Assembly: GCF_032842945.2 (NCBI RefSeq)
Contig: NZ_CP146606.1
Span: 62,001-126,000, forward strand
DNA length: 64,000 nt
DNA from: Roseovarius sp. W115
Lineage (GTDB): Bacteria > Pseudomonadota > Alphaproteobacteria > Rhodobacterales > Rhodobacteraceae
Direction of reading: 5' to 3'
Shown: positions 1 through 64,000 of the stretch, piece after piece
How positions within the stretch are numbered: position 1 is the stretch's first letter
Layout: every line of letters begins with the position of its first letter
The notes under the pieces: generated by a model
Told to the model about the DNA's origin: nothing
The model's database searches: none
What the model saw: only the letters and a program-made list of their open reading frames with translations
Translations under genes and position numbers: made by a program

Positions 1-401
1 GTCAAAACCGTGATTGTCTGCTCCATATCCTCGCGCCGTTGGTTGAGCTGCGCCAGAAGCCCCGCCCACCCCGGGAAGCGTCCAGCAAATTCCTCAATCC
101 GGTCCAGTTCCGGCGTGACCTCTGCGGAGGCATCGGGAGAGAGATCGTTTTGCCCCGCCGCCGCTTCCTTCAGTGCCGCCAAAAGCTGCGCACCTGCACC
201 TTCTGACAACAACGAAGGCTCGACCTCAAGAACCTGCGCGATCTGCAACAACGTTCGCCCGCCGATTCGTCGCCGGTTATGTTCGATAAGATTGAGGTAA
301 GAGGCCGAAATTCCAGCGCGTTCGGCCAGTTCAGCTTGCTTGAGGCCGGTCATCACCCGCCTTTGCCGAATACGTGTACCAACCATGCTGCGGTCCAGCA
401 T
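1..401 (-). CDS. Xre-family regulator, ScfR-like (partial, runs off left edge)
   Basis: The first 133 residues are visible on the minus strand; the gene continues beyond base 1. Residues about 7-65 form a Xre/Cro-type helix-turn-helix (it contains LKQAELAERAGISASYLNLI). This N-terminus is typical of the long HTH plus DUF2083 regulators of short-chain acyl-CoA metabolism (ScfR group; another member lies at 58096). The chosen ATG at 401 has a GAGGGA-like ribosome site; the next ATG is at 386. It is divergent from a transporter-acsA operon, which suggests it controls that operon (inference). The diagnostic C-terminal part is not visible, so another long Xre family is possible. Confidence 0.75.
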   Translation of the reverse strand, partial: MLDRSMVGTRIRQRRVMTGLKQAELAERAGISASYLNLIEHNRRRIGGRTLLQIAQVLEVEPSLLSEGAGAQLLAALKEAAAGQNDLSPDASAEVTPELDRIEEFAGRFPGWAGLLAQLNQRREDMEQTITVL

Positions 402-451
402 TTTTGTTTATCCCTCAAAACCTTTACTTTCCGTAACGTGAGAGAAAGAAA

Positions 452-491
452 TTTACAAGAACTCGCACGTCTCTGTACAATTTCTTTACAA
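452..491. promoter_or_regulatory. candidate operator: three TTTACAA-like half-sites
   Basis: In the 237-bp region between the divergent regulator and transporter genes, TTTACAA (452-458), TGTACAA (474-480) and TTTACAA (485-491) are spaced 22 and 11 bp apart, that is two turns and one turn of the helix. They resemble the TTTGCAAA sites of the ScfR family with one changed base. Binding by the adjacent regulator is inference. Confidence 0.45.
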
Positions 492-638
492 AAAAATTGT
501 TACGCGAAAGGCGCTTGTTGCCTGATTTTCTTTCGCCCTGCGATAATGTCTTTGCACTTCAGTGCGTGGCGAAGAGACGATGGAGGAGATCGTCTTTCAC
601 TCGGCCTTCTTCGCCGTTTGACACTAGGGAGGATCTAC

Positions 639-1991
639 ATGTCAAAAACTGATCTCACACGTCGTGGGCTTCTGAAGACCGGCGCTGTCGCCGGTGCAGG
701 CGTTGCTCTGCCGACGATCTTTACGGCTCAATCCGCAGCGGCCTTCACCAACGAACCCACAGGCGGCTCCGTGACACTGGGCTTCAACGTGCCTCAAACC
801 GGCCCTTATGCTGATGAGGGTGCAGACGAACTGCGCGCTTATGAGCTGGCGGTTGAGCATCTCAATGGCGGCGGCGACGGCGGCATGATGAACACCTTCT
901 CGTCCAAAGCCCTGCAAGGCAACGGCATCCTGGGCAAGAAAGTGGAATACGTCACAGGCGACACGCAGACCAAAGCGGATGCGGCACGTGCCTCGGCCAA
1001 GTCGATGATTGAAAAAGACGGCGCCATCATGATCACCGGGGGCTCGTCCTCAGGTGTGGCCGTGGCCGTCCAGGCGCTCTGCCAAGAGGCGGGTGTTATC
1101 TTCATGGCTGGCCTCACGCACTCCAACGACACAACGGGTAAAGACCGCAAAGCCAACGGCTTCCGCCACTTCTTTAACTCATACATGTCCGGCGCCGCTC
1201 TGGCGCCCGTGCTTGCAGGCGCTTACGGCACAGACCGTAAAGCTTATCACCTGACAGCTGACTACAACTGGGGCTACACCACAGAAGAAGCGGTGAAGTC
1301 TTCAACCGAGGCCATGGGCTGGGAAACTGTTGCGGCCGTGAAAACACCGCTGACGCAAACAGACTTCTCGTCCTACATCGCGCCTGTTCTTCAGTCCGGT
1401 GCCGACACGCTGGTTCTGAACCACTACGGCGGCAACATGGTGAACTCGCTCACGAACGCGGTTCAGTTCGGACTGCGTGACAAGCAAGTCAACGGCAAAG
1501 ACTTCCAGATCATCGTTCCACTTTACTCTCGTCTGATGGCGAAGGGTGCGGGTGCAAACGTTGCTGGTATCTTTGGCTCGACAAACTGGCACTGGTCGCT
1601 GCAGGACGAAGGCTCCAAGGCATTCGTGAAATCCTTCGGCACCAAGTACGGCTTCCCACCGTCACAGGCCGCGCACACCACATATGTGCAGGCGCTGCTT
1701 TATGCGGATGCCGTGGAACGTGCCGGTTCGTTCAACCCATGTGCGGTTGTCGAAGCGCTCGAAGGCTTCGAATTTGACGGCATGGGCAACGGGCCAACAC
1801 TCTACCGTGCCGACGACCACCAGTGCTTCAAAGACGTGCTGGTTGTGAAGGGCAAGGAAAACCCAGACAGCGAATTCGACCTTCTCGAAATCGTTGAGGT
1901 GACTCCGGTTGAGCAAGTGACCTACGCGCCAGATCACCCACAAATGGGCGGTGCTGAAGCGACATTGGGCTCCTGCAACCCTGGCGCCTAA
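639..1991 (+). CDS. ABC transporter substrate-binding protein (Liv/amide type, Tat-exported)
   Basis: Periplasmic solute-binding protein of the Peripla_BP_6 (LivJ-like) family, 450 residues. The start at 639 follows AGGGAGG at a good distance and gives a twin-arginine signal (TRRGLLK at residues 7-13, hydrophobic stretch, cleavage near QSAAA); an in-frame extension upstream to 279 is not coding-like. It is first in a five-gene transporter operon (binding protein, two permeases, two ATPases) followed by acsA. The family binds amino acids, amides, urea or small carboxylates; the ligand cannot be told from sequence. Linkage to acsA and an ScfR-like regulator hints at a compound that yields acetate (inference). 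Confidence 0.9.
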   Translation: MSKTDLTRRGLLKTGAVAGAGVALPTIFTAQSAAAFTNEPTGGSVTLGFNVPQTGPYADEGADELRAYELAVEHLNGGGDGGMMNTFSSKALQGNGILGKKVEYVTGDTQTKADAARASAKSMIEKDGAIMITGGSSSGVAVAVQALCQEAGVIFMAGLTHSNDTTGKDRKANGFRHFFNSYMSGAALAPVLAGAYGTDRKAYHLTADYNWGYTTEEAVKSSTEAMGWETVAAVKTPLTQTDFSSYIAPVLQSGADTLVLNHYGGNMVNSLTNAVQFGLRDKQVNGKDFQIIVPLYSRLMAKGAGANVAGIFGSTNWHWSLQDEGSKAFVKSFGTKYGFPPSQAAHTTYVQALLYADAVERAGSFNPCAVVEALEGFEFDGMGNGPTLYRADDHQCFKDVLVVKGKENPDSEFDLLEIVEVTPVEQVTYAPDHPQMGGAEATLGSCNPGA

Positions 1992-2010
1992 GCGCAACTG
2001 ACAAAACAGC

Positions 2011-2031
2011 TCAGGGCGGCCTCCGCCCTGA
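2011..2031 (+). promoter_or_regulatory. intercistronic hairpin after the binding-protein gene
   Basis: A perfect 9-bp stem (TCAGGGCGG at 2011-2019, CCGCCCTGA at 2023-2031) with a 3-base loop lies 20 bases after the binding-protein stop and about 75 bases before the permease gene. There is no T-run, so it is probably not a full terminator. Hairpins here in ABC operons usually stabilise the upstream mRNA so that binding protein exceeds membrane subunits (known principle, inferred here). Confidence 0.6.
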
Positions 2032-2104
2032 CCTCCCCACATGCCGACCAGCGTGGTCTGAGCTTGGCATGGCTGGCTCCGCACAGAACTGAATAGGTGG
2101 GATA

Positions 2105-3226
2105 ATGGACAACTCTCGTAGCAATATCACTGCGACAGCGGGCATCTTGGGCGCTATCGTTGCGTTCTTCGCCGTTGTGGTGCTGCTCTTCGGTGTCGAA
2201 GCAACAATTCTTCAGACACTCGATGGGCTTAGCAAAGGGTCTGCCTACGCGCTCATCGCGCTTGGCTTGACACTGATCTTCGGCACGCTTGGTGTGGTGA
2301 ACTTTGCGCATGGTGCGCTCTTTATGATCGGCGCGTTCTGCGCAGTGACACTCAGCCAATTGCTCAAACTGTCGCGCACCGTGATTGATGAGACCAAAAC
2401 CGACTTCCTGGGAAATCCGGCGCAAATTCAAGTGCCCTACATGAACGACTGGTTCGGGGCCGAAACCGGAGCCGCAATCATCGACTGGGCTGTCCCACTG
2501 GCCATCTTGTTTTCCATTCCGATCATGGTGCTTGTCGGCATCGTGATGGAACGCGGCCTGATCAAGCATTTCTACAAACGTCCCCACGCCGACCAGATCC
2601 TTGTCACCTTTGGTTTGGCGATTGTTCTGCAAGAGATCATCAAAGCGTTCTATGGCGCCAACCCGATCCCAACCCCTGCCCCGGCAGCGTTCAGTGGATC
2701 ATTCGACTTTGGCGCAATGCTCGGGTTTGATCCCAATGTAATCATCTACCCGTACTGGCGGATCATCTATTTTGCCTTTGGCGCACTACTCATCGGCGGC
2801 GTCTTTGCGTTCCTGCAATTCACCACCTTCGGCATGGTGGTCCGCGCCGGCATGGCCGACCGCGAAACCGTGCAGCTTCTGGGCATCAACATCGACCGCC
2901 GCTTCACACTCATGTTCGGTCTCGCGGCCGCTGTCGCAGGGCTGGCTGGTGTGATGTACACGCCGATCAACTCACCCAACTATCACATGGGCATGGACTT
3001 CCTGGTCCTCAGCTTCGTTGTGGTGGTTGTCGGCGGCATGGGCTCTTTGCCCGGTGCCGTGCTCGCGGGTTTCCTCCTGGGTGTGCTCGAAGCCTTTGCC
3101 TCGATGGGTGAAGTGCTCGAAGTGCTGCCCGGCCTCAATCAGATCATCATCTTCTTGGTGGCGATCATCATTCTGTTGACCCGTCCTCGGGGCCTTATGG
3201 GCCGCAAGGGCGTGATGGAGGACTAA
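2105..3226 (+). CDS. branched-chain-amino-acid-type ABC transporter permease (LivH-like)
   Basis: Inner-membrane permease of 373 residues, mostly hydrophobic segments, with the LivH-type blocks LGLTLIFGTLGVVNFAHG (near residue 50) and VVVVGGMGSLPGAVLAG (near 305). It is about 70 residues longer than usual LivH. The extra length is a polar stretch near residues 85-120 between the first membrane segments, plus an extended N-terminus. It pairs with the next gene, three bases downstream, as the two membrane subunits of the transporter. Start ATG 2105 is preceded by AGGTGGG. Confidence 0.9.
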   Translation: MDNSRSNITATAGILGAIVAFFAVVVLLFGVEATILQTLDGLSKGSAYALIALGLTLIFGTLGVVNFAHGALFMIGAFCAVTLSQLLKLSRTVIDETKTDFLGNPAQIQVPYMNDWFGAETGAAIIDWAVPLAILFSIPIMVLVGIVMERGLIKHFYKRPHADQILVTFGLAIVLQEIIKAFYGANPIPTPAPAAFSGSFDFGAMLGFDPNVIIYPYWRIIYFAFGALLIGGVFAFLQFTTFGMVVRAGMADRETVQLLGINIDRRFTLMFGLAAAVAGLAGVMYTPINSPNYHMGMDFLVLSFVVVVVGGMGSLPGAVLAGFLLGVLEAFASMGEVLEVLPGLNQIIIFLVAIIILLTRPRGLMGRKGVMED

Positions 3227-3229
3227 GCC

Positions 3230-4432
3230 ATGCTGGGTCTCGAAAAGAAAGATTTTCGCCTTTTGATGATTGTTGTGGTGCTGACCATGTTGGCTCCCTT
3301 CATCCTCAACCCTTTCCCTGCTGAAAGCGCTTTGGGAGAAACCTTCAACGCAGGCTACCCTGACCTGATGCAGCGCTTTGTGATCTTCGGCATCTTTGCC
3401 ATCGGGTTCAATATCCTCTTCGGCCTCACTGGCTATCTCAGCTTCGGTCATGCCGCCTTTCTTGGTGTCGGTTCCTACGCTGCGATCTGGATGATGAAAC
3501 TTGTCACCCTCAACGTGATCCCCGCGATCGTCATGGGTGTGATCTTTGCCGGTATCTTTGCCCTGGCGGTGGGCTACATCTCGCTGCGGCGTTCAGGCAT
3601 TTACTTCTCGATCCTGACGCTGGCCTTTGCACAGATGTCCTATGCGCTGGCCTATTCGGTTCTGACACCGATCACTGGCGGTGAAACAGGCCTTCAGATC
3701 AAAGCGACAGACAGCCCGCTTTTGTCCAATCTGGAACCCGGAGAAATTGGCCGCGCCAACCTCTTTGGGATGGACATGCGCACCAGCTTTGAGCTGGGTA
3801 TCGGCGACTGGCTCTTCACCTTCAACTCCGGCTACTACATCGCCGCTGTGTTCATGCTGATCAGCTTCTATATCGCGATCCGCATCTTTCGCTCGCCCTT
3901 TGGCACGATGCTGCGGGCAGTTAAGTCGAACCAGACGCGGATGTACTACACCGGTCTGAACGCGCGGCCCTACACTTTGGCGGCCTTTGTCATCTCGGGC
4001 ATGTATGCTGGTCTGGCGGGTGGTCTTCTGGTGGCGATGGACACGCAAGCGGGTCCTGAGCGAATGTTCTGGACGGCTTCTGGAGAGGTGGTTCTGATGA
4101 CCATCCTTGGTGGCGTCGGCACACTGATCGGCCCGGTTCTTGGCGCCGGTGCGATCAAGTATATGGAAAACATCCTCAGCAAGATCAACAAAGACATCCT
4201 GCATGAATGGTTTGCCATTCTGCCCGATGGGATCGAGGATTTCCTGGTGACAATCATCTATCCGTTCGTTGGCAAAGGCTGGCACCTGACCCTTGGCCTG
4301 ATCTTCATGGCCGTGGTGATCTTCCTGCCAGGCGGCCTTGTCGAAGGTGGCCAACGCATCGCCAGGCTCTTTGGTCGAAAAAAGACCAAGGGCGACGGCG
4401 AAGAAGCCACACAATCCACCCCTGCAGAATAA
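3230..4432 (+). CDS. branched-chain-amino-acid-type ABC transporter permease (LivM-like)
   Basis: Second inner-membrane permease, 400 residues. It carries the LivM-type blocks [19 protein letters not shown] (near residue 60), [12 protein letters not shown] (near 255) and [16 protein letters not shown] (near 285), then a charged C-terminal tail. It begins three bases after the LivH-like gene ends and is followed closely by the two ATPase genes, so it forms one transcription unit with them. The substrate is unknown. Confidence 0.9.
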
Positions 4433-4444
4433 GGAGCCAAAGTG

Positions 4445-5200
4445 ATGGGTATTCTTGAAGTCAAGAACGTCAACAAACGCTTCGGCGGCCTGCAGGCCCT
4501 GGGCGATGTGAACCTGAGCGTGGCAGAGCACAGCGTGCATGCCATCATCGGCCCCAACGGGGCGGGTAAATCCACGCTGCTCAACTGCCTCATCGGCAAG
4601 CTCATTCCGGACACGGGTTCGGTGATGTTTGACGGGCAATCTGTGCTGGGCCGCAAACCCTATCAGATCAACCAGATGGGCATCAGCCGTGTGTTTCAAA
4701 CACCGGAAATCTTTGGTGAATTATCGGTCATCGAAAACATGATGATCCCGATTTTCGCCAAGCGCGACGGCGCCTTTCGCATGCATGCGCTGGAAAGCAC
4801 GATGAACGAAAAGGAAATCGTGGAACAGGCCGAGCATATGCTGGAAAGTCTGAGCCTGGCCGATGCCCGCCATGATCACGCTGCGGCCATGTCGCGCGGC
4901 AACAAGAGGCGACTTGAGATCGGCATGTGTCTGGCGCAAGAACCCCGGCTCTTGCTCCTGGACGAGCCAACAGCCGGTATGGCGCGCGCCGACACCAACA
5001 ACACCATCGACCTGCTCAAGCAAATCAAGGACGAGCGCGACATCACCATCGCGATCATCGAACACGACATGCATGTTGTGTTCTCCTTGGCCGAACGGAT
5101 CACAGTACTGGCGCAGGGCACCCCCCTGGTCGAAGACACGCCAGACAAAATCAAAGGCCATCCCAAGGTACGCGAAGCGTATCTCGGCGAAGCGGCGTAA
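4445..5200 (+). CDS. ABC transporter ATP-binding protein (LivG-like)
   Basis: Cytoplasmic ATPase subunit, 251 residues from ATG 4445; the overlapping GTG at 4442 is less well placed after AAGGAG at 4431-4436. Walker A is GPNGAGKST at residues 36-44 and Walker B is LLLLDEPTAGM near 170-180. The signature region reads MSRGNKRRLEIG where LivG proteins usually have an LSYGQQR-like sequence, so the ABC signature is unusual. A switch-region His (IIEHDMH) is present. It forms the ATPase pair with the next gene. Confidence 0.9.
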   Translation: MGILEVKNVNKRFGGLQALGDVNLSVAEHSVHAIIGPNGAGKSTLLNCLIGKLIPDTGSVMFDGQSVLGRKPYQINQMGISRVFQTPEIFGELSVIENMMIPIFAKRDGAFRMHALESTMNEKEIVEQAEHMLESLSLADARHDHAAAMSRGNKRRLEIGMCLAQEPRLLLLDEPTAGMARADTNNTIDLLKQIKDERDITIAIIEHDMHVVFSLAERITVLAQGTPLVEDTPDKIKGHPKVREAYLGEAA

Positions 5201-5215
5201 AGCGGGAGAAAGACA

Positions 5216-5971
5216 ATGAACGTCAAACCTGACTTTTCCAAAGGTAAGAACTACGCCGAAACCGCACCCGCCTTTTTGTCGGTCTGGGGCATGCAATCCT
5301 ACTACGGCGAAAGCTACATTGTGCAGGACATCTCGTTCAATGTGCACGAGGGCGAGATCCTGGCCCTTCTGGGCCGCAATGGCGCGGGCAAAACCACCAC
5401 ACTGCGCTCGATTGCGCGCATGGACAATCCGCAGATGAACCACGGCGAGGTCTGGCTTGATCACCAGCCCTTGCACAAGATGTCCTCGCATCAGGCCGCG
5501 GCCTGCGGGATCGGGCTGGTGCCGGAAGATCGCTGCATCATTCCTGGTCTAACCGTGGAAGAGAATCTACAGCTGGCGCAAATTGCCCCACCCATCGGTT
5601 GGTCGCTGGACCGGATTTACGAGCTCTTTCCAAGACTTAAGGAACGCCGCAAACAAGAGGGCGTGACCCTTTCTGGCGGCGAACAGCAGATGCTGGCCGT
5701 GGCACGCGCACTTGCGCGCGACATCAAGGTGCTGCTTCTGGACGAACCCTATGAGGGTCTCGCCCCCGTCATCGTGGACGAGATTGAAAAGACGCTGCGT
5801 GTGATCAAGGAACAGGGCATTACCACGGTTTTGGTGGAACAAAACGCCATCCGCGCCCTGGAGCTTGCCGACCGCGCCATTATTCTCGACACCGGCGGCA
5901 TCGTCTTTGACGGCAGCGCCGATGAAGTGCTCGAAAACGAAGAGCTGCGCGCTGAATACCTGGCCATCTAA
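5216..5971 (+). CDS. ABC transporter ATP-binding protein (LivF-like)
   Basis: Second ATPase subunit, 251 residues. Walker A is GRNGAGKTT (near residues 59-67), the signature is canonical (LSGGEQQ), and Walker B is LLLDEPYEGLAP, the form typical of LivF/UrtE. The N-terminus has about 20 extra residues before the first strand. It follows the LivG-like gene by 15 bases and has a GGGAGAAAG ribosome site. The canonical signature here contrasts with the altered one in its partner. Confidence 0.92.
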   Translation: MNVKPDFSKGKNYAETAPAFLSVWGMQSYYGESYIVQDISFNVHEGEILALLGRNGAGKTTTLRSIARMDNPQMNHGEVWLDHQPLHKMSSHQAAACGIGLVPEDRCIIPGLTVEENLQLAQIAPPIGWSLDRIYELFPRLKERRKQEGVTLSGGEQQMLAVARALARDIKVLLLDEPYEGLAPVIVDEIEKTLRVIKEQGITTVLVEQNAIRALELADRAIILDTGGIVFDGSADEVLENEELRAEYLAI

Positions 5972-5977
5972 GGCCCT

Positions 5978-6020
5978 TTGCCTGCCCCCCAATTTTTCTC
6001 CCTGTCGGCGGGGCAGGCAA
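5978..6020 (+). promoter_or_regulatory. hairpin between the transporter genes and acsA
   Basis: An 11-bp perfect inverted repeat (TTGCCTGCCCC at 5978-5988, GGGGCAGGCAA at 6010-6020) with a 21-base loop fills most of the 84-bp gap before acsA. No T-run follows. It may act as a processing or attenuation point that sets acsA expression apart from the transporter; no promoter consensus is obvious. Confidence 0.5.
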
Positions 6021-6055
6021 CAAAGAATTTTAAAATACGACTGTGAGGGACTGCC

Positions 6056-8005
6056 ATGTCTGACACCACCTATGCACCCGCAGCTGATTTTGCGGCCAAA
6101 GCCCATATTGACGCCGCCAAATACGAAGAAATGTATGCCGCCTCGATCAAGGACCCTGCCGCGTTCTGGGGCGAACATGGCAAGCGGATTGACTGGATCA
6201 AGCCCTACACCAAGGTGAAGGATGTCGACTACAGCTTCGGCAATGTCTCGATCAAATGGTATGAGGATGGCACGCTCAACGTGGCCGCCAACTGTATTGA
6301 CCGGCACCTGGCCACGCGTGGCGACCAAACGGCGATCATCTGGGAACCCGATGATCCCACCGAGCCCGCGCAGCATATCTCCTACAAAGAGCTTTATGCA
6401 CAGACCTGCAAAATGGCCAATGTGCTCAAATCCATGGGCGTGGGCAAAGGCGACCGGGTGGTGCTCTATCTGCCGATGATCCCGGAGGCCGCCTATGCCA
6501 TGCTGGCCTGTGCGCGGATCGGAGCCATTCATTCCATCGTCTTCGCCGGCTTCTCGCCCGATGCTCTGGGCGCGCGCGTCAATGGCTGTGACGCTAAGGT
6601 GGTGATCACCGCCGACACCGCCCCGCGCGGCGGCAAGGCCACCAAGCTCAAAGACAATGTCAATCAGGCGCTCCTGAATGACTTTGACGAGGTGAAATGC
6701 CTTGTTGTGAAGCGCACCGGCGATCAGATCGCATGGCGCGATGGTCTGGACTACTGGCTGCATGAGGAGGCCGAGAAGGTCGAGGCAGATTGCCCGCCCG
6801 AAGAGATGAACGCAGAGGACCCGCTCTTTATCCTCTACACCTCCGGCTCCACTGGCATGCCCAAAGGCGTGGTGCACACCACCGGTGGGTATCTCGTTTA
6901 TGCCGCGATGACCCATGAGCTGGTCTTTGATTACCACGAGGGCGACATTTATTGGTGTACGGCTGATGTTGGCTGGGTCACGGGCCACAGCTATATCGTC
7001 TACGGCCCGCTGGCCAATGGCGCGACCACGCTGATGTTTGAGGGCGTGCCGACTTACCCGGATGCCAGCCGCTTTTGGCAGGTCTGCGAAAAGCATAAAG
7101 TGAACCAGTTTTACACCGCCCCCACGGCCATCCGTGCGCTGATGGGGCAAGGCAATGACTACGTCACCAAATGTGACCTTAGCTCGGTGCGGACCCTTGG
7201 CACAGTGGGCGAGCCGATCAACCCCGAGGCCTGGAATTGGTACAACGATGTCGTGGGCGGCGGGCGCTGTCCCATCGTGGACACCTGGTGGCAGACCGAA
7301 ACCGGCGGTCACCTGATGACCCCCCTGCCCGGCGCGACGGCGGCCAAGCCCGGCTCGTGCTGCGGTCCCTTCTTTGGGATTGAGCCGGTGGTGTTGGAGC
7401 CCACAACGGGCGAGATCATCGAGGGCAATGGCGTAGAGGGTGTGCTCTGTATGAAGGACAGCTGGCCGGGGCAAATGCGCACCGTCTGGGGCGATCATGA
7501 GCGGTTCATGAAAACTTATTTCGCCGATTACAAAGGTTACTACTTCACCGGCGACGGATGTCGGCGCGATGAGGATGGCTATTACTGGATCACAGGCCGC
7601 GTTGATGACGTGATCAACGTCTCGGGCCACCGGATGGGCACGGCCGAAGTGGAAAGCGCTCTGGTCGCGCATTCTAAGGTCTCGGAAGCCGCCGTTGTGG
7701 GTTATCCGCACGACATCAAGGGGCAAGGCATCTATTGCTACGTCACGCTGATGGGCGGTGAGGAATACACCGATGAGCTGAAGACCGAGCTGCGCAACTG
7801 GGTGCGCACAGAGATTGGCCCCATCGCGTCTCCGGATCTCATCCAATGGGCTCCGGGCCTGCCCAAGACCCGTTCCGGCAAGATCATGCGCCGCATCCTG
7901 CGCAAGATCGCCGAGAATGATTATGGCTCGTTGGGGGACACCTCGACGCTGGCAGAACCGGCTGTGGTGGATGACCTCATCGAGAACCGGATGAACCGGG
8001 GATAA
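6056..8005 (+). CDS. acsA: acetyl-CoA synthetase (acetate--CoA ligase, AMP-forming)
   Basis: Converts acetate, ATP and CoA to acetyl-CoA via acetyl-AMP in the cytoplasm. It has 649 residues, the normal length for Acs. Visible motifs are the P-loop-like [12 protein letters not shown] (near 260), the acetate-pocket block [39 protein letters not shown], and the C-terminal [13 protein letters not shown] with the lysine that is usually regulated by acetylation. The N-terminal [16 protein letters not shown] matches the Acs family. It lies downstream of the five transporter genes in the same direction, suggesting co-expression for uptake and activation. Confidence 0.97.
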
Positions 8006-8060
8006 CGTCGTAGGGCGGGGTTTCACCCCGCCAATCCGACAAACCCCGGCCTACATGTTC
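8006..8060 (+). repeat. REP-like palindromic repeat, copy A
   Basis: Starts CGTCGTAGGGCGGGGTTTC. It contains an inner palindrome (GGCGGGGT-TTC-ACCCCGCC) and ends GGCCTACATGTTC. Copy B (8457-8523) is near-identical and in the same orientation; copy C (53777-53828) shares the GTAGGGCGGG core. It begins directly after the acsA stop. Confidence 0.8.
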
Positions 8061-8071
8061 CGACCCATGTC

Positions 8072-8094
8072 GTCCTCGGGCCTGCCCCGAGGAC
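8072..8094 (+). terminator. possible terminator/hairpin after acsA
   Basis: Perfect 9-bp stem (GTCCTCGGG at 8072-8080, CCCGAGGAC at 8086-8094) with a 5-base loop. No T-run follows, so intrinsic termination is uncertain; it could also be part of the repeat cluster after acsA. Confidence 0.35.
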
Positions 8095-8115
8095 CTCACT
8101 AAGCAGAGGAACCAC

Positions 8116-8424
8116 GTGCAACAAGATGTGACCATTCTAGACATCCTTGCGACGCTCGCATGGACTGCGAGCATCATTTTTCTGTTCCTGCTTTTTAGCG
8201 AGTTTATATCTTCGGCTTCTAACACGCAGGGCTTCTCGCAGGTTTTAGAGGCTGCACTTTTCATTGCACTGCTTTCGTCACCAACAATTTGCTGTGCAAT
8301 CGTCTGGCCAGTCTATCTGCGTCAAAAGCGAAACGGCTTGCCAGTGTTTGGTTGGCTGCCTTTCCTTGTTCTCGCATCTTCGGTTTGGATGTATTTGGTC
8401 TTCGAAAGTCTAGGCCGTCTTTGA
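8116..8424 (+). CDS. small predicted membrane protein
   Basis: 102 residues from GTG 8116 after an AGAGGAA ribosome site. Three hydrophobic stretches (about residues 8-30, 45-68 and 80-97) suggest three membrane spans. I do not recognise the family. Base composition is clearly more AT-rich than acsA and the EamA genes around it, and REP-like repeats stand directly on both sides, consistent with a recently acquired or mobilised segment. It may be a species-specific orphan. Confidence 0.5.
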   Translation: MQQDVTILDILATLAWTASIIFLFLLFSEFISSASNTQGFSQVLEAALFIALLSSPTICCAIVWPVYLRQKRNGLPVFGWLPFLVLASSVWMYLVFESLGRL

Positions 8425-8456
8425 GACCAAGATGATCGTCTTTGGTTCTAGATCAG

Positions 8457-8523
8457 CGTCGTAGGGCGGGGTTTCACCCCGCCAACCCGATATGTGCCGG
8501 GGTGAACCCCGGCCTACATGTTC
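8457..8523 (+). repeat. REP-like palindromic repeat, copy B
   Basis: Repeats the first 29 bases of copy A exactly (through CCGCCAA), then has an expanded second palindrome (GCCGGGGTGAACCCCGGC) and the same end CCTACATGTTC. The rest of 8425-8766 holds no convincing gene: a short GC-rich stretch with a hairpin near 8650-8680, then the 3' end of the EamA gene. Confidence 0.8.
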
Positions 8524-8766
8524 AAATCCGCGTCATTCAAACCAAGCCGCGACAGCGCCGGACCGGGGGACGGCGCAGCCTCCATCTGTTTTGCTAAGAT
8601 TTATCCCCGCCAAGCACCTCTTTAAAACATTCGGCGCGCTTACGTGAACAAAGCGCCGGCTCATCGGGCCGGTCCGGCGCTGGCGCGGCGGGCCTGCGGC
8701 CCTTGATTCCGCGCTTTGGGGGCATTGAACACATGGCAGCTTCGTCCAAACAGCTGACTTTCCACC

Positions 8767-9645
8767 CTACCCCGCCTTCCGTGTGGCCAAAAACACCCCC
8801 GCTGCGGCCACGCCCATGCCAGCCCAGGCCAAGGGCGGCATCACTTCCCCCAGCATCCCCCAAGCCAAGAGCGCGGCCAGAGGCGGCACAAGGTACAAGA
8901 GCGCTGAGACCCGCGCCACGTCGCCTGCCCGGATCATGGCCAGGAGCAGCCCCACGGCGATTAGCGAATTGCCCACGACCAGATAACCAATCGCGCCGGT
9001 AAACTCCCAGGTCCAGTCAATCGAGATGTCCTCTTGCAAGAGCATCAGCGGCGCAACCCCGACCAGCCCCGCGATATAGCCCACAAGATTGGCCGTCACC
9101 GGATGGTGGCTCAGCCCAAAGCGTTTCTCCCAAAGCGAGCCTGCGGTGATGCCTGCCAGCCCCAGAAGCGCACAGGTCACGCCAAAGAGGGATGGTGCCT
9201 CTATGGCAGAGCGCGCCGAGATCACCACCACAGCGCCCAGCAACCCGAGGATCAGGCCAAGCCACTGGTTGCGGCCCACATGTTCACCCGCCCAGCGGGG
9301 TACGATCATCGCCACCAGAACCGGCTGCAGCGACATGAAGAGCGCCACCGTGCCTGCTGCCACGCCCGAAGCGAAAGCAAAATAGCTTAGCCCAAAGTAA
9401 ACCGCCTGAATGAGAAACCCGACAAAGGCCAGATGCCCCCATTCAGCCCGTGTCTTGGGCAACGGGGGGCGCAAAATGATAAAGAGCACCGTCATCAGCG
9501 CCACAACCATCCCAAAGCGCAAGGTCAGAAGCGTCATAGGCTGGGTGTATTGCAACCCCACTTTTGCGACCGGATACCCACCTGACCACAGCATCAGAAA
9601 CACCACAGGGGCGGCGACAAGCCAGAAAGGGCGTGAGGTCGGCAT
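8767..9645 (-). CDS. EamA/DMT family exporter
   Basis: 292-residue inner-membrane protein of the drug/metabolite transporter superfamily, with about ten hydrophobic segments in two EamA repeats. The second repeat ends with the typical LVPPLAALLAWGMLGEVMPPLAWAGMGVAAAGVFLA. Substrates of this family range from amino acids to toxic metabolites and cannot be inferred. It is transcribed alone, divergent from the next EamA gene across a 241-bp gap (9646-9886) with no other feature seen. Confidence 0.9.
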   Translation of the reverse strand: MPTSRPFWLVAAPVVFLMLWSGGYPVAKVGLQYTQPMTLLTLRFGMVVALMTVLFIILRPPLPKTRAEWGHLAFVGFLIQAVYFGLSYFAFASGVAAGTVALFMSLQPVLVAMIVPRWAGEHVGRNQWLGLILGLLGAVVVISARSAIEAPSLFGVTCALLGLAGITAGSLWEKRFGLSHHPVTANLVGYIAGLVGVAPLMLLQEDISIDWTWEFTGAIGYLVVGNSLIAVGLLLAMIRAGDVARVSALLYLVPPLAALLAWGMLGEVMPPLAWAGMGVAAAGVFLATRKAG

Positions 9646-9886
9646 GAGGGGTGTCTTTCAAACGTCTTTGGGCTGACATGAGCATGGGGGCCGCCTGCAC
9701 GCAACTCAGATAATCTATCTCGCTCGGAAGCCTCTGAATTTACGACAGAAAGGGACAGCGCCTCACCACCCCATCTATTCCATTCCCGACACGAGGTCGC
9801 AAACAAGCGAGACGCGCCCTTTTCGGCACGGCACGCTTCACCCTAGCGATGGCATTTCCGCCGTTCAATGAAACCAAGGTGACGCC

Positions 9887-10930
9887 ATGACGACGCAAGA
9901 TCCCTCTTCGTCGACCACTTCAGCTGTGTCAGCGCCCTCGCGTGCTCTGCAAGGCATTCTGTGCATCGAAATCGGCATGCTGTTCTTCGTCGTGCAGGAC
10001 GCGATGATGAAATCGCTTTTGCTGAGCTATCCGATCTGGATGCTGCTCTTCATCAGGTCGGTGGTGTCCATTGTCGTTTTGGTTCCGCTCATTCTGTTTC
10101 TGGGCGGTCCCCACAAACTGCGCAGCCCCTTCACGCATATTCACTTCATGCGCGGGGCGCTCTTTGCGACAGGGTTTTCCCTTTTCTACACCGCCTTTCC
10201 CTTCATGGGACTGGCGGAGGTCACCACGATCTTCTTCTCCGCCCCATTGATCACAGCCCTCATGGCCGCGTTCTGGCTCAAGGAAACCATCGGCCCCCAC
10301 CGCATCGGCGCATTGGCAGTGGGGTTTGTCGGCGTGGTTATTGCCGTCAACCCCACTGGTGACGGGTTTTCCCTAATTGCCCTGCTGCCGCTCGCCTGTG
10401 CCGTCACCTATTCGGCCAGTCAGATCCTCGTGCGCACAATTGGCGAGCAGGAAAGCTCCTTGACCGTCGGGTTGCATACGCTCGGCTGGTCCGGCGTTTT
10501 GATTTTGCCTATGGGCTGGCTGGTCAATCAACTGGTCTCTGCCACCCTCGACTATCCCCATTTGCATCTGACCTATCCTGAGGCCGGGCTGAGCCAATGG
10601 CCGCTTTTGGTCCTGCTCGGAGCCACCGGCATGTGCGGTTATATCTTCCTCAGCCGAGCCTATCAGGTGGCCAATGCCAGTCTCGTGGCTCCGTTCGACT
10701 ATACCTATCTGCCGCTGGCCACTGCGCTTGGATATTTCGTGTTCAGCGAAGTGCCTGGGATCAACACGTTAATCGGCATGGCGCTGATTGTCAGCGGCGG
10801 GTTGTACCTTGGGTTTCGTGAATTGCGCGCCACACGGCACACCGATGACACGCCCGTGGTGGCCGAAACTGTGTTTGCTCCGGCTTCCCCGCATCCTACG
10901 CAAATTCCTGAAGACGAGAACCTGTCGTGA
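9887..10930 (+). CDS. EamA/DMT family transporter
   Basis: 347-residue inner-membrane protein with ten predicted segments and two EamA domains; long polar tails at both ends make it larger than usual. Motifs include FMGLAEVTTIFFSAPLITALMAAFWLKETIG and the second-repeat block APFDYTYLPLATALGYFVFSEVP. The start at ATG 9887 lies after AAGGTGACGCC. Its stop overlaps the start of the following EamA gene by 4 bases, so the two are translated as a coupled pair. Confidence 0.9.
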   Translation: MTTQDPSSSTTSAVSAPSRALQGILCIEIGMLFFVVQDAMMKSLLLSYPIWMLLFIRSVVSIVVLVPLILFLGGPHKLRSPFTHIHFMRGALFATGFSLFYTAFPFMGLAEVTTIFFSAPLITALMAAFWLKETIGPHRIGALAVGFVGVVIAVNPTGDGFSLIALLPLACAVTYSASQILVRTIGEQESSLTVGLHTLGWSGVLILPMGWLVNQLVSATLDYPHLHLTYPEAGLSQWPLLVLLGATGMCGYIFLSRAYQVANASLVAPFDYTYLPLATALGYFVFSEVPGINTLIGMALIVSGGLYLGFRELRATRHTDDTPVVAETVFAPASPHPTQIPEDENLS

Positions 10931-11841
10931 CAGAAGCCGCCCCGGCCCAGCCTCTGCCAGAGACCCGCGTGCAAGGTTACCTTTTGGTGATCCTGGCAGG
11001 CGTGCTGTGGTCCACCGTGGGGTTGGGCATCCGGCTCATCGAGGATGCGCTTGTCTGGCAAATCCTGTTCTACCGCTCCTTTGGCCTGACAGCGCTGCTT
11101 TACATCGTCATCCGCCTGCGCACGGGCCAGAACCCTCTCACTCTGGCGCGCAAGGGCGGATGGCCCACGATGATCGGCGGCGCGTCTCTGGTCGCGGCTT
11201 ATACGGGCGGTATTTACGCCATTCAAAATACGTCCGTGGCCGATGCCATGCTGCTCTTTGCCAGCGCGCCCTTTATGACCGCTGTGCTCGCATGGATCAT
11301 CCTGGGCGAACGCGTGCGCGCACATACCTGGGTCGCCATTCTGGCGGCCTGCGGCGGCATCGGCGTCATGGTCAGCGACAGTTCTGGTGCTTCTTCCATA
11401 AGCGGCAACCTCGCGGCGCTCTTTTCGGCGCTTGGGTTTGCCGTCTTCACCATTGCCCTGCGATGGGGGCGCAATGGAGAGATGCTCCCGGCGGTGTTTG
11501 TCTCGGGCCTGATGGCGATAGTGGTGATGGGCGTAATCTGCGTGGTGCTTGGCTTGCCTTTGGCGCTGACACCCCGCGACGGCGGCATCGCGCTCTGCAT
11601 GGGGCTGTTTCAGGTGGGCGCCGGTCTGGTGCTCTACACCATCGGGTCCAAGCACGTGCCTGCCGCCGAGCTGACTCTCCTCTCTCTGGCCGAAGTGGTG
11701 CTGGGTCCGCTCTGGGTCTGGATGTTTCTTGGCGAGACCATCTCAGTGGCCACAGCCATCGGCGGCGCGATCCTGCTGGCGGCGATTGCCTTCAACGCTG
11801 CCTTGGGGATGCGACGCAAACCGCCAGTGACGTTGGTATGA
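10927..11841 (+). CDS. EamA/DMT family transporter
   Basis: 304-residue inner-membrane protein, start GTG at 10927 inside a GTGA overlap with the previous gene. It has two EamA repeats: one around LLFASAPFMTAVLAWIILGERV, the other ending LSLAEVVLGPLWVWMFLGETI. The tandem arrangement of two DMT genes suggests a heteromeric pair or two exporters sharing a signal; this is inference and the substrate is unknown. Confidence 0.9.
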   Translation: MTEAAPAQPLPETRVQGYLLVILAGVLWSTVGLGIRLIEDALVWQILFYRSFGLTALLYIVIRLRTGQNPLTLARKGGWPTMIGGASLVAAYTGGIYAIQNTSVADAMLLFASAPFMTAVLAWIILGERVRAHTWVAILAACGGIGVMVSDSSGASSISGNLAALFSALGFAVFTIALRWGRNGEMLPAVFVSGLMAIVVMGVICVVLGLPLALTPRDGGIALCMGLFQVGAGLVLYTIGSKHVPAAELTLLSLAEVVLGPLWVWMFLGETISVATAIGGAILLAAIAFNAALGMRRKPPVTLV

Positions 11842-11885
11842 AACCAATTAGTTTCATCTCACCAAAAGCACGGTTTACTCTCACT

Positions 11886-11949
11886 GTCATCCTCGTGCTT
11901 GACCCGAGGACCCCTTGACCCAGAGATCCCCGATCAAGTCCGGGATGAC
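11886..11949. repeat. 64-bp palindromic repeat element
   Basis: Outer arms GTCATCC (11886-11892) and GGATGAC (11943-11949) enclose TCCTCG/CGAGGA and GATCCCCGATC. The core GATCAAGTCCGGGATGAC resembles dispersed palindromes common in alphaproteobacterial genomes (from memory). It lies between two convergent genes, where it may act as a bidirectional terminator. Confidence 0.6.
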
Positions 11950-11958
11950 GCTTGTTTC

Positions 11959-12423
11959 TCACCCTCGTCCGCGATACCCCGGCACGCCCTGATCCGGGAT
12001 CCAGACACCCTTGGGCATCTCGCCTGTCTGCCAGAACACATCAATCGGAATGCCCCCGCGCGGGTACCAGTAGCCGCCGATGCGTAGCCATTGTGGCTCT
12101 AGGAACTCCACCAGACGCCGGGCGATGCTCACCGTGCAGTCCTCGTGAAAAGCACCATGATTTCGGAAACTTGTGAGGTAAAGCTTCAGCGATTTACTCT
12201 CCACCAACCACTGGCCCGGCACGTAGTCTATCACCAGATGCGCAAAATCGGGCTGGCCGGTCATGGGGCAGAGCGACGTGAACTCAGGTGCCGTGAACCG
12301 CACATTGTAGGCCACATCCGCCTGCGGGTTTTCCACGCGTTCCAGCTCGGCCTCATCGGGGCTTTGCGGCACCACAGTGGCGCCGCCCAGCTGTTTTAGG
12401 TCCTTATAGATATTGTCGGCCAT
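11959..12423 (-). CDS. queF: 7-cyano-7-deazaguanine reductase QueF (preQ1 synthesis)
   Basis: Reduces preQ0 to preQ1 with NADPH, the last step before transfer to tRNA. 154 residues from ATG 12423 (strong GGGAGG ribosome site; a TTG at 12438 would add five residues), the short type I QueF size. The catalytic cysteine is C52 in [12 protein letters not shown], and the NADPH/substrate motif [20 protein letters not shown] follows. It is last in the queC-queD-queE-queF operon, starting 11 bases after the queE stop. Confidence 0.96.
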
Positions 12424-12434
12424 CTGATCCTCCC

Positions 12435-13157
12435 TCAAACCCCGCGCTTATTGCCCCAAAGGCTGACATGCAGCTGCGGCAGAACACGGGCGTCATACCA
12501 TTTTTCTTCCGTGACACGATCCACCAGCCACCGCATCCGCGCATCAAGCCCGGCCTGATCTACGACCGCGCTGTCATCTGCGGGGGGCGGCGTGTGATTA
12601 CCCGGTTGCAGATAGACCGGCAGCTGCGGAAACCGTGCCGCCGCGTCCCGGGCATAGGCAAAATCGGCTTCGTTGAAGACCACGATCTTGAGCACCGTCT
12701 GCGTGCCCTGCCCGGCCTCTACACATTCGGCCACCAGACCCCAGTTCGTCTCCATCCCCGACGACGGCGGTTTGGGCGATAGCACCAGCATATCCAGCGC
12801 CTCAAACCAGTCCTTGACCACGCTGCCTTGGGTTTCCATGGCAAAGTAGTACCCCTGCCTCTGCCCCAGACGGATCAACTCAGCCAAGGGTTGGATCGCC
12901 GGATTGCCGCCAGAAAGCGTCACAAGAATGGGCTTGCCACCCGAAAGCTGTGCCACGTCTTCCATCACCGCCTGCGCCGTCATGGGAGCCCATGTGTCGC
13001 GATAGTCATTGTCCACCGCATGCATGCTGTCACACCAGCTGCAGCGAAAATCGCAGCCGCCCGTACGGACGAACACAGTCGGTTGCCCGATCAAGGCGCC
13101 CTCGCCCTGGATCGTCGGTCCGAAAATCTCGGAGACGCGGATGCGGGTGTCGCTCAC
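12435..13157 (-). CDS. queE: 7-carboxy-7-deazaguanine synthase QueE (radical SAM)
   Basis: Radical SAM enzyme that contracts 6-carboxytetrahydropterin to 7-carboxy-7-deazaguanine. 240 residues. The iron-sulfur motif is C35-x3-C39-x2-C42 (CDFRCSWC), preceded by the family N-terminus [40 protein letters not shown] is the SAM-binding block. Its start overlaps the queD stop by 4 bases, showing translational coupling within the operon. Confidence 0.96.
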
Positions 13158-13510
13158 GGTTTGTACTCAGCCCAGGTCTTGGGCGTCTCGCTAACCCGAG
13201 CCGCGCTCACCTCAGGCCAGCGGGCTTTGCACCAATCATAGAAATGCTTGGCCATGCGTTCCGCCGTCACCCCGTCATCGCCCAGAATGTCATTGAGATG
13301 CCGGTGATCGAGCGTATCGTCGATGTAGCGCTTCAGCTCGGCCAGATCGAGATAATCGCGCACAAAGCCATGGGCGTTCAAATCCTCAGCCCTCATCTCA
13401 ATCTCAACGATGTAGTTATGTCCATGCAGCCGCGCGCATTGGTGATCTTCTGGCAGGCCATGCAGTTGATGACTGGCCGAGAAGTGGAATTCCTTGGTGA
13501 TCCGGTACAT
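13154..13510 (-). CDS. queD: 6-carboxy-5,6,7,8-tetrahydropterin synthase QueD
   Basis: Converts dihydroneopterin triphosphate to 6-carboxytetrahydropterin. 118 residues from ATG 13510. Zinc ligands H14, H29 and H31 and the catalytic cysteine C25 are visible ([10 protein letters not shown] and CARLHGHNY). The chosen start overlaps the queC stop as TGATG and removes a 39-residue non-homologous extension. It is second in the operon. Confidence 0.95.
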
Positions 13511-14202
13511 CACGCAACCCCCACGGCAGATTTCCAGAACTCGGTGTCGGCGTATTCGGTTGGATCTGCGACCCCGGCCAGGTGAAACGCCTCGCGCCGC
13601 TCCACACAGGTGCCACAGCGTCCACAATGCACTTCACCGCCCTTATAACAGGACCAGGTCTCGGCAAAGGGCGTGCCGTGCCGCGCGCCTTCGGTGACGA
13701 TGTCGGCTTTGCTGATCTCAACAAAAGGCGTGTAGAGCTTGATCTCGGCCACACCTTCCAGCGCATGATCCTGCATGGCCTGAAACGCGTTTATGAAATC
13801 GGGTCGGCAGTCGGGATAGATGAAATGATCCCCGCCATGCACCGCTGCCGCAACAGCGTCTGCCTTTTCTGCGGCGGCCATGCCAAAGGCGATGGTCAGC
13901 ATGATTGCGTTGCGGTTGGGCACGATGGTGAGCTTCATCGTGTCTTCGGCGTAATGGCCATCGGGCACATCGACATCGTCGGTCAAAGCAGAGCCGCTCA
14001 GGGCTGCACCCACATTCGCAATATCCACCACCTTATGCGGCACGCCAAGGCGCTCAGCACAAGCCGCGGCATACGCGACTTCCTTCACATGCCGCTGGCC
14101 ATAGTCGAACGAGAGAAGCCCGCGCAAATTCTGCTCCGCCGCCACCTTGTGGACCAGCGACACGGAATCAAGCCCGCCAGAGCAGATCACAATCGTATCC
14201 AT
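13510..14202 (-). CDS. queC: 7-cyano-7-deazaguanine synthase QueC
   Basis: ATP-dependent conversion of 7-carboxy-7-deazaguanine to preQ0. 230 residues, normal for QueC. The PP-loop SGGLDS is at residues 8-13 and the C-terminal zinc motif (C-x7-8-C-x2-C-x2-C; CYKGGEVHCGRCGTC) is complete. It is the first queuosine gene and its ribosome site (AAGGA at 14215-14211) lies inside a preQ1-I-like aptamer, so its translation and, by coupling, queD-queE-queF are probably repressed by preQ1. Confidence 0.97.
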   Translation of the reverse strand: MDTIVICSGGLDSVSLVHKVAAEQNLRGLLSFDYGQRHVKEVAYAAACAERLGVPHKVVDIANVGAALSGSALTDDVDVPDGHYAEDTMKLTIVPNRNAIMLTIAFGMAAAEKADAVAAAVHGGDHFIYPDCRPDFINAFQAMQDHALEGVAEIKLYTPFVEISKADIVTEGARHGTPFAETWSCYKGGEVHCGRCGTCVERREAFHLAGVADPTEYADTEFWKSAVGVA

Positions 14203-14208
14203 TGATTT

Positions 14209-14246
14209 GGTCCTTGTTTTTTAATGCGGGTAGGCTGCGACCGCAG
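14209..14246 (-). promoter_or_regulatory. preQ1-I riboswitch (translational type)
   Basis: In the 49-bp gap before queC the minus strand reads CTGCGGTCGCAGCCTACCC, then GCATTAAAAAACAAGGA. A P1 stem TGCGG (14245-14241) pairs with CCGCA (14229-14225) around a short loop. The A-rich tail ends in the Shine-Dalgarno AAGGA, so P2 pseudoknot formation would hide it. Stem, loop (GGTCGCAG), tail (AAAACAAGG) and spacing match the preQ1-I class known from Thermoanaerobacter (recalled from the literature). It lies in front of preQ1 genes, as expected for feedback control. Confidence 0.88.
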
Positions 14247-14251
14247 GGCGG

Positions 14252-15640
14252 CTATGTAGCGGTCTCTGGGTCCTCTTGCAAGACCCGCGCGCCCACATTG
14301 CGCCCCGACCAGCCCCAGAACCGCACCAGGAGCAGCACCGCCGCCAAGGCCAACCCAACAGCCAGACCCAGCCAGATGCCAACGCCGCCCCATCCCCATG
14401 TGAAGCCAAAGAGATAAGAGACGGGCACGCCCACAATCCAGTAGCTGATCGTGGCGATGATCATCGGTGCGCGCGTGTCCTGCACCCCGCGCAACAGGCC
14501 CAGTGCCATGACCTGCCCTCCGTCCATCAGCTGAAAGAGCGCCGCCGCCGCCAGAAGGCCTACCCCCACGCCAATCACCGCGGCGCGGTCTGGCTCATCG
14601 GGATCTAGGAAAAGCGAGATGAGCGGTTCTGGCATCACCAGAAGGATCACCACGGTGATCAGTGCAAAAGCCATCGACAGGCCCAGAACCACCTTGGCCC
14701 CATCACGCAGTCCCGGTCCGTCCCCACGCCCAAAGGCTTGGCCAGTGCGCACCGTGGCCGCGTTGGAGAGACCCAGATGCACCATGAACGTGACCGAGGC
14801 GACTTGCATCGCAATGCCGTGCGCGGCCAGTGGGATGGTCCCCAACCAGCCCATCATGAGTGTTGAGGCCGCGAAGAGACCAGTCTCGGCCAGGCTTGTC
14901 ATCCCAATCGGCCAGCCGAGGCGAAAGACCTGTCCCAGTGCCTCCCAGTCCGGGCGCCAGATGCGGGTGAAAAGCGCATGTTCCGGCTCCACGCGCGTGG
15001 CATAGATGGCCAGAACAATGAAAGAGACTGTGGTGGTGATCAATGAGGCCAGTGCGGCCCCGCGTACACCCAATTCCGGCGCGCCCCAGTTGCCAAAGAT
15101 GAAGGCGTAGTTGACCAACACGTTCAGCCCCACAGCGCCGACCGTCACCCACAGCACGATCTGCGTGCGCTCCAGCGCGGCGAGATAGGATTTCAGCACC
15201 ATCACCAGAAGCGACGGGATCAGCGCAAGGCCAACCAGTTCGGCATAGTCCCCCGCCAAGGCGGACACGCCCGTATCCTGCCCCATGGACACGAAGATGG
15301 GTTCGGCAAACAGCATGATCGGCATCACCAGTGCTGCAAACATCATCGAGGCCCAGCCGCCCATGCGCGCCACGCGGCGGATTTGGGTTTCATCCCCCGA
15401 CGCCGCGGCGGCGGCTACCATCGGCATCACCGCCCAGGCAAAACCGGATCCAACCAGAAAGAGCGTATAAAACAGCGTCCCGCCCAGCACTTCGGCGGCC
15501 AGCGCCTCGACCGAGTACCAGCCCAGCATCACCGCATCGGTGAGCGTGATGGCCATCTGCGCCACATGGCTGCCCACCAAGGGCAGGCCCAGCTTGAGCG
15601 TTGCGCGCGCATGTTGGCTATATGTGAGGCGAGCTTGCAT
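14252..15640 (-). CDS. MATE family efflux transporter (NorM-like)
   Basis: 462-residue inner-membrane multidrug/toxin exporter with twelve predicted segments in two MatE halves. The start region LGLPLVGSHVAQMAITLTDAVMLGWYSVEALAA is the typical MatE N-terminus. It uses a Na+ or H+ gradient in known members. It ends 49 bases before queC in the same direction, so it is probably on the same transcript, with the riboswitch in the gap acting only on queC. A direct role in queuosine metabolism is not indicated. Confidence 0.93.
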   Translation of the reverse strand: MQARLTYSQHARATLKLGLPLVGSHVAQMAITLTDAVMLGWYSVEALAAEVLGGTLFYTLFLVGSGFAWAVMPMVAAAAASGDETQIRRVARMGGWASMMFAALVMPIMLFAEPIFVSMGQDTGVSALAGDYAELVGLALIPSLLVMVLKSYLAALERTQIVLWVTVGAVGLNVLVNYAFIFGNWGAPELGVRGAALASLITTTVSFIVLAIYATRVEPEHALFTRIWRPDWEALGQVFRLGWPIGMTSLAETGLFAASTLMMGWLGTIPLAAHGIAMQVASVTFMVHLGLSNAATVRTGQAFGRGDGPGLRDGAKVVLGLSMAFALITVVILLVMPEPLISLFLDPDEPDRAAVIGVGVGLLAAAALFQLMDGGQVMALGLLRGVQDTRAPMIIATISYWIVGVPVSYLFGFTWGWGGVGIWLGLAVGLALAAVLLLVRFWGWSGRNVGARVLQEDPETAT

Positions 15641-15692
15641 AGATCAGCCCTAGAGCCGCGCTGTCATCGGCGCAAGAAGATTACTGTGCGGA

Positions 15693-16598
15693 CTAAAGCG
15701 TGCGCATCATCAGTTGCAAAGAGACGATGGCCACCAGCGCGCCTGCAGCCATCTCTACCAGCGGCAGAGCGCGCGGAATGCGCCCGGATGTGGCCAATCT
15801 TGCCAGCAGACCATCGCGCAAGGTGACTGACGCGATGGCGACGGCCAAGGTGACGCTGGCCGTGCCCAAGCCCATGATGAACGCGCCGACGACACCTGCC
15901 ATGCCGATACCAAGCTGAACCGTCAGGATAAGCAGGAACAGCGCCCCGGTGCAGGGACGGATGGCGATGGCCCCAATCAACACGAGCATATCGCGCAGCG
16001 TGCGCGCCTGAGCAACATGTTCTGCATCCGGTGCATGGCTGTGCCCGCAAGTGTGACAGACGTGATCGTCATGGTGATCATGGTGATCATGGTGATGCGG
16101 CTTGCGCGCTTGCCGCCAGTGACGCAACCCGCGCAACAAAAGCCACATGCCCACGGCTGCAATCGCGGCATAACTGGCAGGTGCCAGCCATCTGTCTGAG
16201 ACATCCGTCATCGCGGTGCGCGACAGCCCCAGGATGAACACCCCGGCATAGACCAGCGCCACAGCAACGGCGGCTTGCGCGAGGCTGGAGATCACGGCGA
16301 TCAGGCTCAAACGGGTCAAAGGCACCTGCGCGCCCAGGCCGTACCCGCCGATCAACAGCTTGCCATGCCCCGGCCCCGCCGCGTGAAAAAACCCATAGGC
16401 GAAACACAAGCCCCAAAGCCCGGCGAGCGCGGCGCTGTTGCCCGCGCGCAGCTCTTGCAGATAGCCCGCCATGGCGTTCTGCACCCGTTCCTGCCCAGCG
16501 GTTGCCCAGCTCAGGATGTGGTCCGATCCGCCCATGCCCCAGAGCCAGACCGCAAGACCAACCACCAGAATTGCGCCCCCCGTCACGACGTGGCGCAT
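15693..16598 (-). CDS. NicO-family nickel/cobalt (or zinc) transporter with His-rich loop
   Basis: 301-residue inner-membrane protein of the NicO/RcnA superfamily. Family blocks are GFFHAAGPGHGKLLIGGY (H and G-rich motif in an early segment) and IAIRPCTGALFLLILTVQLG. A cytoplasmic loop near residue 170-200 is very rich in histidine and aspartate and has CHTCGHSH, a likely metal-binding stretch. It overlaps the preceding DUF1007 gene by 16 bases; the two are commonly paired. Whether it imports or exports, and which metal, is not decided by the sequence. Confidence 0.88.
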   Translation of the reverse strand: MRHVVTGGAILVVGLAVWLWGMGGSDHILSWATAGQERVQNAMAGYLQELRAGNSAALAGLWGLCFAYGFFHAAGPGHGKLLIGGYGLGAQVPLTRLSLIAVISSLAQAAVAVALVYAGVFILGLSRTAMTDVSDRWLAPASYAAIAAVGMWLLLRGLRHWRQARKPHHHDHHDHHDDHVCHTCGHSHAPDAEHVAQARTLRDMLVLIGAIAIRPCTGALFLLILTVQLGIGMAGVVGAFIMGLGTASVTLAVAIASVTLRDGLLARLATSGRIPRALPLVEMAAGALVAIVSLQLMMRTL

Positions 16599-17212
16599 GT
16601 CACCTCCAGGCGGTCGGTGTAGTATTTGCCAACACGGAACTCTTCAAAGAAGGACTCACCCGACTGATCGCCCAAACCGGCCACCCACTCAGTAACCTCA
16701 TCCAGATTGGGTCTCGTGATTGCGGTCTTGCACGTCTCGGGCAACCCGTCAACGGATCGCAGCGTCAAGGCTGCATAGTAATACGGATCGAACGGCTCTA
16801 CGACCAGATCATGGGCCTCTGTCGGCTCCAAACTGCGCCGATGCACCGTCTCAAGCTGCCCATCGACCAATTCAACCGAAATGGCTTCCGGTGTGCCCAA
16901 AACTATCTTCTTCTGCCCCGAATGCAGGAACAAGGCGCCCTCGAACCCCTCTGGCCAGTCCGTCAACTCGAACCCCAGAAGGGCCGCTTTTTCGTCTTCG
17001 GTCAGCTTGAGGTCCGCGTCCGCGTCATAGCCCCCATCCGCCAGCACCAAGAGTGTGAAAAGCCCATCATATGTCCAGCGCACCTCAACTGCGGTGATGT
17101 TGCCGTCTGTATCTGTCTCAAACGTCAGACCGACATCCACAAAGACATGCGGATGGGCCTGCGCCATTGGCGCAACCCACATCAACAGCATCAAAGCAAA
17201 AGCGCGAAACAT
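16583..17212 (-). CDS. DUF1007 family periplasmic protein
   Basis: 209 residues from ATG 17212, which gives a clean signal peptide (MFRAFALMLLMWVAPMAQA) followed by HPHVFVDVGLTFETD, the hallmark N-terminus of DUF1007 with two potential metal-ligand histidines. A longer start at 17263 lacks a signal. Family members occur beside NicO transporters, as here, and are thought to deliver metal on the periplasmic side (inference). The 16-base overlap with the NicO gene supports coupled translation. Confidence 0.88.
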   Translation of the reverse strand: MFRAFALMLLMWVAPMAQAHPHVFVDVGLTFETDTDGNITAVEVRWTYDGLFTLLVLADGGYDADADLKLTEDEKAALLGFELTDWPEGFEGALFLHSGQKKIVLGTPEAISVELVDGQLETVHRRSLEPTEAHDLVVEPFDPYYYAALTLRSVDGLPETCKTAITRPNLDEVTEWVAGLGDQSGESFFEEFRVGKYYTDRLEVTCATS

Positions 17213-17268
17213 GATCCCAGACTTAAGCCGGGTGCAACCCCCGAGCAAGCCCGATAGGCGCAATCACG

Positions 17269-18183
17269 CTATTGTTTGCGACGTGTTTCGGGATGCAAAG
17301 ATTTGCCCAAGATATGATCGGCCTTGTGCAGCACATGTCTGGCCGAAGATACGATCAAAGGATCCGGCCCCGTGACGATCTTGTGGTCCTTGCCCGGATA
17401 GTCAACCGAGTTCAGGAAATGCTGCATACAGGCCAGCCGCGCGCGTTTCTTGTCGTTGGACTTAATCACCGTCCAGGGCGCATCGGCCGTGTCGGTGTAG
17501 AAAAACATCGCCTCCTTGGCCTCGGTATAATCGTCCCACTTGCCAAGGCTTTGCTTGTCAATCGGGCTAAGCTTCCACTGCTTGAGTGGATCATTGGCGC
17601 GACTGTCAAAGCGGCGCTTCTGTTCGCCCTGCCCGACCGAAAACCAGTATTTGTAAAGCTTGATCCCCGAGCGCACCAGCATACGCTCAAGCTCGGGCGT
17701 CTGGCGCATGAATTCCAGGTATTCGGCAGGTTCGCAAAACCCCATGACCCGCTCAACACCGGCCCGGTTGTACCAGGAGCGGTCATAGAACACCATTTCA
17801 CCCGACGTCGGCAGATGGTCGATGTAACGCTGGAAAAACCACTGACCTTTTTCCTCGTCAGTGGGCTTATTCAGCGCCACAACCCGCGCCTGCCGGGGGT
17901 TGAGATGCTCGGTAAAACGCTTGATCGTGCCACCCTTGCCCGCCGCATCACGACCTTCAAAGATGAGTACAAACTTCTCGCCACTCTCCTGCGCCCAAAG
18001 CTGCGCCTTCAAAAGCTCCGCCTGAAGCTGCGCTTTTTGGGTTTCATAGTCCCTTCGGCTCAGTTTGTCAGAGTAAGGATAGGTCTCGTTTTCGGCATCC
18101 GTACCGGGCGCATCCTTGGCCGCCACAGGCACAGCTTTCGCCACAGGCTTCACGTTTTGCGCTTTTGCAGCTCCATTTGCCAT
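17269..18183 (-). CDS. ppk2: polyphosphate kinase 2 (PPK2)
   Basis: Nucleotide kinase using polyphosphate as phosphate donor (or making it from NTP). 304 residues from ATG 18183; a GTG lies three bases earlier. Walker A is GRDAAGKGG, the lid region is RQARVVALNKPTDEEKGQWFFQRYIDHLP, and Walker B is VFYDRSWYNRAGVERVMGF; the C-terminal block KSNDKKRARL is typical. A low-complexity Ala/Lys/Val N-terminus precedes the domain. It is separate from the ppk1-ppx pair at 35.4 kb, giving the organism two polyphosphate kinases in this window. Confidence 0.95.
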   Translation of the reverse strand: MANGAAKAQNVKPVAKAVPVAAKDAPGTDAENETYPYSDKLSRRDYETQKAQLQAELLKAQLWAQESGEKFVLIFEGRDAAGKGGTIKRFTEHLNPRQARVVALNKPTDEEKGQWFFQRYIDHLPTSGEMVFYDRSWYNRAGVERVMGFCEPAEYLEFMRQTPELERMLVRSGIKLYKYWFSVGQGEQKRRFDSRANDPLKQWKLSPIDKQSLGKWDDYTEAKEAMFFYTDTADAPWTVIKSNDKKRARLACMQHFLNSVDYPGKDHKIVTGPDPLIVSSARHVLHKADHILGKSLHPETRRKQ

Positions 18184-18277
18184 CACACTCTCCCGTTCAA
18201 TTTGACATGTCCAAGTCTACCTTTGATCCACAAAAGCAACCTTGATCCGTATCAAAAATGAAAGAGTTTTGGGTGCG

Positions 18278-18589
18278 TTAATGCGTCCACGCACCCCGGC
18301 GATTGGTGGCGAAATTCTCACCATACCCGCCCTTGCGGATATTGGCCTTGCGCTGCTTGGGCTCACTCACCACAGCCTCAATGCCATGGTCCTGCGCATA
18401 TTCCAATGCCGCTTCCTTGGTCTCAAAGCGAAGACGCACCTGTGTCTGCGTGTCTGCCGAGCTGGTCCATCCCATAAGCGGATCAACCTCACGGCCCGAC
18501 TCGTTAACGAATTCCAAAACCCAGTGCTTGGTCTTGGCACTGCCCGACTGCATGGCGTTGCGCGCTGGCTTGTAAATCCGTGCTGGCAT
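18278..18589 (-). CDS. ETC complex I subunit, NDUFS4-like
   Basis: 103 residues from ATG 18589 after GGAG. The sequence [16 protein letters not shown]...KHWVLEFV...[30 protein letters not shown] is the ETC_C1_NDUFA4 conserved region, homologous to mitochondrial NDUFS4, an accessory subunit of NADH:ubiquinone oxidoreductase. It is found in alphaproteobacteria away from the nuo operon. Longer in-frame starts upstream have no ribosome site and non-homologous residues. Confidence 0.92.
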
Positions 18590-18809
18590 GTCAAAACTCC
18601 ATTTCCCGCGCAATGGATGTACCGCAACTGCCCCCACCCTCACAAGAGTGCAAATACGCGCAATACACATCAAGCCGGCTTCTTTCTTGTCACAAATACC
18701 CCTGCCCTGACCCTGACATTTTATGTCAGCAATATCGTCGCGCGCGACGGCGTACCTTGAACTCTGTGGCCCAGGCATCAACTCTGATGAGAGCCAAAGG
18801 AATCGCCCC

Positions 18810-20998
18810 ATGCCCTATGCCCATTCCGACAAAACCGACGCCCTGATGCATGCGCCCGCGCCTGACGTGCGCGAGCGGCTCAAGCTGGAGGGCGGCAAGC
18901 GGTTTGAGATGGTGACCGAGTTTGCCCCGGCCGGCGACCAGCCCACGGCGATTGCCGAGCTCAGTCAAGGTGTCAACGAGGGAGAACGCGATCAGGTGCT
19001 CTTGGGTGCCACTGGCACGGGCAAGACCTACACCATGGCCAAGGTGATCGAAGAGACCCAGCGCCCGGCGATCATCCTGGCCCCCAACAAAACGCTCGCG
19101 GCGCAATTATACGGCGAATTCAAGGGGTTCTTTCCCAATAATGCGGTAGAATATTTCGTCAGCTACTACGATTATTATCAGCCCGAAGCCTACGTGCCGC
19201 GCTCGGACACTTATATCGAGAAAGAATCCCAGATCAACGAACAGATCGACCGCATGCGCCACTCGGCGACACGGGCACTTTTGGAGCGTGACGACGTGAT
19301 CATCGTGGCCTCAGTCAGTTGCATCTACGGCATCGGCTCGGTCGAGACCTACGGCGCCATGACGCAGGACCTCAAGGTGGGCTCGGACTATGATCAGCGT
19401 GCGGTGATGGCCGACCTTGTGGCGCAGCACTATCGCCGCAACGATCAAGCGTTTCAGCGTGGATCATTCCGGGTGCGTGGCGACAGCCTCGAGATCTTTC
19501 CGGCCCACCTTGAAGACCGTGCCTGGAAGTTGAGCTTTTTCGGGGAGGAGCTTGAATCCATTACCGAATTCGATCCCTTGACAGGTGAAAAAACCGACAG
19601 CTTCGAGCACATCCGCGTCTACGCCAATTCGCATTACGTGACCCCGAAACCGACGATGCAACAGGCCATGATCGGCATCAAAAAGAACTCCGCATGCGGC
19701 TCGATCAACTGGTGGATGATGGCCGGCTGCTCGAAGCGCAGCGCCTGGAACAGCGCACGAATTTCGATCTGGAAATGCTGGAGGCCACGGGCGTTTGCAA
19801 CGGGATCGAGAACTATTCGCGCTACCTCACAGGCCGTGCACCGGGCGAACCACCCCCCACGCTTTTTGAGTTCATCCCCGACCATGCCATTGTTTTTGCA
19901 GACGAATCCCACGTCTCCGTCCCCCAAATCGGCGGCATGTACAAGGGCGACTATCGCCGCAAATTTACGCTCGCGGAACATGGCTTCCGCCTGCCGTCAT
20001 GCATGGACAACCGCCCGCTCAAATTTGAGGAATGGGATGCCATGCGCCCGCAATCGGTCTTCGTGTCCGCAACGCCCGCCAAATGGGAGATTGAGCAAAC
20101 CGGCGGTGTCTTCACCGAACAGGTGATCCGCCCCACCGGCCTTTTGGACCCTGAGGTGGAAATCCGCCCCGTCGAGATGCAGGTCGATGATCTCTTGGAC
20201 GAAGTGCGCCGCGTCTCTGAGGCCGGGTATCGCACGCTTGTCACCACCCTGACCAAGCGCATGGCCGAGGACCTGACTGAGTATCTGCACGAGCAAGGCA
20301 TTCGCGTGCGCTACATGCATTCCGACATTGATACCATTGAAAGAATTGAGATTCTCCGTGATCTGCGCCTGGGCGCATTTGACGTTCTGGTGGGGATTAA
20401 CCTGCTCCGAGAGGGGCTTGATATCCCTGAATGCGGGCTGGTGGCGATCCTTGACGCCGACAAGGAAGGCTTCCTGCGCTCTGAGACCTCGCTCATTCAG
20501 ACCATCGGTCGGGCTGCGCGCAATGCCGATGGCCGCGTGATCATGTATGCCGACCGCATCACCGGCTCGATGGAGCGCGCCCTGGGCGAAACCAACCGCC
20601 GCCGCGACAAGCAGATCGCCTATAACAAAGAGCACGGCATCACGCCCGAGACGGTGAAGAAAAACGTCGAGGACATTCTCGCCGGTCTCTACAAAGGCGA
20701 CGTGGACATGAACCGCGTCACCGCCAAGGTTGACAAACCCATGGTCGGCGCCAACCTAGCCGCCCATCTCGACGGTCTGCGCGCCGAGATGCGCAAGGCG
20801 GCGGAGAACCTGGAGTTTGAGGAAGCCGCGCGGCTGCGCGATGAGGTCAAACGGCTGGAGGCGGTGGATCTGGCCGTGGCGGATGATCCTTTGGCGCGTC
20901 AGTCTGCGGTTGAAGCAGCGAGCGATGGGGCCAAGGGAAGGTCAACGGCTGGGAGGCCTGGGCAAAGGGGTGGGAATGTGAAGAGGCGGAAGAGGTGA
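18810..20998 (+). pseudogene. uvrB: UvrABC excinuclease subunit B, interrupted by a one-base frameshift
   Basis: DNA-damage helicase of nucleotide excision repair. Frame 1 (18810 to about 19685) has Walker A GATGTGKT and the beta-hairpin block [13 protein letters not shown]. Frame 2 (from about 19685 to 20998) resumes with ELRMRLDQL and contains VDESHV-type [21 protein letters not shown] and the C-terminal UVR motif ([19 protein letters not shown]). Adding one G at AAAAAG|AACTCC joins them into a normal 729-residue UvrB. Both halves are otherwise intact, so a sequencing error or very recent mutation is likely. Start ATG 18810 follows AAAGGA. Confidence 0.93.
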
Positions 20999-21054
20999 TT
21001 AAAATCGTTCACTTTGCGATTGAGCCGCGTTAGACAAACAACAGGAGGAAATGG

Positions 21055-21732
21055 ATGCCACTGGACGACGCGATTCTCGGTAAAGGGGTTTACACACCAA
21101 GAGAAGCAGCTCGTCTTACGCGAACCACTCCACAACACGTGCTTCGTTGGACAAGAGGAAGTGGTCCAAACCAACCGCTTTGGAACGCTCACTACCAGTT
21201 TTTGGACGATGACGTTACAGAGATTAGCTTTTTAGATTTGGTCGAAGTACGCGTTGTAACGGCACTGAGAAAAGCATCCATTTCTCTACAATCTATTCGT
21301 TTTGCAATGGCATTCGCAAAAGACAAATTTGGCATTGAGCGCCCACTGGCTTCACAGTCTTTCAGGACAGATGGCAGCGAAATTTTGATGGAAGCAGTCG
21401 AAATGGACGGCCAGTTCGTCAGTCTGTCCAAGAAAAGCCCGGGTCAAAAAGTTTTCCGTAAGATCATAGAACAGTCTCTAAACGACCTTGAGTACGACAA
21501 TGATCTTGCCTCACGCTGGCGACCAAACAAATTCTCCAGCGTGATTATTGACCCCGCTCGCCACTTCGGAGACCCCATTCTGGACGAGTTTGGAATATCC
21601 ACTAGCGTACTATACCAAGAGTTCTTAGAGTTTAGGGATTTGAACTACTTAGCAAAAATCTATGAGATTCCAAAACAAACAATCTCATTGGGAATTGCTT
21701 TTGAAGAAGATTTAGAAGAGGCAAATGGTTAA
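21055..21732 (+). CDS. antitoxin-like protein: MerR-type HTH + DUF433
   Basis: 225 residues, start ATG 21055 after AGGAGG. Residues 9-35 look like a MerR/excisionase-type winged helix (VYTPREAARLTRTTPQHVLRWTRG). Residues about 163-218 (DPARHFGDPILDEFGISTSVLYQEF...) match DUF433, the antitoxin domain usually paired with a PIN-like toxin. It overlaps the next gene by 8 bases. Base composition is markedly AT-rich compared with uvrB and the following gene, which fits horizontal gain. The family assignment is from motif recognition; toxin neutralisation is inferred. Confidence 0.75.
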   Translation: MPLDDAILGKGVYTPREAARLTRTTPQHVLRWTRGSGPNQPLWNAHYQFLDDDVTEISFLDLVEVRVVTALRKASISLQSIRFAMAFAKDKFGIERPLASQSFRTDGSEILMEAVEMDGQFVSLSKKSPGQKVFRKIIEQSLNDLEYDNDLASRWRPNKFSSVIIDPARHFGDPILDEFGISTSVLYQEFLEFRDLNYLAKIYEIPKQTISLGIAFEEDLEEANG

Positions 21733-22114
21733 GGTTCTTTTTGACCACAACATGCCTCCCTGCATCGCCAAAGCTTTGAACGAGCTGATAAATATTGACG
21801 GCCATTCTGCGTTTGCTTTGCGTGATTTGTTCCCTACAAACATTTCGGACATCGAGTACTTCGACAAGTTGGGCCGTGATTGGATCGTGATCTCAAAAGA
21901 TTTGAAGAACTCAAGAAAGAAGGCTGAAAGAGCCGCGATTCTAAACAACCAAGTCATTGCATTTTATCTTTCACCCGCATTGCAAAAGAAGAAAATCGGA
22001 CAGCAAGCAGCAGCCATTTTATGGCATTGGGACAAAATGCTCGCGCAACGTTCGTTGATGAGAAATGGTCTCTTTCAGTTGCCAGAAAACAAATCTCAGT
22101 TCAGAGCGCTTTAG
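21725..22114 (+). CDS. PIN-like domain toxin (DUF5615/VapC45-type)
   Basis: 129 residues. The N-terminal VLFDHNMPP supplies the first acidic residue (D7), SDIEYFDKLGRDWIVISKD supplies D42/E44 and D59, and NSRKKAERAAILNNQVIAFYL follows, the arrangement of PIN-like proteins encoded with DUF433 partners. These are presumed Mg-dependent RNases acting in the cytoplasm. It overlaps the antitoxin gene by 8 bases. The C-terminus extends about 25 residues beyond the core. AT-rich like its partner. Confidence 0.75.
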   Translation: MVKVLFDHNMPPCIAKALNELINIDGHSAFALRDLFPTNISDIEYFDKLGRDWIVISKDLKNSRKKAERAAILNNQVIAFYLSPALQKKKIGQQAAAILWHWDKMLAQRSLMRNGLFQLPENKSQFRAL

Positions 22115-22187
22115 CAAAATCAATAAATCAAATTCAGCAACCTTCACCGCCCTCGCCCTCAACCCAAACCGCCCTACCTCCCCCAAC

Positions 22188-22616
22188 ATGCGCCACATCG
22201 CCCTCCTCTGCCTCTTGCCCACCTCGCTCCATGCCTGGGAATTCACCCCCGGCCTGCCCTGCCGCCTGAGCCACGAAACACCCGATGCGGCCATAGAGCT
22301 GACCTACGACCCGACACGGCCGCTCTATACGGTCACGATCACGCGCACGGCCCCTTGGCCGCAAACCGAAAATTTCCAGATGCAGTTCACCGGCCCACAA
22401 GCCCGCCGCATCGGCACGGACCGCCATCAACTGAGCGAGGATCTGCAGTCTTTGACGGTCGCCGACACAGGCTTTGGCAATGTGCTTGATGGGCTGCAAT
22501 TCAACGTCACAACAACGGCAATTGCGGGAGAGACCCGTGTTCCCTTCCCTCTGGCGGGCATTGCCGAGCCTCTGGCCGCCTTTCGCGCCTGCGACCCGTC
22601 AGCGCCTGTGTCCTAG
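22188..22616 (+). CDS. small secreted protein of unknown function
   Basis: 142 residues from ATG 22188, chosen because it gives a signal peptide (MRHIALLCLLPTSLHAWEF) and because composition changes from AT-rich to GC-rich just before it. No clear ribosome site is seen. The mature part is polar with two cysteines (near positions 25 and 135) that could form a disulfide. I recall similar short proteins located directly after uvrB in related genomes, so the toxin-antitoxin pair may have inserted between them. Function unknown. Confidence 0.7.
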   Translation: MRHIALLCLLPTSLHAWEFTPGLPCRLSHETPDAAIELTYDPTRPLYTVTITRTAPWPQTENFQMQFTGPQARRIGTDRHQLSEDLQSLTVADTGFGNVLDGLQFNVTTTAIAGETRVPFPLAGIAEPLAAFRACDPSAPVS

Positions 22617-22623
22617 CCTGGCG

Positions 22624-23373
22624 TCACACTTTCAGCGCCGCATCACTCAGCTTCTGGTAAAACGGCGCATGGTGATCCAGGTACTCCCGCAGATGCGGCA
22701 CCTCTTCGGCCAGAGCCTCAAACTCCATCTCCTTGCGCAGCATTTCCTCGGCATCGGCTGTTCGGATCCCCGAGGACGTCATCGCCTCTTCGTGCCAGGC
22801 GCTCACATGCTCCCACTCCCGCGGCGGGGCCTGCCAGTCGAACGCGGCCTCGCGATAGTCCAATCCCACTTTCGCCCAATAGGCACGCATGATGCCTTTG
22901 GGGTCGGCGCGTACGGTCTCGGCATCCAGCACCACGGCCTCATGCCCGGCGGCGCGCACCGCCTCATAAAGCCGCCATTGCGCCTCCAGCCCCACATGTT
23001 CAAGCGTAAAGCCTTGATCCAGCTTGTAATAACTCAGGATCGAGGCCAGCGGGGAGCGGATGAGAAAGCTATGTGTGATCCGGCCCAGAGCCTGAGCATC
23101 CTCCAACATGCGCGGCACCACGTAATAGGCCATGTCCTTGAAGAACACCGGCTGGCTGGCGGCCTCAGCCTCCATCATCGCCAGAATGCCATCATAGTCA
23201 GTGGGATGACCGTCAATCGGTTCAAACCCGGGAAAATCGCGCCCCTGCCCCACGTAATAGTCATGCATGAACGGCTCATGCAGGCAGGTCAGATCGCCGC
23301 GTTCGCGCATGATCCGTTCTGTCGCCGTCGACATCGAGCGCGGATGCGCCCAGAGTGCAATGATTTGATGCAT
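22624..23373 (-). CDS. sulfotransferase family protein
   Basis: 249 residues from ATG 23373 after GGGAGGGG. The N-terminal LWAHPRSMSTATERIMRERGDL fits the 5'-phosphosulfate loop of PAPS-dependent sulfotransferases (PRSxST), and SFLIRSPLASILSYY fits the 3'-phosphate loop. The group also includes aliphatic sulfotransferase-like proteins of unknown substrate. It converges on the previous gene with 7 bases between stops. Start choice drops 15 residues without similarity. Confidence 0.85.
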   Translation of the reverse strand: MHQIIALWAHPRSMSTATERIMRERGDLTCLHEPFMHDYYVGQGRDFPGFEPIDGHPTDYDGILAMMEAEAASQPVFFKDMAYYVVPRMLEDAQALGRITHSFLIRSPLASILSYYKLDQGFTLEHVGLEAQWRLYEAVRAAGHEAVVLDAETVRADPKGIMRAYWAKVGLDYREAAFDWQAPPREWEHVSAWHEEAMTSSGIRTADAEEMLRKEMEFEALAEEVPHLREYLDHHAPFYQKLSDAALKV

Positions 23374-23430
23374 GTCCCCTCCCGCGCTCAGGTTAACGCG
23401 CGGCGCGGCATGGGGCAATTGCCGGAATTT

Positions 23431-23490
23431 GAGTATTTGATTGAACAGTGAAAATCTGTGCTACAGGCTTTCACTGTTCTAAAAATACTC
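23431..23490. repeat. 60-bp interrupted inverted repeat
   Basis: GAGTATTT (23431-23438) and AACAGTGAAA (23444-23453) pair with TTTCACTGTT (23469-23478) and AAATACTC (23483-23490): an 18-bp imperfect stem around a 15-base loop. It sits directly after the zinc-ribbon gene (minus strand) and before the sulfotransferase gene, where it could terminate or shield transcripts. No T-run follows on the minus strand. Confidence 0.7.
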
Positions 23491-23731
23491 AGAAATCGAA
23501 CAGATCTTCCAGGAACCCGCCTCGGCTTTTCTTGCGCCGTGGGCGGTCGTCCCCCTCCCAGTCTCGTGCCTCGCGCCGGGGCGCGCGCGACGGTTCGGGG
23601 CCAGAGCGTTCAATGATTTTGTCCAGCTCTCCGCGATCCAGCCACACGCCGCGGCATTGTGGGCAATAGTCGATCTCAACGCCCGAGCGATCCGATATCA
23701 CAAGGGTTTCTCCGTCCACCGGACATTTCAT
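23489..23731 (-). CDS. zf-TFIIB-type zinc-ribbon protein
   Basis: 80 residues. The N-terminal MKCPVDGETLVISDRSGVEIDYCPQCRGVWLDRGELDKI is a classic zf-TFIIB domain, although the first cysteine pair is reduced to C3 and the CPxC pair is at 23-26. The C-terminal half is charged (Arg/Glu/Lys) and ends with FLEDLFDF. Function unknown; the family is widespread in Proteobacteria. Confidence 0.88.
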   Translation of the reverse strand: MKCPVDGETLVISDRSGVEIDYCPQCRGVWLDRGELDKIIERSGPEPSRAPRREARDWEGDDRPRRKKSRGGFLEDLFDF

Positions 23732-23805
23732 TCTTATCCTCCATAAAACTGCCTGTTCTATAGAGGGATGTGGGCGCGAGACACGCCCAACTCAAGCCAC
23801 CTGCG

Positions 23806-24213
23806 TCAGCGCACCACATGCACCGCGCAATTGGCATGGCGCACCACGTAATGGGCCGTCGAGCCAAGCAACAAATCCTGCATTCCAGGCCGGTGGCTGG
23901 CAATGACGATGCAGTCGGCATCGTTGTCATTCGCCCAATCCATAATGGTTCGCCCCGAGTGGCCATCTACCACCACACCGGCGGCGTTGGGCAGGTCCTT
24001 GGCCAGTTTGTCAAGCTCTGCCTGAATGGCCTCATGCCGGTCATCAAGATAGTGCGCGGGCAGATACGAGGTTGCGTAGGCCGGGATCTGTTCGATCACG
24101 TGCAACAGTGAAATGCGGCCCCCTTCGGCCATGACGGCACCGGCTATTTCCATCGCTCCGGCGGCATCGCGGTCTTCGTCGAAAGACACCGGAACAACAA
24201 CATGATTGTACAT
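23806..24213 (-). CDS. universal stress protein (UspA family)
   Basis: 135 residues from ATG 24213 after an AGGAGG site. The core starts YNHVVVPVSFDEDRDAAGAMEIA, and the nucleotide-binding signature G-x2-G-x9-G-S/T is represented by HRPGMQDLLLGSTAHYVVRHANCAVHVVR, so ATP binding is likely. These cytoplasmic proteins respond to growth arrest and stress. A longer reading to 24267 lacks support. Confidence 0.92.
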   Translation of the reverse strand: MYNHVVVPVSFDEDRDAAGAMEIAGAVMAEGGRISLLHVIEQIPAYATSYLPAHYLDDRHEAIQAELDKLAKDLPNAAGVVVDGHSGRTIMDWANDNDADCIVIASHRPGMQDLLLGSTAHYVVRHANCAVHVVR

Positions 24214-24280
24214 TTGGACCTCCTGTAAATGTTTCAGGAGGAATCCTGCCACATCTGCAGAGATCACGCCTTGATCTGGG

Positions 24281-25189
24281 TCACGTCCGACGCCGAAAAA
24301 GGCGCCCGTCAGTTATGGCAAGTCCCACAGCAATAAGGGCAAATCCAATGAGCGCCTCAGATCCAAGCGTCTCCCCCAGAAACGCCGCACCCAGACCGAC
24401 GGCAAAGGGCGGGATCATCAGGGTGACCAGCATCAGGTTGGCCGCACCCGCACGTTTGAGGATGGCGAAATAGAGCAGATAGGCGAGCGCCGTGGACAAA
24501 GCCGCCACCGCCAGAAGCGCGGCCCAGACGGGCGCAGAAAGATCAAAACGTGGCATACCATCGACCCACAAGGCCACCGGGATCATCAGGATCGTCGACC
24601 CGATGAGCATGCCCAGCGCGTTCATCTGCGGCGGCTGCCCGGCCAGCGCCACTTTGCCCCAGACAGAGGCAAACGCATAGCTGAGCGCCGCCGCCAGCAC
24701 CGCCAGTTGCGCGAGGTTGCGCAGGTCGATTCCCGAGAGCAAGTCCACACCCATGATTGCCGCCACACCGGCCACGCCAAAAAGCGCTCCGACGATCTTG
24801 GGCCAGGTCAAAGGCTCATCCTTGAGCAACACCCCTGCCACAACGGCGCCGAACACCGCCGTGGTCCCGTTGAGGATCGACGCCAGCCCGCTTTCGATCT
24901 GTACCTGTCCCCAGAAGATCAATGAAAAGGGAATGGCATTGTTGAGCGCCCCCATCACCAGATAGGCCCCCCAGATCTTTGGCGCACGTGGCAAGTATAG
25001 CCCCATGAGCCGGACGACGACAAAGAGGATCGGCACCGCCCAAAACACCCGATGCAGCGTGATCGTCAAAGGCGGTACTTCACGCAAGGCAATCTCGGCG
25101 AAAAAGAAAGACCCGCCCCACACAGCGGCCAACGCCAAGAGCATAAGCGCAGCGGATGGTGTGATACGGGAGGACGTCTGTTCAGTCAT
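24281..25189 (-). CDS. EamA/DMT family transporter
   Basis: 302-residue inner-membrane protein with ten predicted segments. First-repeat block AAVWGGSFFFAEIALREVPPLTI and second-repeat block LMLVTLMIPPFAVGLGAAFLGETLGSEALIG are typical of DMT exporters. It is the fourth EamA gene in the window and is single. Substrate unknown. Confidence 0.92.
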   Translation of the reverse strand: MTEQTSSRITPSAALMLLALAAVWGGSFFFAEIALREVPPLTITLHRVFWAVPILFVVVRLMGLYLPRAPKIWGAYLVMGALNNAIPFSLIFWGQVQIESGLASILNGTTAVFGAVVAGVLLKDEPLTWPKIVGALFGVAGVAAIMGVDLLSGIDLRNLAQLAVLAAALSYAFASVWGKVALAGQPPQMNALGMLIGSTILMIPVALWVDGMPRFDLSAPVWAALLAVAALSTALAYLLYFAILKRAGAANLMLVTLMIPPFAVGLGAAFLGETLGSEALIGFALIAVGLAITDGRLFRRRT

Positions 25190-25546
25190 TCAGGGGGAGT
25201 GGCATGTGCAAGGGCAAAAGACGACCCGAAACTTGCTGGATTGGGGGGAGGTGGAGTTTGAGAGGGAAGCAGAAGGGGTCCAAGAGCCGCGCGATGGCCA
25301 GACCGCGGGATGGCGATCTGTCGTTGGTTCAAATCACTTTATGTCGGCCAAACCTGCAAAGCCGTGGAAGGATGCGCGTACATCGACCAATCGCCAGCCC
25401 GATGGGGCGGGGTGGCGATCGCGCGGCGGCGCTACGCGCCTTGGTTCCGCGCGAGAGTGCTCAACGGCAGCAAAGTCCCGCAAAGCAGCCATTCCTAAAA
25501 ATTATGCATAAAACGATGGCATTTTTTAAGAACTGCGCACCCGCCC
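25190..25546. other. intergenic region without a recognisable gene
   Basis: 357 bases between two minus-strand genes. Short overlapping reading frames are present on the plus strand but none has a ribosome site or recognisable protein. The last 60 bases are AT-rich and may carry a promoter. A GGTTCAAATC resembling a tRNA T-loop at 25326-25335 lacks pairing stems. Confidence 0.5.
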
Positions 25547-25822
25547 CTACTCCCGCGCCGCTTCCATCTGATTGGCAATCTCTGCGGCCCATTCGCCAAT
25601 TACCGGCAGAAATTCCACCTGACTCACGGACCAGGCGACCAGAGACAAGAGCACGGACGCCCCCAGCACAGTGCCAAGACCAAAGGCCAGGCCGCGGGCA
25701 AAGCTGTAGCTGAGCAGTTTCGGGATTGAGTTGTGGATGCGCACGAAGGACAGCTGATTGAGCCGCGCAACCTCCTCGCGCAGTGCTCGCATTTCCTGCG
25801 TCATGTCTGGCTCTTCGCTCAC
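25547..25822 (-). CDS. small membrane protein, DUF5665-like
   Basis: 91 residues from GTG 25822 (ATG alternative at 25804). A polar helical N-terminus (MRALREEVARLNQLSFVRIHNS) is followed by one long hydrophobic stretch (FARGLAFGLGTVLGASVLLSLVAW), then EFLPVIGEWAAEIANQMEAARE. This is the layout of the DUF5665 family of small membrane proteins. The start overlaps the previous gene's stop by 4 bases, so it is coupled to it. Function unknown. Confidence 0.8.
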   Translation of the reverse strand: MSEEPDMTQEMRALREEVARLNQLSFVRIHNSIPKLLSYSFARGLAFGLGTVLGASVLLSLVAWSVSQVEFLPVIGEWAAEIANQMEAARE

Positions 25823-26139
25823 CCAAAACTCTCCGCCACGTCATACATCACCGGCTCAAAGCTTTTGCACAGCTCGTTGATCTTGCGGTTCCGGCGGCGC
25901 ATTTCTTCGCTGCGCAGCATGGCGAGAAAATCATCGCGCTTTTGCCATTGCGAATAATTGGCAATCCGCGTCTGGGCGTCGTTCACATGCAGTCCCGCCA
26001 CCACAAAGCCGGGCTGTTTGGAGATAAACGCCTGATACGCCTCGCGCAGCTCATCCAGAAGATCCTGACACGCGCCGGGGGAGGTCTCAAATGTGGTGAT
26101 GACGGTTTGAATATCAGCAGATGGATCAATCGAAAGCAT
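25819..26139 (-). CDS. antibiotic biosynthesis monooxygenase (ABM) domain protein
   Basis: 106 residues forming a single ABM ferredoxin-like fold: VITTFETSPGACQDLLDELREAYQAFISKQPGFVVAGLHVNDAQTRIANYSQWQKRDDFLAML. Such small dimeric proteins include quinol-type monooxygenases and heme or polyketide oxidising enzymes; many have no known substrate. It is translationally coupled to the downstream DUF5665-like gene. Confidence 0.85.
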   Translation of the reverse strand: MLSIDPSADIQTVITTFETSPGACQDLLDELREAYQAFISKQPGFVVAGLHVNDAQTRIANYSQWQKRDDFLAMLRSEEMRRRNRKINELCKSFEPVMYDVAESFG

Positions 26140-26213
26140 CAGCGGTCTCCTTCCTGATGCTCAAAGACTACCAACTTCCACGATCAGGGCAATTCCCAAT
26201 GCCCAGGACCGAC

Positions 26214-26270
26214 GGTTCCGAAGATCAACAGGTCAGGCGGTTCCGAAGATCAACAGGTCAGGCGGTTCCC
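26214..26270. repeat. 25-bp tandem duplication
   Basis: The 25-base unit GGTTCCGAAGATCAACAGGT-CAGGC occurs at 26214-26238 and again at 26239-26263, and a third copy begins with GGTTCC at 26264. The stop codon of the DUF4864 gene (minus strand) lies in the second copy. Confidence 0.9.
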
Positions 26271-26680
26271 TCTCCGGCCCTGCGCACGCGCACCCCGTTG
26301 ATCTTCCAGCCGTCCTCTCCCGCAATCATTTCATACTCAAGCTCATAGTAGACCCCGTCGGCATCCCGGATGAGCACATCCTGCACCAGCGCTCCGCCAA
26401 CATCGCGGGTGTCCAGAAATTCCACTTCAGACGGCCGCCAGACCATCGGATATCCGTTGCGCACCATCTCACCAAACCGTTCGGATGTGCCGAACATACC
26501 CTTGATCATCGGGCTTGCGAACATGAACGCGGTGGCAAAATCATCGTCTTGAAACGCCGAAAGCTGATCCGAAATCACTTTTCGGGCGGCGTCGTCTGCA
26601 TGGGCGGATTTGGAAGCACCCAAACCAACCATCAGGGCAAGCAACAGGCTCAACAGCGGGGCAATGATCCTACGGGGCAT
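26258..26680 (-). CDS. DUF4864 family secreted protein
   Basis: 140 residues from ATG 26680 after AAGGAGATGCAGA. The signal peptide (IIAPLLSLLLALMVGLGASKSAHA) precedes DDAARKVISDQLSAFQDDDFATAFMFASPMIKGMFGTSERFGEMVRNGYPMVWRP, the DUF4864 signature (NTF2-like fold). It probably acts in the periplasm; function unknown. The last codons and stop lie in a 25-bp tandem repeat. Confidence 0.88.
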   Translation of the reverse strand: MPRRIIAPLLSLLLALMVGLGASKSAHADDAARKVISDQLSAFQDDDFATAFMFASPMIKGMFGTSERFGEMVRNGYPMVWRPSEVEFLDTRDVGGALVQDVLIRDADGVYYELEYEMIAGEDGWKINGVRVRRAGEGTA

Positions 26681-26923
26681 TCTGCATCTCCTTACGGCAA
26701 AACTAGCGCATCGACCCACGTGATCAAATTTTGTTTGAAATTAACTGCGCCCAAAACGGACGAGGGCCCAGGTTCTGGATCCCGCAATCCGTCAGCCTGG
26801 GCCTGCGTCCCGCACCACGGGAACTGTTGGGAAGGTGTATATCTCAATGGCACAGTTTCGCTTTGATCTGGATCAGATTTCGCAGACATGAGAGAGTTCA
26901 TCCAAATTCAAAGGAGAGACGTC

Positions 26924-27364
26924 ATGCCAACTACGCTTTATGCTTTTGTCATGCTACTTGCAGGCGTTGCTGTGCCACTTCTGGCTGCACTTAATGCAGC
27001 CCTGGGTGTCAGGTTGGGATCACCTGTGGCGGCCGCCGCGATCCTGTTTTCAGTGGCATTCATGGCCTCCTTGCTGGTCTTGGTGATAAACGGGCCAAGC
27101 GCCGTGCTGGGGGTCACAAAAGTGCCAAAGCATCTTCTTCTGGGGGGTGTGCTGATTGCCTTCTACGTTTTGTCTATCACCTTCATCGCACCGCGCTTTG
27201 GTGTCGGAAATGCGGTCTTCTTCGTTTTGCTGGGACAGCTTATCTCAGCGGCGCTGATTGATCAGTTTGGGCTGTTCGGCAACCCGGTGTCTCCCTTGTC
27301 GATGACGCGTGCCGCAGGTATCGGCTTTATGGCGGCTGGGGTTTTCGTGACACAGCAAGCGTGA
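26924..27364 (+). CDS. DMT family transporter, YdcZ/DUF606 type
   Basis: 146-residue inner-membrane protein with five predicted segments, half the size of EamA transporters and typical of DMT_YdcZ. Motifs are LAGVAVPLLAALNAALGVRLGSPVAAA and FFVLLGQLISAALIDQFGLFG. Start ATG 26924 follows AAGGAG. Such short DMT proteins work as dimers. Upstream 26720-26923 holds a GGCCCAGG/CCTGGGCC inverted repeat but no gene. Confidence 0.88.
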   Translation: MPTTLYAFVMLLAGVAVPLLAALNAALGVRLGSPVAAAAILFSVAFMASLLVLVINGPSAVLGVTKVPKHLLLGGVLIAFYVLSITFIAPRFGVGNAVFFVLLGQLISAALIDQFGLFGNPVSPLSMTRAAGIGFMAAGVFVTQQA

Positions 27365-27441
27365 AGAGCCTGCTCTCGCAATCGTGGATTGTAAGTGATC
27401 AGATGAGGCCAATATATAACTAAAAAATTTTGGTAGAGCAC

Positions 27442-27768
27442 ATGAATCGTTTTTACAGACTAATCAACAAAGGTTTGATCGCCTCGCTTTTGGCGACAGG
27501 TCTTTTGGCAACCGGTCTTACGGCCCCTGCATCGGTATCCCACGCAAATGAGGAACTGAACCCGTCAGATCTTGTTCCACGCCGCTTCAGCGTTGCAAGG
27601 TTTACGCAACTCTCGGACACAGAGATTTATGATGTGTTGATCGCCGTGCGTCGTGGGCGTTCTATCACGATCGACGGCTGCTCGGTCTCTGAGAGCCGGG
27701 CAATCATTCGCAGTTCAAGCAAAGATCCCGAAGTGGCGCGCCGTCAGGCATTAACAAGCTGCGGCTGA
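27442..27768 (+). CDS. small secreted protein, unknown
   Basis: 108 residues from ATG 27442. It has a signal peptide (LINKGLIASLLATGLLATGLTAPASVSHA) and a polar mature part with two cysteines (DGCSVSES and LTSCG). Upstream 27405-27430 is AT-rich and may be the promoter. I do not recognise a family. It converges on the next gene with 8 bases between stops. Confidence 0.6.
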   Translation: MNRFYRLINKGLIASLLATGLLATGLTAPASVSHANEELNPSDLVPRRFSVARFTQLSDTEIYDVLIAVRRGRSITIDGCSVSESRAIIRSSSKDPEVARRQALTSCG

Positions 27769-27776
27769 CGCGCGGC

Positions 27777-28754
27777 TTACTGCCCGGCAAGCGCCCGCAC
27801 TGATTGCAAAACGGAATCTTCAATGTCCACAGGATCGGCCACCTGACGCCCCTGCCCTGGAATCCGCGCCTCTGCGTCCCGCGCAACAGCCGTTTCCACT
27901 TGGGCCAGACGATCAAAGAAAGCGCCCGACGTGGCGGGATCCATAATCAGGTAGTAGTCGCCAATATCATGGGGTTCGCCTTCGGGAGCTTTGAGCGGGC
28001 CAATGTCGACGCCTGCGAGGCTTCCGGTCATACCGGAGGCCAGAAATTCAGCCATCAGGCCAAAGCCCCAGCCTTTATAGCCACCCATGCTGACCAGGGA
28101 TCCTTTGAGCGCCGCTTCAGGATCCGTGGTGGGCTGGCCCTCGGCGTCCACGGCCCAGCCTTCGGGAATGGACTGCCCTGCGGCCTTGGCCATCGTGATC
28201 TTGCCCAGGGCCACGGTTGTGGTGGATTGATCAAACAGCATCGCAACACCGCCCTTGCCGTCTGGCACAGCAAAGGAAATCGGGTTTGTGCCAATCACAC
28301 GGTGCTTTCCTCCGGGCGGGGCCACCACAGGTGTTGCATTGGTCATGCCCAAAGCGATGTAGCCGGCCCGAGCAATCTGGGCGGTGAAATAACCCAGTGA
28401 GGTGCAGGTATGGGCGTGGCAGACCGCCAGAGAGGCCACACCAGCCTCTTCAACGGCCTTTAAAGCCTCAGGCAAGGCCCGGGCAAAGGCGGCTTGCGCA
28501 AAGCCATACTTGGCGTCCACAAGAACCGTACCAGCCCTGGGGCGTGTGACTTCTGGGTCGGCATCACCTTTAACGCGACCGGTTTTCAACTGCTGGCAAT
28601 AGCTTTCGAGGTAGTAGAGCCCGCAGATCTTGTTGCCCAAACCTTCGGCTTCGCGAATGGCCGCAGCGACTTCCGTGGCAACCCAGTCTACCGCTCCGTG
28701 GCGCAAGAGCGCGGACTTGGACGTGGTTTCGATCTCGTTCAAAGACAGTTTCAT
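27777..28754 (-). CDS. Ldh2-family NAD(P)-dependent oxidoreductase
   Basis: 325 residues of the malate/L-lactate dehydrogenase (Ldh_2) superfamily, unrelated to classical LDH. Family blocks include VDAKYGFAQAAFARALPEAL, the catalytic histidine region AVCHAHTCTSLGYF, and GTNPISFAVPDGKGGVAMLFDQSTTTVALGKI (nucleotide-binding). Known members reduce or oxidise 2-keto/2-hydroxy acids, sulfolactate, ureidoglycolate or piperideine carboxylate. Substrate cannot be told; it lies alone before the lol genes. Confidence 0.88.
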   Translation of the reverse strand: MKLSLNEIETTSKSALLRHGAVDWVATEVAAAIREAEGLGNKICGLYYLESYCQQLKTGRVKGDADPEVTRPRAGTVLVDAKYGFAQAAFARALPEALKAVEEAGVASLAVCHAHTCTSLGYFTAQIARAGYIALGMTNATPVVAPPGGKHRVIGTNPISFAVPDGKGGVAMLFDQSTTTVALGKITMAKAAGQSIPEGWAVDAEGQPTTDPEAALKGSLVSMGGYKGWGFGLMAEFLASGMTGSLAGVDIGPLKAPEGEPHDIGDYYLIMDPATSGAFFDRLAQVETAVARDAEARIPGQGRQVADPVDIEDSVLQSVRALAGQ

Positions 28755-28775
28755 GTTATCCCCTGTTTTGGGCAG

Positions 28776-29459
28776 CTATGCCGCCACCACCTGACCACCG
28801 TCGAGCTTCACCACCCGGTCCATGCGCGCGGCCAGCTCAAGGTTGTGTGTGGCGATGAGCGCCGCGAGCCCTGTACCGCGCACAAGGTCCATCAGGGCGG
28901 CAAACACTTGATCCGAGGTGCCCGGATCGAGATTGCCCGTTGGCTCATCCGCCAAAAGAAGACGTGGGGCATTGGCCAAAGCGCGGCAAAATGCGACGCG
29001 CTGTTGTTCGCCGCCTGACATGGCCGAGGGGCGGTGGCTGGCGCGGTCTGCGATGCCGACGCGCGTCAGAAGATCGCGCGCACGCGCCTCTGCGTCGCTC
29101 TTGGCAATCCCGTTGGCGAGTTGTGGCAGGACGATGTTTTCCTCAGCCGTAAATTCCGGCAGGAGATGGTGAAACTGGTAGACAAAGCCCACATCCTGAC
29201 GCCGTGCAATGGTGCGGCGGCGGTCGCTGAGCCCTGTCATATTGACGCCGCCAATCTCAACCGTGCCAGTGTCGGGGGTATCGAGCAGCCCTGCGATGTG
29301 CAAAAGCGTGGACTTTCCCGCCCCTGAGGGAGCCACAAGCGCCACCATCTCACCCGCCTTGATGTCAAGCTTTGCGTCCTGCAGCACGGTAACCGCATTG
29401 GTCTTGCCGCTGTTGTAGGTCTTGGAGAGCCCCGACAGGCGCAGCATGACATCACTCAT
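28776..29459 (-). CDS. lolD: lipoprotein-releasing ABC transporter ATPase LolD
   Basis: 227 residues from ATG 29459. It powers extraction of outer-membrane lipoproteins from the inner membrane. Walker A is APSGAGKST, the LolD-type loop is [19 protein letters not shown], the signature is MSGGEQQRV and Walker B is [12 protein letters not shown], the exact LolD/MacB-type pattern. Its start overlaps the stop of the permease gene by 8 bases, which supports the pairing. Confidence 0.95.
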
Positions 29460-30765
29460 AGCGCAGCGCCTCAACAGGGTTCATCCGCGCCGCGCGCCGG
29501 GCCGGAAAGATGGTCACGATGAAACTCAGGCCCAGGGAAAGGCCAATGGCCGACATCACATCCCAGAATTGCAGCTTGGCAGGCAGGTTATAGATCCCCC
29601 GGATCGACGGATCCCAGACACCCCCGCCCATCATGTAATTCACGAAGCTGAAGAGCGGGTCGATGTAAACAGCAAACAAGCACCCAAGAATGACGCCAAA
29701 GAGCGTGCCGAGGATGCCTGTCATCGCGCCGCATATGAAGAACACCCGAAGGATTGAGCCTTCGGTCAGGCCCATAGTGCGCAGGATGCCGATATCCCGG
29801 CCTTTGTTTTTCACCAGCATGATCAACCCGCTGGTGATGTTCATGGCGGCAATCAAAACGAGGATCGACAGGATGACAAACATCACGTTGTCCTCCACCT
29901 CCAGTGCGCGCAGGAACCCACCGCTGGCATCACGCCAGGACCAAAGCTGCGCACCGTCACCCGCTGCGCGCAGAAGGGCCAGGTTCATCTCATCCACCCT
30001 CTCAGGATCGGTGAACATAACCTCAAGCTCGTCCGCCGTACCTTCGCGGTTGAAAAAGCTCTGCGCCTCCTCAAAAGGCAGATAAACGCGCACTTGGTCG
30101 ATGTCATAGCGCCCGGCGGAAAAGATATAGACCACGTCATAGGCGTTGATACGGGGACTGGTGCCTGTCAGAGGGTTTGTCGAACCGGTTGGATTGACAA
30201 GCTTTATCTTGTCGCCCACCCCGACACCCAAAGTTCTCGCAACGCCTGACCCAATGGCAATTGGACGATCGAGACTTTCCTGCGGGTTCACATTGAAATC
30301 TTCAATATTGCCCAGCCCCGTCTCAGGGTCTGCGATACGTGGTAAGGTTAACAAGTCTTCATGTTCAATTCCAAAGACTTGCACGCCTGTGCTCTTATCG
30401 CGCGCCAACGCCAAAACTTGCGCTTTGATCAACGGCGCAACCCGCGTCACGCCCTCAACCTCGCGCACACGGTCAGCCATCTCAGCATAGTTGGGGATCG
30501 ACCGGTCCACCCGGCCCGCCTCATTCACGGTTCCGACGCTGTAGACGGTCATGTGCGCGTTCGAGCCCAGGATCGTGTCCACAAACTCTGCGCGAAAGCC
30601 TGAGCGCACCGAGAGCGTCGCAATCAGGGCAAACACCGCCAGCGTGATGCCAATCAGGCTGATCCAGGTCATCACGCTCACGCCACCCTCGGCGCGTTTG
30701 GCCCGCAGATACCGCCAGGCGATCATCCATTCAAATGCGGAAAAAGGTGCCGGTTGGGCTGCCAC
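29452..30765 (-). CDS. lipoprotein-releasing ABC transporter permease (LolC/LolE)
   Basis: 437 residues if started at GTG 30765 (GAGG six bases upstream); a TTG at 30822 would add 19 residues. N-terminal block [47 protein letters not shown], a large periplasmic domain, and a three-helix C-terminus with [31 protein letters not shown] are typical of LolC/E. Alphaproteobacteria often have one such gene instead of separate LolC and LolE (from memory). Operon with lolD. Confidence 0.93.
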
Positions 30766-30833
30766 TCTGGACCTCAGGTGTTCGTTTGCGCGGACATTGG
30801 TCAACAAGCGCGCCGGGGTCAAGCGGAAGGCGG

Positions 30834-31340
30834 TCAGTTCACTTGCGGTGCGCGGTCTTTGCGGCGGAAAAGGTTGGCGACAAAGCCAAACACTATGCTG
30901 ATCAACCCATAGCCAACGGCCAAACCCATTGCGGCGAACCCGATGCCTTCAAAGGTCAATGGCACAGCGGGCCGGAAATCCGCCAGCGTTTCCTGCGCCA
31001 GCTTCGGCTCGGTGAAGCGCCACGGCGTGAATGCGCGTTCCAAGGATGTGCGCCCCTGCAATTGAGACAAATCCTCGCTCAACCGGTCGTGGCGTTTGAA
31101 AACGCGGGACATGGAAAGCGCCCTTGCCTCTCCCATGGCTGAGCCAAGTTCAAGCTGCTGAATGGCCGCGCCACGATCCAGACCCAGCGCCGTGGCGTCC
31201 CGGTCAAAATCGGCCACGATCACGGCCAATTCATCGACCGCGCCGGACAAGCGCTGATAATACTGTTGCGAGTATTCAGGGAACTGGGAAAACCCTGCAC
31301 ATGCGGCAATGCCGCCCGCCAAAGCGAGTGCTCTCATCAT
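30834..31340 (-). CDS. DUF2937 family membrane protein
   Basis: 168 residues, starting ATGATG (31340 or 31337). An N-terminal hydrophobic segment (RALALAGGIAACAGFSQFPEYSQQYYQRLSGAVDEL) and a C-terminal one (GIGFAAMGLAVGYGLISIVFGFVANLFRR) flank a polar region. This matches DUF2937, of unknown function. It lies between proS and the lol permease on the same strand. Confidence 0.85.
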   Translation of the reverse strand: MMRALALAGGIAACAGFSQFPEYSQQYYQRLSGAVDELAVIVADFDRDATALGLDRGAAIQQLELGSAMGEARALSMSRVFKRHDRLSEDLSQLQGRTSLERAFTPWRFTEPKLAQETLADFRPAVPLTFEGIGFAAMGLAVGYGLISIVFGFVANLFRRKDRAPQVN

Positions 31341-31385
31341 ACTAATCCTGCCTCGTTCTTTTTATTATTGAGGACAGTATAGCAT

Positions 31386-32777
31386 TTAAAGCCAGGTGTG
31401 GAAACTCCGCTGTGCCATAGGCTCTACGGCCACACTCCGGTGATGAGGCGCGTAGATTTCTGCAATCTTTTCAATGGCTTTTTCCGGTGGCATCTCTTCG
31501 CTTTCGCCGGTTTTGCGACTGGTCAGCTCGACAACGCCGTTCTTGAGCCCCCGCGGCCCCACCGTGATCCGCCAGGGCAGACCGATAAGATCCATCGTGG
31601 CAAACTTGCCCCCTGCCCGCTCATCGCGGTCATCATAAAGTGGCTCAAGACCGAGAGCTGTCAGCGAAGCATACAGCGCCTCACAGGCCGCATCGGCCTC
31701 GGCATCGCCCTGCTTGAGGTTGACGATCCCGGCATGGAAAGGCGTGACACCTTCGGGCCAGATGATGCCATTCTCGTCATGGCTTGCCTCGATAATCGCC
31801 CCCACCAGTCGGCTGACGCCAATACCGTGACTGCCCATATGGACAGGAACAGGTTTGCCATCAGGGCCTTGGACCGTCGCGCCCAAAGGTTCTGAATATT
31901 TGGTCCCGAAATAGAAGATTTGCCCGACTTCGATACCCCGCGCCGAGCGCCGCCGCGCCTCAGGCACCTCGTTGAAGATCACCTCGTCATGGGTTTCGTC
32001 CGTGCGCGCATAGCGCGAAGTGAATTCCTCCAGCACCGCCTGACACTGCTCAACGCTGTCATAATCAATCTCTCGCTCGCCAAAGCGCAGGTCGGTGATC
32101 TCACTGTCATAAAACACTTCGGACTCGCCGGTTTCAGCCAGCACAAGGAACTCATGCGTGTAGTCGCCCCCAATCGGCCCACCATCGGCGCGCATCGGAA
32201 TGGCCTGCAGGCCCATGCGTTCATAGGTGCGCAGATAACTCACCAGATGGCGGTTATAGGCGTGAAGCGCGTCTTCCTTGCTCAAATCAAAGTTATAGCC
32301 GTCCTTCATGTAAAACTCGCGCCCCCGCATCACGCCAAAGCGCGGACGGATCTCATCGCGGAATTTCCACTGGATGTGGTAAAGCGTCAGCGGCAGGTCC
32401 TTGTAGCTGCCGACATGGGCGCGGAAAATATCCGTGATCAGCTCTTCGTTGGTCGGACCATAGAGCATATCGCGGTCATGCCGGTCGCGAATGCGCAGCA
32501 TTTCCTCGCCATAGTCGTCATACCGCCCGCTTTCGCGCCAGAGGTCCGCGGACTGAATTGTCGGCATGAGCATCGGAATATGCCCCGCGCGCATTTGCTC
32601 TTCATGCACGATGTTTTCCAGCTTGCGCAGTACTTTAAACCCCAGCGGAAGCCAGGAATAAATCCCGGCACTGGCCTGCTTGATCATACCCGCGCGCAGC
32701 ATCAAACGGTGGCTGGCAATCTGGGCCTCAGAGGGCGTTTCCTTCAACACAGGCAGGAAATAACGGGACAGGCGCAT
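31386..32777 (-). CDS. proS: prolyl-tRNA synthetase (short alphaproteobacterial form)
   Basis: Class II aminoacyl-tRNA synthetase charging tRNA-Pro. 463 residues from ATG 32777 ([34 protein letters not shown], the family start; an in-frame extension to 32930 has no similarity). Motif 2 region [21 protein letters not shown] and motif 3 region [25 protein letters not shown] are intact. The editing insertion of E. coli ProS is absent, as usual in this group. The anticodon-binding domain ([34 protein letters not shown]) is complete. Confidence 0.97.
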
Positions 32778-32965
32778 GGGCACTCTCATCTGAAAAACTG
32801 ACGTTCGATCCCGTTTATGGCTTTGCCCTGCATGAAACAAGACAGGATCGGCGGGAAATGGAGCATCCGGAAAAAAGATACGTGCGGAAAGTGAACCAAT
32901 CCGCACGTATCCGCGTAGCTCTATGCACATGCACAGAGCATGCTAGCAAAAAAGAGGTACTAAAA

Positions 32966-33481
32966 ATGAACTCGATCTTCAAGATTGCCGCAATGGCTGC
33001 CACAGCCGTAACACTGGCAACTGGCGCGAAAGCCGCCAATATTGTTGAGATCGCAGCAGGGGATGAACGTTTTTCCACGCTCGTGGCCGCGGTTCAGGCC
33101 GCAGGTCTGGCGGAAACGCTGTCCGGTGAAGGCCCTTTCACTGTGTACGCCCCTGTCAATGACGCATTCGCCGCTCTGCCAGAAGGCACAGTTGAAACAC
33201 TGCTGAAGCCAGAGAACAAAGACCAGCTGACCAACGTGCTGCTCTATCACGTTGATGACCGCAAACTGACCGCGGGTCAGATCCCAGGCGGGTCGAACTA
33301 TTTCAAGCCGGTTCTGGCCTCTGAGCGTCTGTGCATCACCAAAGATGCGGGCGGCGTGAGCATTGCAGACGGCACTGGCGAGAGCGCCAATGTTGTTATC
33401 GCAGACATCAAGGCCTCAAACGGTGTGATCCACGTTGTGGACAAAGTGCTGCTGCCGGGTACACGCCCTGCTTGCCACTAA
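32966..33481 (+). CDS. fasciclin-domain secreted protein
   Basis: 171 residues from ATG 32966 after AAGAGG. A signal peptide (MNSIFKIAAMAATAVTLATGAKA) is followed by one FAS1 domain: TLVAAVQAAGLAETLSGEGPFTVYAPVNDAFAALPEGTVETLL (H1 motif region), LLYHVDDRKLTAG, and ASNGVIHVVDKVLLPG (H2 region). Such proteins act in adhesion or surface binding. Gene is alone and divergent from proS across a 188-bp promoter region. Confidence 0.92.
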   Translation: MNSIFKIAAMAATAVTLATGAKAANIVEIAAGDERFSTLVAAVQAAGLAETLSGEGPFTVYAPVNDAFAALPEGTVETLLKPENKDQLTNVLLYHVDDRKLTAGQIPGGSNYFKPVLASERLCITKDAGGVSIADGTGESANVVIADIKASNGVIHVVDKVLLPGTRPACH

Positions 33482-33493
33482 AGCACACTGACT

Positions 33494-33529
33494 TTTCAAG
33501 GGGCGTTCCAATGCGAGCGCCTCTTGAAA
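33494..33529 (+). terminator. hairpin after the fasciclin gene
   Basis: TTTCAAGGGGCG (33494-33505) pairs with CGCCTCTTGAAA (33518-33529) with one G-T pair; loop 12 bases. No T-run follows, so it is a weak or rho-assisted terminator candidate. Confidence 0.4.
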
Positions 33530-33576
33530 CCCTGCCCGTCATACGCAATGTGTAAGCGAACACATTTTGAGGGCAA

Positions 33577-34662
33577 ATGGCACTTCCCGTCTCAACACAG
33601 CTGAAATACTGGGGCTTCGCCTCGGTCTTTTTCTTCCTGTTACTCTGGTTTCTGGGCGATGTGATCCTACCCTTCGTGCTCGGCGGAGCCATCGCCTATT
33701 TTCTGGACCCTGTCGCGGATCGCCTTGAAAAGATGGGGTTTTCACGGGCTATTTCGGTCACGATCATCACCTTGATTGCCCTGATGATCTTTGTGGTCAT
33801 GGCGCTTTTGGTGATTCCAACGTTGGTCGAGCAGACCGCCAACCTGATCAACATAGCCCCGCAGCTTTTCAATGACCTGCAGGCGTTTTTAACGGATCGC
33901 TTCCCGCAACTGGTCGATGATACCTCTACCCTGCGCCAGTCCCTGATTTCCGTTGGCGAAACCATTCAGGAACGCGGCGGGCAGTTGATTGAAACCGTGT
34001 TGTCTTCGGTGTCTTCGCTGATCAATGTCGTGGTTCTTCTGGTCATTGTACCTGTTGTGGCGTTCTATCTGCTTTATGACTGGGACCGTATGGTGGCAGA
34101 AATTGACCGCCTTTTGCCTCGCGATCATGCCCCTGTCATTCGCCAGCTTGCCGGAGAGATCGACAACACGCTCGCCGCGTTCATTCGCGGCATGGGCACC
34201 GTTTGTCTGGTGCTGGGCACGTATTACGCCGTGGCATTGATGCTTGTCGGGCTGCAGTTTGGCCTCGTGGTCGGGGCCTTTGCCGGGTTGATCACCTTCA
34301 TTCCTTACATCGGCGCATTGCTGGGCGGGGCCTTGGCCATCGGATTGGCCTTGTTCCAATTCTGGGGTGACTGGGTATCCATCGGTCTGGTGGCCGGGAT
34401 TTTCATGATTGGTCAGGTGCTTGAGGGCAATGTCCTCACCCCCAAACTGGTTGGCAGTTCGGTAGGATTGCACCCCGTCTGGCTCATCTTCGCGCTGTCT
34501 GTGTTTGGCGCGCTCTTTGGCTTTGTTGGCATGCTGGTCGCTGTGCCTGTGGCCGCTGCCATCGGCGTTCTGGCGCGTTTCGCCACCGGACAGTATCTGG
34601 GCAGCAAGCTCTATCGGGGACTTGAACCAGAAGACCCCGAGCCGGAGCAGGACGCGGAATAA
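33577..34662 (+). CDS. AI-2E family transporter (PerM-like permease)
   Basis: 361-residue inner-membrane protein. The two N-terminal segments with FVLGGAIAYFLDPVADRLEKMGFSRAISVTII, the long coiled periplasmic/cytoplasmic region and the C-terminal VVGAFAGLITFIPYIGALLGGALAIGLALFQF with GNVLTPKLVGSSVGLHPVWLIFALS block are typical of the AI-2E transporter/PerM family. Despite the name, most members have no proven link to autoinducer-2. Its stop overlaps the start of hdaA (TAATG), so they are coupled. Confidence 0.93.
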   Translation: MALPVSTQLKYWGFASVFFFLLLWFLGDVILPFVLGGAIAYFLDPVADRLEKMGFSRAISVTIITLIALMIFVVMALLVIPTLVEQTANLINIAPQLFNDLQAFLTDRFPQLVDDTSTLRQSLISVGETIQERGGQLIETVLSSVSSLINVVVLLVIVPVVAFYLLYDWDRMVAEIDRLLPRDHAPVIRQLAGEIDNTLAAFIRGMGTVCLVLGTYYAVALMLVGLQFGLVVGAFAGLITFIPYIGALLGGALAIGLALFQFWGDWVSIGLVAGIFMIGQVLEGNVLTPKLVGSSVGLHPVWLIFALSVFGALFGFVGMLVAVPVAAAIGVLARFATGQYLGSKLYRGLEPEDPEPEQDAE

Positions 34663-35333
34663 TGCCCCAGCAGCTCAGCTTTGATTTGCCCGTCAGAACA
34701 GCCCACGGGCGAGAAGACTTTTTTGTCTCTTCTGCCAACGCCAACGCGGTGGCGATGATCGAAGGGTGGCAAAACTGGCCCGGTCGCAAACTGGCGCTGG
34801 TTGGTGCCGAGGCCTCAGGCAAGACGCATCTGGTGCATGTCTGGGCCACACTGTCAGGCGCTGAAGTTGTCGAGGCCACAGACGTGGCCAAGGCCGACAT
34901 TCCCACCCTGGCAAGCGCCTCGGTTGCGGTCGAGGACGTGGATCAGATCGCAGGTCAGCCAGAGGCCGAAGAGGCGTTGTTCCATCTGCACAACCTTGTT
35001 CTGGCCGAAGGACACAGCCTTCTCTTCACCGGACAAAACGCGCCGAATTTCTGGCCCATGACCCTGCCCGATCTGGCCAGCCGCTTGCAAGGCACGCCGG
35101 TGGTCGCGCTTGAGGCCCCCGATGATGCGCTTTTGACCGCACTCATGGCCAAGCTTTTCCATGACAGACAGGTGGTGCCCACCGCCGATGTTCTGCCCTA
35201 CCTTGTGCGCCGCATCGACCGATCCTGTGCTGCGGCACAAGCCACCGTTGAGGCGCTGGATGCCGCGGCTCTTGCGCAAGGGAGGGCCGTCACCCGCGCT
35301 CTGGCCAAAGAGGTTCTGGACAAGATGGGCTGA
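34662..35333 (+). CDS. hdaA: DnaA-related regulator HdaA (regulatory inactivation of DnaA)
   Basis: 223-residue AAA+ protein homologous to DnaA domain III. Its start MPQQLSFDLP contains a QxLxF clamp-binding motif (QQLSFDL), used by Hda proteins to bind the DNA-polymerase beta clamp. The P-loop is GAEASGKTHLVHVWA, followed by VAVEDVDQI (Walker B-like) and LPDLASRLQGTPVVALEAPDDALL (sensor region). In alphaproteobacteria HdaA stimulates ATP hydrolysis by DnaA and limits re-initiation. It lies between a permease gene and ppk1. Confidence 0.9.
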   Translation: MPQQLSFDLPVRTAHGREDFFVSSANANAVAMIEGWQNWPGRKLALVGAEASGKTHLVHVWATLSGAEVVEATDVAKADIPTLASASVAVEDVDQIAGQPEAEEALFHLHNLVLAEGHSLLFTGQNAPNFWPMTLPDLASRLQGTPVVALEAPDDALLTALMAKLFHDRQVVPTADVLPYLVRRIDRSCAAAQATVEALDAAALAQGRAVTRALAKEVLDKMG

Positions 35334-35384
35334 TACGGGCACACTCGTCATCTTCCCGTTAACAAAACCTATCATAAGCCCCGG

Positions 35385-37559
35385 ATGAGCAACGCAGATT
35401 TTTTGAAATCCCCCTTTCCAAAGCCGGTTACGCCGGAGGGCCAGGATGTGAGCGGACGCGGGCGGTTTTGTAACCGCGAGCTGAGCTGGCTTGGCTTTAA
35501 CTGGCGCGTTTTGGAAGAGGCCAAAAACCCGCGCGTGCCGCTCTTGGAACGTCTGCGGTTTCTGTCGATTTCCGCCACCAATCTGGACGAATTTTACAAT
35601 GTGCGCGTCGCAGGCCTGCGTGAGCTGGCTCATGCAGGCAACACCACACCGGGCATCGACGGGCTGACGCCAGCCGAACAACTGATCCTCATCGACGAGG
35701 ATGCGCGCAAGCTTTTGGCGGATCAGCAGGACACACTGCAAACGCTTCGAAAGGAAATGGAGGCAGAGAACATCTCCATTCTGGACGGCAGAGGCTTGTC
35801 GAAGGAAGATGAGGGCTTTTTGGAAGACACCTTTCTGGCCAAGGTTTTTCCGGTGCTCTCCCCACTGGCCATTGATCCGGCGCATCCCTTCCCCTTCATA
35901 CCCAATCTGGGCTATTCGCTGGCGCTTCAGATGGAGCGCAAATCAGACAAGCGCCCCTTACAGGCGCTTTTGCCGATCCCCGCGCAGATTGACCGTTTTG
36001 TGACGCTGCCTTCTGAACCCGGCGCGCATCGCGCCCTGCCGCTGGAAGAATTGTTGCTGTTGCATCTGGGACATCTCTTTCCGGGCTACACCTACAAGGC
36101 ACATTGCAATTTCCGCGTCCTGCGGGACAGCGATCTTGAGGTCGAGGAAGAGGCCGAAGATTTGGTGCGCGAGTTTGAAGTGGCTCTCAAACGCCGCCGC
36201 CGTGGCGAGGTTGTGCGCCTCAAGATGTCCTCTGGTGCGCCCGAGGAATTGCGTCGCACGATCATGCACGAGTTGGATGTGAAACCCTACGAGGTGGTAG
36301 AAGTCGAAGGCATGATTGGCCTTGCAGACCTCAAGGAGCTTGTGATCGACAGCCGCCCGGACCTTCTTTGGCCCAGCTTCACGCCGCGCGTGCCCGAGCG
36401 GGTGCAGGATCATGATGGCGACATGTTCGCAGCCATCCGGCAAAAGGACATGCTGCTGCATCACCCCTATGAAACCTTCGATATGGTGGTGCGCTTTCTG
36501 AGCCAAGCGGCACGTGATCCCGATGTGGTGGCAATCAAACAGACGCTCTATCGCACGTCCAAGAAATCCCCCATCGTCGAGGCGCTGTGTGAAGCCGCAG
36601 AGGATGGCAAATCCGTCACCGCTTTGGTCGAGTTGAAGGCGCGCTTTGATGAGGCGGCCAACATCCGGCAGTCGCGGCGTTTGGAACGTGCGGGCGCGCA
36701 TGTGGTCTATGGGTTTATGGATCTCAAGACACATGCCAAGATCTCGACTGTGGTGCGCCGCGAAGGTGACAGCCTTGTCACCTACACCCATTACGGCACC
36801 GGCAATTATCACCCCGATACGGCCAAAATTTACACCGATCTCAGCTTTTTCACCTGTGATCCGGCGCTTGGGCGGGATGCCACGAAGGTGTTCAACTTCC
36901 TCTCCGGCTACGCCCAGCCGGAAATGCTTGAAAACCTTGCCATTTCTCCCGATGGCATGAAACCCAGGCTCATCGAGATGATCCGTCAGGAAATGGCGCA
37001 TGCCAAGGCAGGCAAACCGGCGATGATCTGGGCCAAGATGAACTCGCTCATTGAGCGAGATGTGATCGACGCGCTTTACGAGGCCAGTCAGGCCGGAGTG
37101 AAGATCAGCCTGGTGGTGCGCGGGATTTGTGGTCTCCGGCCAGGCATCAAGGGTTTGAGCGACAATATCCGCGTGAAATCGGTCATTGGACGATTTCTGG
37201 AGCATTCACGCATTGTGTGCTTTGGCAATGGCGCGGGCTTGCCGTCGAAAAAGGCGCGGGTTTTCATCAGCTCTGCCGACTGGATGAGCCGCAATCTCAA
37301 CCGACGGGTCGAAACACTCATTGAAATCACCAACAAGACCGTCAAGGCCCAGATTGTCAGCCAGATCATGGCGGCCAATATGGCGGATGTGGCGCAAAGC
37401 TGGGTCATGTCGCCCGAAGGACGGTTTGAGCGTGCCATCATCCCCGAAGGCGAATTTGCCTTTAATTGCCACCGGTTTTTCATGGAAAACCCATCTCTGT
37501 CCGGGCGCGGGTCCGCGGGCGCATCCGATGTGCCACAGCTGACGCACACCGAAGACTGA
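35385..37559 (+). CDS. ppk1: polyphosphate kinase 1 (PPK1)
   Basis: Makes polyphosphate from ATP. 724 residues, normal length. The N-terminal domain begins [36 protein letters not shown], the PLD-like catalytic halves contain the autophosphorylated histidine region [16 protein letters not shown], and the second half has [10 protein letters not shown] and [11 protein letters not shown]. It is followed 4 to 58 bases later by ppx, the usual ppk-ppx pairing, and preceded by hdaA by 51 bases. Confidence 0.96.
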
Positions 37560-37617
37560 CTGATTGACCGGACTGCATACGCTGGCGCATAAACATCGCA
37601 GCAGAACCGGGGATGTC

Positions 37618-39165
37618 ATGGACGGAACAACCGACGCCACGCAGAGCGATTGGGGGCCTTTTGGTCGCCCACTGTTCGAGGACCCCCGGGCCAAGGCGCT
37701 CAGCCGTGTCGGTGTGGTTGATGTGGGATCAAACTCGGTGCGTATGGTGGTGTTTGACGGCGCCGCACGAAGCCCGGCCTATTTTTACAATGAAAAGATC
37801 ATGTGTGCGCTTGGCGCAGGACTATCAGAGACCAGGCGTCTGAATCCTGATGGGCGTGCACGCGCACTGGCCGCCATAAAACGGTTCAAGCTATTGGCGG
37901 ATAACATCTGTGACGGGCCTTTGACGGCGGTGGCCACGGCGGCCATTCGCGAGGCCGAGGACGGCCCGGCCTTTCGCGATGAGGTCGAACGCGAGACCGG
38001 CATTCAGCTTTGGGTCGTGGATGGTGAGGAAGAAGCCCGACTCTCTGCGCAAGGCGTGCTGTTGGGCTGGCCCGGGTCCTATGGCCTTGTTTGCGACATT
38101 GGCGGGTCGTCCATGGAATTGGCCGAAATCAACGGTGGTGAGGTGGGCAAGCGGCTAACCTCTTCGCTTGGTCCCTTAAAACTCAAGGATCTCAAAGGCG
38201 GCAAGCGCGCGCGGCGCGCGCATATTCGCGATACCCTGACCACGATGTATGACCAGATGGGCGAACAGAAAAACCGTCTGTTTCTGGTCGGCGGGTCCTG
38301 GCGCGCGATTGCCAAGATCGACATGGAACGACGCGGCTATCCGCTTAATGTGCTGCATGAATACCGAATGAGCGCCAAATCTGTGCGCGCCACGGCGGAT
38401 TATATCAGTGAATGCGATCAGGAAGAGCTGCGCCAGCGCGCCGGTGTGTCCACAGCGCGGATGGACCTTGCCGTCATTGCCATTGATGTGCTGCGGCAGG
38501 TGGTGAAAACCTTCAAGCCCCGCGACATCGCCGTGTCAAGCTATGGCATCCGTGAGGGGCTTCTCTATGAACAAATGCCCCAGGCCCTGCGCGACCGGGA
38601 CCCACTTATTGAGGCGTGCCGGTTTGCCGAGGCCAAGGATGCCCGCCTGCCCGGCTACGGGCGTATGGTGTTCAACTTTGTCCAGCCTCTGTTCCGCTCG
38701 GTGCCCAAGGACCAGTCTCGGATCATCAAGGCTGCCTGCCTCTTGCATGATGTGAGCTGGCGCGCGCATCCCGATTACCGGGCCGAGGATTGCTTTGACA
38801 ACGCCACCCGCGCCAATCTGGGCGGTCTGAAACATGCCGAACGCGTCTTTCTGGGGCTGGCCTTGATGCATCGCTACTCCAACCGGCGCGAAGGCACGCG
38901 GTTTGAGGCCCTGACCAAGCTGGTCACGGCAAAGGATGAGCACCAGGCCGAGGTGCTTGGCAAGGCGATGCGCCTTGCCGCGATGTTCTGGTTGCGTAAG
39001 GACGAGACATTGGGCGAGCTGGTGTGGAAACCCAAAAAGCGGCATTTGACGTTGAAGCTCTCAAAGGCGGCAGAGCCGATGTTTGGCGAAGTCGCACAAG
39101 CGCGCTTCAACTCTCTGGCGGAAACCCTTGATGCGGAAACGAAAGTCCGGGTCGCCCGCGGCTAA
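37618..39165 (+). CDS. ppx: exopolyphosphatase, Ppx/GppA family
   Basis: Releases phosphate from polyphosphate or hydrolyses pppGpp. 515 residues from ATG 37618 after GGGGA; a TTG at 37564 would add 18. The acetate/sugar kinase-like fold shows phosphate 1 motif GVVDVGSNSVRMVVFDG and phosphate 2 motif GLVCDIGGSSMELAEI. A C-terminal HD-like region (HDVSWRAHPDYRAEDCF) is present, as in long Ppx proteins. It ends with a 4-base convergent overlap with the next gene. Confidence 0.93.
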   Translation: MDGTTDATQSDWGPFGRPLFEDPRAKALSRVGVVDVGSNSVRMVVFDGAARSPAYFYNEKIMCALGAGLSETRRLNPDGRARALAAIKRFKLLADNICDGPLTAVATAAIREAEDGPAFRDEVERETGIQLWVVDGEEEARLSAQGVLLGWPGSYGLVCDIGGSSMELAEINGGEVGKRLTSSLGPLKLKDLKGGKRARRAHIRDTLTTMYDQMGEQKNRLFLVGGSWRAIAKIDMERRGYPLNVLHEYRMSAKSVRATADYISECDQEELRQRAGVSTARMDLAVIAIDVLRQVVKTFKPRDIAVSSYGIREGLLYEQMPQALRDRDPLIEACRFAEAKDARLPGYGRMVFNFVQPLFRSVPKDQSRIIKAACLLHDVSWRAHPDYRAEDCFDNATRANLGGLKHAERVFLGLALMHRYSNRREGTRFEALTKLVTAKDEHQAEVLGKAMRLAAMFWLRKDETLGELVWKPKKRHLTLKLSKAAEPMFGEVAQARFNSLAETLDAETKVRVARG

Positions 39166-39515
39166 ATCTCGATATCCCCATCGCTGTCTTCCGCCGCCTT
39201 TTCCGCAGGCGTTTTCTTGCGAATGATGATGTCCCCGTTGGGCAGGATTTCCGGCGCGTGATAGGCGCTCAGATCCTCGATTTCCCCCAGCAGGTTCATG
39301 AAGCCCGGACCAATCTCAGTCATGAACTGTCGCAGCGCGGGCTCCATGTCTTCCGCCATCCCTTGAAAATCCTTCAAGGCGGGTTCCATTTCACGCATGA
39401 ACCCTTCCATGAAAAGCTGCGCCCCGCGCTCCATAAGCGAGGGGCCTTCTTCTTCGGCCAGAGCGGGTTGCGCAAGTGCGCCCAGCAAGACCACAGGGTA
39501 AATCATATGCTTCAT
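39162..39515 (-). CDS. small secreted protein, unknown
   Basis: 117 residues. It has a signal peptide (MKHMIYPVVLLGALAQPALA) and an acidic helical mature part rich in Met and Glu (MERGAQLFMEGFMREMEPALKDFQGMAEDMEPALRQFM), where EPAL recurs, suggesting an amphipathic repeat. The end is charged (IIIRKKTPAEKAAEDSDGDIEI). I recall similar genes in related genomes, sometimes mislabelled as ATPases; there is no P-loop. Function unknown. Confidence 0.75.
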   Translation of the reverse strand: MKHMIYPVVLLGALAQPALAEEEGPSLMERGAQLFMEGFMREMEPALKDFQGMAEDMEPALRQFMTEIGPGFMNLLGEIEDLSAYHAPEILPNGDIIIRKKTPAEKAAEDSDGDIEI

Positions 39516-39546
39516 GGCCCTAATATAATCGATTTGGGCGAAAGTT

Positions 39547-40584
39547 TTAAGACGTTAGGTCAATATCCATGATGACCGGGAAGTGATCGGAGGCCGCAAT
39601 GAGCGCATCACGCAGGTCCGGCATCTTCCAGCACCCAGGGTCATCAAAGGGATGCCAAATACGCCAGCTGGGTCCCTTGGCCCGCAAATCAGGCGAGACC
39701 ATGATGTAGTCCAAAAGCGCCTGAAGATACCGTTTTTCCTGGGAAATATAGAAGCGGGCTGTGGTGTTCATCGCGCCGATCCGACGTGTCAGAGCACGTT
39801 TGGCATGGGGATCATAAAGCGCGTGCGCCGAGCTGGCGCCGTCCCCCATGATCACCTCAACAGACGAGCGCCCAAAAAGATGCTCATATTCGTCCAGACC
39901 GGGACCGTCATTGAGATCTCCAAGCAGAATAAGCGACTCACCCGCCTCAAGATGCGCTTCCACCCGGCGTCTCAGCCACACCGCCTGCGCCTGTTGCTTG
40001 CGCCGGTTGGAAATGCCCATGCGCATCGCCTCATCGCGGTTGCGCGCGCCGTGTGGGGCTTTGGATTTCAGATGCGCGCCGATCATGCGAAAGGCGAACC
40101 CATCCCGCGTCTCGGCCGCAATCTCCAACGGTGGTTTGGAAAACTCTACCAGATCCTCAGTCGCATCAATATCCAAGTCAATCCGAAACACCCCGTCAAA
40201 CCGTGGCGCATCCGGCGACCCGCGCTTGCCTGTCTCTTCGCCTTGCGGGTCGTGCCGACAGCTCAGCACATCGGGATCATAAAGCAATGCAATCTCTTGT
40301 TGCGTCGCATTTGCAAAGCCAATCAATGCTTTACGCGCGCGCAACCCCATCGCCTCGGCAAAGTTTTCCAGCGCAGGTTCGGTGGCGCGCTTTTTGTTGG
40401 TGTCCGGTGCTTCAATCACCATGATCGCATCGGCATCAAGCGCCGCAAACACAATTCCAAGCGCTGTGAGCTGCTCATGTCGGCTGACACCGTGGCGTCC
40501 CGACAGGTCTTGGTCGTCAAGCATTTTGCCCTTGTCATCAAACAGGGCATTGAACCATTCCACATTGTAAGTGGCGATGCGCAT
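39547..40584 (-). CDS. endonuclease/exonuclease/phosphatase (EEP) family protein
   Basis: 345 residues from ATG 40584. N-terminal MRIATYNVEWFNALFDDKG, then DADAIMVIEAPDTNKKRA, the catalytic-type HLKSKAPHGARNRDEAMRM and LLGDLNDGPG, and C-terminal SDHFPVIMDIDL fit the Mg-dependent EEP fold (exonuclease III/DNase I/inositol phosphatase). Substrate (nucleic acid or phosphoester) unknown. It begins 2 bases before the DnaJ-like gene's stop is finished and is coupled to it. Confidence 0.88.
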   Translation of the reverse strand: MRIATYNVEWFNALFDDKGKMLDDQDLSGRHGVSRHEQLTALGIVFAALDADAIMVIEAPDTNKKRATEPALENFAEAMGLRARKALIGFANATQQEIALLYDPDVLSCRHDPQGEETGKRGSPDAPRFDGVFRIDLDIDATEDLVEFSKPPLEIAAETRDGFAFRMIGAHLKSKAPHGARNRDEAMRMGISNRRKQQAQAVWLRRRVEAHLEAGESLILLGDLNDGPGLDEYEHLFGRSSVEVIMGDGASSAHALYDPHAKRALTRRIGAMNTTARFYISQEKRYLQALLDYIMVSPDLRAKGPSWRIWHPFDDPGCWKMPDLRDALIAASDHFPVIMDIDLTS

Positions 40585-40585
40585 C

Positions 40586-41263
40586 TCAGCCCTTTCCGCT
40601 GATCTCCTCCCAGGCGTGATTGATATCACTCAGCCGCTTTTCGGCCAGCTTAATGGCTTCTTGCGGGACGCCCCGCGCAATCATGCGATCAGGATGCATG
40701 TCACGCACCAAGGCACGGTAATGCTTGCGAATTTCATCTATTGGTGCGTTTGGATCCACGCCCAGAACCGCATAAGGATCAGGCTTCGCATCAGGCACAA
40801 AACGGCTGCGCAGCACCTGAAATTGCGCGTCCGGTATCTCGAAAATCTGAGCTACTCGCTCTAGGAACACATCTTCGTTGGGATGATAGACCCCGTCGGC
40901 TACGGCAATATGAAATAGCCCTTCCATCAGGTCAAAAAGCGTGTCCGTCTCTGTCCCGAACATCGTCTTGATCCGTTGCGCGTAATCCTCGAACCCCACC
41001 ACATCCTGCCGGGCGAGGTTAAAGACCCGCGCCGCACCTGCCTCATCATCCTGCGCAATCTGAAAGACTTCGCGAAAGGCCGTCACCTCATCGCGCGTGA
41101 CCAACCCATCGGCCTTGGCCATCTTGGCCCCAAGCGCGATCACGGCAATGGCAAACGCCACGCTGCGCTCAGGCGGCGTGCGCAGCGCGTCAAAAACACG
41201 TGTGAGCGGTTCGCCCTTGGCCAGCGCAGAAAGCGCTTCGGAGATACGGTTCCAGATGGACAT
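40586..41263 (-). CDS. TerB + DnaJ domain co-chaperone (DjlA-like, soluble)
   Basis: 225 residues. Residues about 30-145 are a TerB-like helical domain (VAFAIAVIALGAKMAKADGLVTRDEVTAFREVF). Residues 160-225 are a J domain (DPYAVLGVDPNAPIDEIRKHYRALVRDMHPDRMI) with the HPD needed to stimulate DnaK ATPase. Unlike E. coli DjlA there is no N-terminal membrane segment. It precedes the EEP gene on the same strand. Confidence 0.92.
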   Translation of the reverse strand: MSIWNRISEALSALAKGEPLTRVFDALRTPPERSVAFAIAVIALGAKMAKADGLVTRDEVTAFREVFQIAQDDEAGAARVFNLARQDVVGFEDYAQRIKTMFGTETDTLFDLMEGLFHIAVADGVYHPNEDVFLERVAQIFEIPDAQFQVLRSRFVPDAKPDPYAVLGVDPNAPIDEIRKHYRALVRDMHPDRMIARGVPQEAIKLAEKRLSDINHAWEEISGKG

Positions 41264-41273
41264 GGGCGCAACT

Positions 41274-41783
41274 TTAGCGACTGTCTAAGCCGTGTGACAG
41301 GCGTTTTTGTAACAAAATCAGATCAATCCATCTGCCGAACTTGAAACCCGCCTGCGCAACGTGCCCCACCTGCTCATAACCGAGGGCAAGGTGAAACGTA
41401 ACGGCCTCTGTGTTTTCGCCGCTGATCCCGGCCATCAGCGACCCGACCTCTTGCGTCACGGCATGATCCTCAAGCGCCGCCATCAAAGCCCGGCCCACCC
41501 CACGCCCTCGCGCATCAGAGGCCAGCATCACCGTGTGTTCCATCGTGCGACCATAGCCCGTGCCTTTGCGGAACTGATCATAGGTGGCGTATCCCACCAC
41601 CCCTTCATCGGTTTGTGCCACCAAAAACGGCCTGCCCGCGGCCTGCCGTACAGCGATCTCTTGCATCACTTGATCCACCGTCTTTTCAATTTCGGTGAAA
41701 CTGACAGTGGTCTCCCGAATATAAGTGTTCACGATCCGCGCAACGGCCTCTGCATCGGCATCCGTGGCCGCGCGCAGGATCAT
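41274..41783 (-). CDS. GNAT family N-acetyltransferase (phosphinothricin acetyltransferase-like)
   Basis: 169 residues. The start LRAATDADAEAVARIVNTYIRETTVSFTE and the acetyl-CoA-binding block VMLASDARGRGVGRALMAALEDHAV identify the GNAT fold; similarity is nearest to phosphinothricin (Pat/Bar) acetyltransferases. Substrate may be a small amine or amino acid. It overlaps the VOC gene by 4 bases, suggesting co-translation. Confidence 0.88.
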   Translation of the reverse strand: MILRAATDADAEAVARIVNTYIRETTVSFTEIEKTVDQVMQEIAVRQAAGRPFLVAQTDEGVVGYATYDQFRKGTGYGRTMEHTVMLASDARGRGVGRALMAALEDHAVTQEVGSLMAGISGENTEAVTFHLALGYEQVGHVAQAGFKFGRWIDLILLQKRLSHGLDSR

Positions 41784-42391
41784 TCCAGCACACGCACACC
41801 TGATGGCGTGTCCATCTCGGCAACCAGCCCCGCAGGAGCCGTTTCAAAGCGTACGCGGGTCTCTTGGAACACCGGAGCCAGTGTCTGGCTCAGCAGATCA
41901 GCATCAGGATGCGAGATCGTGAGCATTTTCAAGCGACATCCAGATGCGGGCAAACGGCGCGCTGGTGTATCATCGCCGGCCCATTCGATGACGGCGGGAA
42001 ACATGTTGTCATAGGGCAGAATTCCAGTGGGTGGGACGGACATCTGCCATCGCAGATCGCCGCGTGCCAACGGAACGGGCACACCAGCTTGCGGATGTTC
42101 CGCGACAAACCCACTCAGATCATCGGTCCGGCAAATCCAGTTTGTTGGCCGCGCTCGACCGGTGAAGCGATCCAGATCAAACCAGCGAGGATATTCAGGT
42201 GCAGGCGCGTCAGGATCAATGCTGATTACTTCGAGGTATAGCCCGTCCTCTAACCCTAAAAGCAGGTTATGCGTGCCGAAATGCGGATGCCGCCCGCCGG
42301 GCAACAGCGGCACGCCAAGGACCTCTTCGGCATAGGCCCGACCGCTTTCAAGCGTTTCGGCGGCGATTGCGAAGTGATCCAGAACTATCAT
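41780..42391 (-). CDS. VOC/glyoxalase-like domain protein
   Basis: 203 residues. LDHFAIAAETLESGRAYAEEVLGVPLLPGGRHPHFGTHNLLLGLEDGLYLEVISIDP is the first half of the glyoxalase_3-like fold with metal-ligand residues H and E, a single-domain protein with an extended second half. Substrate unknown. It forms a two-gene unit with the GNAT gene. Upstream 42392-42506 shows no gene. Confidence 0.82.
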   Translation of the reverse strand: MIVLDHFAIAAETLESGRAYAEEVLGVPLLPGGRHPHFGTHNLLLGLEDGLYLEVISIDPDAPAPEYPRWFDLDRFTGRARPTNWICRTDDLSGFVAEHPQAGVPVPLARGDLRWQMSVPPTGILPYDNMFPAVIEWAGDDTPARRLPASGCRLKMLTISHPDADLLSQTLAPVFQETRVRFETAPAGLVAEMDTPSGVRVLE

Positions 42392-42506
42392 GTCTCAGCA
42401 CTCCTCTTTGCTTGGGATGTTGCAGGTAAACGGCCAGCGCGCCACCCGTCCCTTGTTTGCCAGAACACACAGCAATGCAAAGCAGATTTTCTAAACCTGC
42501 ACCGCT

Positions 42507-42992
42507 TTAGCCCGAGACAAGCCGAAAGATGACCCAAACTGCTGCGAAGAGTGTCGGATAGAACGTGGCCGCAAAGCCAAAGGCGCGCAGCGGCGGCGAG
42601 AAATGATATCCCACCCAAAACAACAACCGCGCCACGACAAACCCCAGCCCAAGTGCGAGAACCGTTCCCGCGCCCAGGAAAAAGCCAACCAGCGGCCAGA
42701 TGCAAAGCGCCAGCACGACCTGTTCCAAAGTGTTCGTCAGCACGGCCTGATCCACCGCCGCGCCGCCGGTCAGCTTCTGTCCGTCAATGGTGGTGTCATC
42801 CCCAAAACGCCTCTGCGCCAACCTTGCAATCATCAGCATCAGCACCACACCGGGGCCAAAGACTGCGCCCATCAGAACCGGCTGGATCATCGCAATCGGC
42901 ACGGGGATCTGAGCGCCAATCCACAGCAGCCCCACGGCCCAGAGTGCCCCGGCCGCCATTCCGGCAAGGATCACGCCGCGTTTTTGGCTCAT
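42507..42992 (-). CDS. MAPEG family membrane protein
   Basis: 161 residues with four hydrophobic segments. The middle block [46 protein letters not shown] matches bacterial MAPEG proteins (membrane-associated eicosanoid/glutathione metabolism), and [21 protein letters not shown] is the typical C-terminal segment. The reaction in bacteria is mostly unknown. It overlaps the stop of the methylmalonyl-CoA mutase gene by 4 bases. Confidence 0.82.
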
Positions 42993-45121
42993 GCAGCGCG
43001 CGCCTCATGGATCAGCCGCAGGATATCCTGCGCCGCCTCGGGGATATTTGTGCCCGGCCCAAAGATCGCCTTCACCCCTGCGGATTTCAGGAACTCGTAA
43101 TCCTGCTGCGGAATGACACCGCCGCAGATCACGATAATATCGCTGGCGTCTTTTTCCTTAAGCGCATCAATGAGTTGCGGCGCCAAAGTCTTGTGGCCAG
43201 CGGCCTGGCTGGAAATGCCGATCACATGGACATCGTTATCAATCGCATCCTGTGCCGCCTCATCGGGCGTCTGGAAGAGTGGTCCCACATCGACGTCAAA
43301 CCCGATATCGGCAAAGGCGGTCGCAATGACTTTGGCCCCGCGGTCATGCCCGTCCTGACCCATTTTGACCACCAGCATCCGGGGCCTGCGCCCCTCGGCA
43401 TCCGCAAAATCCTCGACCGACTTCTGAATCGCGGCAAACCCTTCGTCGCCCTCATAAGCTGCGCCATAAACCCCGGCGAGCGTTTTCACCTCAGCGCGGT
43501 GCCGTCCAAATTCCTTTTCCAAAGCCATACTGATCTCTCCCACAGATGCCCGTGCCCTTGCGGCCTCAACGGCGCCTTCCAAAAGGTTGCCGCCCTCTTT
43601 CGCCCGTCGTGTCAATTCATTCAAAGCCGCCTGACATGCGGCTTCATCGCGCTCGGCGCGGATTTTCTCCAGACGTGCGATCTGGCTGTCGCGCACGGCA
43701 GAATTGTCGATATCGAGAATGTCGATCGGGTCTTCTTTGTCCTTGCGGTACTTGTTGACCCCCACGATCACTTCGTCGCCTCGGTCGATCATCGCCTGTC
43801 TCGTGGCCGCAGATTCCTCGATCCGAAGCTTGGGCATGCCAGAGGCCACGGCCTTGGTCATACCGCCCATTTCTTCGACCTCATCCATGAGCGCCCAGGC
43901 CTTTTCAGCCAGTTCTGCCGTCAAGCTTTCGACGTAATAGGACCCCGCCAGAGGATCGACGACATTGGTCACGCCGGTCTCTTCCTGCAGCACAAGTTGG
44001 GTGTTACGCGCGATCCGCGCCGAGAAATCCGTGGGCAGCGCAATCGCCTCATCCAGCGCGTTGGTGTGCAGGCTTTGCGTGCCGCCCAACACAGCGCTCA
44101 TTGCTTCATAGGCCGTGCGGATGACGTTGTTATACGGGTCTTGCTCTTGCAGGCTCACACCAGAGGTCTGGCAATGGGTGCGCAGCATCTTGGAGCGCTC
44201 ATTCTTGGCGCCAAACTCGGTCATGATGCGGTGCCAGAGCAAACGCGCGGCGCGCAGTTTGGCCGCTTCCATGAAGAAATTCATGCCGATGGCAAAGAAG
44301 AAACTCAGCCGACCTGCAAATTTATCAACATCCATGCCCGCCTCAATGGCAGCGCGCACATATTCGCGCCCATCGGCCAGGGTATAGGCCAGCTCCTGCA
44401 CGAGGTTCGCGCCCGCCTCCTGCATGTGATAACCCGAGATGCTGATCGAGTTGAATTTGGGCATCTCATTGGCCGTGTATTCAATAATATCCGAGACGAT
44501 CCGCATCGACGGTTCCGGCGGGTAGATATAGGTGTTGCGCACCATAAACTCTTTCAGAATGTCATTCTGAATTGTGCCGGACAGAACGCTGCGCGAGTGA
44601 CCCTGTTCTTCACCGGCCACAATGAAGCTGGCCAGAACCGGGATCACCGCACCGTTCATGGTCATCGAAACGCTGACCTGATCAAGCGGGATACCGTCAA
44701 AGAGGATTTTCATGTCCTCGACGCTATCAATCGCCACACCGGCTTTGCCGACGTCACCCACAACGCGTTCATGGTCGCTGTCATAGCCACGATGGGTTGC
44801 CAGATCGAAGGCGACCGAGACACCCTGCTGCCCGGCGGCCAGATTACGGCGGTAAAATGCGTTGGATTCCTCAGCCGTGGAAAAGCCCGCATATTGCCGG
44901 ATCGTCCAGGGGCGCCCGGCATACATCGTCGCCTTCACCCCGCGCGTGAAAGGTGCCTGGCCCGGGATTGTGCCCAGATGATCAAGCGACCCCAGATCGT
45001 CCTCGGTATAGAGTGGCTTGACCGGAATACCTTCCAGCGTGTTCCACGTCAGATCCTCAAGCGGACGTCCGCGCAGCTCTTTTTCAGCAATCTCACGCCA
45101 GGCGTCTGTGTTCTTTCCCAT
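42989..45121 (-). CDS. scpA: methylmalonyl-CoA mutase
   Basis: Adenosylcobalamin-dependent conversion of methylmalonyl-CoA to succinyl-CoA, third step of propionyl-CoA assimilation (also named mcm). 710 residues, single-chain form. The N-terminal barrel has [40 protein letters not shown] and [18 protein letters not shown]. The C-terminal B12 domain has [25 protein letters not shown] with the DxHxxG base-off motif. It belongs to the same pathway as pccA (47.2 kb) and pccB (53.8 kb). Overlaps the upstream sulfotransferase-like gene by 29 bases. Confidence 0.97.
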
Positions 45122-46028
45122 GGTGTCGTCCTCTGGTCATCTTGGCCTCCTGCGGCTCAAACCGCTTTGTCTCAGGCCATGTTTTCTCTGTCAGTGTTGC
45201 CAAGCCTTCCGCTCCGGCGCGCAGCCAGAAGAAGTCATCAGCGTAGGCCTCGCGCAATGCGCTGACCTGTTCGGTGTTAAATGGGTGCCACCGCCCAGTA
45301 CCATTTGGTAAAAAGCTGCTGTCACCCCCTCTATCGTTGATGAGTTTGCGCAAGACGCGTAGCTCAGGGCTGCGGTTGAGCCATTCACGAGACGCTCGGC
45401 GCGGCACCTCGGTCAAACCGGTCACTGCCTTCAGCCGCGCTTCTGGCACACCTGCGAATGTCTCAAAGGGCAGCACATTGATCGAAATGCCCGGCAAAGC
45501 GCAGGCCAGGTCGGTGATCACATCGCGCCACGTGCGGGTCGAGCGGCTAAGATGGCGCAACACTCGCGCCGAAGGCAATCTGTGGCCTCGCGCCACGGCA
45601 AACGCCAGCGATGAGGCCCAATAGGTGTCCTGACTGCGGATCGACAGGGAAACCGAGGAAATCCTGCCGTCAAACGCCTCAAAAAAACGCGCCATGCGTT
45701 CACCAATCGCCGCGTATAGCCGTTCGTCGCGCAGGTTGCGCCGGGTTGCGCCGATCATGTTTTCATCCGTGACCAGCACTGTATGAGCGCCAGACGCTTC
45801 CGCCTCGGCCAGGTTGAGCGCAATACGAGACTTGGCGCGTTCAAGCTGCTCAGCAGGGGTTCGACGCCCCTCTACGGGAATAACACCGGTCAGAAGTCCA
45901 TCGCGTGTTTGCTTAGGCCCCCAAACAGCCAGCCCGGATTGGCGCAAGCTGTCGTTGTTTTCCGACAAATAGTGCAGAAAACTCGTATTGGCGGTGCGAT
46001 GCGCCCCCAAATGAAGTTGAATATCCAT
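45093..46028 (-). CDS. sulfotransferase-like (P-loop) protein, unknown
   Basis: 311 residues from ATG 46028; an in-frame reading to 46676 lacks coding character and is antisense to a DUF4174 gene. The start [21 protein letters not shown] resembles the phosphosulfate-binding loop (LHxGxHKTGTT) of sulfotransferase-like proteins, with KTGT changed to RTAN. The rest is not recognised. It ends 29 bases inside the mutase gene, so it is coupled to it; a role in cofactor or surface modification is only a guess. Confidence 0.7.
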
Positions 46029-46206
46029 AACCAAGCACCCCTTTCCCACCGTGGTTGTCGAACCAGGGTTATGTGCATTGAATTCGCACCATTTTGTGCT
46101 GCGAATCCTCACCGGGGGCTTAAAGTTAAAATTTTCTCGACCTGTAACGCATTCTGTCGTCGCATTTTTCTTCACTGCGCCTATATTTTTGGTGACAGGA
46201 GACCCC

Positions 46207-46662
46207 ATGCTAAGAGCGATAACGACGTCTTTTCTGATACTTGCAGCAGGAACCTTATCCGCTGACGAGGCCGCAGACACATCGAAAACCACGCCATCGG
46301 AGATCATTTTCCCAGGTGATAGCGTGGATTTGAGTGAATTTGTTTGGAAAAACAGACCGCTTGTTGTGTTTGCCGATAGCCCGGAAGATCCGAGATTCAT
46401 CCAGCAAATGGCATTTCTGAACCAAGGTCTTGACGACTTGCGAGAGCGCGATGTGATCGTCTTGACAGATCCGAACAAAGACAGCGGGTCTGCCTTGCGC
46501 GAAAAGTTGCATCCGCGCGGCTTTATGCTGGCGCTGATTGGCAAGGATGGGCGGATATTCCTGCGCAAACCCCTGCCGTGGGATGTGCGCGAGATTACCC
46601 GCGCGATAGATAAAATGCCCACACGGCAACAAGAAATCCGCGACCGTCGCGGCGGAAGCTGA
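46207..46662 (+). CDS. DUF4174 family secreted protein
   Basis: 151 residues from ATG 46207 after AGGAG. A signal peptide (MLRAITTSFLILAAGTLSADEA) precedes KNRPLVVFADSPEDPRFIQQMAFLNQGLDDLRERDVIVLTDPNKDSGSALREKLHPRGFMLALIGKDG, the DUF4174 domain (thioredoxin-like fold without catalytic cysteines). Convergent with the lipoprotein gene that follows. Function unknown. Confidence 0.88.
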   Translation: MLRAITTSFLILAAGTLSADEAADTSKTTPSEIIFPGDSVDLSEFVWKNRPLVVFADSPEDPRFIQQMAFLNQGLDDLRERDVIVLTDPNKDSGSALREKLHPRGFMLALIGKDGRIFLRKPLPWDVREITRAIDKMPTRQQEIRDRRGGS

Positions 46663-46672
46663 GCGCGCGCCA

Positions 46673-47188
46673 TCATTCGCCCGCTCCCATCGCCACCACC
46701 AGCACCCGATTGGGCCGATCCAGCATCATGACGGCGCGTTCTTCGCTGTGAAAGGCCAAGACCGCCTCGGACCGGGTCAAAAGGCGCCGGAACTCTGCCG
46801 CCAAATCCCCTTGCATACAGTCCCGCGCCTCCAACGCGGCCCGGCGCATGGCCATGCCGACCGGACGGTCCGTATTGGCCGCCTGGCGCATCGCTTCATC
46901 GGGTGACAATGCCGGATCATCCACAGCGGCCACGCCAAAACGCGGCAAGGCACGCAACATCGCCCCAAGATCGCGTTCCACAGGCAGACCTGATGCAGGC
47001 GTGTCATCCTTGACCAAAAACGCCCCAGCCGCGCAGCCCTGTTGAGAAGCAAAGGCCAGTGTGTCGCCCAAGGTGAACCAAGCCGAAAGCCTGTCCCGCA
47101 TGGAGGCTTCATCGTCCCGTGCACAGCCCATCAGGACCGATGCACCAGCCAAAAGGGCTGGAAAGATATGCCGTTCGGCGCAAGGCAT
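46673..47188 (-). CDS. predicted lipoprotein, unknown
   Basis: 171 residues. The N-terminus FPALLAGASVLMGC ends in a lipobox (L-M-G-C, cysteine at residue 22), so it is probably anchored to a membrane. The rest is alpha-helical and polar. It lies 6 bases after the pccA stop on the same strand, so it is likely in the pccA transcript. Not recognised as a family member. Confidence 0.75.
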   Translation of the reverse strand: MPCAERHIFPALLAGASVLMGCARDDEASMRDRLSAWFTLGDTLAFASQQGCAAGAFLVKDDTPASGLPVERDLGAMLRALPRFGVAAVDDPALSPDEAMRQAANTDRPVGMAMRRAALEARDCMQGDLAAEFRRLLTRSEAVLAFHSEERAVMMLDRPNRVLVVAMGAGE

Positions 47189-47194
47189 CTGGGG

Positions 47195-49240
47195 TTATTC
47201 GAACACCATAATCACGTCATCCACAGCCAGGCTATCGCCCGGACCAGCATTGATCTTTGACACGACGCCCTTCTTCTCGGCGCGCAGAATATTTTCCATC
47301 TTCATCGCCTCAACCGTGCAAAGCGCCTGCCCCTCCTGAACTTCATCGCCTTCGGCGACATTCACAGTCACAATCAGGCCCGGCATCGGGCAGAGCAGCA
47401 TTTTCGATGTATCAGGCGGGAGTTTCTCGGGCATTAACGTGGCCAATTCGGCCTGACGCGGGGTGCGCACATGCACCTTGATATCCGCGCCGCGGTTGCG
47501 AATGCGGAACCCGCCAGAGACCTTGCCCACCTTGAGCACCAAAGGCGCGCCGTCCACATCCAGCTTGGCCAGTTGATCCCCCGGCGTCCAGTCGCTGGAC
47601 ACGCGGTGGCTGGTGCCATCCTCAAAGCTCACGGTGGATCCATCACGGTCTGCCGCGATCTTTACCGCATGATCCTGTCCTTGCAGAGAGACCACCCAAT
47701 CCTCGCCCACATGGCGCTCATGGTTGTCCATCCGGCCCGACACACGGGTGCGCCGAATTTCGGCCACGCGGTGCATGGCCGCCGCACTTGCCGCGATCCG
47801 GCGCAGGGCGGTGTCATCCAACTCTACCCCTTCAAATCCTTCGGGATATTCCTCTTCAATGAAGGCTGTCGTCATATCGCCCGAGATGAATTTCGGATGA
47901 TCCATCACGGCCGCCACGAAGGGTAGGTTGTGCCCGATGCCTTCCACCTCAAAGCTGTCGAGCGCCACGCGCATCGCTTCAATGGCCGAGGCACGATCTG
48001 GACCCCAAGTACAAAGCTTGGCGATCATCGGATCGTAATACATGCTGATCTCGCCGCCCTCGTAGACGCCGGTGTCATTGCGCACGCCTGTTTCGCCTGA
48101 TGGCGCATCATCATGCCATGTGTCCGCTTCCAGCATTGGGCCAGCGGCCACTTCAACGGGCGGACGATACCGGGTCAAACGGCCAATCGACGGCAGGAAA
48201 CCGCGATAGGGATCTTCGGCATAAAGACGGTTCTCAATCGCCCAGCCACCGATTTTCAAATCGCTTTGCTTGATCTTGAGCTTTTCGCCCGCCGCCACGC
48301 GGATCATCTGCTCCACAAGGTCTACGCCCGTTATCAACTCAGTCACCGGATGTTCCACCTGCAAGCGGGTGTTCATTTCCAGGAAGTAGAAATTCTTGTC
48401 GCCATCCACGATGAATTCCACCGTCCCGGCGCTGGCATAGCCCACCGCATGGGCCAGTGCCAAAGATTGCTCGCCCATGGCCTTGCGGGTCTTCTCATCG
48501 AGAAACGGGCTTGGTGCTTCTTCCACAACCTTTTGATTTCGCCGCTGAATTGAGCATTCGCGCTCATGCAGGAAGACGCCATTGCCGTGCTGATCACAGA
48601 GCACCTGAATTTCGATGTGGCGCGGTTGGGTGACGAATTTCTCTATGAAAATGCGGTCATCTCCAAAGGAATTCGCCGCCTCGTTTTTCGAGCTTTGAAA
48701 CCCCTCGCGCGCCTCGTCATCGCTCCAGGCGATGCGCATGCCCTTGCCGCCACCGCCCGCGGAGGCCTTGATCATCACAGGATACCCAATTTCATTGGAA
48801 ATCTTCACCGCCTCATCGGCATCCTCAATCAGGCCCATGTACCCCGGCACTGTACTGACATTGGCTTCCTGAGCGATTTTCTTTGAGGTGATCTTGTCGC
48901 CCATCGCCTCAATCGCAGTTTTAGGTGGTCCGATAAAGGCGACACCAGCAGCTTCCAGCGCTTCTGCGAATTTGGGGTTCTCCGAGAGAAACCCATAGCC
49001 CGGATGCACCGCCTCGGCGCCGGTTTCCTTGATCGCGGCCATAACCTTGTCAATCACGATGTAAGATTCTGACGCCGCAGGTGGGCCGATATGCACCGCC
49101 TCATCCGCCATCTTCACATGCAGTGCGTTGCGGTCAGCGTCGGAGTAGATGGCCACCGTCGCAATACCCATTTTGCGCGCTGTCTTGATAACGCGGCAGG
49201 CAATTTCGCCACGGTTGGCGATCAGGATCTTGTTAAACAT
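47195..49240 (-). CDS. pccA: propionyl-CoA carboxylase alpha subunit (biotin carboxylase + BCCP)
   Basis: Carboxylates biotin with ATP and bicarbonate for transfer to propionyl-CoA by PccB. 681 residues from ATG 49240 (MFNKILIANRGEIACRVIKTARKMGI). The ATP-grasp region has KASAGGGGKGMRIAWSDDEA and EMNTRLQVEHPVTE; a BT-like linker follows, then the biotinyl domain with EAMKMENIL, where lysine carries biotin. An upstream in-frame start at 49276 has no similarity. No TTTGCAAA site is seen upstream, unlike pccB. Confidence 0.97.
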   Translation of the reverse strand: MFNKILIANRGEIACRVIKTARKMGIATVAIYSDADRNALHVKMADEAVHIGPPAASESYIVIDKVMAAIKETGAEAVHPGYGFLSENPKFAEALEAAGVAFIGPPKTAIEAMGDKITSKKIAQEANVSTVPGYMGLIEDADEAVKISNEIGYPVMIKASAGGGGKGMRIAWSDDEAREGFQSSKNEAANSFGDDRIFIEKFVTQPRHIEIQVLCDQHGNGVFLHERECSIQRRNQKVVEEAPSPFLDEKTRKAMGEQSLALAHAVGYASAGTVEFIVDGDKNFYFLEMNTRLQVEHPVTELITGVDLVEQMIRVAAGEKLKIKQSDLKIGGWAIENRLYAEDPYRGFLPSIGRLTRYRPPVEVAAGPMLEADTWHDDAPSGETGVRNDTGVYEGGEISMYYDPMIAKLCTWGPDRASAIEAMRVALDSFEVEGIGHNLPFVAAVMDHPKFISGDMTTAFIEEEYPEGFEGVELDDTALRRIAASAAAMHRVAEIRRTRVSGRMDNHERHVGEDWVVSLQGQDHAVKIAADRDGSTVSFEDGTSHRVSSDWTPGDQLAKLDVDGAPLVLKVGKVSGGFRIRNRGADIKVHVRTPRQAELATLMPEKLPPDTSKMLLCPMPGLIVTVNVAEGDEVQEGQALCTVEAMKMENILRAEKKGVVSKINAGPGDSLAVDDVIMVFE

Positions 49241-49574
49241 GAAGACGTCTTTCTGTCGGTTGGAGGACCGCCTCAAGGAGCGGTCGGAGTGTGATGGTTT
49301 CGATGATTCGAGCCCTGTATGCAGACCAGTTTAACGTCAGTGAAGCGTGAAACGCCTGATGCCATGGAAGTCTGCCTCTCGTAGATGTTATTGGGCATGA
49401 TGCCTTTAAATACTTGTTTTTACTTGTGTAAATTGTGTTCAAATTGGCAACAGTTGCATATGTCAAAGCAAAATTTATCAGAAAAATTTCAAACAGCGTC
49501 ATTTCTGAAACCGCCAATCCTCTAGCACGTTGCGGACACACGCACTCTGCGCGGAAGAAGCCTTTGGAGGGATT
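49241..49574. promoter_or_regulatory. divergent promoter region between pccA and the porin
   Basis: 334 bases without a gene. The right half is AT-rich (around 49400-49510) and must hold the porin promoter and leader. No recognised operator, riboswitch or repeat was seen, and no PccR-type TTTGCAAA site. Confidence 0.55.
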
Positions 49575-50849
49575 ATGAACCACTTTAAACTCAAGGCTGG
49601 TGTATGCATTGCCAGCCTTTTTGCTACTGCGTCGTTGGCTACCGCCGACGAGCTGCAAGAACTGCGAGACAGAATTGACGCACTTGAAGCTCAGCAGGCA
49701 CAGCTGGAAGCACAGCAGACCAAGCCACAGCGTCAAACTCTGCCCGGCGCAATACCAAACTTGGGCAGCTTTATTCTGCCGCGCGCCGAGTCTCTGGGTG
49801 ATCCGGATCAAATCTCTGGACGGGAAGGCCTGGGCCGCTTGAGCTTTGCGCTCAGTGAGCAAACCAAGGTCACCATTTATGGTTTCGTCCGCGCAGAAGC
49901 ATTCTACGACTTCGACTTTTCGCAAGGCGACACGTCGGATCCATCCGCTTTGTTGGACCCAGCAAATGAGACCAGTGGTGATTTCGAGCAAAGCGTCCGT
50001 GTGTCGCGTTTTGGCATCCGCAGTAAATCGGATACCGGAATTGGGACGTTCAGCACGCAGCTTGAATTCGATTTGTTCAGCGAAGATGCGAGCACCACGT
50101 CGCCAGACCTGCGCTTGCGTCATGCGAACATCCGCTACAAGACAGGCAACAGCGAAGTCCTTTTGGGCCAGTTCTGGACCAACTTCATGCCTTTGACGCA
50201 CTACCCCACCACGGCGGACTTCGAAGGTCCAGTGGGCATCTCCTTCGCGCGCGTTCCACAGGTCCGTTACACCTACGACACAGGCACCGGCTTGCGACTC
50301 TCGGCGTCGCTTGAGGAGGCCAACGGCGGTGAAAACTCCGAAGATCCGGTTCTCACCGCAGCGGCCTTCTACGGCCAGGATCGCTTTTCGGTACGTGCTG
50401 CTGGTTTGATTGGCACACGACCAACACCAGTGGGCGATGTTGATACCTACGGCGTCACAGTCTCGGGCAGCGTTTCGCCTTGGCAAGGCGGTACTTTCAC
50501 CGGCACATACACGCATGGCGACAATCTCGGCAACCTGTTGATCGGCCCTGGCGGGGATCCAGACGCTCTTGGGACTGACAATGACGTCGATGCATTTACG
50601 CTCGAGTTTCGTCAGGATCTCGGTGATAAATGGAATGTTGGTGTCGCTTACGGGTATGCCAACTACGGGCTGGAAACTGTGGTCGCAGGTAACGCCTTTG
50701 ACGAGGTCCAAACCGTCCACGTGAACGCCTTCTACACACCAGTAGAAAACTTCACCCTGGGCTTTGAGTACATCTTCGCAGATATCGAAGGTGACGCTTT
50801 TTCCGAAGACGCAGATCGCCTCGGTTTCTCGGCGACTTTGAGGTTCTAA
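49575..50849 (+). CDS. DcaP-like trimeric outer-membrane porin
   Basis: 424 residues from ATG 49575 after GGAGGG. A signal peptide (MNHFKLKAGVCIASLFATASLATA) is followed by a short coiled coil (ELQELRDRIDALEAQQAQLEAQQ), then a beta-barrel with aromatic girdles ending in phenylalanine (LGFSATLRF), as expected for outer-membrane insertion. The blocks VTIYGFVRAEAFYDFDFSQGD and LLGQFWTNFMPLTHYPTTADFEGPVG fit the DcaP family, which takes up dicarboxylates and similar anions. Followed by an intrinsic terminator. Confidence 0.9.
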   Translation: MNHFKLKAGVCIASLFATASLATADELQELRDRIDALEAQQAQLEAQQTKPQRQTLPGAIPNLGSFILPRAESLGDPDQISGREGLGRLSFALSEQTKVTIYGFVRAEAFYDFDFSQGDTSDPSALLDPANETSGDFEQSVRVSRFGIRSKSDTGIGTFSTQLEFDLFSEDASTTSPDLRLRHANIRYKTGNSEVLLGQFWTNFMPLTHYPTTADFEGPVGISFARVPQVRYTYDTGTGLRLSASLEEANGGENSEDPVLTAAAFYGQDRFSVRAAGLIGTRPTPVGDVDTYGVTVSGSVSPWQGGTFTGTYTHGDNLGNLLIGPGGDPDALGTDNDVDAFTLEFRQDLGDKWNVGVAYGYANYGLETVVAGNAFDEVQTVHVNAFYTPVENFTLGFEYIFADIEGDAFSEDADRLGFSATLRF

Positions 50850-50909
50850 ACCTACGACAGAGCATGCATTGTCCCGGGGCCAGTCTGCCTCTGCATGCTT
50901 TGACCGACA

Positions 50910-50945
50910 CCGCCAGATGGGTGCCACACACATCTGGCGGTTTTT
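50910..50945 (+). terminator. rho-independent terminator of the porin gene
   Basis: Perfect 10-bp stem CCGCCAGATG (50910-50919) with CATCTGGCGG (50931-50940), 11-base loop, then TTTTT at 50941-50945. About 60 bases after the porin stop. The following 50946-51144 shows no gene. Confidence 0.92.
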
Positions 50946-51144
50946 CTCAACGTCGTCATGCCACACGGCTTTGCCGTGGCACGCGGGAAGGGCCGCGCTT
51001 ATGCCTTGTGCCCGACACATGTCGGTTCTTAGTCTTCGCGAAAAAGAATTGTCTTTGCGCAAAAAGCTGTGCGACCAAAGAACTCGTGCTCTGGTCCGCG
51101 ACGCGTTTGAATAGCTCGTTACCCTGCTGGGGCGCAGGGCTTGC

Positions 51145-51354
51145 TTAGTTGCAGTTGGCGTCTGTGAGCTGGCAATAGGCCACGTTGGCCCCGGCCCCGA
51201 CGACCGCGCCAGTGACGAGCGAGCCGCCGACCACGGCAGCTGTGCCCACACCAGCAGCGCCGCCGATAAGAGCTTGTTCACCGGCTGTGTCGCCACAGGC
51301 CGCAAGTGTGCCAAGCAGCACGAGCGCGCACGGGAAAGATTTTGTAAGTTGCAT
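51145..51354 (-). CDS. small lipoprotein, glycine-rich
   Basis: 69 residues. Signal and lipobox are FPCALVLLGTLAAC (cysteine at residue 20), then DTAGEQALIGGAAGVGTAAVVGGSLVTGAVVGAGANVAYC, a glycine/alanine-rich hydrophobic stretch resembling small glycine-zipper lipoproteins, ending CQLTDANCN with two more cysteines. The 5' leader (up to about 51420) has a GCCGG/CCGGC hairpin. Likely an envelope protein; function unknown. Confidence 0.8.
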   Translation of the reverse strand: MQLTKSFPCALVLLGTLAACGDTAGEQALIGGAAGVGTAAVVGGSLVTGAVVGAGANVAYCQLTDANCN

Positions 51355-51500
51355 GTCGATGTGCCTCTATATGTAGCGCTGTTGATCAACGCATATATCG
51401 CCGGTTTTGTTCCGGCTTGAACTATATATATGTGCTTTTTGCGTTTTTGCGCAAGGGATCGCCGACCGTTGGTGGCAATCCGCGCATGCCCAAAAGAATT

Positions 51501-51533
51501 GGGCGGCCCGTACAAAATAGTACGAAGCCGCCC
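51501..51533. repeat. two-tier inverted repeat in an otherwise empty region
   Basis: In 51355-51730 (376 bases, no convincing gene) GGGCGGC (51501-51507) pairs with GCCGCCC (51527-51533), and CGTAC (51509-51513) with GTACG (51520-51524) inside it, loop AAAATA. No T-run on either strand. It could be a small RNA, operator or leader structure. Confidence 0.5.
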
Positions 51534-51730
51534 ATTAGGGTAAGGGTAACGGTATAGACGGTGTGTGTTGGCCCATTGGGGGAAGGCCACGTCTATGAGT
51601 TTCAACATGGCGGTGATTGTGCCCCGCGCCAAGCGTGCTGAACGACAAAGTTCAAAGTCGGCTGTAATTTGCGTATTCCCGCAACCGATAGGCAAGAATA
51701 TGCTCGTCCAAGGGGTATTTTGCGCAAAAT

Positions 51731-52090
51731 TCACGAAAATTCCCCTTCATCAAAGGCTTCGGGGAAGGAGGCGCGCGCCATGGCCACGTCCAGAATCAGA
51801 AGCGCATCATAGCTTTCGGGGTCAAACGGGTCCTCTGCCGGGCGCACTTCGCGGCCAAAAAGCCAGCTGAGTCGTCCCGCATCCAGATTGCCGCGCTCAA
51901 AAGGCTGATCGCCGAAATGTTCCCATAAGGCGCGCACAAAAGCCGTATCTGCCCTTCGGTCCGCGGGCCTGCGGTCGCGAAACCGCTCGCGCGCCACCAA
52001 AGGGGTCACACCCTTGGGGTTTGCACGTCGGATGGTGAATTGAAAATCAGTGCCAGGAAGGCGCCCGGGAAAGCCACGGTGTTTCAGCAT
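51731..52090 (-). CDS. conserved-looking hypothetical protein
   Basis: 119 residues, soluble, rich in Arg and acidic residues, without signal or membrane segment (MLKHRGFPGRLPGTDFQFTIRRA...). It lies in a run of small genes on the minus strand between pccB and the porin. I do not recognise it. Codon use is like the neighbours. A ribosome site is plausible (GGAGG within TGGATCATGCTG context is weak). Confidence 0.6.
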   Translation of the reverse strand: MLKHRGFPGRLPGTDFQFTIRRANPKGVTPLVARERFRDRRPADRRADTAFVRALWEHFGDQPFERGNLDAGRLSWLFGREVRPAEDPFDPESYDALLILDVAMARASFPEAFDEGEFS

Positions 52091-52174
52091 GATCCACCTC
52101 CGCCTGTGCGAAGGACCCGCTGGATCGGTCTCAGGACAGGCCCGAGGGCCCGCCCTGACACAAGGTCAAAGACC

Positions 52175-52315
52175 TTACTTAAGCTTGCCAGTGTACTCCG
52201 GCTCAGTCGAGATCGGCTCTGGGTCGACCACGACAAATTCTTCTTCCTGCTGGGCGCAGGCCGCCACGAAGGCCACGAGGGCCAGAGCCATAAGGCCCTT
52301 GATACTGTTCGACAT
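52175..52315 (-). CDS. very small lipoprotein
   Basis: 46 residues from ATG 52315 after AGGAG. Signal and lipobox MSNSIKGLMALALVAFVAAC are followed by a short acidic tail (QQEEEFVVVDPEPISTEPEYTGKLK). A longer reading to 52426 has no similarity and no ribosome site. Likely an exported lipoprotein of unknown role. Upstream 52316-52529 has no other gene. Confidence 0.78.
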   Translation of the reverse strand: MSNSIKGLMALALVAFVAACAQQEEEFVVVDPEPISTEPEYTGKLK

Positions 52316-52529
52316 GTTAGTCTCCTGTCTCTGTACGTGAACAGACGACACGTCTCGTGTCCCGCCTGCTCGTCTTCCGAGGTGTGGTTGGCGTTTTCGC
52401 AACCACCCCTCAACATACCGGAGCAATATGGCATTTGATATGCACGCGCATCAAAGCATGACGTATGTGACTCGAAAGCCTCAAACGTAGTGATGCCTAA
52501 GGAGTGAGCCGCAAGATGTTGTGTTTGCA

Positions 52530-52943
52530 TCAGAACAGCTCCAAGATACAGGTGCCGCTTTGCAGCGAAAACGTCTCGAAAATCTGCATCACATCGGGGT
52601 CAAAACGTCCGAATTCTGACGATTGATCGGCCAGGGATATCACAATCCTGTCGGGTTTCGGGCCCAGTTTGGGGATGCGCGGCAGGGCGTAGTCGTTGCA
52701 CAGATGCTCAAGATCAGCGGTCTGTGCCTCGAAATCCTCCTGACCGGTGAACGCGGGCGCGACAAAGCGAAAGCGATAGACAAGGCCACTGCCCGGCTGG
52801 TCGGAAATCGTTTCCTGCAAATGCGCCTCAAGCCCCGAAGGGAGCGCGATGGGCGTCTCCTCCGCCGCCATCGCGCTCGACGCCGGGCCCGATATCAGGC
52901 AGGCCGCGACAAGCGCCCACAGATATGTCGCCCGGCATCTCAT
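52530..52943 (-). CDS. secreted protein (DUF6497-like)
   Basis: 137 residues. A signal peptide (LWALVAACLISGPASSAMA) is followed by a domain (YRFRFVAPAFTGQEDFEAQTADLEHLCNDYALPRIPKLGPKPDRIVISLADQSSEFGRFDPDVMQIFETFSL) that I associate with DUF6497, seen in Rhodobacterales. Its start overlaps the previous gene by 4 bases. Function unknown. Confidence 0.75.
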   Translation of the reverse strand: MRCRATYLWALVAACLISGPASSAMAAEETPIALPSGLEAHLQETISDQPGSGLVYRFRFVAPAFTGQEDFEAQTADLEHLCNDYALPRIPKLGPKPDRIVISLADQSSEFGRFDPDVMQIFETFSLQSGTCILELF

Positions 52944-53368
52944 TCAATTCTACCCTGGCTTGGCGTGGCGCAGCGCCCTTTGTCCCAGAAAAAGAACACC
53001 ACCCGCTTTGAGCTTGGCAGGCGCGAGGTGTCGCCGCGCCCATTGGCCAGCTCGATGCCATAGGCCTCAAAGGCCCCCACCTTTGATTTGGACGCCAGCC
53101 TATGCATCTGTTTGCAAATGCGCTTCAGCTCGGCGGTTTCCGCCGCACTCGGCGCGCGGGAATTCAGGATTTGCCCCAACCCCGTCTGGTAGACCCAGAG
53201 GAACACCTCCCGCTGCTTTTTGGAGCCATCCTTGGCCTCAAAAAGCACCGTCGTGGCCGTCTCGAACTTGGCATCAGAAATACGCGTCTGAACATCCTCC
53301 GGCGTGATCGCCAAGGCCGCAGTGCTCCAGAGAGCCAGCAAGGGGTATGTCAGACGGGCCAGTTTCAT
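52940..53368 (-). CDS. small secreted protein, unknown
   Basis: 142 residues with a signal peptide (MKLARLTYPLLALWSTAALA) and a mixed polar mature part containing two cysteines (RICKQM and KGRCATP). It is in a chain of 4-base overlaps: cupin stop, this gene, DUF6497-like gene, so the three are coupled. Family not recognised. Confidence 0.75.
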   Translation of the reverse strand: MKLARLTYPLLALWSTAALAITPEDVQTRISDAKFETATTVLFEAKDGSKKQREVFLWVYQTGLGQILNSRAPSAAETAELKRICKQMHRLASKSKVGAFEAYGIELANGRGDTSRLPSSKRVVFFFWDKGRCATPSQGRIE

Positions 53369-53766
53369 GCAGGTGCATCTTCCAGACTGGTGCCAAACTC
53401 CGCAGGGCTGGTGATCTCGATCAGTTCCAGATCATCCGAATGCCGCACCTCGCGGTGCTTGATCCCCGGCGGTTGCAGCACGCAAGAGCCTTCCCGCAGG
53501 ATATGCTCTCCCTCGCCTTCATACTCAAACACCACCCAGCCCCTGGTGACATAGACCATCTGGAACTCCAGATCATGCGAATGCCACTCCGCCGGGCTTT
53601 CCATCCCCGGCACCGCCCGAATGACATGCGCCCCGAACTTGCCTTGCGTGGCCTCGGCAATGCCCAACTGGCGATACTCAAAGAACGCCCGCAGCCCCGC
53701 GCCGACAAACGCGCCGTCATCGGCATGGGCGATGGTGAAGGCCTGGTTCTTGTAGAGTTGGGTCAT
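53365..53766 (-). CDS. cupin-domain protein
   Basis: 133 residues forming one conserved barrel (cupin_2): EWHSHDLEFQMVYVTRGWVVFEYEGEGEHILREGSCVLQPPGIKHREVRHSDDLELIEI, with metal-ligand histidines in HSHD and KH. The fold serves many enzymes and binding proteins; no specific role is visible. It overlaps the next gene by 4 bases and follows pccB after a REP-like repeat. Confidence 0.88.
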   Translation of the reverse strand: MTQLYKNQAFTIAHADDGAFVGAGLRAFFEYRQLGIAEATQGKFGAHVIRAVPGMESPAEWHSHDLEFQMVYVTRGWVVFEYEGEGEHILREGSCVLQPPGIKHREVRHSDDLELIEITSPAEFGTSLEDAPA

Positions 53767-53776
53767 GGTGTCCTCT

Positions 53777-53828
53777 TGTAGGGCGGGGTTAACCCCGCCT
53801 TGGGTAGCGGGATAAATCCCGCCCTACA
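53777..53828. repeat. REP-like palindromic repeat, copy C
   Basis: Outer arms TGTAGGGCGGG (53777-53787) and CCCGCCCTACA (53818-53828) are perfect. Inside, GGCGGGGTTAACCCCGCC is itself an 18-bp perfect palindrome. It shares GTAGGGCGGGGTT with copies A and B at 8 kb. Lies between pccB and the cupin gene. Confidence 0.85.
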
Positions 53829-53834
53829 AAGGTG

Positions 53835-55367
53835 TTACAACGGAATATTGTCGTGCTTCTTCCAGGGCAGTTTGCGCTTCTTGTTGCGCAAAGCCGCAAA
53901 GGCGCGGCTCACGCGTTTGCGCGTGCTGCGGGGCTGGATCACCTCGTCGATGAAGCCGCGTTCGGCGGCGACAAACGGGTTGGCGAACTGTGCCTCGTAA
54001 TCGGCGGTGTGCTGGGCGATTTTGTCAGGGTCATCGAGATCCGCGCGGTGGATGATCTCAGTCGCGCCTTTCGCGCCCATCACGGCGATCTCGGAGGTGG
54101 GCCAAGCATAGTTGATGTCTCCGGCCAGATGCTTGGAGGACATCACCACATAGGCCCCGCCATAGGCCTTGCGCGTGATCACCGTCACCTTCGGCACCGT
54201 CGCCTCACCATAGGCAAAGAGGAGCTTCGCGCCATGTTTGATCACGCCGTCATGCTCTTGTGACGTTCCGGGCAGGAAGCCGGGCACATCGACCAGCGTC
54301 AGGATCGGAATTTCAAAGCAATCGCAGAACCGCACAAACCGCGCGCCTTTGCGGGAGCTGTCGATATCAAGGCACCCGGCCAGCACCATCGGCTGGTTGG
54401 CCACAACGCCGACTGTCCGACCCTCAAGCCGGATAAACCCGGTGATGATGTTCTTGGCGAAATCCTCTTGGATCTCGTAAAAATCACCCTCATCGCCCAG
54501 CTTGGTGATCAATTCCTTCATGTCGTAAGGCATGTTGGGATTGTCCGGCACCAGCGTGTCGAGAGAGGTCTCCATCCGGTCCACATCGTCAAAGAACGGG
54601 CGCACCGGCACAGCCTCTCGGTTGTTGAGCGGCAGGAAATCCACCAGACGCCGCACCTCGGCCATGGCCTCTACGTCATTCTCAAACGCGCCATCGGCGA
54701 CCGAGCTTTTCTTGGTATGGGTGGACGCGCCGCCCAATTCCTCGGCACTCACCTGTTCATTGGTCACGGTTTTGACCACATCGGGGCCGGTGACGAACAT
54801 GTAAGAGCTGTCGCGCACCATGAAGATGAAATCGGTCATCGCGGGGGAGTAGACCGCCCCACCGGCACAAGGGCCAGTGATCACGCTGATCTGCGGCACC
54901 ACGCCAGAGGCCTCGATATTGCGCTGAAAGACATCGCCGTAGCCCGCGAGACTGTCGACACCTTCCTGAATGCGCGCGCCGCCTGAGTCGTTGATGCCAA
55001 TCACCGGCGCGCCGTTTTGCACCGCCATATCCATGATCTTACAGATCTTCTGCGCATGGGTGTTGGAGACAGAGCCGCCCAGAACGGTGAAATCCTGCGA
55101 GAACACATAGACCTGGCGGCCATTGATGGTGCCCCACCCGGTCACAACACCGTCGCCATGCGGCTTGTTCTTGTCCATGCCAAAGTCACTACAGCGATGG
55201 GTGACGAACATGTCGAACTCTTCGAAACTGCCCTCATCCAGCAGCAACTCGATGCGCTCGCGCGCGGTAAGCTTGCCTTTGCTATGCTGTGCCGTGATGC
55301 GCTTTTCACCGCCACCAAGCCGCGCCTGACCGCGGCGATTTTCCAGTTCCTGCAGGATATCTTTCAT
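53835..55367 (-). CDS. pccB: propionyl-CoA carboxylase beta subunit
   Basis: Transfers the carboxyl group from biotin to propionyl-CoA giving methylmalonyl-CoA; acts with PccA. 510 residues, normal length. Motifs are [44 protein letters not shown] and [31 protein letters not shown], the typical acyl-CoA-binding and oxyanion loops. The promoter region has PccR-type sites. The start ATG at 55367 follows GGGGGC-rich leader. Confidence 0.97.
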
Positions 55368-55435
55368 CGGGAGCCCCCTTAATCACTCGCGCGGAGAATA
55401 GAGAGGTGACATGCTTGAGGAAAGGAGAATTGAGC

Positions 55436-55487
55436 AAATTTGCAAATTTTTAGAAACTACAATTTAATAAATTGCAAACTTGCGAAG
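55436..55487. promoter_or_regulatory. PccR-type operator upstream of pccB
   Basis: AAATTTGCAAATTT (55436-55449) is a perfect palindrome containing TTTGCAAA. 32 bp on, ATTGCAAA (55471-55478) is followed by TTGCGAA (55480-55486). The published PccR motif of Rhodobacter sphaeroides (from memory) is two TTTGCAAA units; spacing here differs. Located 70-120 bases before pccB. Confidence 0.7.
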
Positions 55488-55565
55488 TATTTCCTGCAAC
55501 ACATCGAAACCCTGCGAGTCGCAAATACGATGGACATCCCCCAAAGAGCCACCTAAGCAAGTCCA

Positions 55566-56789
55566 ATGCAACCTCGCGCGCCGGTGCGGTTTTTGGATCG
55601 CGCCACACCACCCCATATTCTCACGCTGATCCTTCTGGCCGGGCTGTCTGCGCTGGCCTTGAACATCTTTCTGCCCTCGCTGCCGGGCATGACCGCCTAT
55701 TTTGAGACGGATTACCGCCTGATGCAGCTTTCGGTCGCGGTGTATCTTGCCGTGAACGCCACGCTACAGCTTATTCTGGGTCCGGTCTCAGACCGGTTTG
55801 GCCGCAGGCCGGTGATCATCGGCGGGTTGTTGATTTTCCTTTTGGCCACGCTGGGCTGCATTTTCTCCACCAATGTTTGGGTGTTCCTCGCTTTCCGCAT
55901 GATCCAGGCCACGATTGTCGCCGCTATGGTGCTGAGCCGCGCCATTGTGCGCGACATGGTGCCCGAGGCGCAGGCGGCCTCGATGATCGGCTATGTGACC
56001 ATGGGCATGGCCGTGGTGCCGATGATTGGCCCAGCAATTGGCGGGGTGCTGGACGAGTCCTTTGGCTGGCAGGCCAGTTTCTGGGCGCTCTTTGCCCTGG
56101 GCGCTGTTGTCACGTGGCTGGCCTGGTCCGACCTTGGCGAAACAGCCCCCCTGCAGGGTCGCAGCTTTGCCGAGCAACTCACGGAATACCCTGCACTTTT
56201 CGCCTCTCCACGGTTTTGGGGTTACGCACTGGCCTCGGCACTGACCTCTGGGTCTTTCTTTGCCTATCTGGGTGGCGCGCCCTATGTGGGCGACAAGGTG
56301 TTTGGCCTCTCGCCCTCCGAGCTTGGCTTGCTCTTTGGCGCACCCGCCATTGGCTACTTCCTCGGCAATTTTGCCTCGGGGCGCTTTTCGGTGCGCGTAG
56401 GCGTCAACCGCATGGTGCTCTGGGGCACGCTCGTGACCACAAGCGGCGTGGCGCTCAATCTTTCTCTTTTCTATGCCGGGTTGGGATCGGCCTATAGCTT
56501 TTTTGGCCTCATGACCCTTATGGGTCTCGGCAACGGCATGACCATCCCCAACGCCACGGCCGGGGCGCTCTCAGTGCGTCCGCACCTTGCCGGGACAGCC
56601 AGCGGGCTTGCCGGGGCCTTGATGATTGGCGGCGGCGCGGCCCTTTCGGCTTTGGCCGGCGCGCTGCTGGCCCCAGGCACTGGGGCATTCCCGCTCTTGT
56701 GGATCATGGCGTGCACCTCAGCCGCAGGAACGGTGGCCATTTCCTTTGTCATCTGGCGGGAAAGGCGGCTGGCGCTCACACCGCGCTGA
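55566..56789 (+). CDS. MFS multidrug efflux transporter (Bcr/CflA family)
   Basis: 407-residue inner-membrane protein with twelve predicted segments. LILLAGLSALALNIFLPSLPGMTAYFETDYRLMQLSVAVYLAVNATLQLILGPVSDRFGRRPVIIGGL contains the MFS motif GPVSDRFGRRPV, and the rest fits Bcr/CflA (14-TMS-less, 12-TMS) exporters of bicyclomycin-type compounds. It is transcribed away from pccB; the PccR sites lie between them, 80 bp from its start, so it might share regulation (uncertain). Confidence 0.92.
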   Translation: MQPRAPVRFLDRATPPHILTLILLAGLSALALNIFLPSLPGMTAYFETDYRLMQLSVAVYLAVNATLQLILGPVSDRFGRRPVIIGGLLIFLLATLGCIFSTNVWVFLAFRMIQATIVAAMVLSRAIVRDMVPEAQAASMIGYVTMGMAVVPMIGPAIGGVLDESFGWQASFWALFALGAVVTWLAWSDLGETAPLQGRSFAEQLTEYPALFASPRFWGYALASALTSGSFFAYLGGAPYVGDKVFGLSPSELGLLFGAPAIGYFLGNFASGRFSVRVGVNRMVLWGTLVTTSGVALNLSLFYAGLGSAYSFFGLMTLMGLGNGMTIPNATAGALSVRPHLAGTASGLAGALMIGGGAALSALAGALLAPGTGAFPLLWIMACTSAAGTVAISFVIWRERRLALTPR

Positions 56790-57630
56790 AAATCCCGTCC
56801 AACCAATCGTGAACCACCCTGATCCGATCAAGCCCGGCGTGATCGCGGCGCGTCAGCACCCAAAACTCTCTCTCCGGGATGTGGGTCGCCTCCATACCCA
56901 AGCGGCGAAGCCCGGGCATCGCATCGGCGATGATCCGGGGTAAAAGAGACTTTCCAAGCCCGGCCTGAACCGCACGCAACAGACCTTCGGCATCGTTCAC
57001 AGATAGACCGGCACGACGTGACCCGGGCGCATTGGCCAGAGTTTCAATCGCTTGCGCAATCTCCAGATGCTGCATGTTTGGCTCAAACCCGATCCAAGGC
57101 AGATCGCCGCCCGCCATGCGGGCCGCGTAACATCCATATGACATCACGCCAATTTTCCGCGTCAAAACGCCCTGCCCGCCGGTTCTTGGCCGCGCCAGAC
57201 GCAACGCAATATCAGCCTCTCCCTCAAGGATATCCGCATCCCGTGCCTCTGCCACAAGTTCGATCTTCAAGCCCGGCGCAAGATCGCGAAGCGCACCGAG
57301 TTGCGGCAGCAATACGTGGTGCGCCAGAATGGGCACCGTCGAAAGACGCACGCGTCCGGCCAACCCATCTGGTTGCGCGCCTAGACCTGCCCGAATGCGA
57401 CGCTCTACATCTTCCATAGCCTCGGCCTGACCCGCCACTTTGCGGCCTGCCTGGGTCAGCCGCATTTGACCATGGCTGCCACGCGCGACCAAAGCGATGC
57501 CAAGCGCCTCCTCCAGCGCGGCCACCCGCCTTGAAACGGTGGTCTTGTCCACATTGAGCTGGCGGGCCGCTTTATTCAGGCTGCCGCCCCGCATCAGCGC
57601 CAGAATGTATTTCAGATCGTCCCATGTCAT
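56776..57630 (-). CDS. LysR-family transcriptional regulator
   Basis: 284 residues from ATG 57630. N-terminal winged helix (WDDLKYILALMRGGSLNKAARQLNVDKTTVSRRVAALEEALG) and a substrate-binding half (RVRLSTVPILAHHVLLPQLGALRDLAPGLKIELV). It converges on the MFS gene (14-bp overlap of stops) and is divergent from the YciI gene across 95 bases, a common arrangement for controlling the neighbour (inference). Ligand unknown. Confidence 0.93.
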   Translation of the reverse strand: MTWDDLKYILALMRGGSLNKAARQLNVDKTTVSRRVAALEEALGIALVARGSHGQMRLTQAGRKVAGQAEAMEDVERRIRAGLGAQPDGLAGRVRLSTVPILAHHVLLPQLGALRDLAPGLKIELVAEARDADILEGEADIALRLARPRTGGQGVLTRKIGVMSYGCYAARMAGGDLPWIGFEPNMQHLEIAQAIETLANAPGSRRAGLSVNDAEGLLRAVQAGLGKSLLPRIIADAMPGLRRLGMEATHIPEREFWVLTRRDHAGLDRIRVVHDWLDGIFSAV

Positions 57631-57725
57631 GATGCTGCAATTTTGCACCGAGATGAGGCATTTTTCCAGTCTGTGCTGCGCTTGTGCCGTATTTCACAAT
57701 GCATAGGACATAAAAGGAGTTCCCG

Positions 57726-58022
57726 ATGATCTTTATCGTTCTCTTCGAAGACGCCGATGGAAAAGAACATCTGCGTCAGGCGCATATGGCCGATCACCTT
57801 ACGTTTCTAGCCGCAAATGCTGACAAAATCACCGCCGCTGGCCCCCTGTTTACCTCCAACGGGGATGGGCGCGGTGGAATGTGGAGCGTCAAGGCCGAAG
57901 ATGCAGAAGCCGTTGAAGAGCTGGTGCGCGCCGATCCGTTCTATCCGACAGGGCTTCGCAAAACCTGCACGGTTCTTGAATGGCGTCAGGTCTTTCGCGA
58001 CGGCGCACGCGTGACACGCTGA
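57726..58022 (+). CDS. YciI-family protein
   Basis: 98 residues. IVLFEDADGKEHLRQAHMADHLTFLAANADKITAAGPLFTSNGDGRGGMWSVKAEDAEAVEELVRADPFYPTGLRKTCTVLEWRQVF is the YciI alpha/beta-ferredoxin-like fold, with the conserved His/Asp pair (AHMADHL). Start ATG 57726 follows AAAAGGAG. Often divergent from a LysR regulator, as here; function is not established. Confidence 0.9.
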   Translation: MIFIVLFEDADGKEHLRQAHMADHLTFLAANADKITAAGPLFTSNGDGRGGMWSVKAEDAEAVEELVRADPFYPTGLRKTCTVLEWRQVFRDGARVTR

Positions 58023-58052
58023 CCCAACACGGGCTTGCGTCCTCGGACAGAG

Positions 58053-58082
58053 TTTGCAAAATAATCTTCGCATATTTGCAAA
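58053..58082. promoter_or_regulatory. PccR-type operator at pccR (autoregulation)
   Basis: TTTGCAAA (58053-58060) and TTTGCAAA (58075-58082), each exact, 22 bp apart, that is two helical turns. The second lies 13 bases before the ATG of pccR, over its ribosome site, so binding there would block initiation. The sites match the family motif recalled from the literature. Confidence 0.78.
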
Positions 58083-58095
58083 TGAGGCTTTCCCG

Positions 58096-59496
58096 ATGCG
58101 CGCGCAAAAAATCTATGCTGGTGTCAAACTGCGCGAGATGCGCCGGACCTTGACCCTGACCCAAAAGGAGTTTGCCGAAAAGCTTGGGGTCTCCCTGCCC
58201 TATCTGAACCAGATGGAAAACAACAAGCGCCCGATCAGCACCACGGTGGTGCTGGCGCTGGCGCAGGAGTTTGGCTTTGACGTCACCGAGCTCAGCAGCG
58301 CGGATTCCGAGCGTCTTGTCAGTGATATGCGTGAGGCGCTGGCCGACCCGGTTTTTGCCGATGACATGCCGCCCTTGAGCGATCTGCGCCTGACGGCCTC
58401 CAATGCTCCATCCCTGGCGCGTGCCTTTCTCGAACTGCACCGGGCGTATAGAGAGACGCACGAAAGATTGGCCAGTCTCGATGAGGCTCTGGGTCGGGAA
58501 GATGCGCGTATTCAGACAAGCCCCTGGGATGAAGTGCGCGACTTCTTTCACTATTGCGACAACTACATCGACGCCGTGGACCGGGCGGCGGAACATTTTG
58601 CCTCTGGCGCGGACGACCCCCGGCAGATCCGCGATCTGGCGGAGGCGCGGCTGTCCGAGCTTGGCATCAAGATCGCCGGAAGCGACGGCCCGCATCTGCG
58701 CCGTTTTGATGCGGTGGATCGCATCTTGTATCTCTCAACGCTAGCTGAACCTGAGACCCGAACCTTTCAGCTCTTGCTACAGCTTGCCCTCCTGACGCAG
58801 GATAAACTGCTTGAGGCAACGCTTGATCTCGCCCGGTTTCAGACCGAGGCTGCGCGCTCCATCGCCAAGATCGGGCTGGCGAATTATTTCGCCGGGGCCG
58901 CCCTCATGCCTTATGGTGCTTTCTTGCAGGCTGCTCAGACGCATCGACATGATCTGGAGGTGCTGGCCACGCGCTTTGGGGCGTCTATCGAGCAGGTGTG
59001 CCACCGCCTCTCCACCATGCAGCGCCCCGGTGCCAAGGGCGTGCCTTTCTTCTTTGTGCGCGTGGATCAGGCTGGCACGATCACCAAACGCCATTCCGCC
59101 ACGCGGCTGCAATTCGCGCGTTTTGGCGGGGCCTGCGCGCTTTGGAATGTGCACCGGGCCTTTGAAACACCGGGGCGTTTCCTGCGGCAACTGGCGGAGA
59201 CACCGGATGGCGTGCGCTACATTAGCCTGGCGCGGGATGTCAGCAAATCCGGCGGGCATTTTGGTGCACCCGTCCGGAGGTTCGCGGTCGCCTTGGGATG
59301 TGAAGTGCGCCATGCCGATGCGCTGGTCTATGCCGACGATCTGGATCTGGGCAATGCACGGGCGTTTGAACCCATCGGGATATCCTGCCGGATTTGCGAG
59401 CGCACGGACTGCCATCAACGCTCGGTGCCGCCACTGGAACGGCGGTTGCAGGTGACGCCGGATGAGCGGGGAGTGCTGCCCTATCAAGTCGGGTAA
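58096..59496 (+). CDS. pccR: short-chain acyl-CoA regulator PccR (ScfR family)
   Basis: 466 residues from ATG 58096. HTH at about 8-60 (VKLREMRRTLTLTQKEFAEKLGVSLPYLNQMENNKRPIS), a long central domain, and a C-terminal cysteine motif ISCRICERTDCHQRS, the layout of ScfR regulators (HTH + DUF2083). Its homologue in R. sphaeroides controls pccB in response to propionyl-CoA (recalled). Two TTTGCAAA sites precede it and others precede pccB, 2.6 kb away, so it is the likely controller of both. Confidence 0.93.
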   Translation: MRAQKIYAGVKLREMRRTLTLTQKEFAEKLGVSLPYLNQMENNKRPISTTVVLALAQEFGFDVTELSSADSERLVSDMREALADPVFADDMPPLSDLRLTASNAPSLARAFLELHRAYRETHERLASLDEALGREDARIQTSPWDEVRDFFHYCDNYIDAVDRAAEHFASGADDPRQIRDLAEARLSELGIKIAGSDGPHLRRFDAVDRILYLSTLAEPETRTFQLLLQLALLTQDKLLEATLDLARFQTEAARSIAKIGLANYFAGAALMPYGAFLQAAQTHRHDLEVLATRFGASIEQVCHRLSTMQRPGAKGVPFFFVRVDQAGTITKRHSATRLQFARFGGACALWNVHRAFETPGRFLRQLAETPDGVRYISLARDVSKSGGHFGAPVRRFAVALGCEVRHADALVYADDLDLGNARAFEPIGISCRICERTDCHQRSVPPLERRLQVTPDERGVLPYQVG

Positions 59497-59530
59497 ATGG
59501 CAGGTTTGCGAAGAAATTCCTGACATCTTC

Positions 59531-59560
59531 AAAAAAAGTCCGACCCTCTTGGGCCGGACT
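59531..59560 (-). terminator. rho-independent terminator of coxM (minus strand)
   Basis: On the minus strand AGTCCGGCCC (59560-59551) pairs with GGGTCGGACT (59546-59537) with one mismatch, and a run of seven T follows (59537-59531 as complement). It lies 28 bases after the coxM stop. Confidence 0.85.
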
Positions 59561-59587
59561 CCCTTTGACGCGTCATAGGCTTAAAGG

Positions 59588-60375
59588 TCAGGCCGCACCA
59601 ACCGCCCGTCGGGTCATAACACCGACCAGATGTGCGCGATAGGCACCTGAGCCATGAAGATCATTGATCATCCCATCTGCAGGCAACGACAGCCCATCCA
59701 GCGCTGAGGCGGAGAAATTCCCCGACAATGCCGTTTCCGCCTCGGACCAACGAAAGACGCCACCTTCAGAGGCACCCGTCACAGCCACGCGCACACCGTC
59801 CGCGAATTTGGCCACGAACACGCCCACAAGCGCAAAGCGCGAGGCGGGTTGTTCGAACTTCTGGTAGTTGGCCGCCTCTGGAACCGGGAACTTCACCTCG
59901 GTGATGATCTCTCCCACATCCAATGCGGTTTCAAACATCCCCTGGAAGTAATCATCTGCCGCAATCTCGCGTGCGTTGGTGATAATAGTCGCGCCAGAGC
60001 CCAGCGCCCCTGCCGGGTAACAGGCCGAGGGGTCGTTATTGGCCAATGATCCGCCAATCGTACCGCGATTGCGCACCGCAGGGTCCCCGATGTTGTTGGC
60101 CAGAGACGCCAGTGCCGGATAGGCCCCCGCCCCGGCTGCGACGTCGGCGTGGGTTGTTCCCGCGCCAATACAGACCCGGCCGGCATCATCCTGGCAAATG
60201 CCTTGGATTTCACTGATCCCGCCAAGGCTCACTAAGGTCTCAGGGGCCGCCAGCCGTTGTTTCAGCGTAGGGATCAGGGTTTGCCCCCTGCCAATGGCTG
60301 ATTTTCCTCACTCTTGGCCAAAGCCGCGACCGCATCTGCGATTGTGCTCGGGCGTTCGATGTCAAATGCATACAT
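59588..60375 (-). pseudogene. coxM: FAD-binding medium subunit of molybdenum hydroxylase, frameshifted
   Basis: FAD-binding subunit of the CO-dehydrogenase/xanthine-dehydrogenase family. The first frame runs from ATG 60375 through LAGGKP and stops; the rest begins again as SLGGISEIQGI in another frame and continues to 59588 with NIGDPAVRNRGTIGGSLANNDPSA (FAD motif). Adding one C at GGGGGC|AAACCC restores LAGGQTLIPTLKQR and a normal 262-residue protein. Third gene of the coxS-coxL-coxM order typical of form II. Deletion or sequencing error; see findings. Confidence 0.88.
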
Positions 60376-60386
60376 GTCTGATCTCC

Positions 60387-62750
60387 TTACCCTTGCATGG
60401 CTGCCCAGACGCGCGAGGGCGACACGGGCATATCGATATGGGTGACGTCATGGCCTGCGCGTTGAAGCGCATCGACCACCGCATTGACCACCGCAGGCGG
60501 TGAGCCAATCGCCCCTGCCTCGCCGCAGCCTTTCACACCCAGAGGGTTGTGCGTGCAGGGCGTCTGGCAGGAATGATCAACGCTATAGAACGGCACGTCA
60601 TCGGCGCGCGGCATGGCGTAATCCATGTAAGACGCGCTCAGAAGCTGACCGTTCTCGTCATAGGCGGCATTTTCAAGCAATGCCTGTCCGATGCCTTGCG
60701 CCAGACCGCCATGGACCTGCCCTGAGACAATCATCGGATTGATCACATTGCCAAAGTCATCCGCAGCCGCGAACCGCTCAATCGTGACCTTCCCGGTGTC
60801 GGGATCGACCTCGACCTCGCAGGCATAAGCCCCTGCGGGATAGGTAAAGTTCACCGGGTCGTAGAAGGCTGTTTCCTCCAGCCCCGGTTCGATCTCTTCC
60901 AGCGGATAGTTGTGCGGTACATAAGCCGCCAAGGTCACATCGCCCCAGGCCACGGATTTATCCGTGCCCGCGACGGTGAACTGCCCGTCTTTCAACTCGA
61001 TATCAGCCTCAGAGGCCTCCATCAAATGCGCGGCAATCTTCTTGGTCTTGGCGATGATCTTTTCGGTCGCGCGCACCATGGCCGAGCCGCCCACCGCGAT
61101 GGAGCGAGAACCATAGGTGCCCATGCCCATCGGGGCCTTGTCGGTATCGCCATGCTCGATCTCGATCATGCTCTCGTCGATGCCAAGCATCTCGGCCACC
61201 ACTTGCGGGAAGGCGGTTTCATGCCCCTGCCCGTGGCTGTGACTGCCGGTCATGACCGTGATGCCACCCGTGGCGTTCACCCGCACCGTGGCTGACTCGT
61301 AGAGACCAGCCCGCGCGCCCAACTGCCCCACGAGGTTCGAGGGCGCGATGCCGCAGGCCTCGATATAGCAGTTCACGCCAAGCCCACGCAGCTTGCCGTT
61401 CTTCTTGCTTTCAGCCAGCCGTGCTTCAAAGCCCGACATGTCGGCCGTCTCAAGAAGCTTGTCCATCGTGGCGTTGTAATCCCCGGTGTCATATTCCACC
61501 GCCACAGGCGTGGCATAGGGAAACTCGGTGACAAAGTTTTGCCGTCTGAGTGCAATCGGATCGACCCCCAGCTCACGCGCGGCTTTGTCGATCACACGTT
61601 CCAGCTGATAGGTCGCCTCAGGCCGCCCGGCTCCGCGATAGGCATCCACCGGCACCGTGTTGGTGAAGACCGCCTTCACGTTCACATAGATGACCGGCGT
61701 CTTGTAGTTGCCCGCCATCAGCGTGCCATGCAGCCAGGTCGGGATGGAGGGCGCAAAAGTCGACAGATACGCCCCCATATTGGCGTAAGTCTCTGTACGC
61801 ACGGCAGTGAAATTATTGTCCGCATCCAGCGCCAATTCGATCTTCGTCACGTGGTCCCGGCCATGGGCGTCAGAGATGAACGCCTCAGAGCGTGAACAGG
61901 TCCATTTGACCGGCCGGTTGAGCGCCTTGGCCGCAAAGGTGCAGAACGCCTCTTCGGCATAATGATAAATCTTGGAGCCAAAGCCCCCGCCCACATCTGG
62001 CGCCACAACGCGCAGCTTGTGCTCTGGAATGCCCAGAACAAACGCGCCCATCAAAAGGCGGATCACATGCGGGTTCTGCGAGGTGGTGTAAAGCGTGCTG
62101 TCATCGGTAGAACGGTTGTAATCGCCCACCGCCACACGCGGCTCCATCGCATTGGGCACCAACCGGTTGTTTTTCAGTTCCAGCGTGGTGACATGCGCCG
62201 CTGATTTGATGGCCTCATCCACGGCGTCTTTGTTTTCCTCAACAAAACCCCAGTCATAGCAGAGGTTTGACGTCAGATCGTCATGCACCTTGGTGGCACC
62301 GTCCTCCAATGCGGCCTTCATGTCCATCACTGCAGGAAGCTCGTCGATATCGACTTCAATGGCTTCTGCCGCGTCGCGCGCCTGTTCGCGCGTCTCTGCC
62401 ACCACGGCGGCAATCGGATCGCCCACGTGGCGCACCTTGCCTTGCGCCAGAACCGGGTGTCCGGGTTCCTGCATGGGCTCGCCATGGCGATCTGTCACCT
62501 GCCACCCGCAGGGCAATCCACCCACCTCGGCAAAATCCGCTCCGGTGAACACTCGCAGCACGCCGGGCATGCCCTCGGCAGCCTTGGTGTCGACCGATTT
62601 CAGCGTGCCATGCGCCACGTCCGAGCGCAGAAAATGCACATAGGCCTGACCGCGCATATTGATGTCATCTGTATAGTTGCCGTTCCCCGTCAGGAACCGA
62701 ACGTCTTCGCGCCGCTTGGAACTGGCGCCGATGCCTCCATCTTTGGGCAT
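60387..62750 (-). CDS. coxL: molybdopterin-binding large subunit, form II CO-dehydrogenase type
   Basis: 787 residues from ATG 62750 after GGGAGG. The active-site loop reads AYRGAGR (near residue 375), the form II signature, not AYXCSFR of true CO dehydrogenase (form I). Moco-binding blocks include [21 protein letters not shown], and [14 protein letters not shown] near the C-terminus. Members oxidise purines, aldehydes or CO poorly; substrate unknown. It starts after coxS and is followed by coxM. Confidence 0.93.
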
Positions 62751-62837
62751 GATATAATCCTCCCTAATCTCTGATCTGCTCATCAGCCCTTGTGGGCTTC
62801 TTCTCGAAGAAAGCCTCCGGCTTGATGAGCGCGCGCC

Positions 62838-63323
62838 TTATTCAGCAGCGATGTTACTCACGTCCTGGCCCGATGCGGCCAGAATCGCCTTGACGATATT
62901 ATGATACCCGGTGCAGCGGCAGATATTGCCCTCAAGGTAATCGCGGATCTCCGCCTCAGATGGCTTGGGGTTCTCGGCCAAAAGCGCCGAGGCCGACATC
63001 ACCATGCCCGGTGTGCAAAAACCGCATTGCAGACCGTGATGATCCTGAAACGCCTGTTGCACGGGATTGAGCGTGCCATCCTCGGCCGCCACGCCCTCGA
63101 TCGTGGTGACGTCCGCACCTTCAGCCTCGGCGGCGAACATGGTGCACGCCTTGACCGCCTTGCCGTCCACATGCACCACGCAGGCGCCGCATTGGCTGGT
63201 GTCGCAACCCACATGCGTGCCGGTAAGGCCCAAATTCTCTCGGATAAAATCAACTAACAGCGTGCGTCCTTCGATCTCACCGGACGCAGGCTTGCCGTTC
63301 ACGGTCATGCTGACCTGTGCCAT
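62838..63323 (-). CDS. coxS: 2Fe-2S small subunit of molybdenum hydroxylase
   Basis: 161 residues from ATG 63323 after AGGGAGGAG. Two 2Fe-2S clusters are evident: plant-type [21 protein letters not shown] in the N-half and the helical domain with QCGFCTPG and [14 protein letters not shown]. It passes electrons from the Mo site to FAD. First gene of the coxS-coxL-coxM unit. Confidence 0.95.
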
Positions 63324-63450
63324 CGGCTCCTCCCTATTTGGCTTTGTTATTAGCTGAAGGAAGTTAAACACGCCCCCCGCCAGATGAGAACCCTGTAATT
63401 TCATCATTTTCAGGTCAGTTTGGCGCAGCGTTAGTGTCCGCGACAGCTGG

Positions 63451-63471
63451 CACTCTTTGCAGAGTGCAAAG
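63451..63471. promoter_or_regulatory. overlapping palindromes in the coxS / MBL divergent promoter region
   Basis: CTTTGCA (63455-63461) and TGCAAAG (63465-63471) are a perfect inverted repeat around GAG; overlapping it, CACTC (63451-63455) pairs with GAGTG (63462-63466). It lies between the two divergent genes and contains TTTGCA/TGCAAA half-sites like those of ScfR regulators. A regulatory role is inferred. Confidence 0.5.
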
Positions 63472-63570
63472 TCACAGTTTGTTGAGCCTGACCGAGTTCG
63501 TATTGCCAAGCAAAACCTTGAAGACCACCATCAATGGTTCCTCACACCCCAACATCCGGGAGATATTTTC

Positions 63571-64000
63571 ATGACACCCCCCAACAGACGACAGTTTCTG
63601 GCATCCAGCGCAGGCGTTGCGGCCCTTGGCCTGACAGGCCAGCTTGCCTTTGTGACGTCGGCCCAGGCGGCTGATCTGCGCAAGACAGGCCACTACTCTT
63701 ACAAGATCGGCGATATCGAGATCATTTCAATCTATGACGGCGTCTGGCAAAACGATGGCTTCGATGCGATCTCTCCCGGCGTGCCCGGCGACGACATCAA
63801 AGCCGCCCTCAAAAAGGCCAACTTGACCACAGATTACGTGCCCATCGAGTTTGCCTATACTGTGGTCAAAACCGGTGGTAAAACCATTTTGCTGGATACA
63901 GGCACCGGCGGGCAGCTTGCGCCAACCGCCGGACTTGGCACCAATGGAGGGTTGGCTGCCGCCGGGATCACCCCCGACAAGGTCGACAAAGTCCTCATCA
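63571..64000 (+). CDS. Tat-exported metallo-beta-lactamase-fold protein (partial, right edge)
   Basis: 143 residues are visible; the gene continues past base 64000. The signal peptide has RRQFLASSAGVAALGLTGQLAF with a Tat twin arginine (NRRQF), cleavage near SAQAA. The mature part DLRKTGHYSYKIGDIEIISIYDGVW...GGKTILLDTGTGG is the first strand region of an MBL-fold hydrolase; the HxHxDH motif is not yet reached. Divergent from coxS across 247 bases. Role unknown. Confidence 0.82.
   Translation, partial: MTPPNRRQFLASSAGVAALGLTGQLAFVTSAQAADLRKTGHYSYKIGDIEIISIYDGVWQNDGFDAISPGVPGDDIKAALKKANLTTDYVPIEFAYTVVKTGGKTILLDTGTGGQLAPTAGLGTNGGLAAAGITPDKVDKVLI

Follow-up and report, generated by a model that had tools for sequence, protein, structure and literature searches.

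The window analyzed here is a 64,000-nucleotide stretch of the Roseovarius sp. W115 genome (contig NZ_CP146606.1, positions 62,001 to 126,000). On its minus strand it carries queC, queD, queE, and queF, preceded by a gene for a MATE family exporter; the identities of QueC, QueD, QueE, QueF-II, and MATE rest on NCBIfam models scoring above cut-off. Between the MATE stop codon (14254-14252) and the queC ATG (14202) lies a gap of 49 nt, and 35 nt of it are filled by a class-I preQ1 aptamer at 14211-14245 (minus strand), whose letters are those given in a first-pass annotation of this DNA. The source genome encodes tgt elsewhere and has no match at E 0.001 to yhhQ (PF02592), the preQ0/preQ1 importer. 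The features are listed below. Tte denotes Thermoanaerobacter tengcongensis, and alignment A2 and model R1 comprise 35 distinct queC leader rows, two of 37 (L037 and L059) having been left out for alignment.

14252..15640, minus strand: MATE family exporter gene, a neighbor only (TIGR00797 above cut-off)
14211..14245, minus strand: preQ1-I (type II-like) aptamer, whole (RF00522 match at 14208-14250; 53.8 bits with R1, which includes L029, a leader with identical aptamer letters)
14241..14245, minus strand: P1 5' strand UGCGG (from the letters; P1 covaries in A2; G14241 corresponds to Tte G5)
14235..14240, minus strand: L1 / P2 5' strand UCGCAG (from the letters; identical to Tte U6-G11)
14231..14234, minus strand: L2 CCUA (from the letters)
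14230, minus strand: specificity cytosine, the expected preQ1 partner (Tte C15; C in 35 of 35 A2 rows)
14225..14229, minus strand: P1 3' strand CCGCA (from the letters; P1 covaries in A2)
14217..14224, minus strand: L3 A-rich tail UUAAAAAA (A14217 is the counterpart of Tte A29; the final four As do not vary in A2)
14211..14216, minus strand: P2 3' strand and Shine-Dalgarno CAAGGA (from the letters; ends 8 nt before the queC ATG)
13510..14202, minus strand: queC (TIGR00364, 177 bits, above cut-off; ATG 8 nt 3' of the Shine-Dalgarno)
13154..13513, minus strand: queD (TIGR03367 above cut-off; start ATG at 13510, within a TGATG shared with the queC stop)
12435..13157, minus strand: queE (TIGR03365 above cut-off; start GTG at 13157, within a GTGA shared with the queD stop)
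11959..12423, minus strand: queF (QueF-II; TIGR03139 above cut-off for the ORF 11959-12438)

The stem TGCGG/CCGCA and the A-rich tail doubling as Shine-Dalgarno are present as annotated. The letters of the annotated loop, GGTCGCAG, are also correct; its extent is not, since it includes the last two bases of P1. When 701 nt around the element were searched against all Rfam families, RF00522 (PreQ1) matched at 32.6 bits (E 1e-4), aligning over model positions 1-45 of 45 with no non-standard pair, a 5-pair P1, and an A-rich 3' tail. The Infernal check proposed in the annotation thus returned a full-length match, at a score below the gathering score of 39; across the whole window, there are no Rfam matches at gathering scores. 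The element is nevertheless the best RF00522 place in the entire source genome (3.7 Mb, 99% complete; E 1.3e-4), with the runner-up at 16.6 bits. In a search of 13900-14600 at E 10, RF00522 was the only preQ1 family matched, and the 35-nt element does not fit preQ1-II or preQ1-III, which have another fold and are about twice its size or larger. As the element and its tested relatives fall below the curated Rfam score, we call it an alphaproteobacterial variant of preQ1-I.

The published aptamer most like the window element is Tte preQ1-I type II (sequence in the available text of PMC10639078). Both have a 5-pair P1, the L1 sequence UCGCAG, AC before the P1 3' strand, and an A-rich tail that ends in CAAGG and holds the Shine-Dalgarno. 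They differ in L2 (4 nt; 3 nt in Tte) and L3 (8 nt; 9 nt in Tte), and the wider queC set departs further, with a 4-bp P1 and a 6-nt L3 in 50 of 80 rows. The types of preQ1-I are defined in the available portions of PMC11625349 and PMC10622847, the former separating them by AC or UC directly 5' of the P1 3' strand; here we find AC (A14231, C14230). The putative ligand-contacting bases are likewise those of Tte (pocket contacts from the available portions of PMC11625349 and PMC10622847). A Tte-like H-type pseudoknot, P2, between L1 and the tail is possible, with C14216-G14235 and G14213-C14237 as the predicted pairs; its bases are invariant in the queC set and so uninformative for covariation. 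P1 is exactly the minimum-energy fold of the element, yet its folding energy is unexceptional against shuffles (z = 0.50, 52 nt). This is no surprise with a stem of only five pairs and a pseudoknot that is invisible to the folding program. Sequence, place, and covariation identify the element as a preQ1-I riboswitch resembling type II, with a function predicted from these features.

We put at about 0.9 the probability that the element is a class-I preQ1 riboswitch that turns translation OFF; ligand, direction of control, coupling, and P2 pairs are predictions. At low preQ1, the P1 hairpin would form alone, leaving the tail AAAAAACAAGGA free, and ribosomes would start queC. Plentiful preQ1 would pair with C14230 beneath a ceiling of C14239, G14235, and C14216. 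In the bound form, the A-rich tail would dock in the groove of P1, and P2 would take up the first part of the Shine-Dalgarno, so that queC would not be started. Given the overlapping stop and start codons, one switched Shine-Dalgarno could govern queC, queD, and queE by coupling, and expression of queD and queE would be expected to fall with that of queC. A GGGAGGA at 12434-12428, 3' of the queE stop, resembles a Shine-Dalgarno of queF's own, and queF may be less affected.

Control at the level of transcription is the mode of the Bsu preQ1-I riboswitch (available text of PMC11625349). We consider attenuation very improbable at queC, where the Shine-Dalgarno lies within the aptamer, 8 nt from the ATG. 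Furthermore, in a scan of 11700-15900, minus-strand terminator-like sites occur only within the MATE gene (14434-14419), with none at or 3' of the aptamer; the same crude scan found no promoter-like site on the minus strand. A somewhat less remote alternative to preQ1 sensing, still unlikely, is that the same fold responds in the cell to preQ0, or to both compounds, and so senses the pathway one step earlier. QueC makes preQ0, and the Tte type II aptamer binds it with a KD of 35 nM, 17-fold more weakly than preQ1 (available text of PMC10622847). However, the known class-I types II and III prefer preQ1 (PMC10622847 and PMC11625349, as far as their available text goes), and queF of the same operon converts preQ0.

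The leader of queC is strongly conserved. Among the best 80 of 476 queC relatives from a scan of named genomes, 79 leaders carry the core GGUCGC[AG]GCC(Y)..ACCC followed by an ACA(A)GG tail directly 5' of the start codon, the exception being L100. The first-pass annotation had suggested looking for conservation in related queC leaders, and this is what we find. It had also named a subthreshold score combined with a lack of conservation as grounds for abandoning the aptamer; only the low score is observed. Leaders with the element occur in Roseovarius, Leisingera, Thioclava, and Salipiger, and also in Mesorhizobium, Rhizobium, Sinorhizobium, Agrobacterium, and Phyllobacterium. A queC (exsB) mutant of Sinorhizobium meliloti is impaired in symbiosis (available text of PMC3568095).

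Sizes of P1 and L3 vary among the 79 loci and the window: 4 bp and 6 nt in 50, 5 and 8 in 21, 6 and 7 in five, and other combinations in four. The window element belongs to the longer 5/8 kind. Counted as distinct sequences, with loci from the genome sweeps added, the more compact 4/6 form of about 30 nt accounts for 13 of 48 and the 5/8 form for 17 of 48. The compact form is therefore common by locus and not by sequence. One Roseovarius queC leader (L037, 4954-4992) has a doubled tail, AAAACAAAACAAGG. A coupling between P1 length and tail length was reduced to a remark: it is positive across the 48 distinct queC leaders (rho 0.45, reached by 16 of 20,000 permutations that ignore kinship) and absent across 61 distinct yhhQ leaders (rho 0.02).

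Within A2, P1 position 4-23 is C-G in 20 rows and G-C in 15, and changes only with compensation. The outermost pair, 3-24, takes five standard types across 17 rows and is unpaired in 18 of 35. The covariation score of the alignment is 0.185, compared with 0.062 after shuffling and at most 0.030 after sliding. The P2 columns do not vary across the 35 rows, so they carry no covariation signal for the pseudoknot. Positions equivalent to Tte G5, U6, C7, G11, C15, C16, A29, and C30 are invariant in 35 of 35 rows; this invariance is inflated, as the rows were chosen by the core pattern, and the unpicked figure is the 79 of 80, itself drawn from the 80 closest queC genes only. Such high sequence conservation adjoining a start codon could also mark a leader that senses no metabolite and serves instead to bind a protein or to recruit ribosomes with unusual strength. 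We give this reading very little credence: the known preQ1 contacts are among the conserved bases, position 4-23 changes only with compensation, the Rfam match is independent, and the genes behind strong matches are those of the preQ1 pathway.

The annotation had described the placement inside a transcript led by a MATE gene as unusual, with control of the que genes only. The element does lie in the gap between the two genes, and the remark is weakened by the relatives: just 7 of the 80 loci have a MATE gene upstream. Of these seven, five are named Roseovarius, and two (L035 and L044) are Rhodobacteraceae bins. Six of the 80 loci have less than 1.5 kb of contig upstream, L035 being both one of these six and one of the seven with MATE. 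We consider the MATE gene incidental and dropped it as a part of the system. Control restricted to the que genes would fit an aptamer 3' of the MATE stop codon. We also dropped an anti-aptamer stem between the MATE end GACCGC and the aptamer GCGGUC (91-nt fold), the idea being that ribosomes translating MATE might free the aptamer; in 81 leaders, the length of such stems did not exceed that obtained with shuffled upstream sequence (5.57 compared with 5.52). Next to the MATE gene, 15693-16598 (minus strand) gives a weak nickel/cobalt-efflux match, below cut-off, and encodes a histidine-rich stretch, HHHDHHDHHDDH.

As the named-genome scan kept only the closest queC genes, we ran R1 over unselected genomes; sweeps of more than 40 genomes used stricter filters, and weak matches can be lost. 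Among 295 genomes of the family, R1 matches 26 at E 0.05, 25 of them scoring at least 44.6 bits and the last (G195) 24.5 bits. Twenty-four of the 25 strong matches stand directly before queC and one before queF (G047). queC occurs in 29 of the 295 genomes, and 24 of these have a strong R1 match (Fisher's test, P = 2.5e-29); the other five (G054, G122, G168, G259, and G270) have no R1 match. In the class, R1 matches 12 of 385 genomes at E 0.1. Eight of these score at least 33.5 bits, all before queC, and four score 24.1 bits or less, none before queC. Two groups of queC genes are seen in the class, one close (16 genomes, 51-100% identity) and one distant (39 genomes, 31-45% identity), with strong R1 matches in 8 of 16 and 0 of 39, respectively (Fisher's test, P = 1.1e-5). 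Since strong matches are confined to the close group, the switch belongs to one queC lineage; the five family genomes and eight close-group class genomes with queC and no R1 match indicate that this control is not universal. The annotated preQ1-I aptamer at the queC ribosome site is therefore upheld by the Rfam match (E 1e-4), its occurrence in 79 of 80 relatives, P1 covariation, and the position of 24 of 25 strong matches.

The match before queF (L139, in G047) is an intact queC-type aptamer 59 nt upstream of the gene, in a genome with no queC match. An AAAGG lies closer to the queF start than the aptamer does, and the switch may have been left behind when a queC was lost. Two places with the aptamer turned up in a pattern scan of viral contigs. 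One is beside an integrase-like frame and queC (named by eye). The other, L176, is on a 6.3-kb contig with frames resembling, by eye, nrdA, nrdB, queE, queD, and queC, and may be bacterial. Phage queC genes number 327 records, all below 60% identity.

RF00522 recovers few of these elements. At E 0.5, it reaches 8 of the 25 family genomes with strong R1 matches, and it exceeds its cut-off in none of the 295. Rfam was run on 20 of the 31 strong-R1 loci: a single locus matched at E 0.5, with 30.4 bits, and none reached the gathering score. The probable reason for these misses is that the Rfam model is built for a P1 and a tail of greater length. In all, RF00522 matches 22 family genomes at E 0.5: eight at a real queC place, one (G211) before yhhQ, and the remainder weakly, at places where we saw no queC or yhhQ gene by eye.

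One weak RF00522 match (L021) preceded a YhhQ gene (TIGR00697 above cut-off), so we searched the leaders of yhhQ, which is present (PF02592) in 276 of the 295 family genomes. L021 itself (1481-1535, minus strand; 20.6 bits) has a longer loop-to-Shine-Dalgarno match, UUCCG with CGGAA. We collected 90 yhhQ leaders, 30 from the best matches and 60 among the matches listed (L178-L207 and L236-L295). A 28-nt preQ1-I-like pseudoknot lies right before the yhhQ start in 79 of the 90 by a strict pattern, CAAG-UC-UCCG-CNAC-CUUG-NN-AAAA-CGGA or its like; the pattern required CCG, AC, and the A-run, so the invariance of those letters is partly by choice. By eye, eight more are near variants (L182, L186, L189, L193, L240, L270, L276, and L292); the element is absent from L178 and L285 and incomplete in L279. 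One of the near variants, L193 (G047), has G at the specificity position and still scores 35 bits with R2, a model of the yhhQ element.

The yhhQ element has the layout of the queC element, with the same U6, specificity C, and A before P2, and with a Watson-Crick P2. P1 is CAAG/CUUG, with CAUG/CAUG and CGAG/CUUG as variants. In the 79 leaders, the outer P2 pair is U-A in 43, C-G in 9, A-U in 1, G-A or G-G in 20, and something else in 6. It is Watson-Crick in 38 of 61 distinct leaders against a shuffled mean of 24.5, a count reached by none of 20,000 shuffles that ignore kinship. In alignment A4 (48 of the 61 rows, 13 of other lengths or poorly aligned having been left out), this loop-to-Shine-Dalgarno pair covaries (covariation score 0.113, compared with at most 0.025 after sliding). 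P2 cells are paired in 92.2% of cases, as in type III, and 15 of the 48 rows lack the outer pair. Where type III has a strongly conserved UU after P1, the first U is invariant and is followed by C in 40, T in 4, A in 2, and G in 2 of the 48.

R2 was tested on 40 genomes outside its building set. At 36.9 bits or more, it matched 14 of 21 genomes with yhhQ and 0 of 19 without (Fisher's test, P = 5.5e-6). All 14 strong matches precede yhhQ, and two weaker matches, of 27.2 and 21.0 bits, likewise stand before it; in the other five yhhQ genomes, R2 found no element. Three of the 19 genomes without yhhQ give weak matches at E 0.1, none above 22.6 bits. RF00522 gave no match at E 2 in the 20 yhhQ loci searched, out of a set of 30.

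These elements resemble the Escherichia coli type III aptamer, which also precedes yhhQ, in having AC before P1, an A-run, and a C-rich loop strand able to pair fully with the Shine-Dalgarno. They differ from it in U then mostly C after P1 (UU in E. coli), in P2 being UCCG/CGGA, and in usually having 2 nt before AAAA instead of the 8-nt E. coli linker GGUUAAUC (available text of PMC10622847). According to the same text, type III is found almost only in gamma-proteobacteria, before yhhQ, and a 30-nt E. coli construct, its linker shortened for crystals, binds preQ1 at 52 nM, which makes lengths of 28 to 30 nt physically reasonable. yhhQ is under various preQ1 riboswitch classes in different bacteria (available text of PMC5372724). 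A survey that included 15 Rhodobacterales and 15 Rhizobiales genomes placed preQ1 riboswitches mostly in Firmicutes and in one or two proteobacterial lineages (available text of PMC3766115). Our literature search, with most subscription journals outside its reach, found no titles or abstracts describing these queC and yhhQ elements.

Family genomes without yhhQ have queC in 10 of 19 cases, compared with 19 of 276 among those with yhhQ (Fisher's test, P = 9e-7). In this family sample, import is the rule and synthesis the exception, and one kind of switch apparently controls both; the window's genome belongs with those that synthesize. On balance, we favor the view that Alphaproteobacteria have an unrecognized compact branch of preQ1-I, with natural aptamers of about 28 nt (yhhQ) and 30 nt (queC), on both routes to preQ1: most Rhodobacteraceae would switch the importer YhhQ in this way, and a minority, the window's genome included, would instead rely on the de novo operon, controlled by a switch of this kind. 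McCown 2014 reportedly defined type III and set up the preQ1-I types, with type counts. The alphaproteobacterial queC form may be within its type II list; new here is the compact branch, on queC and most of all on yhhQ. If this view is correct, the yhhQ form would rank with the smallest aptamers of natural riboswitches, close in size to the 30-nt E. coli construct, and a large bacterial class would have much of its queuosine supply under an RNA control missed by the standard library. It would also yield natural aptamers close to the lower size limit of riboswitches and suited at once to structural studies, as well as groups of species in which one kind of sensor governs either the synthesis or the import of the same molecule.

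Just 3' of yhhQ, on the strand of the gene, 18 of 20 yhhQ loci match CC2171 (RF01867, a Caulobacter sRNA family), for example at L202 1185-1363 (minus strand) and L184 2101-2274 (plus strand); the best of these matches reaches 46 bits, below the gathering score of 75. The next frame after yhhQ and CC2171 has a GGQ motif in four of five cases examined and is presumably ArfB-like.
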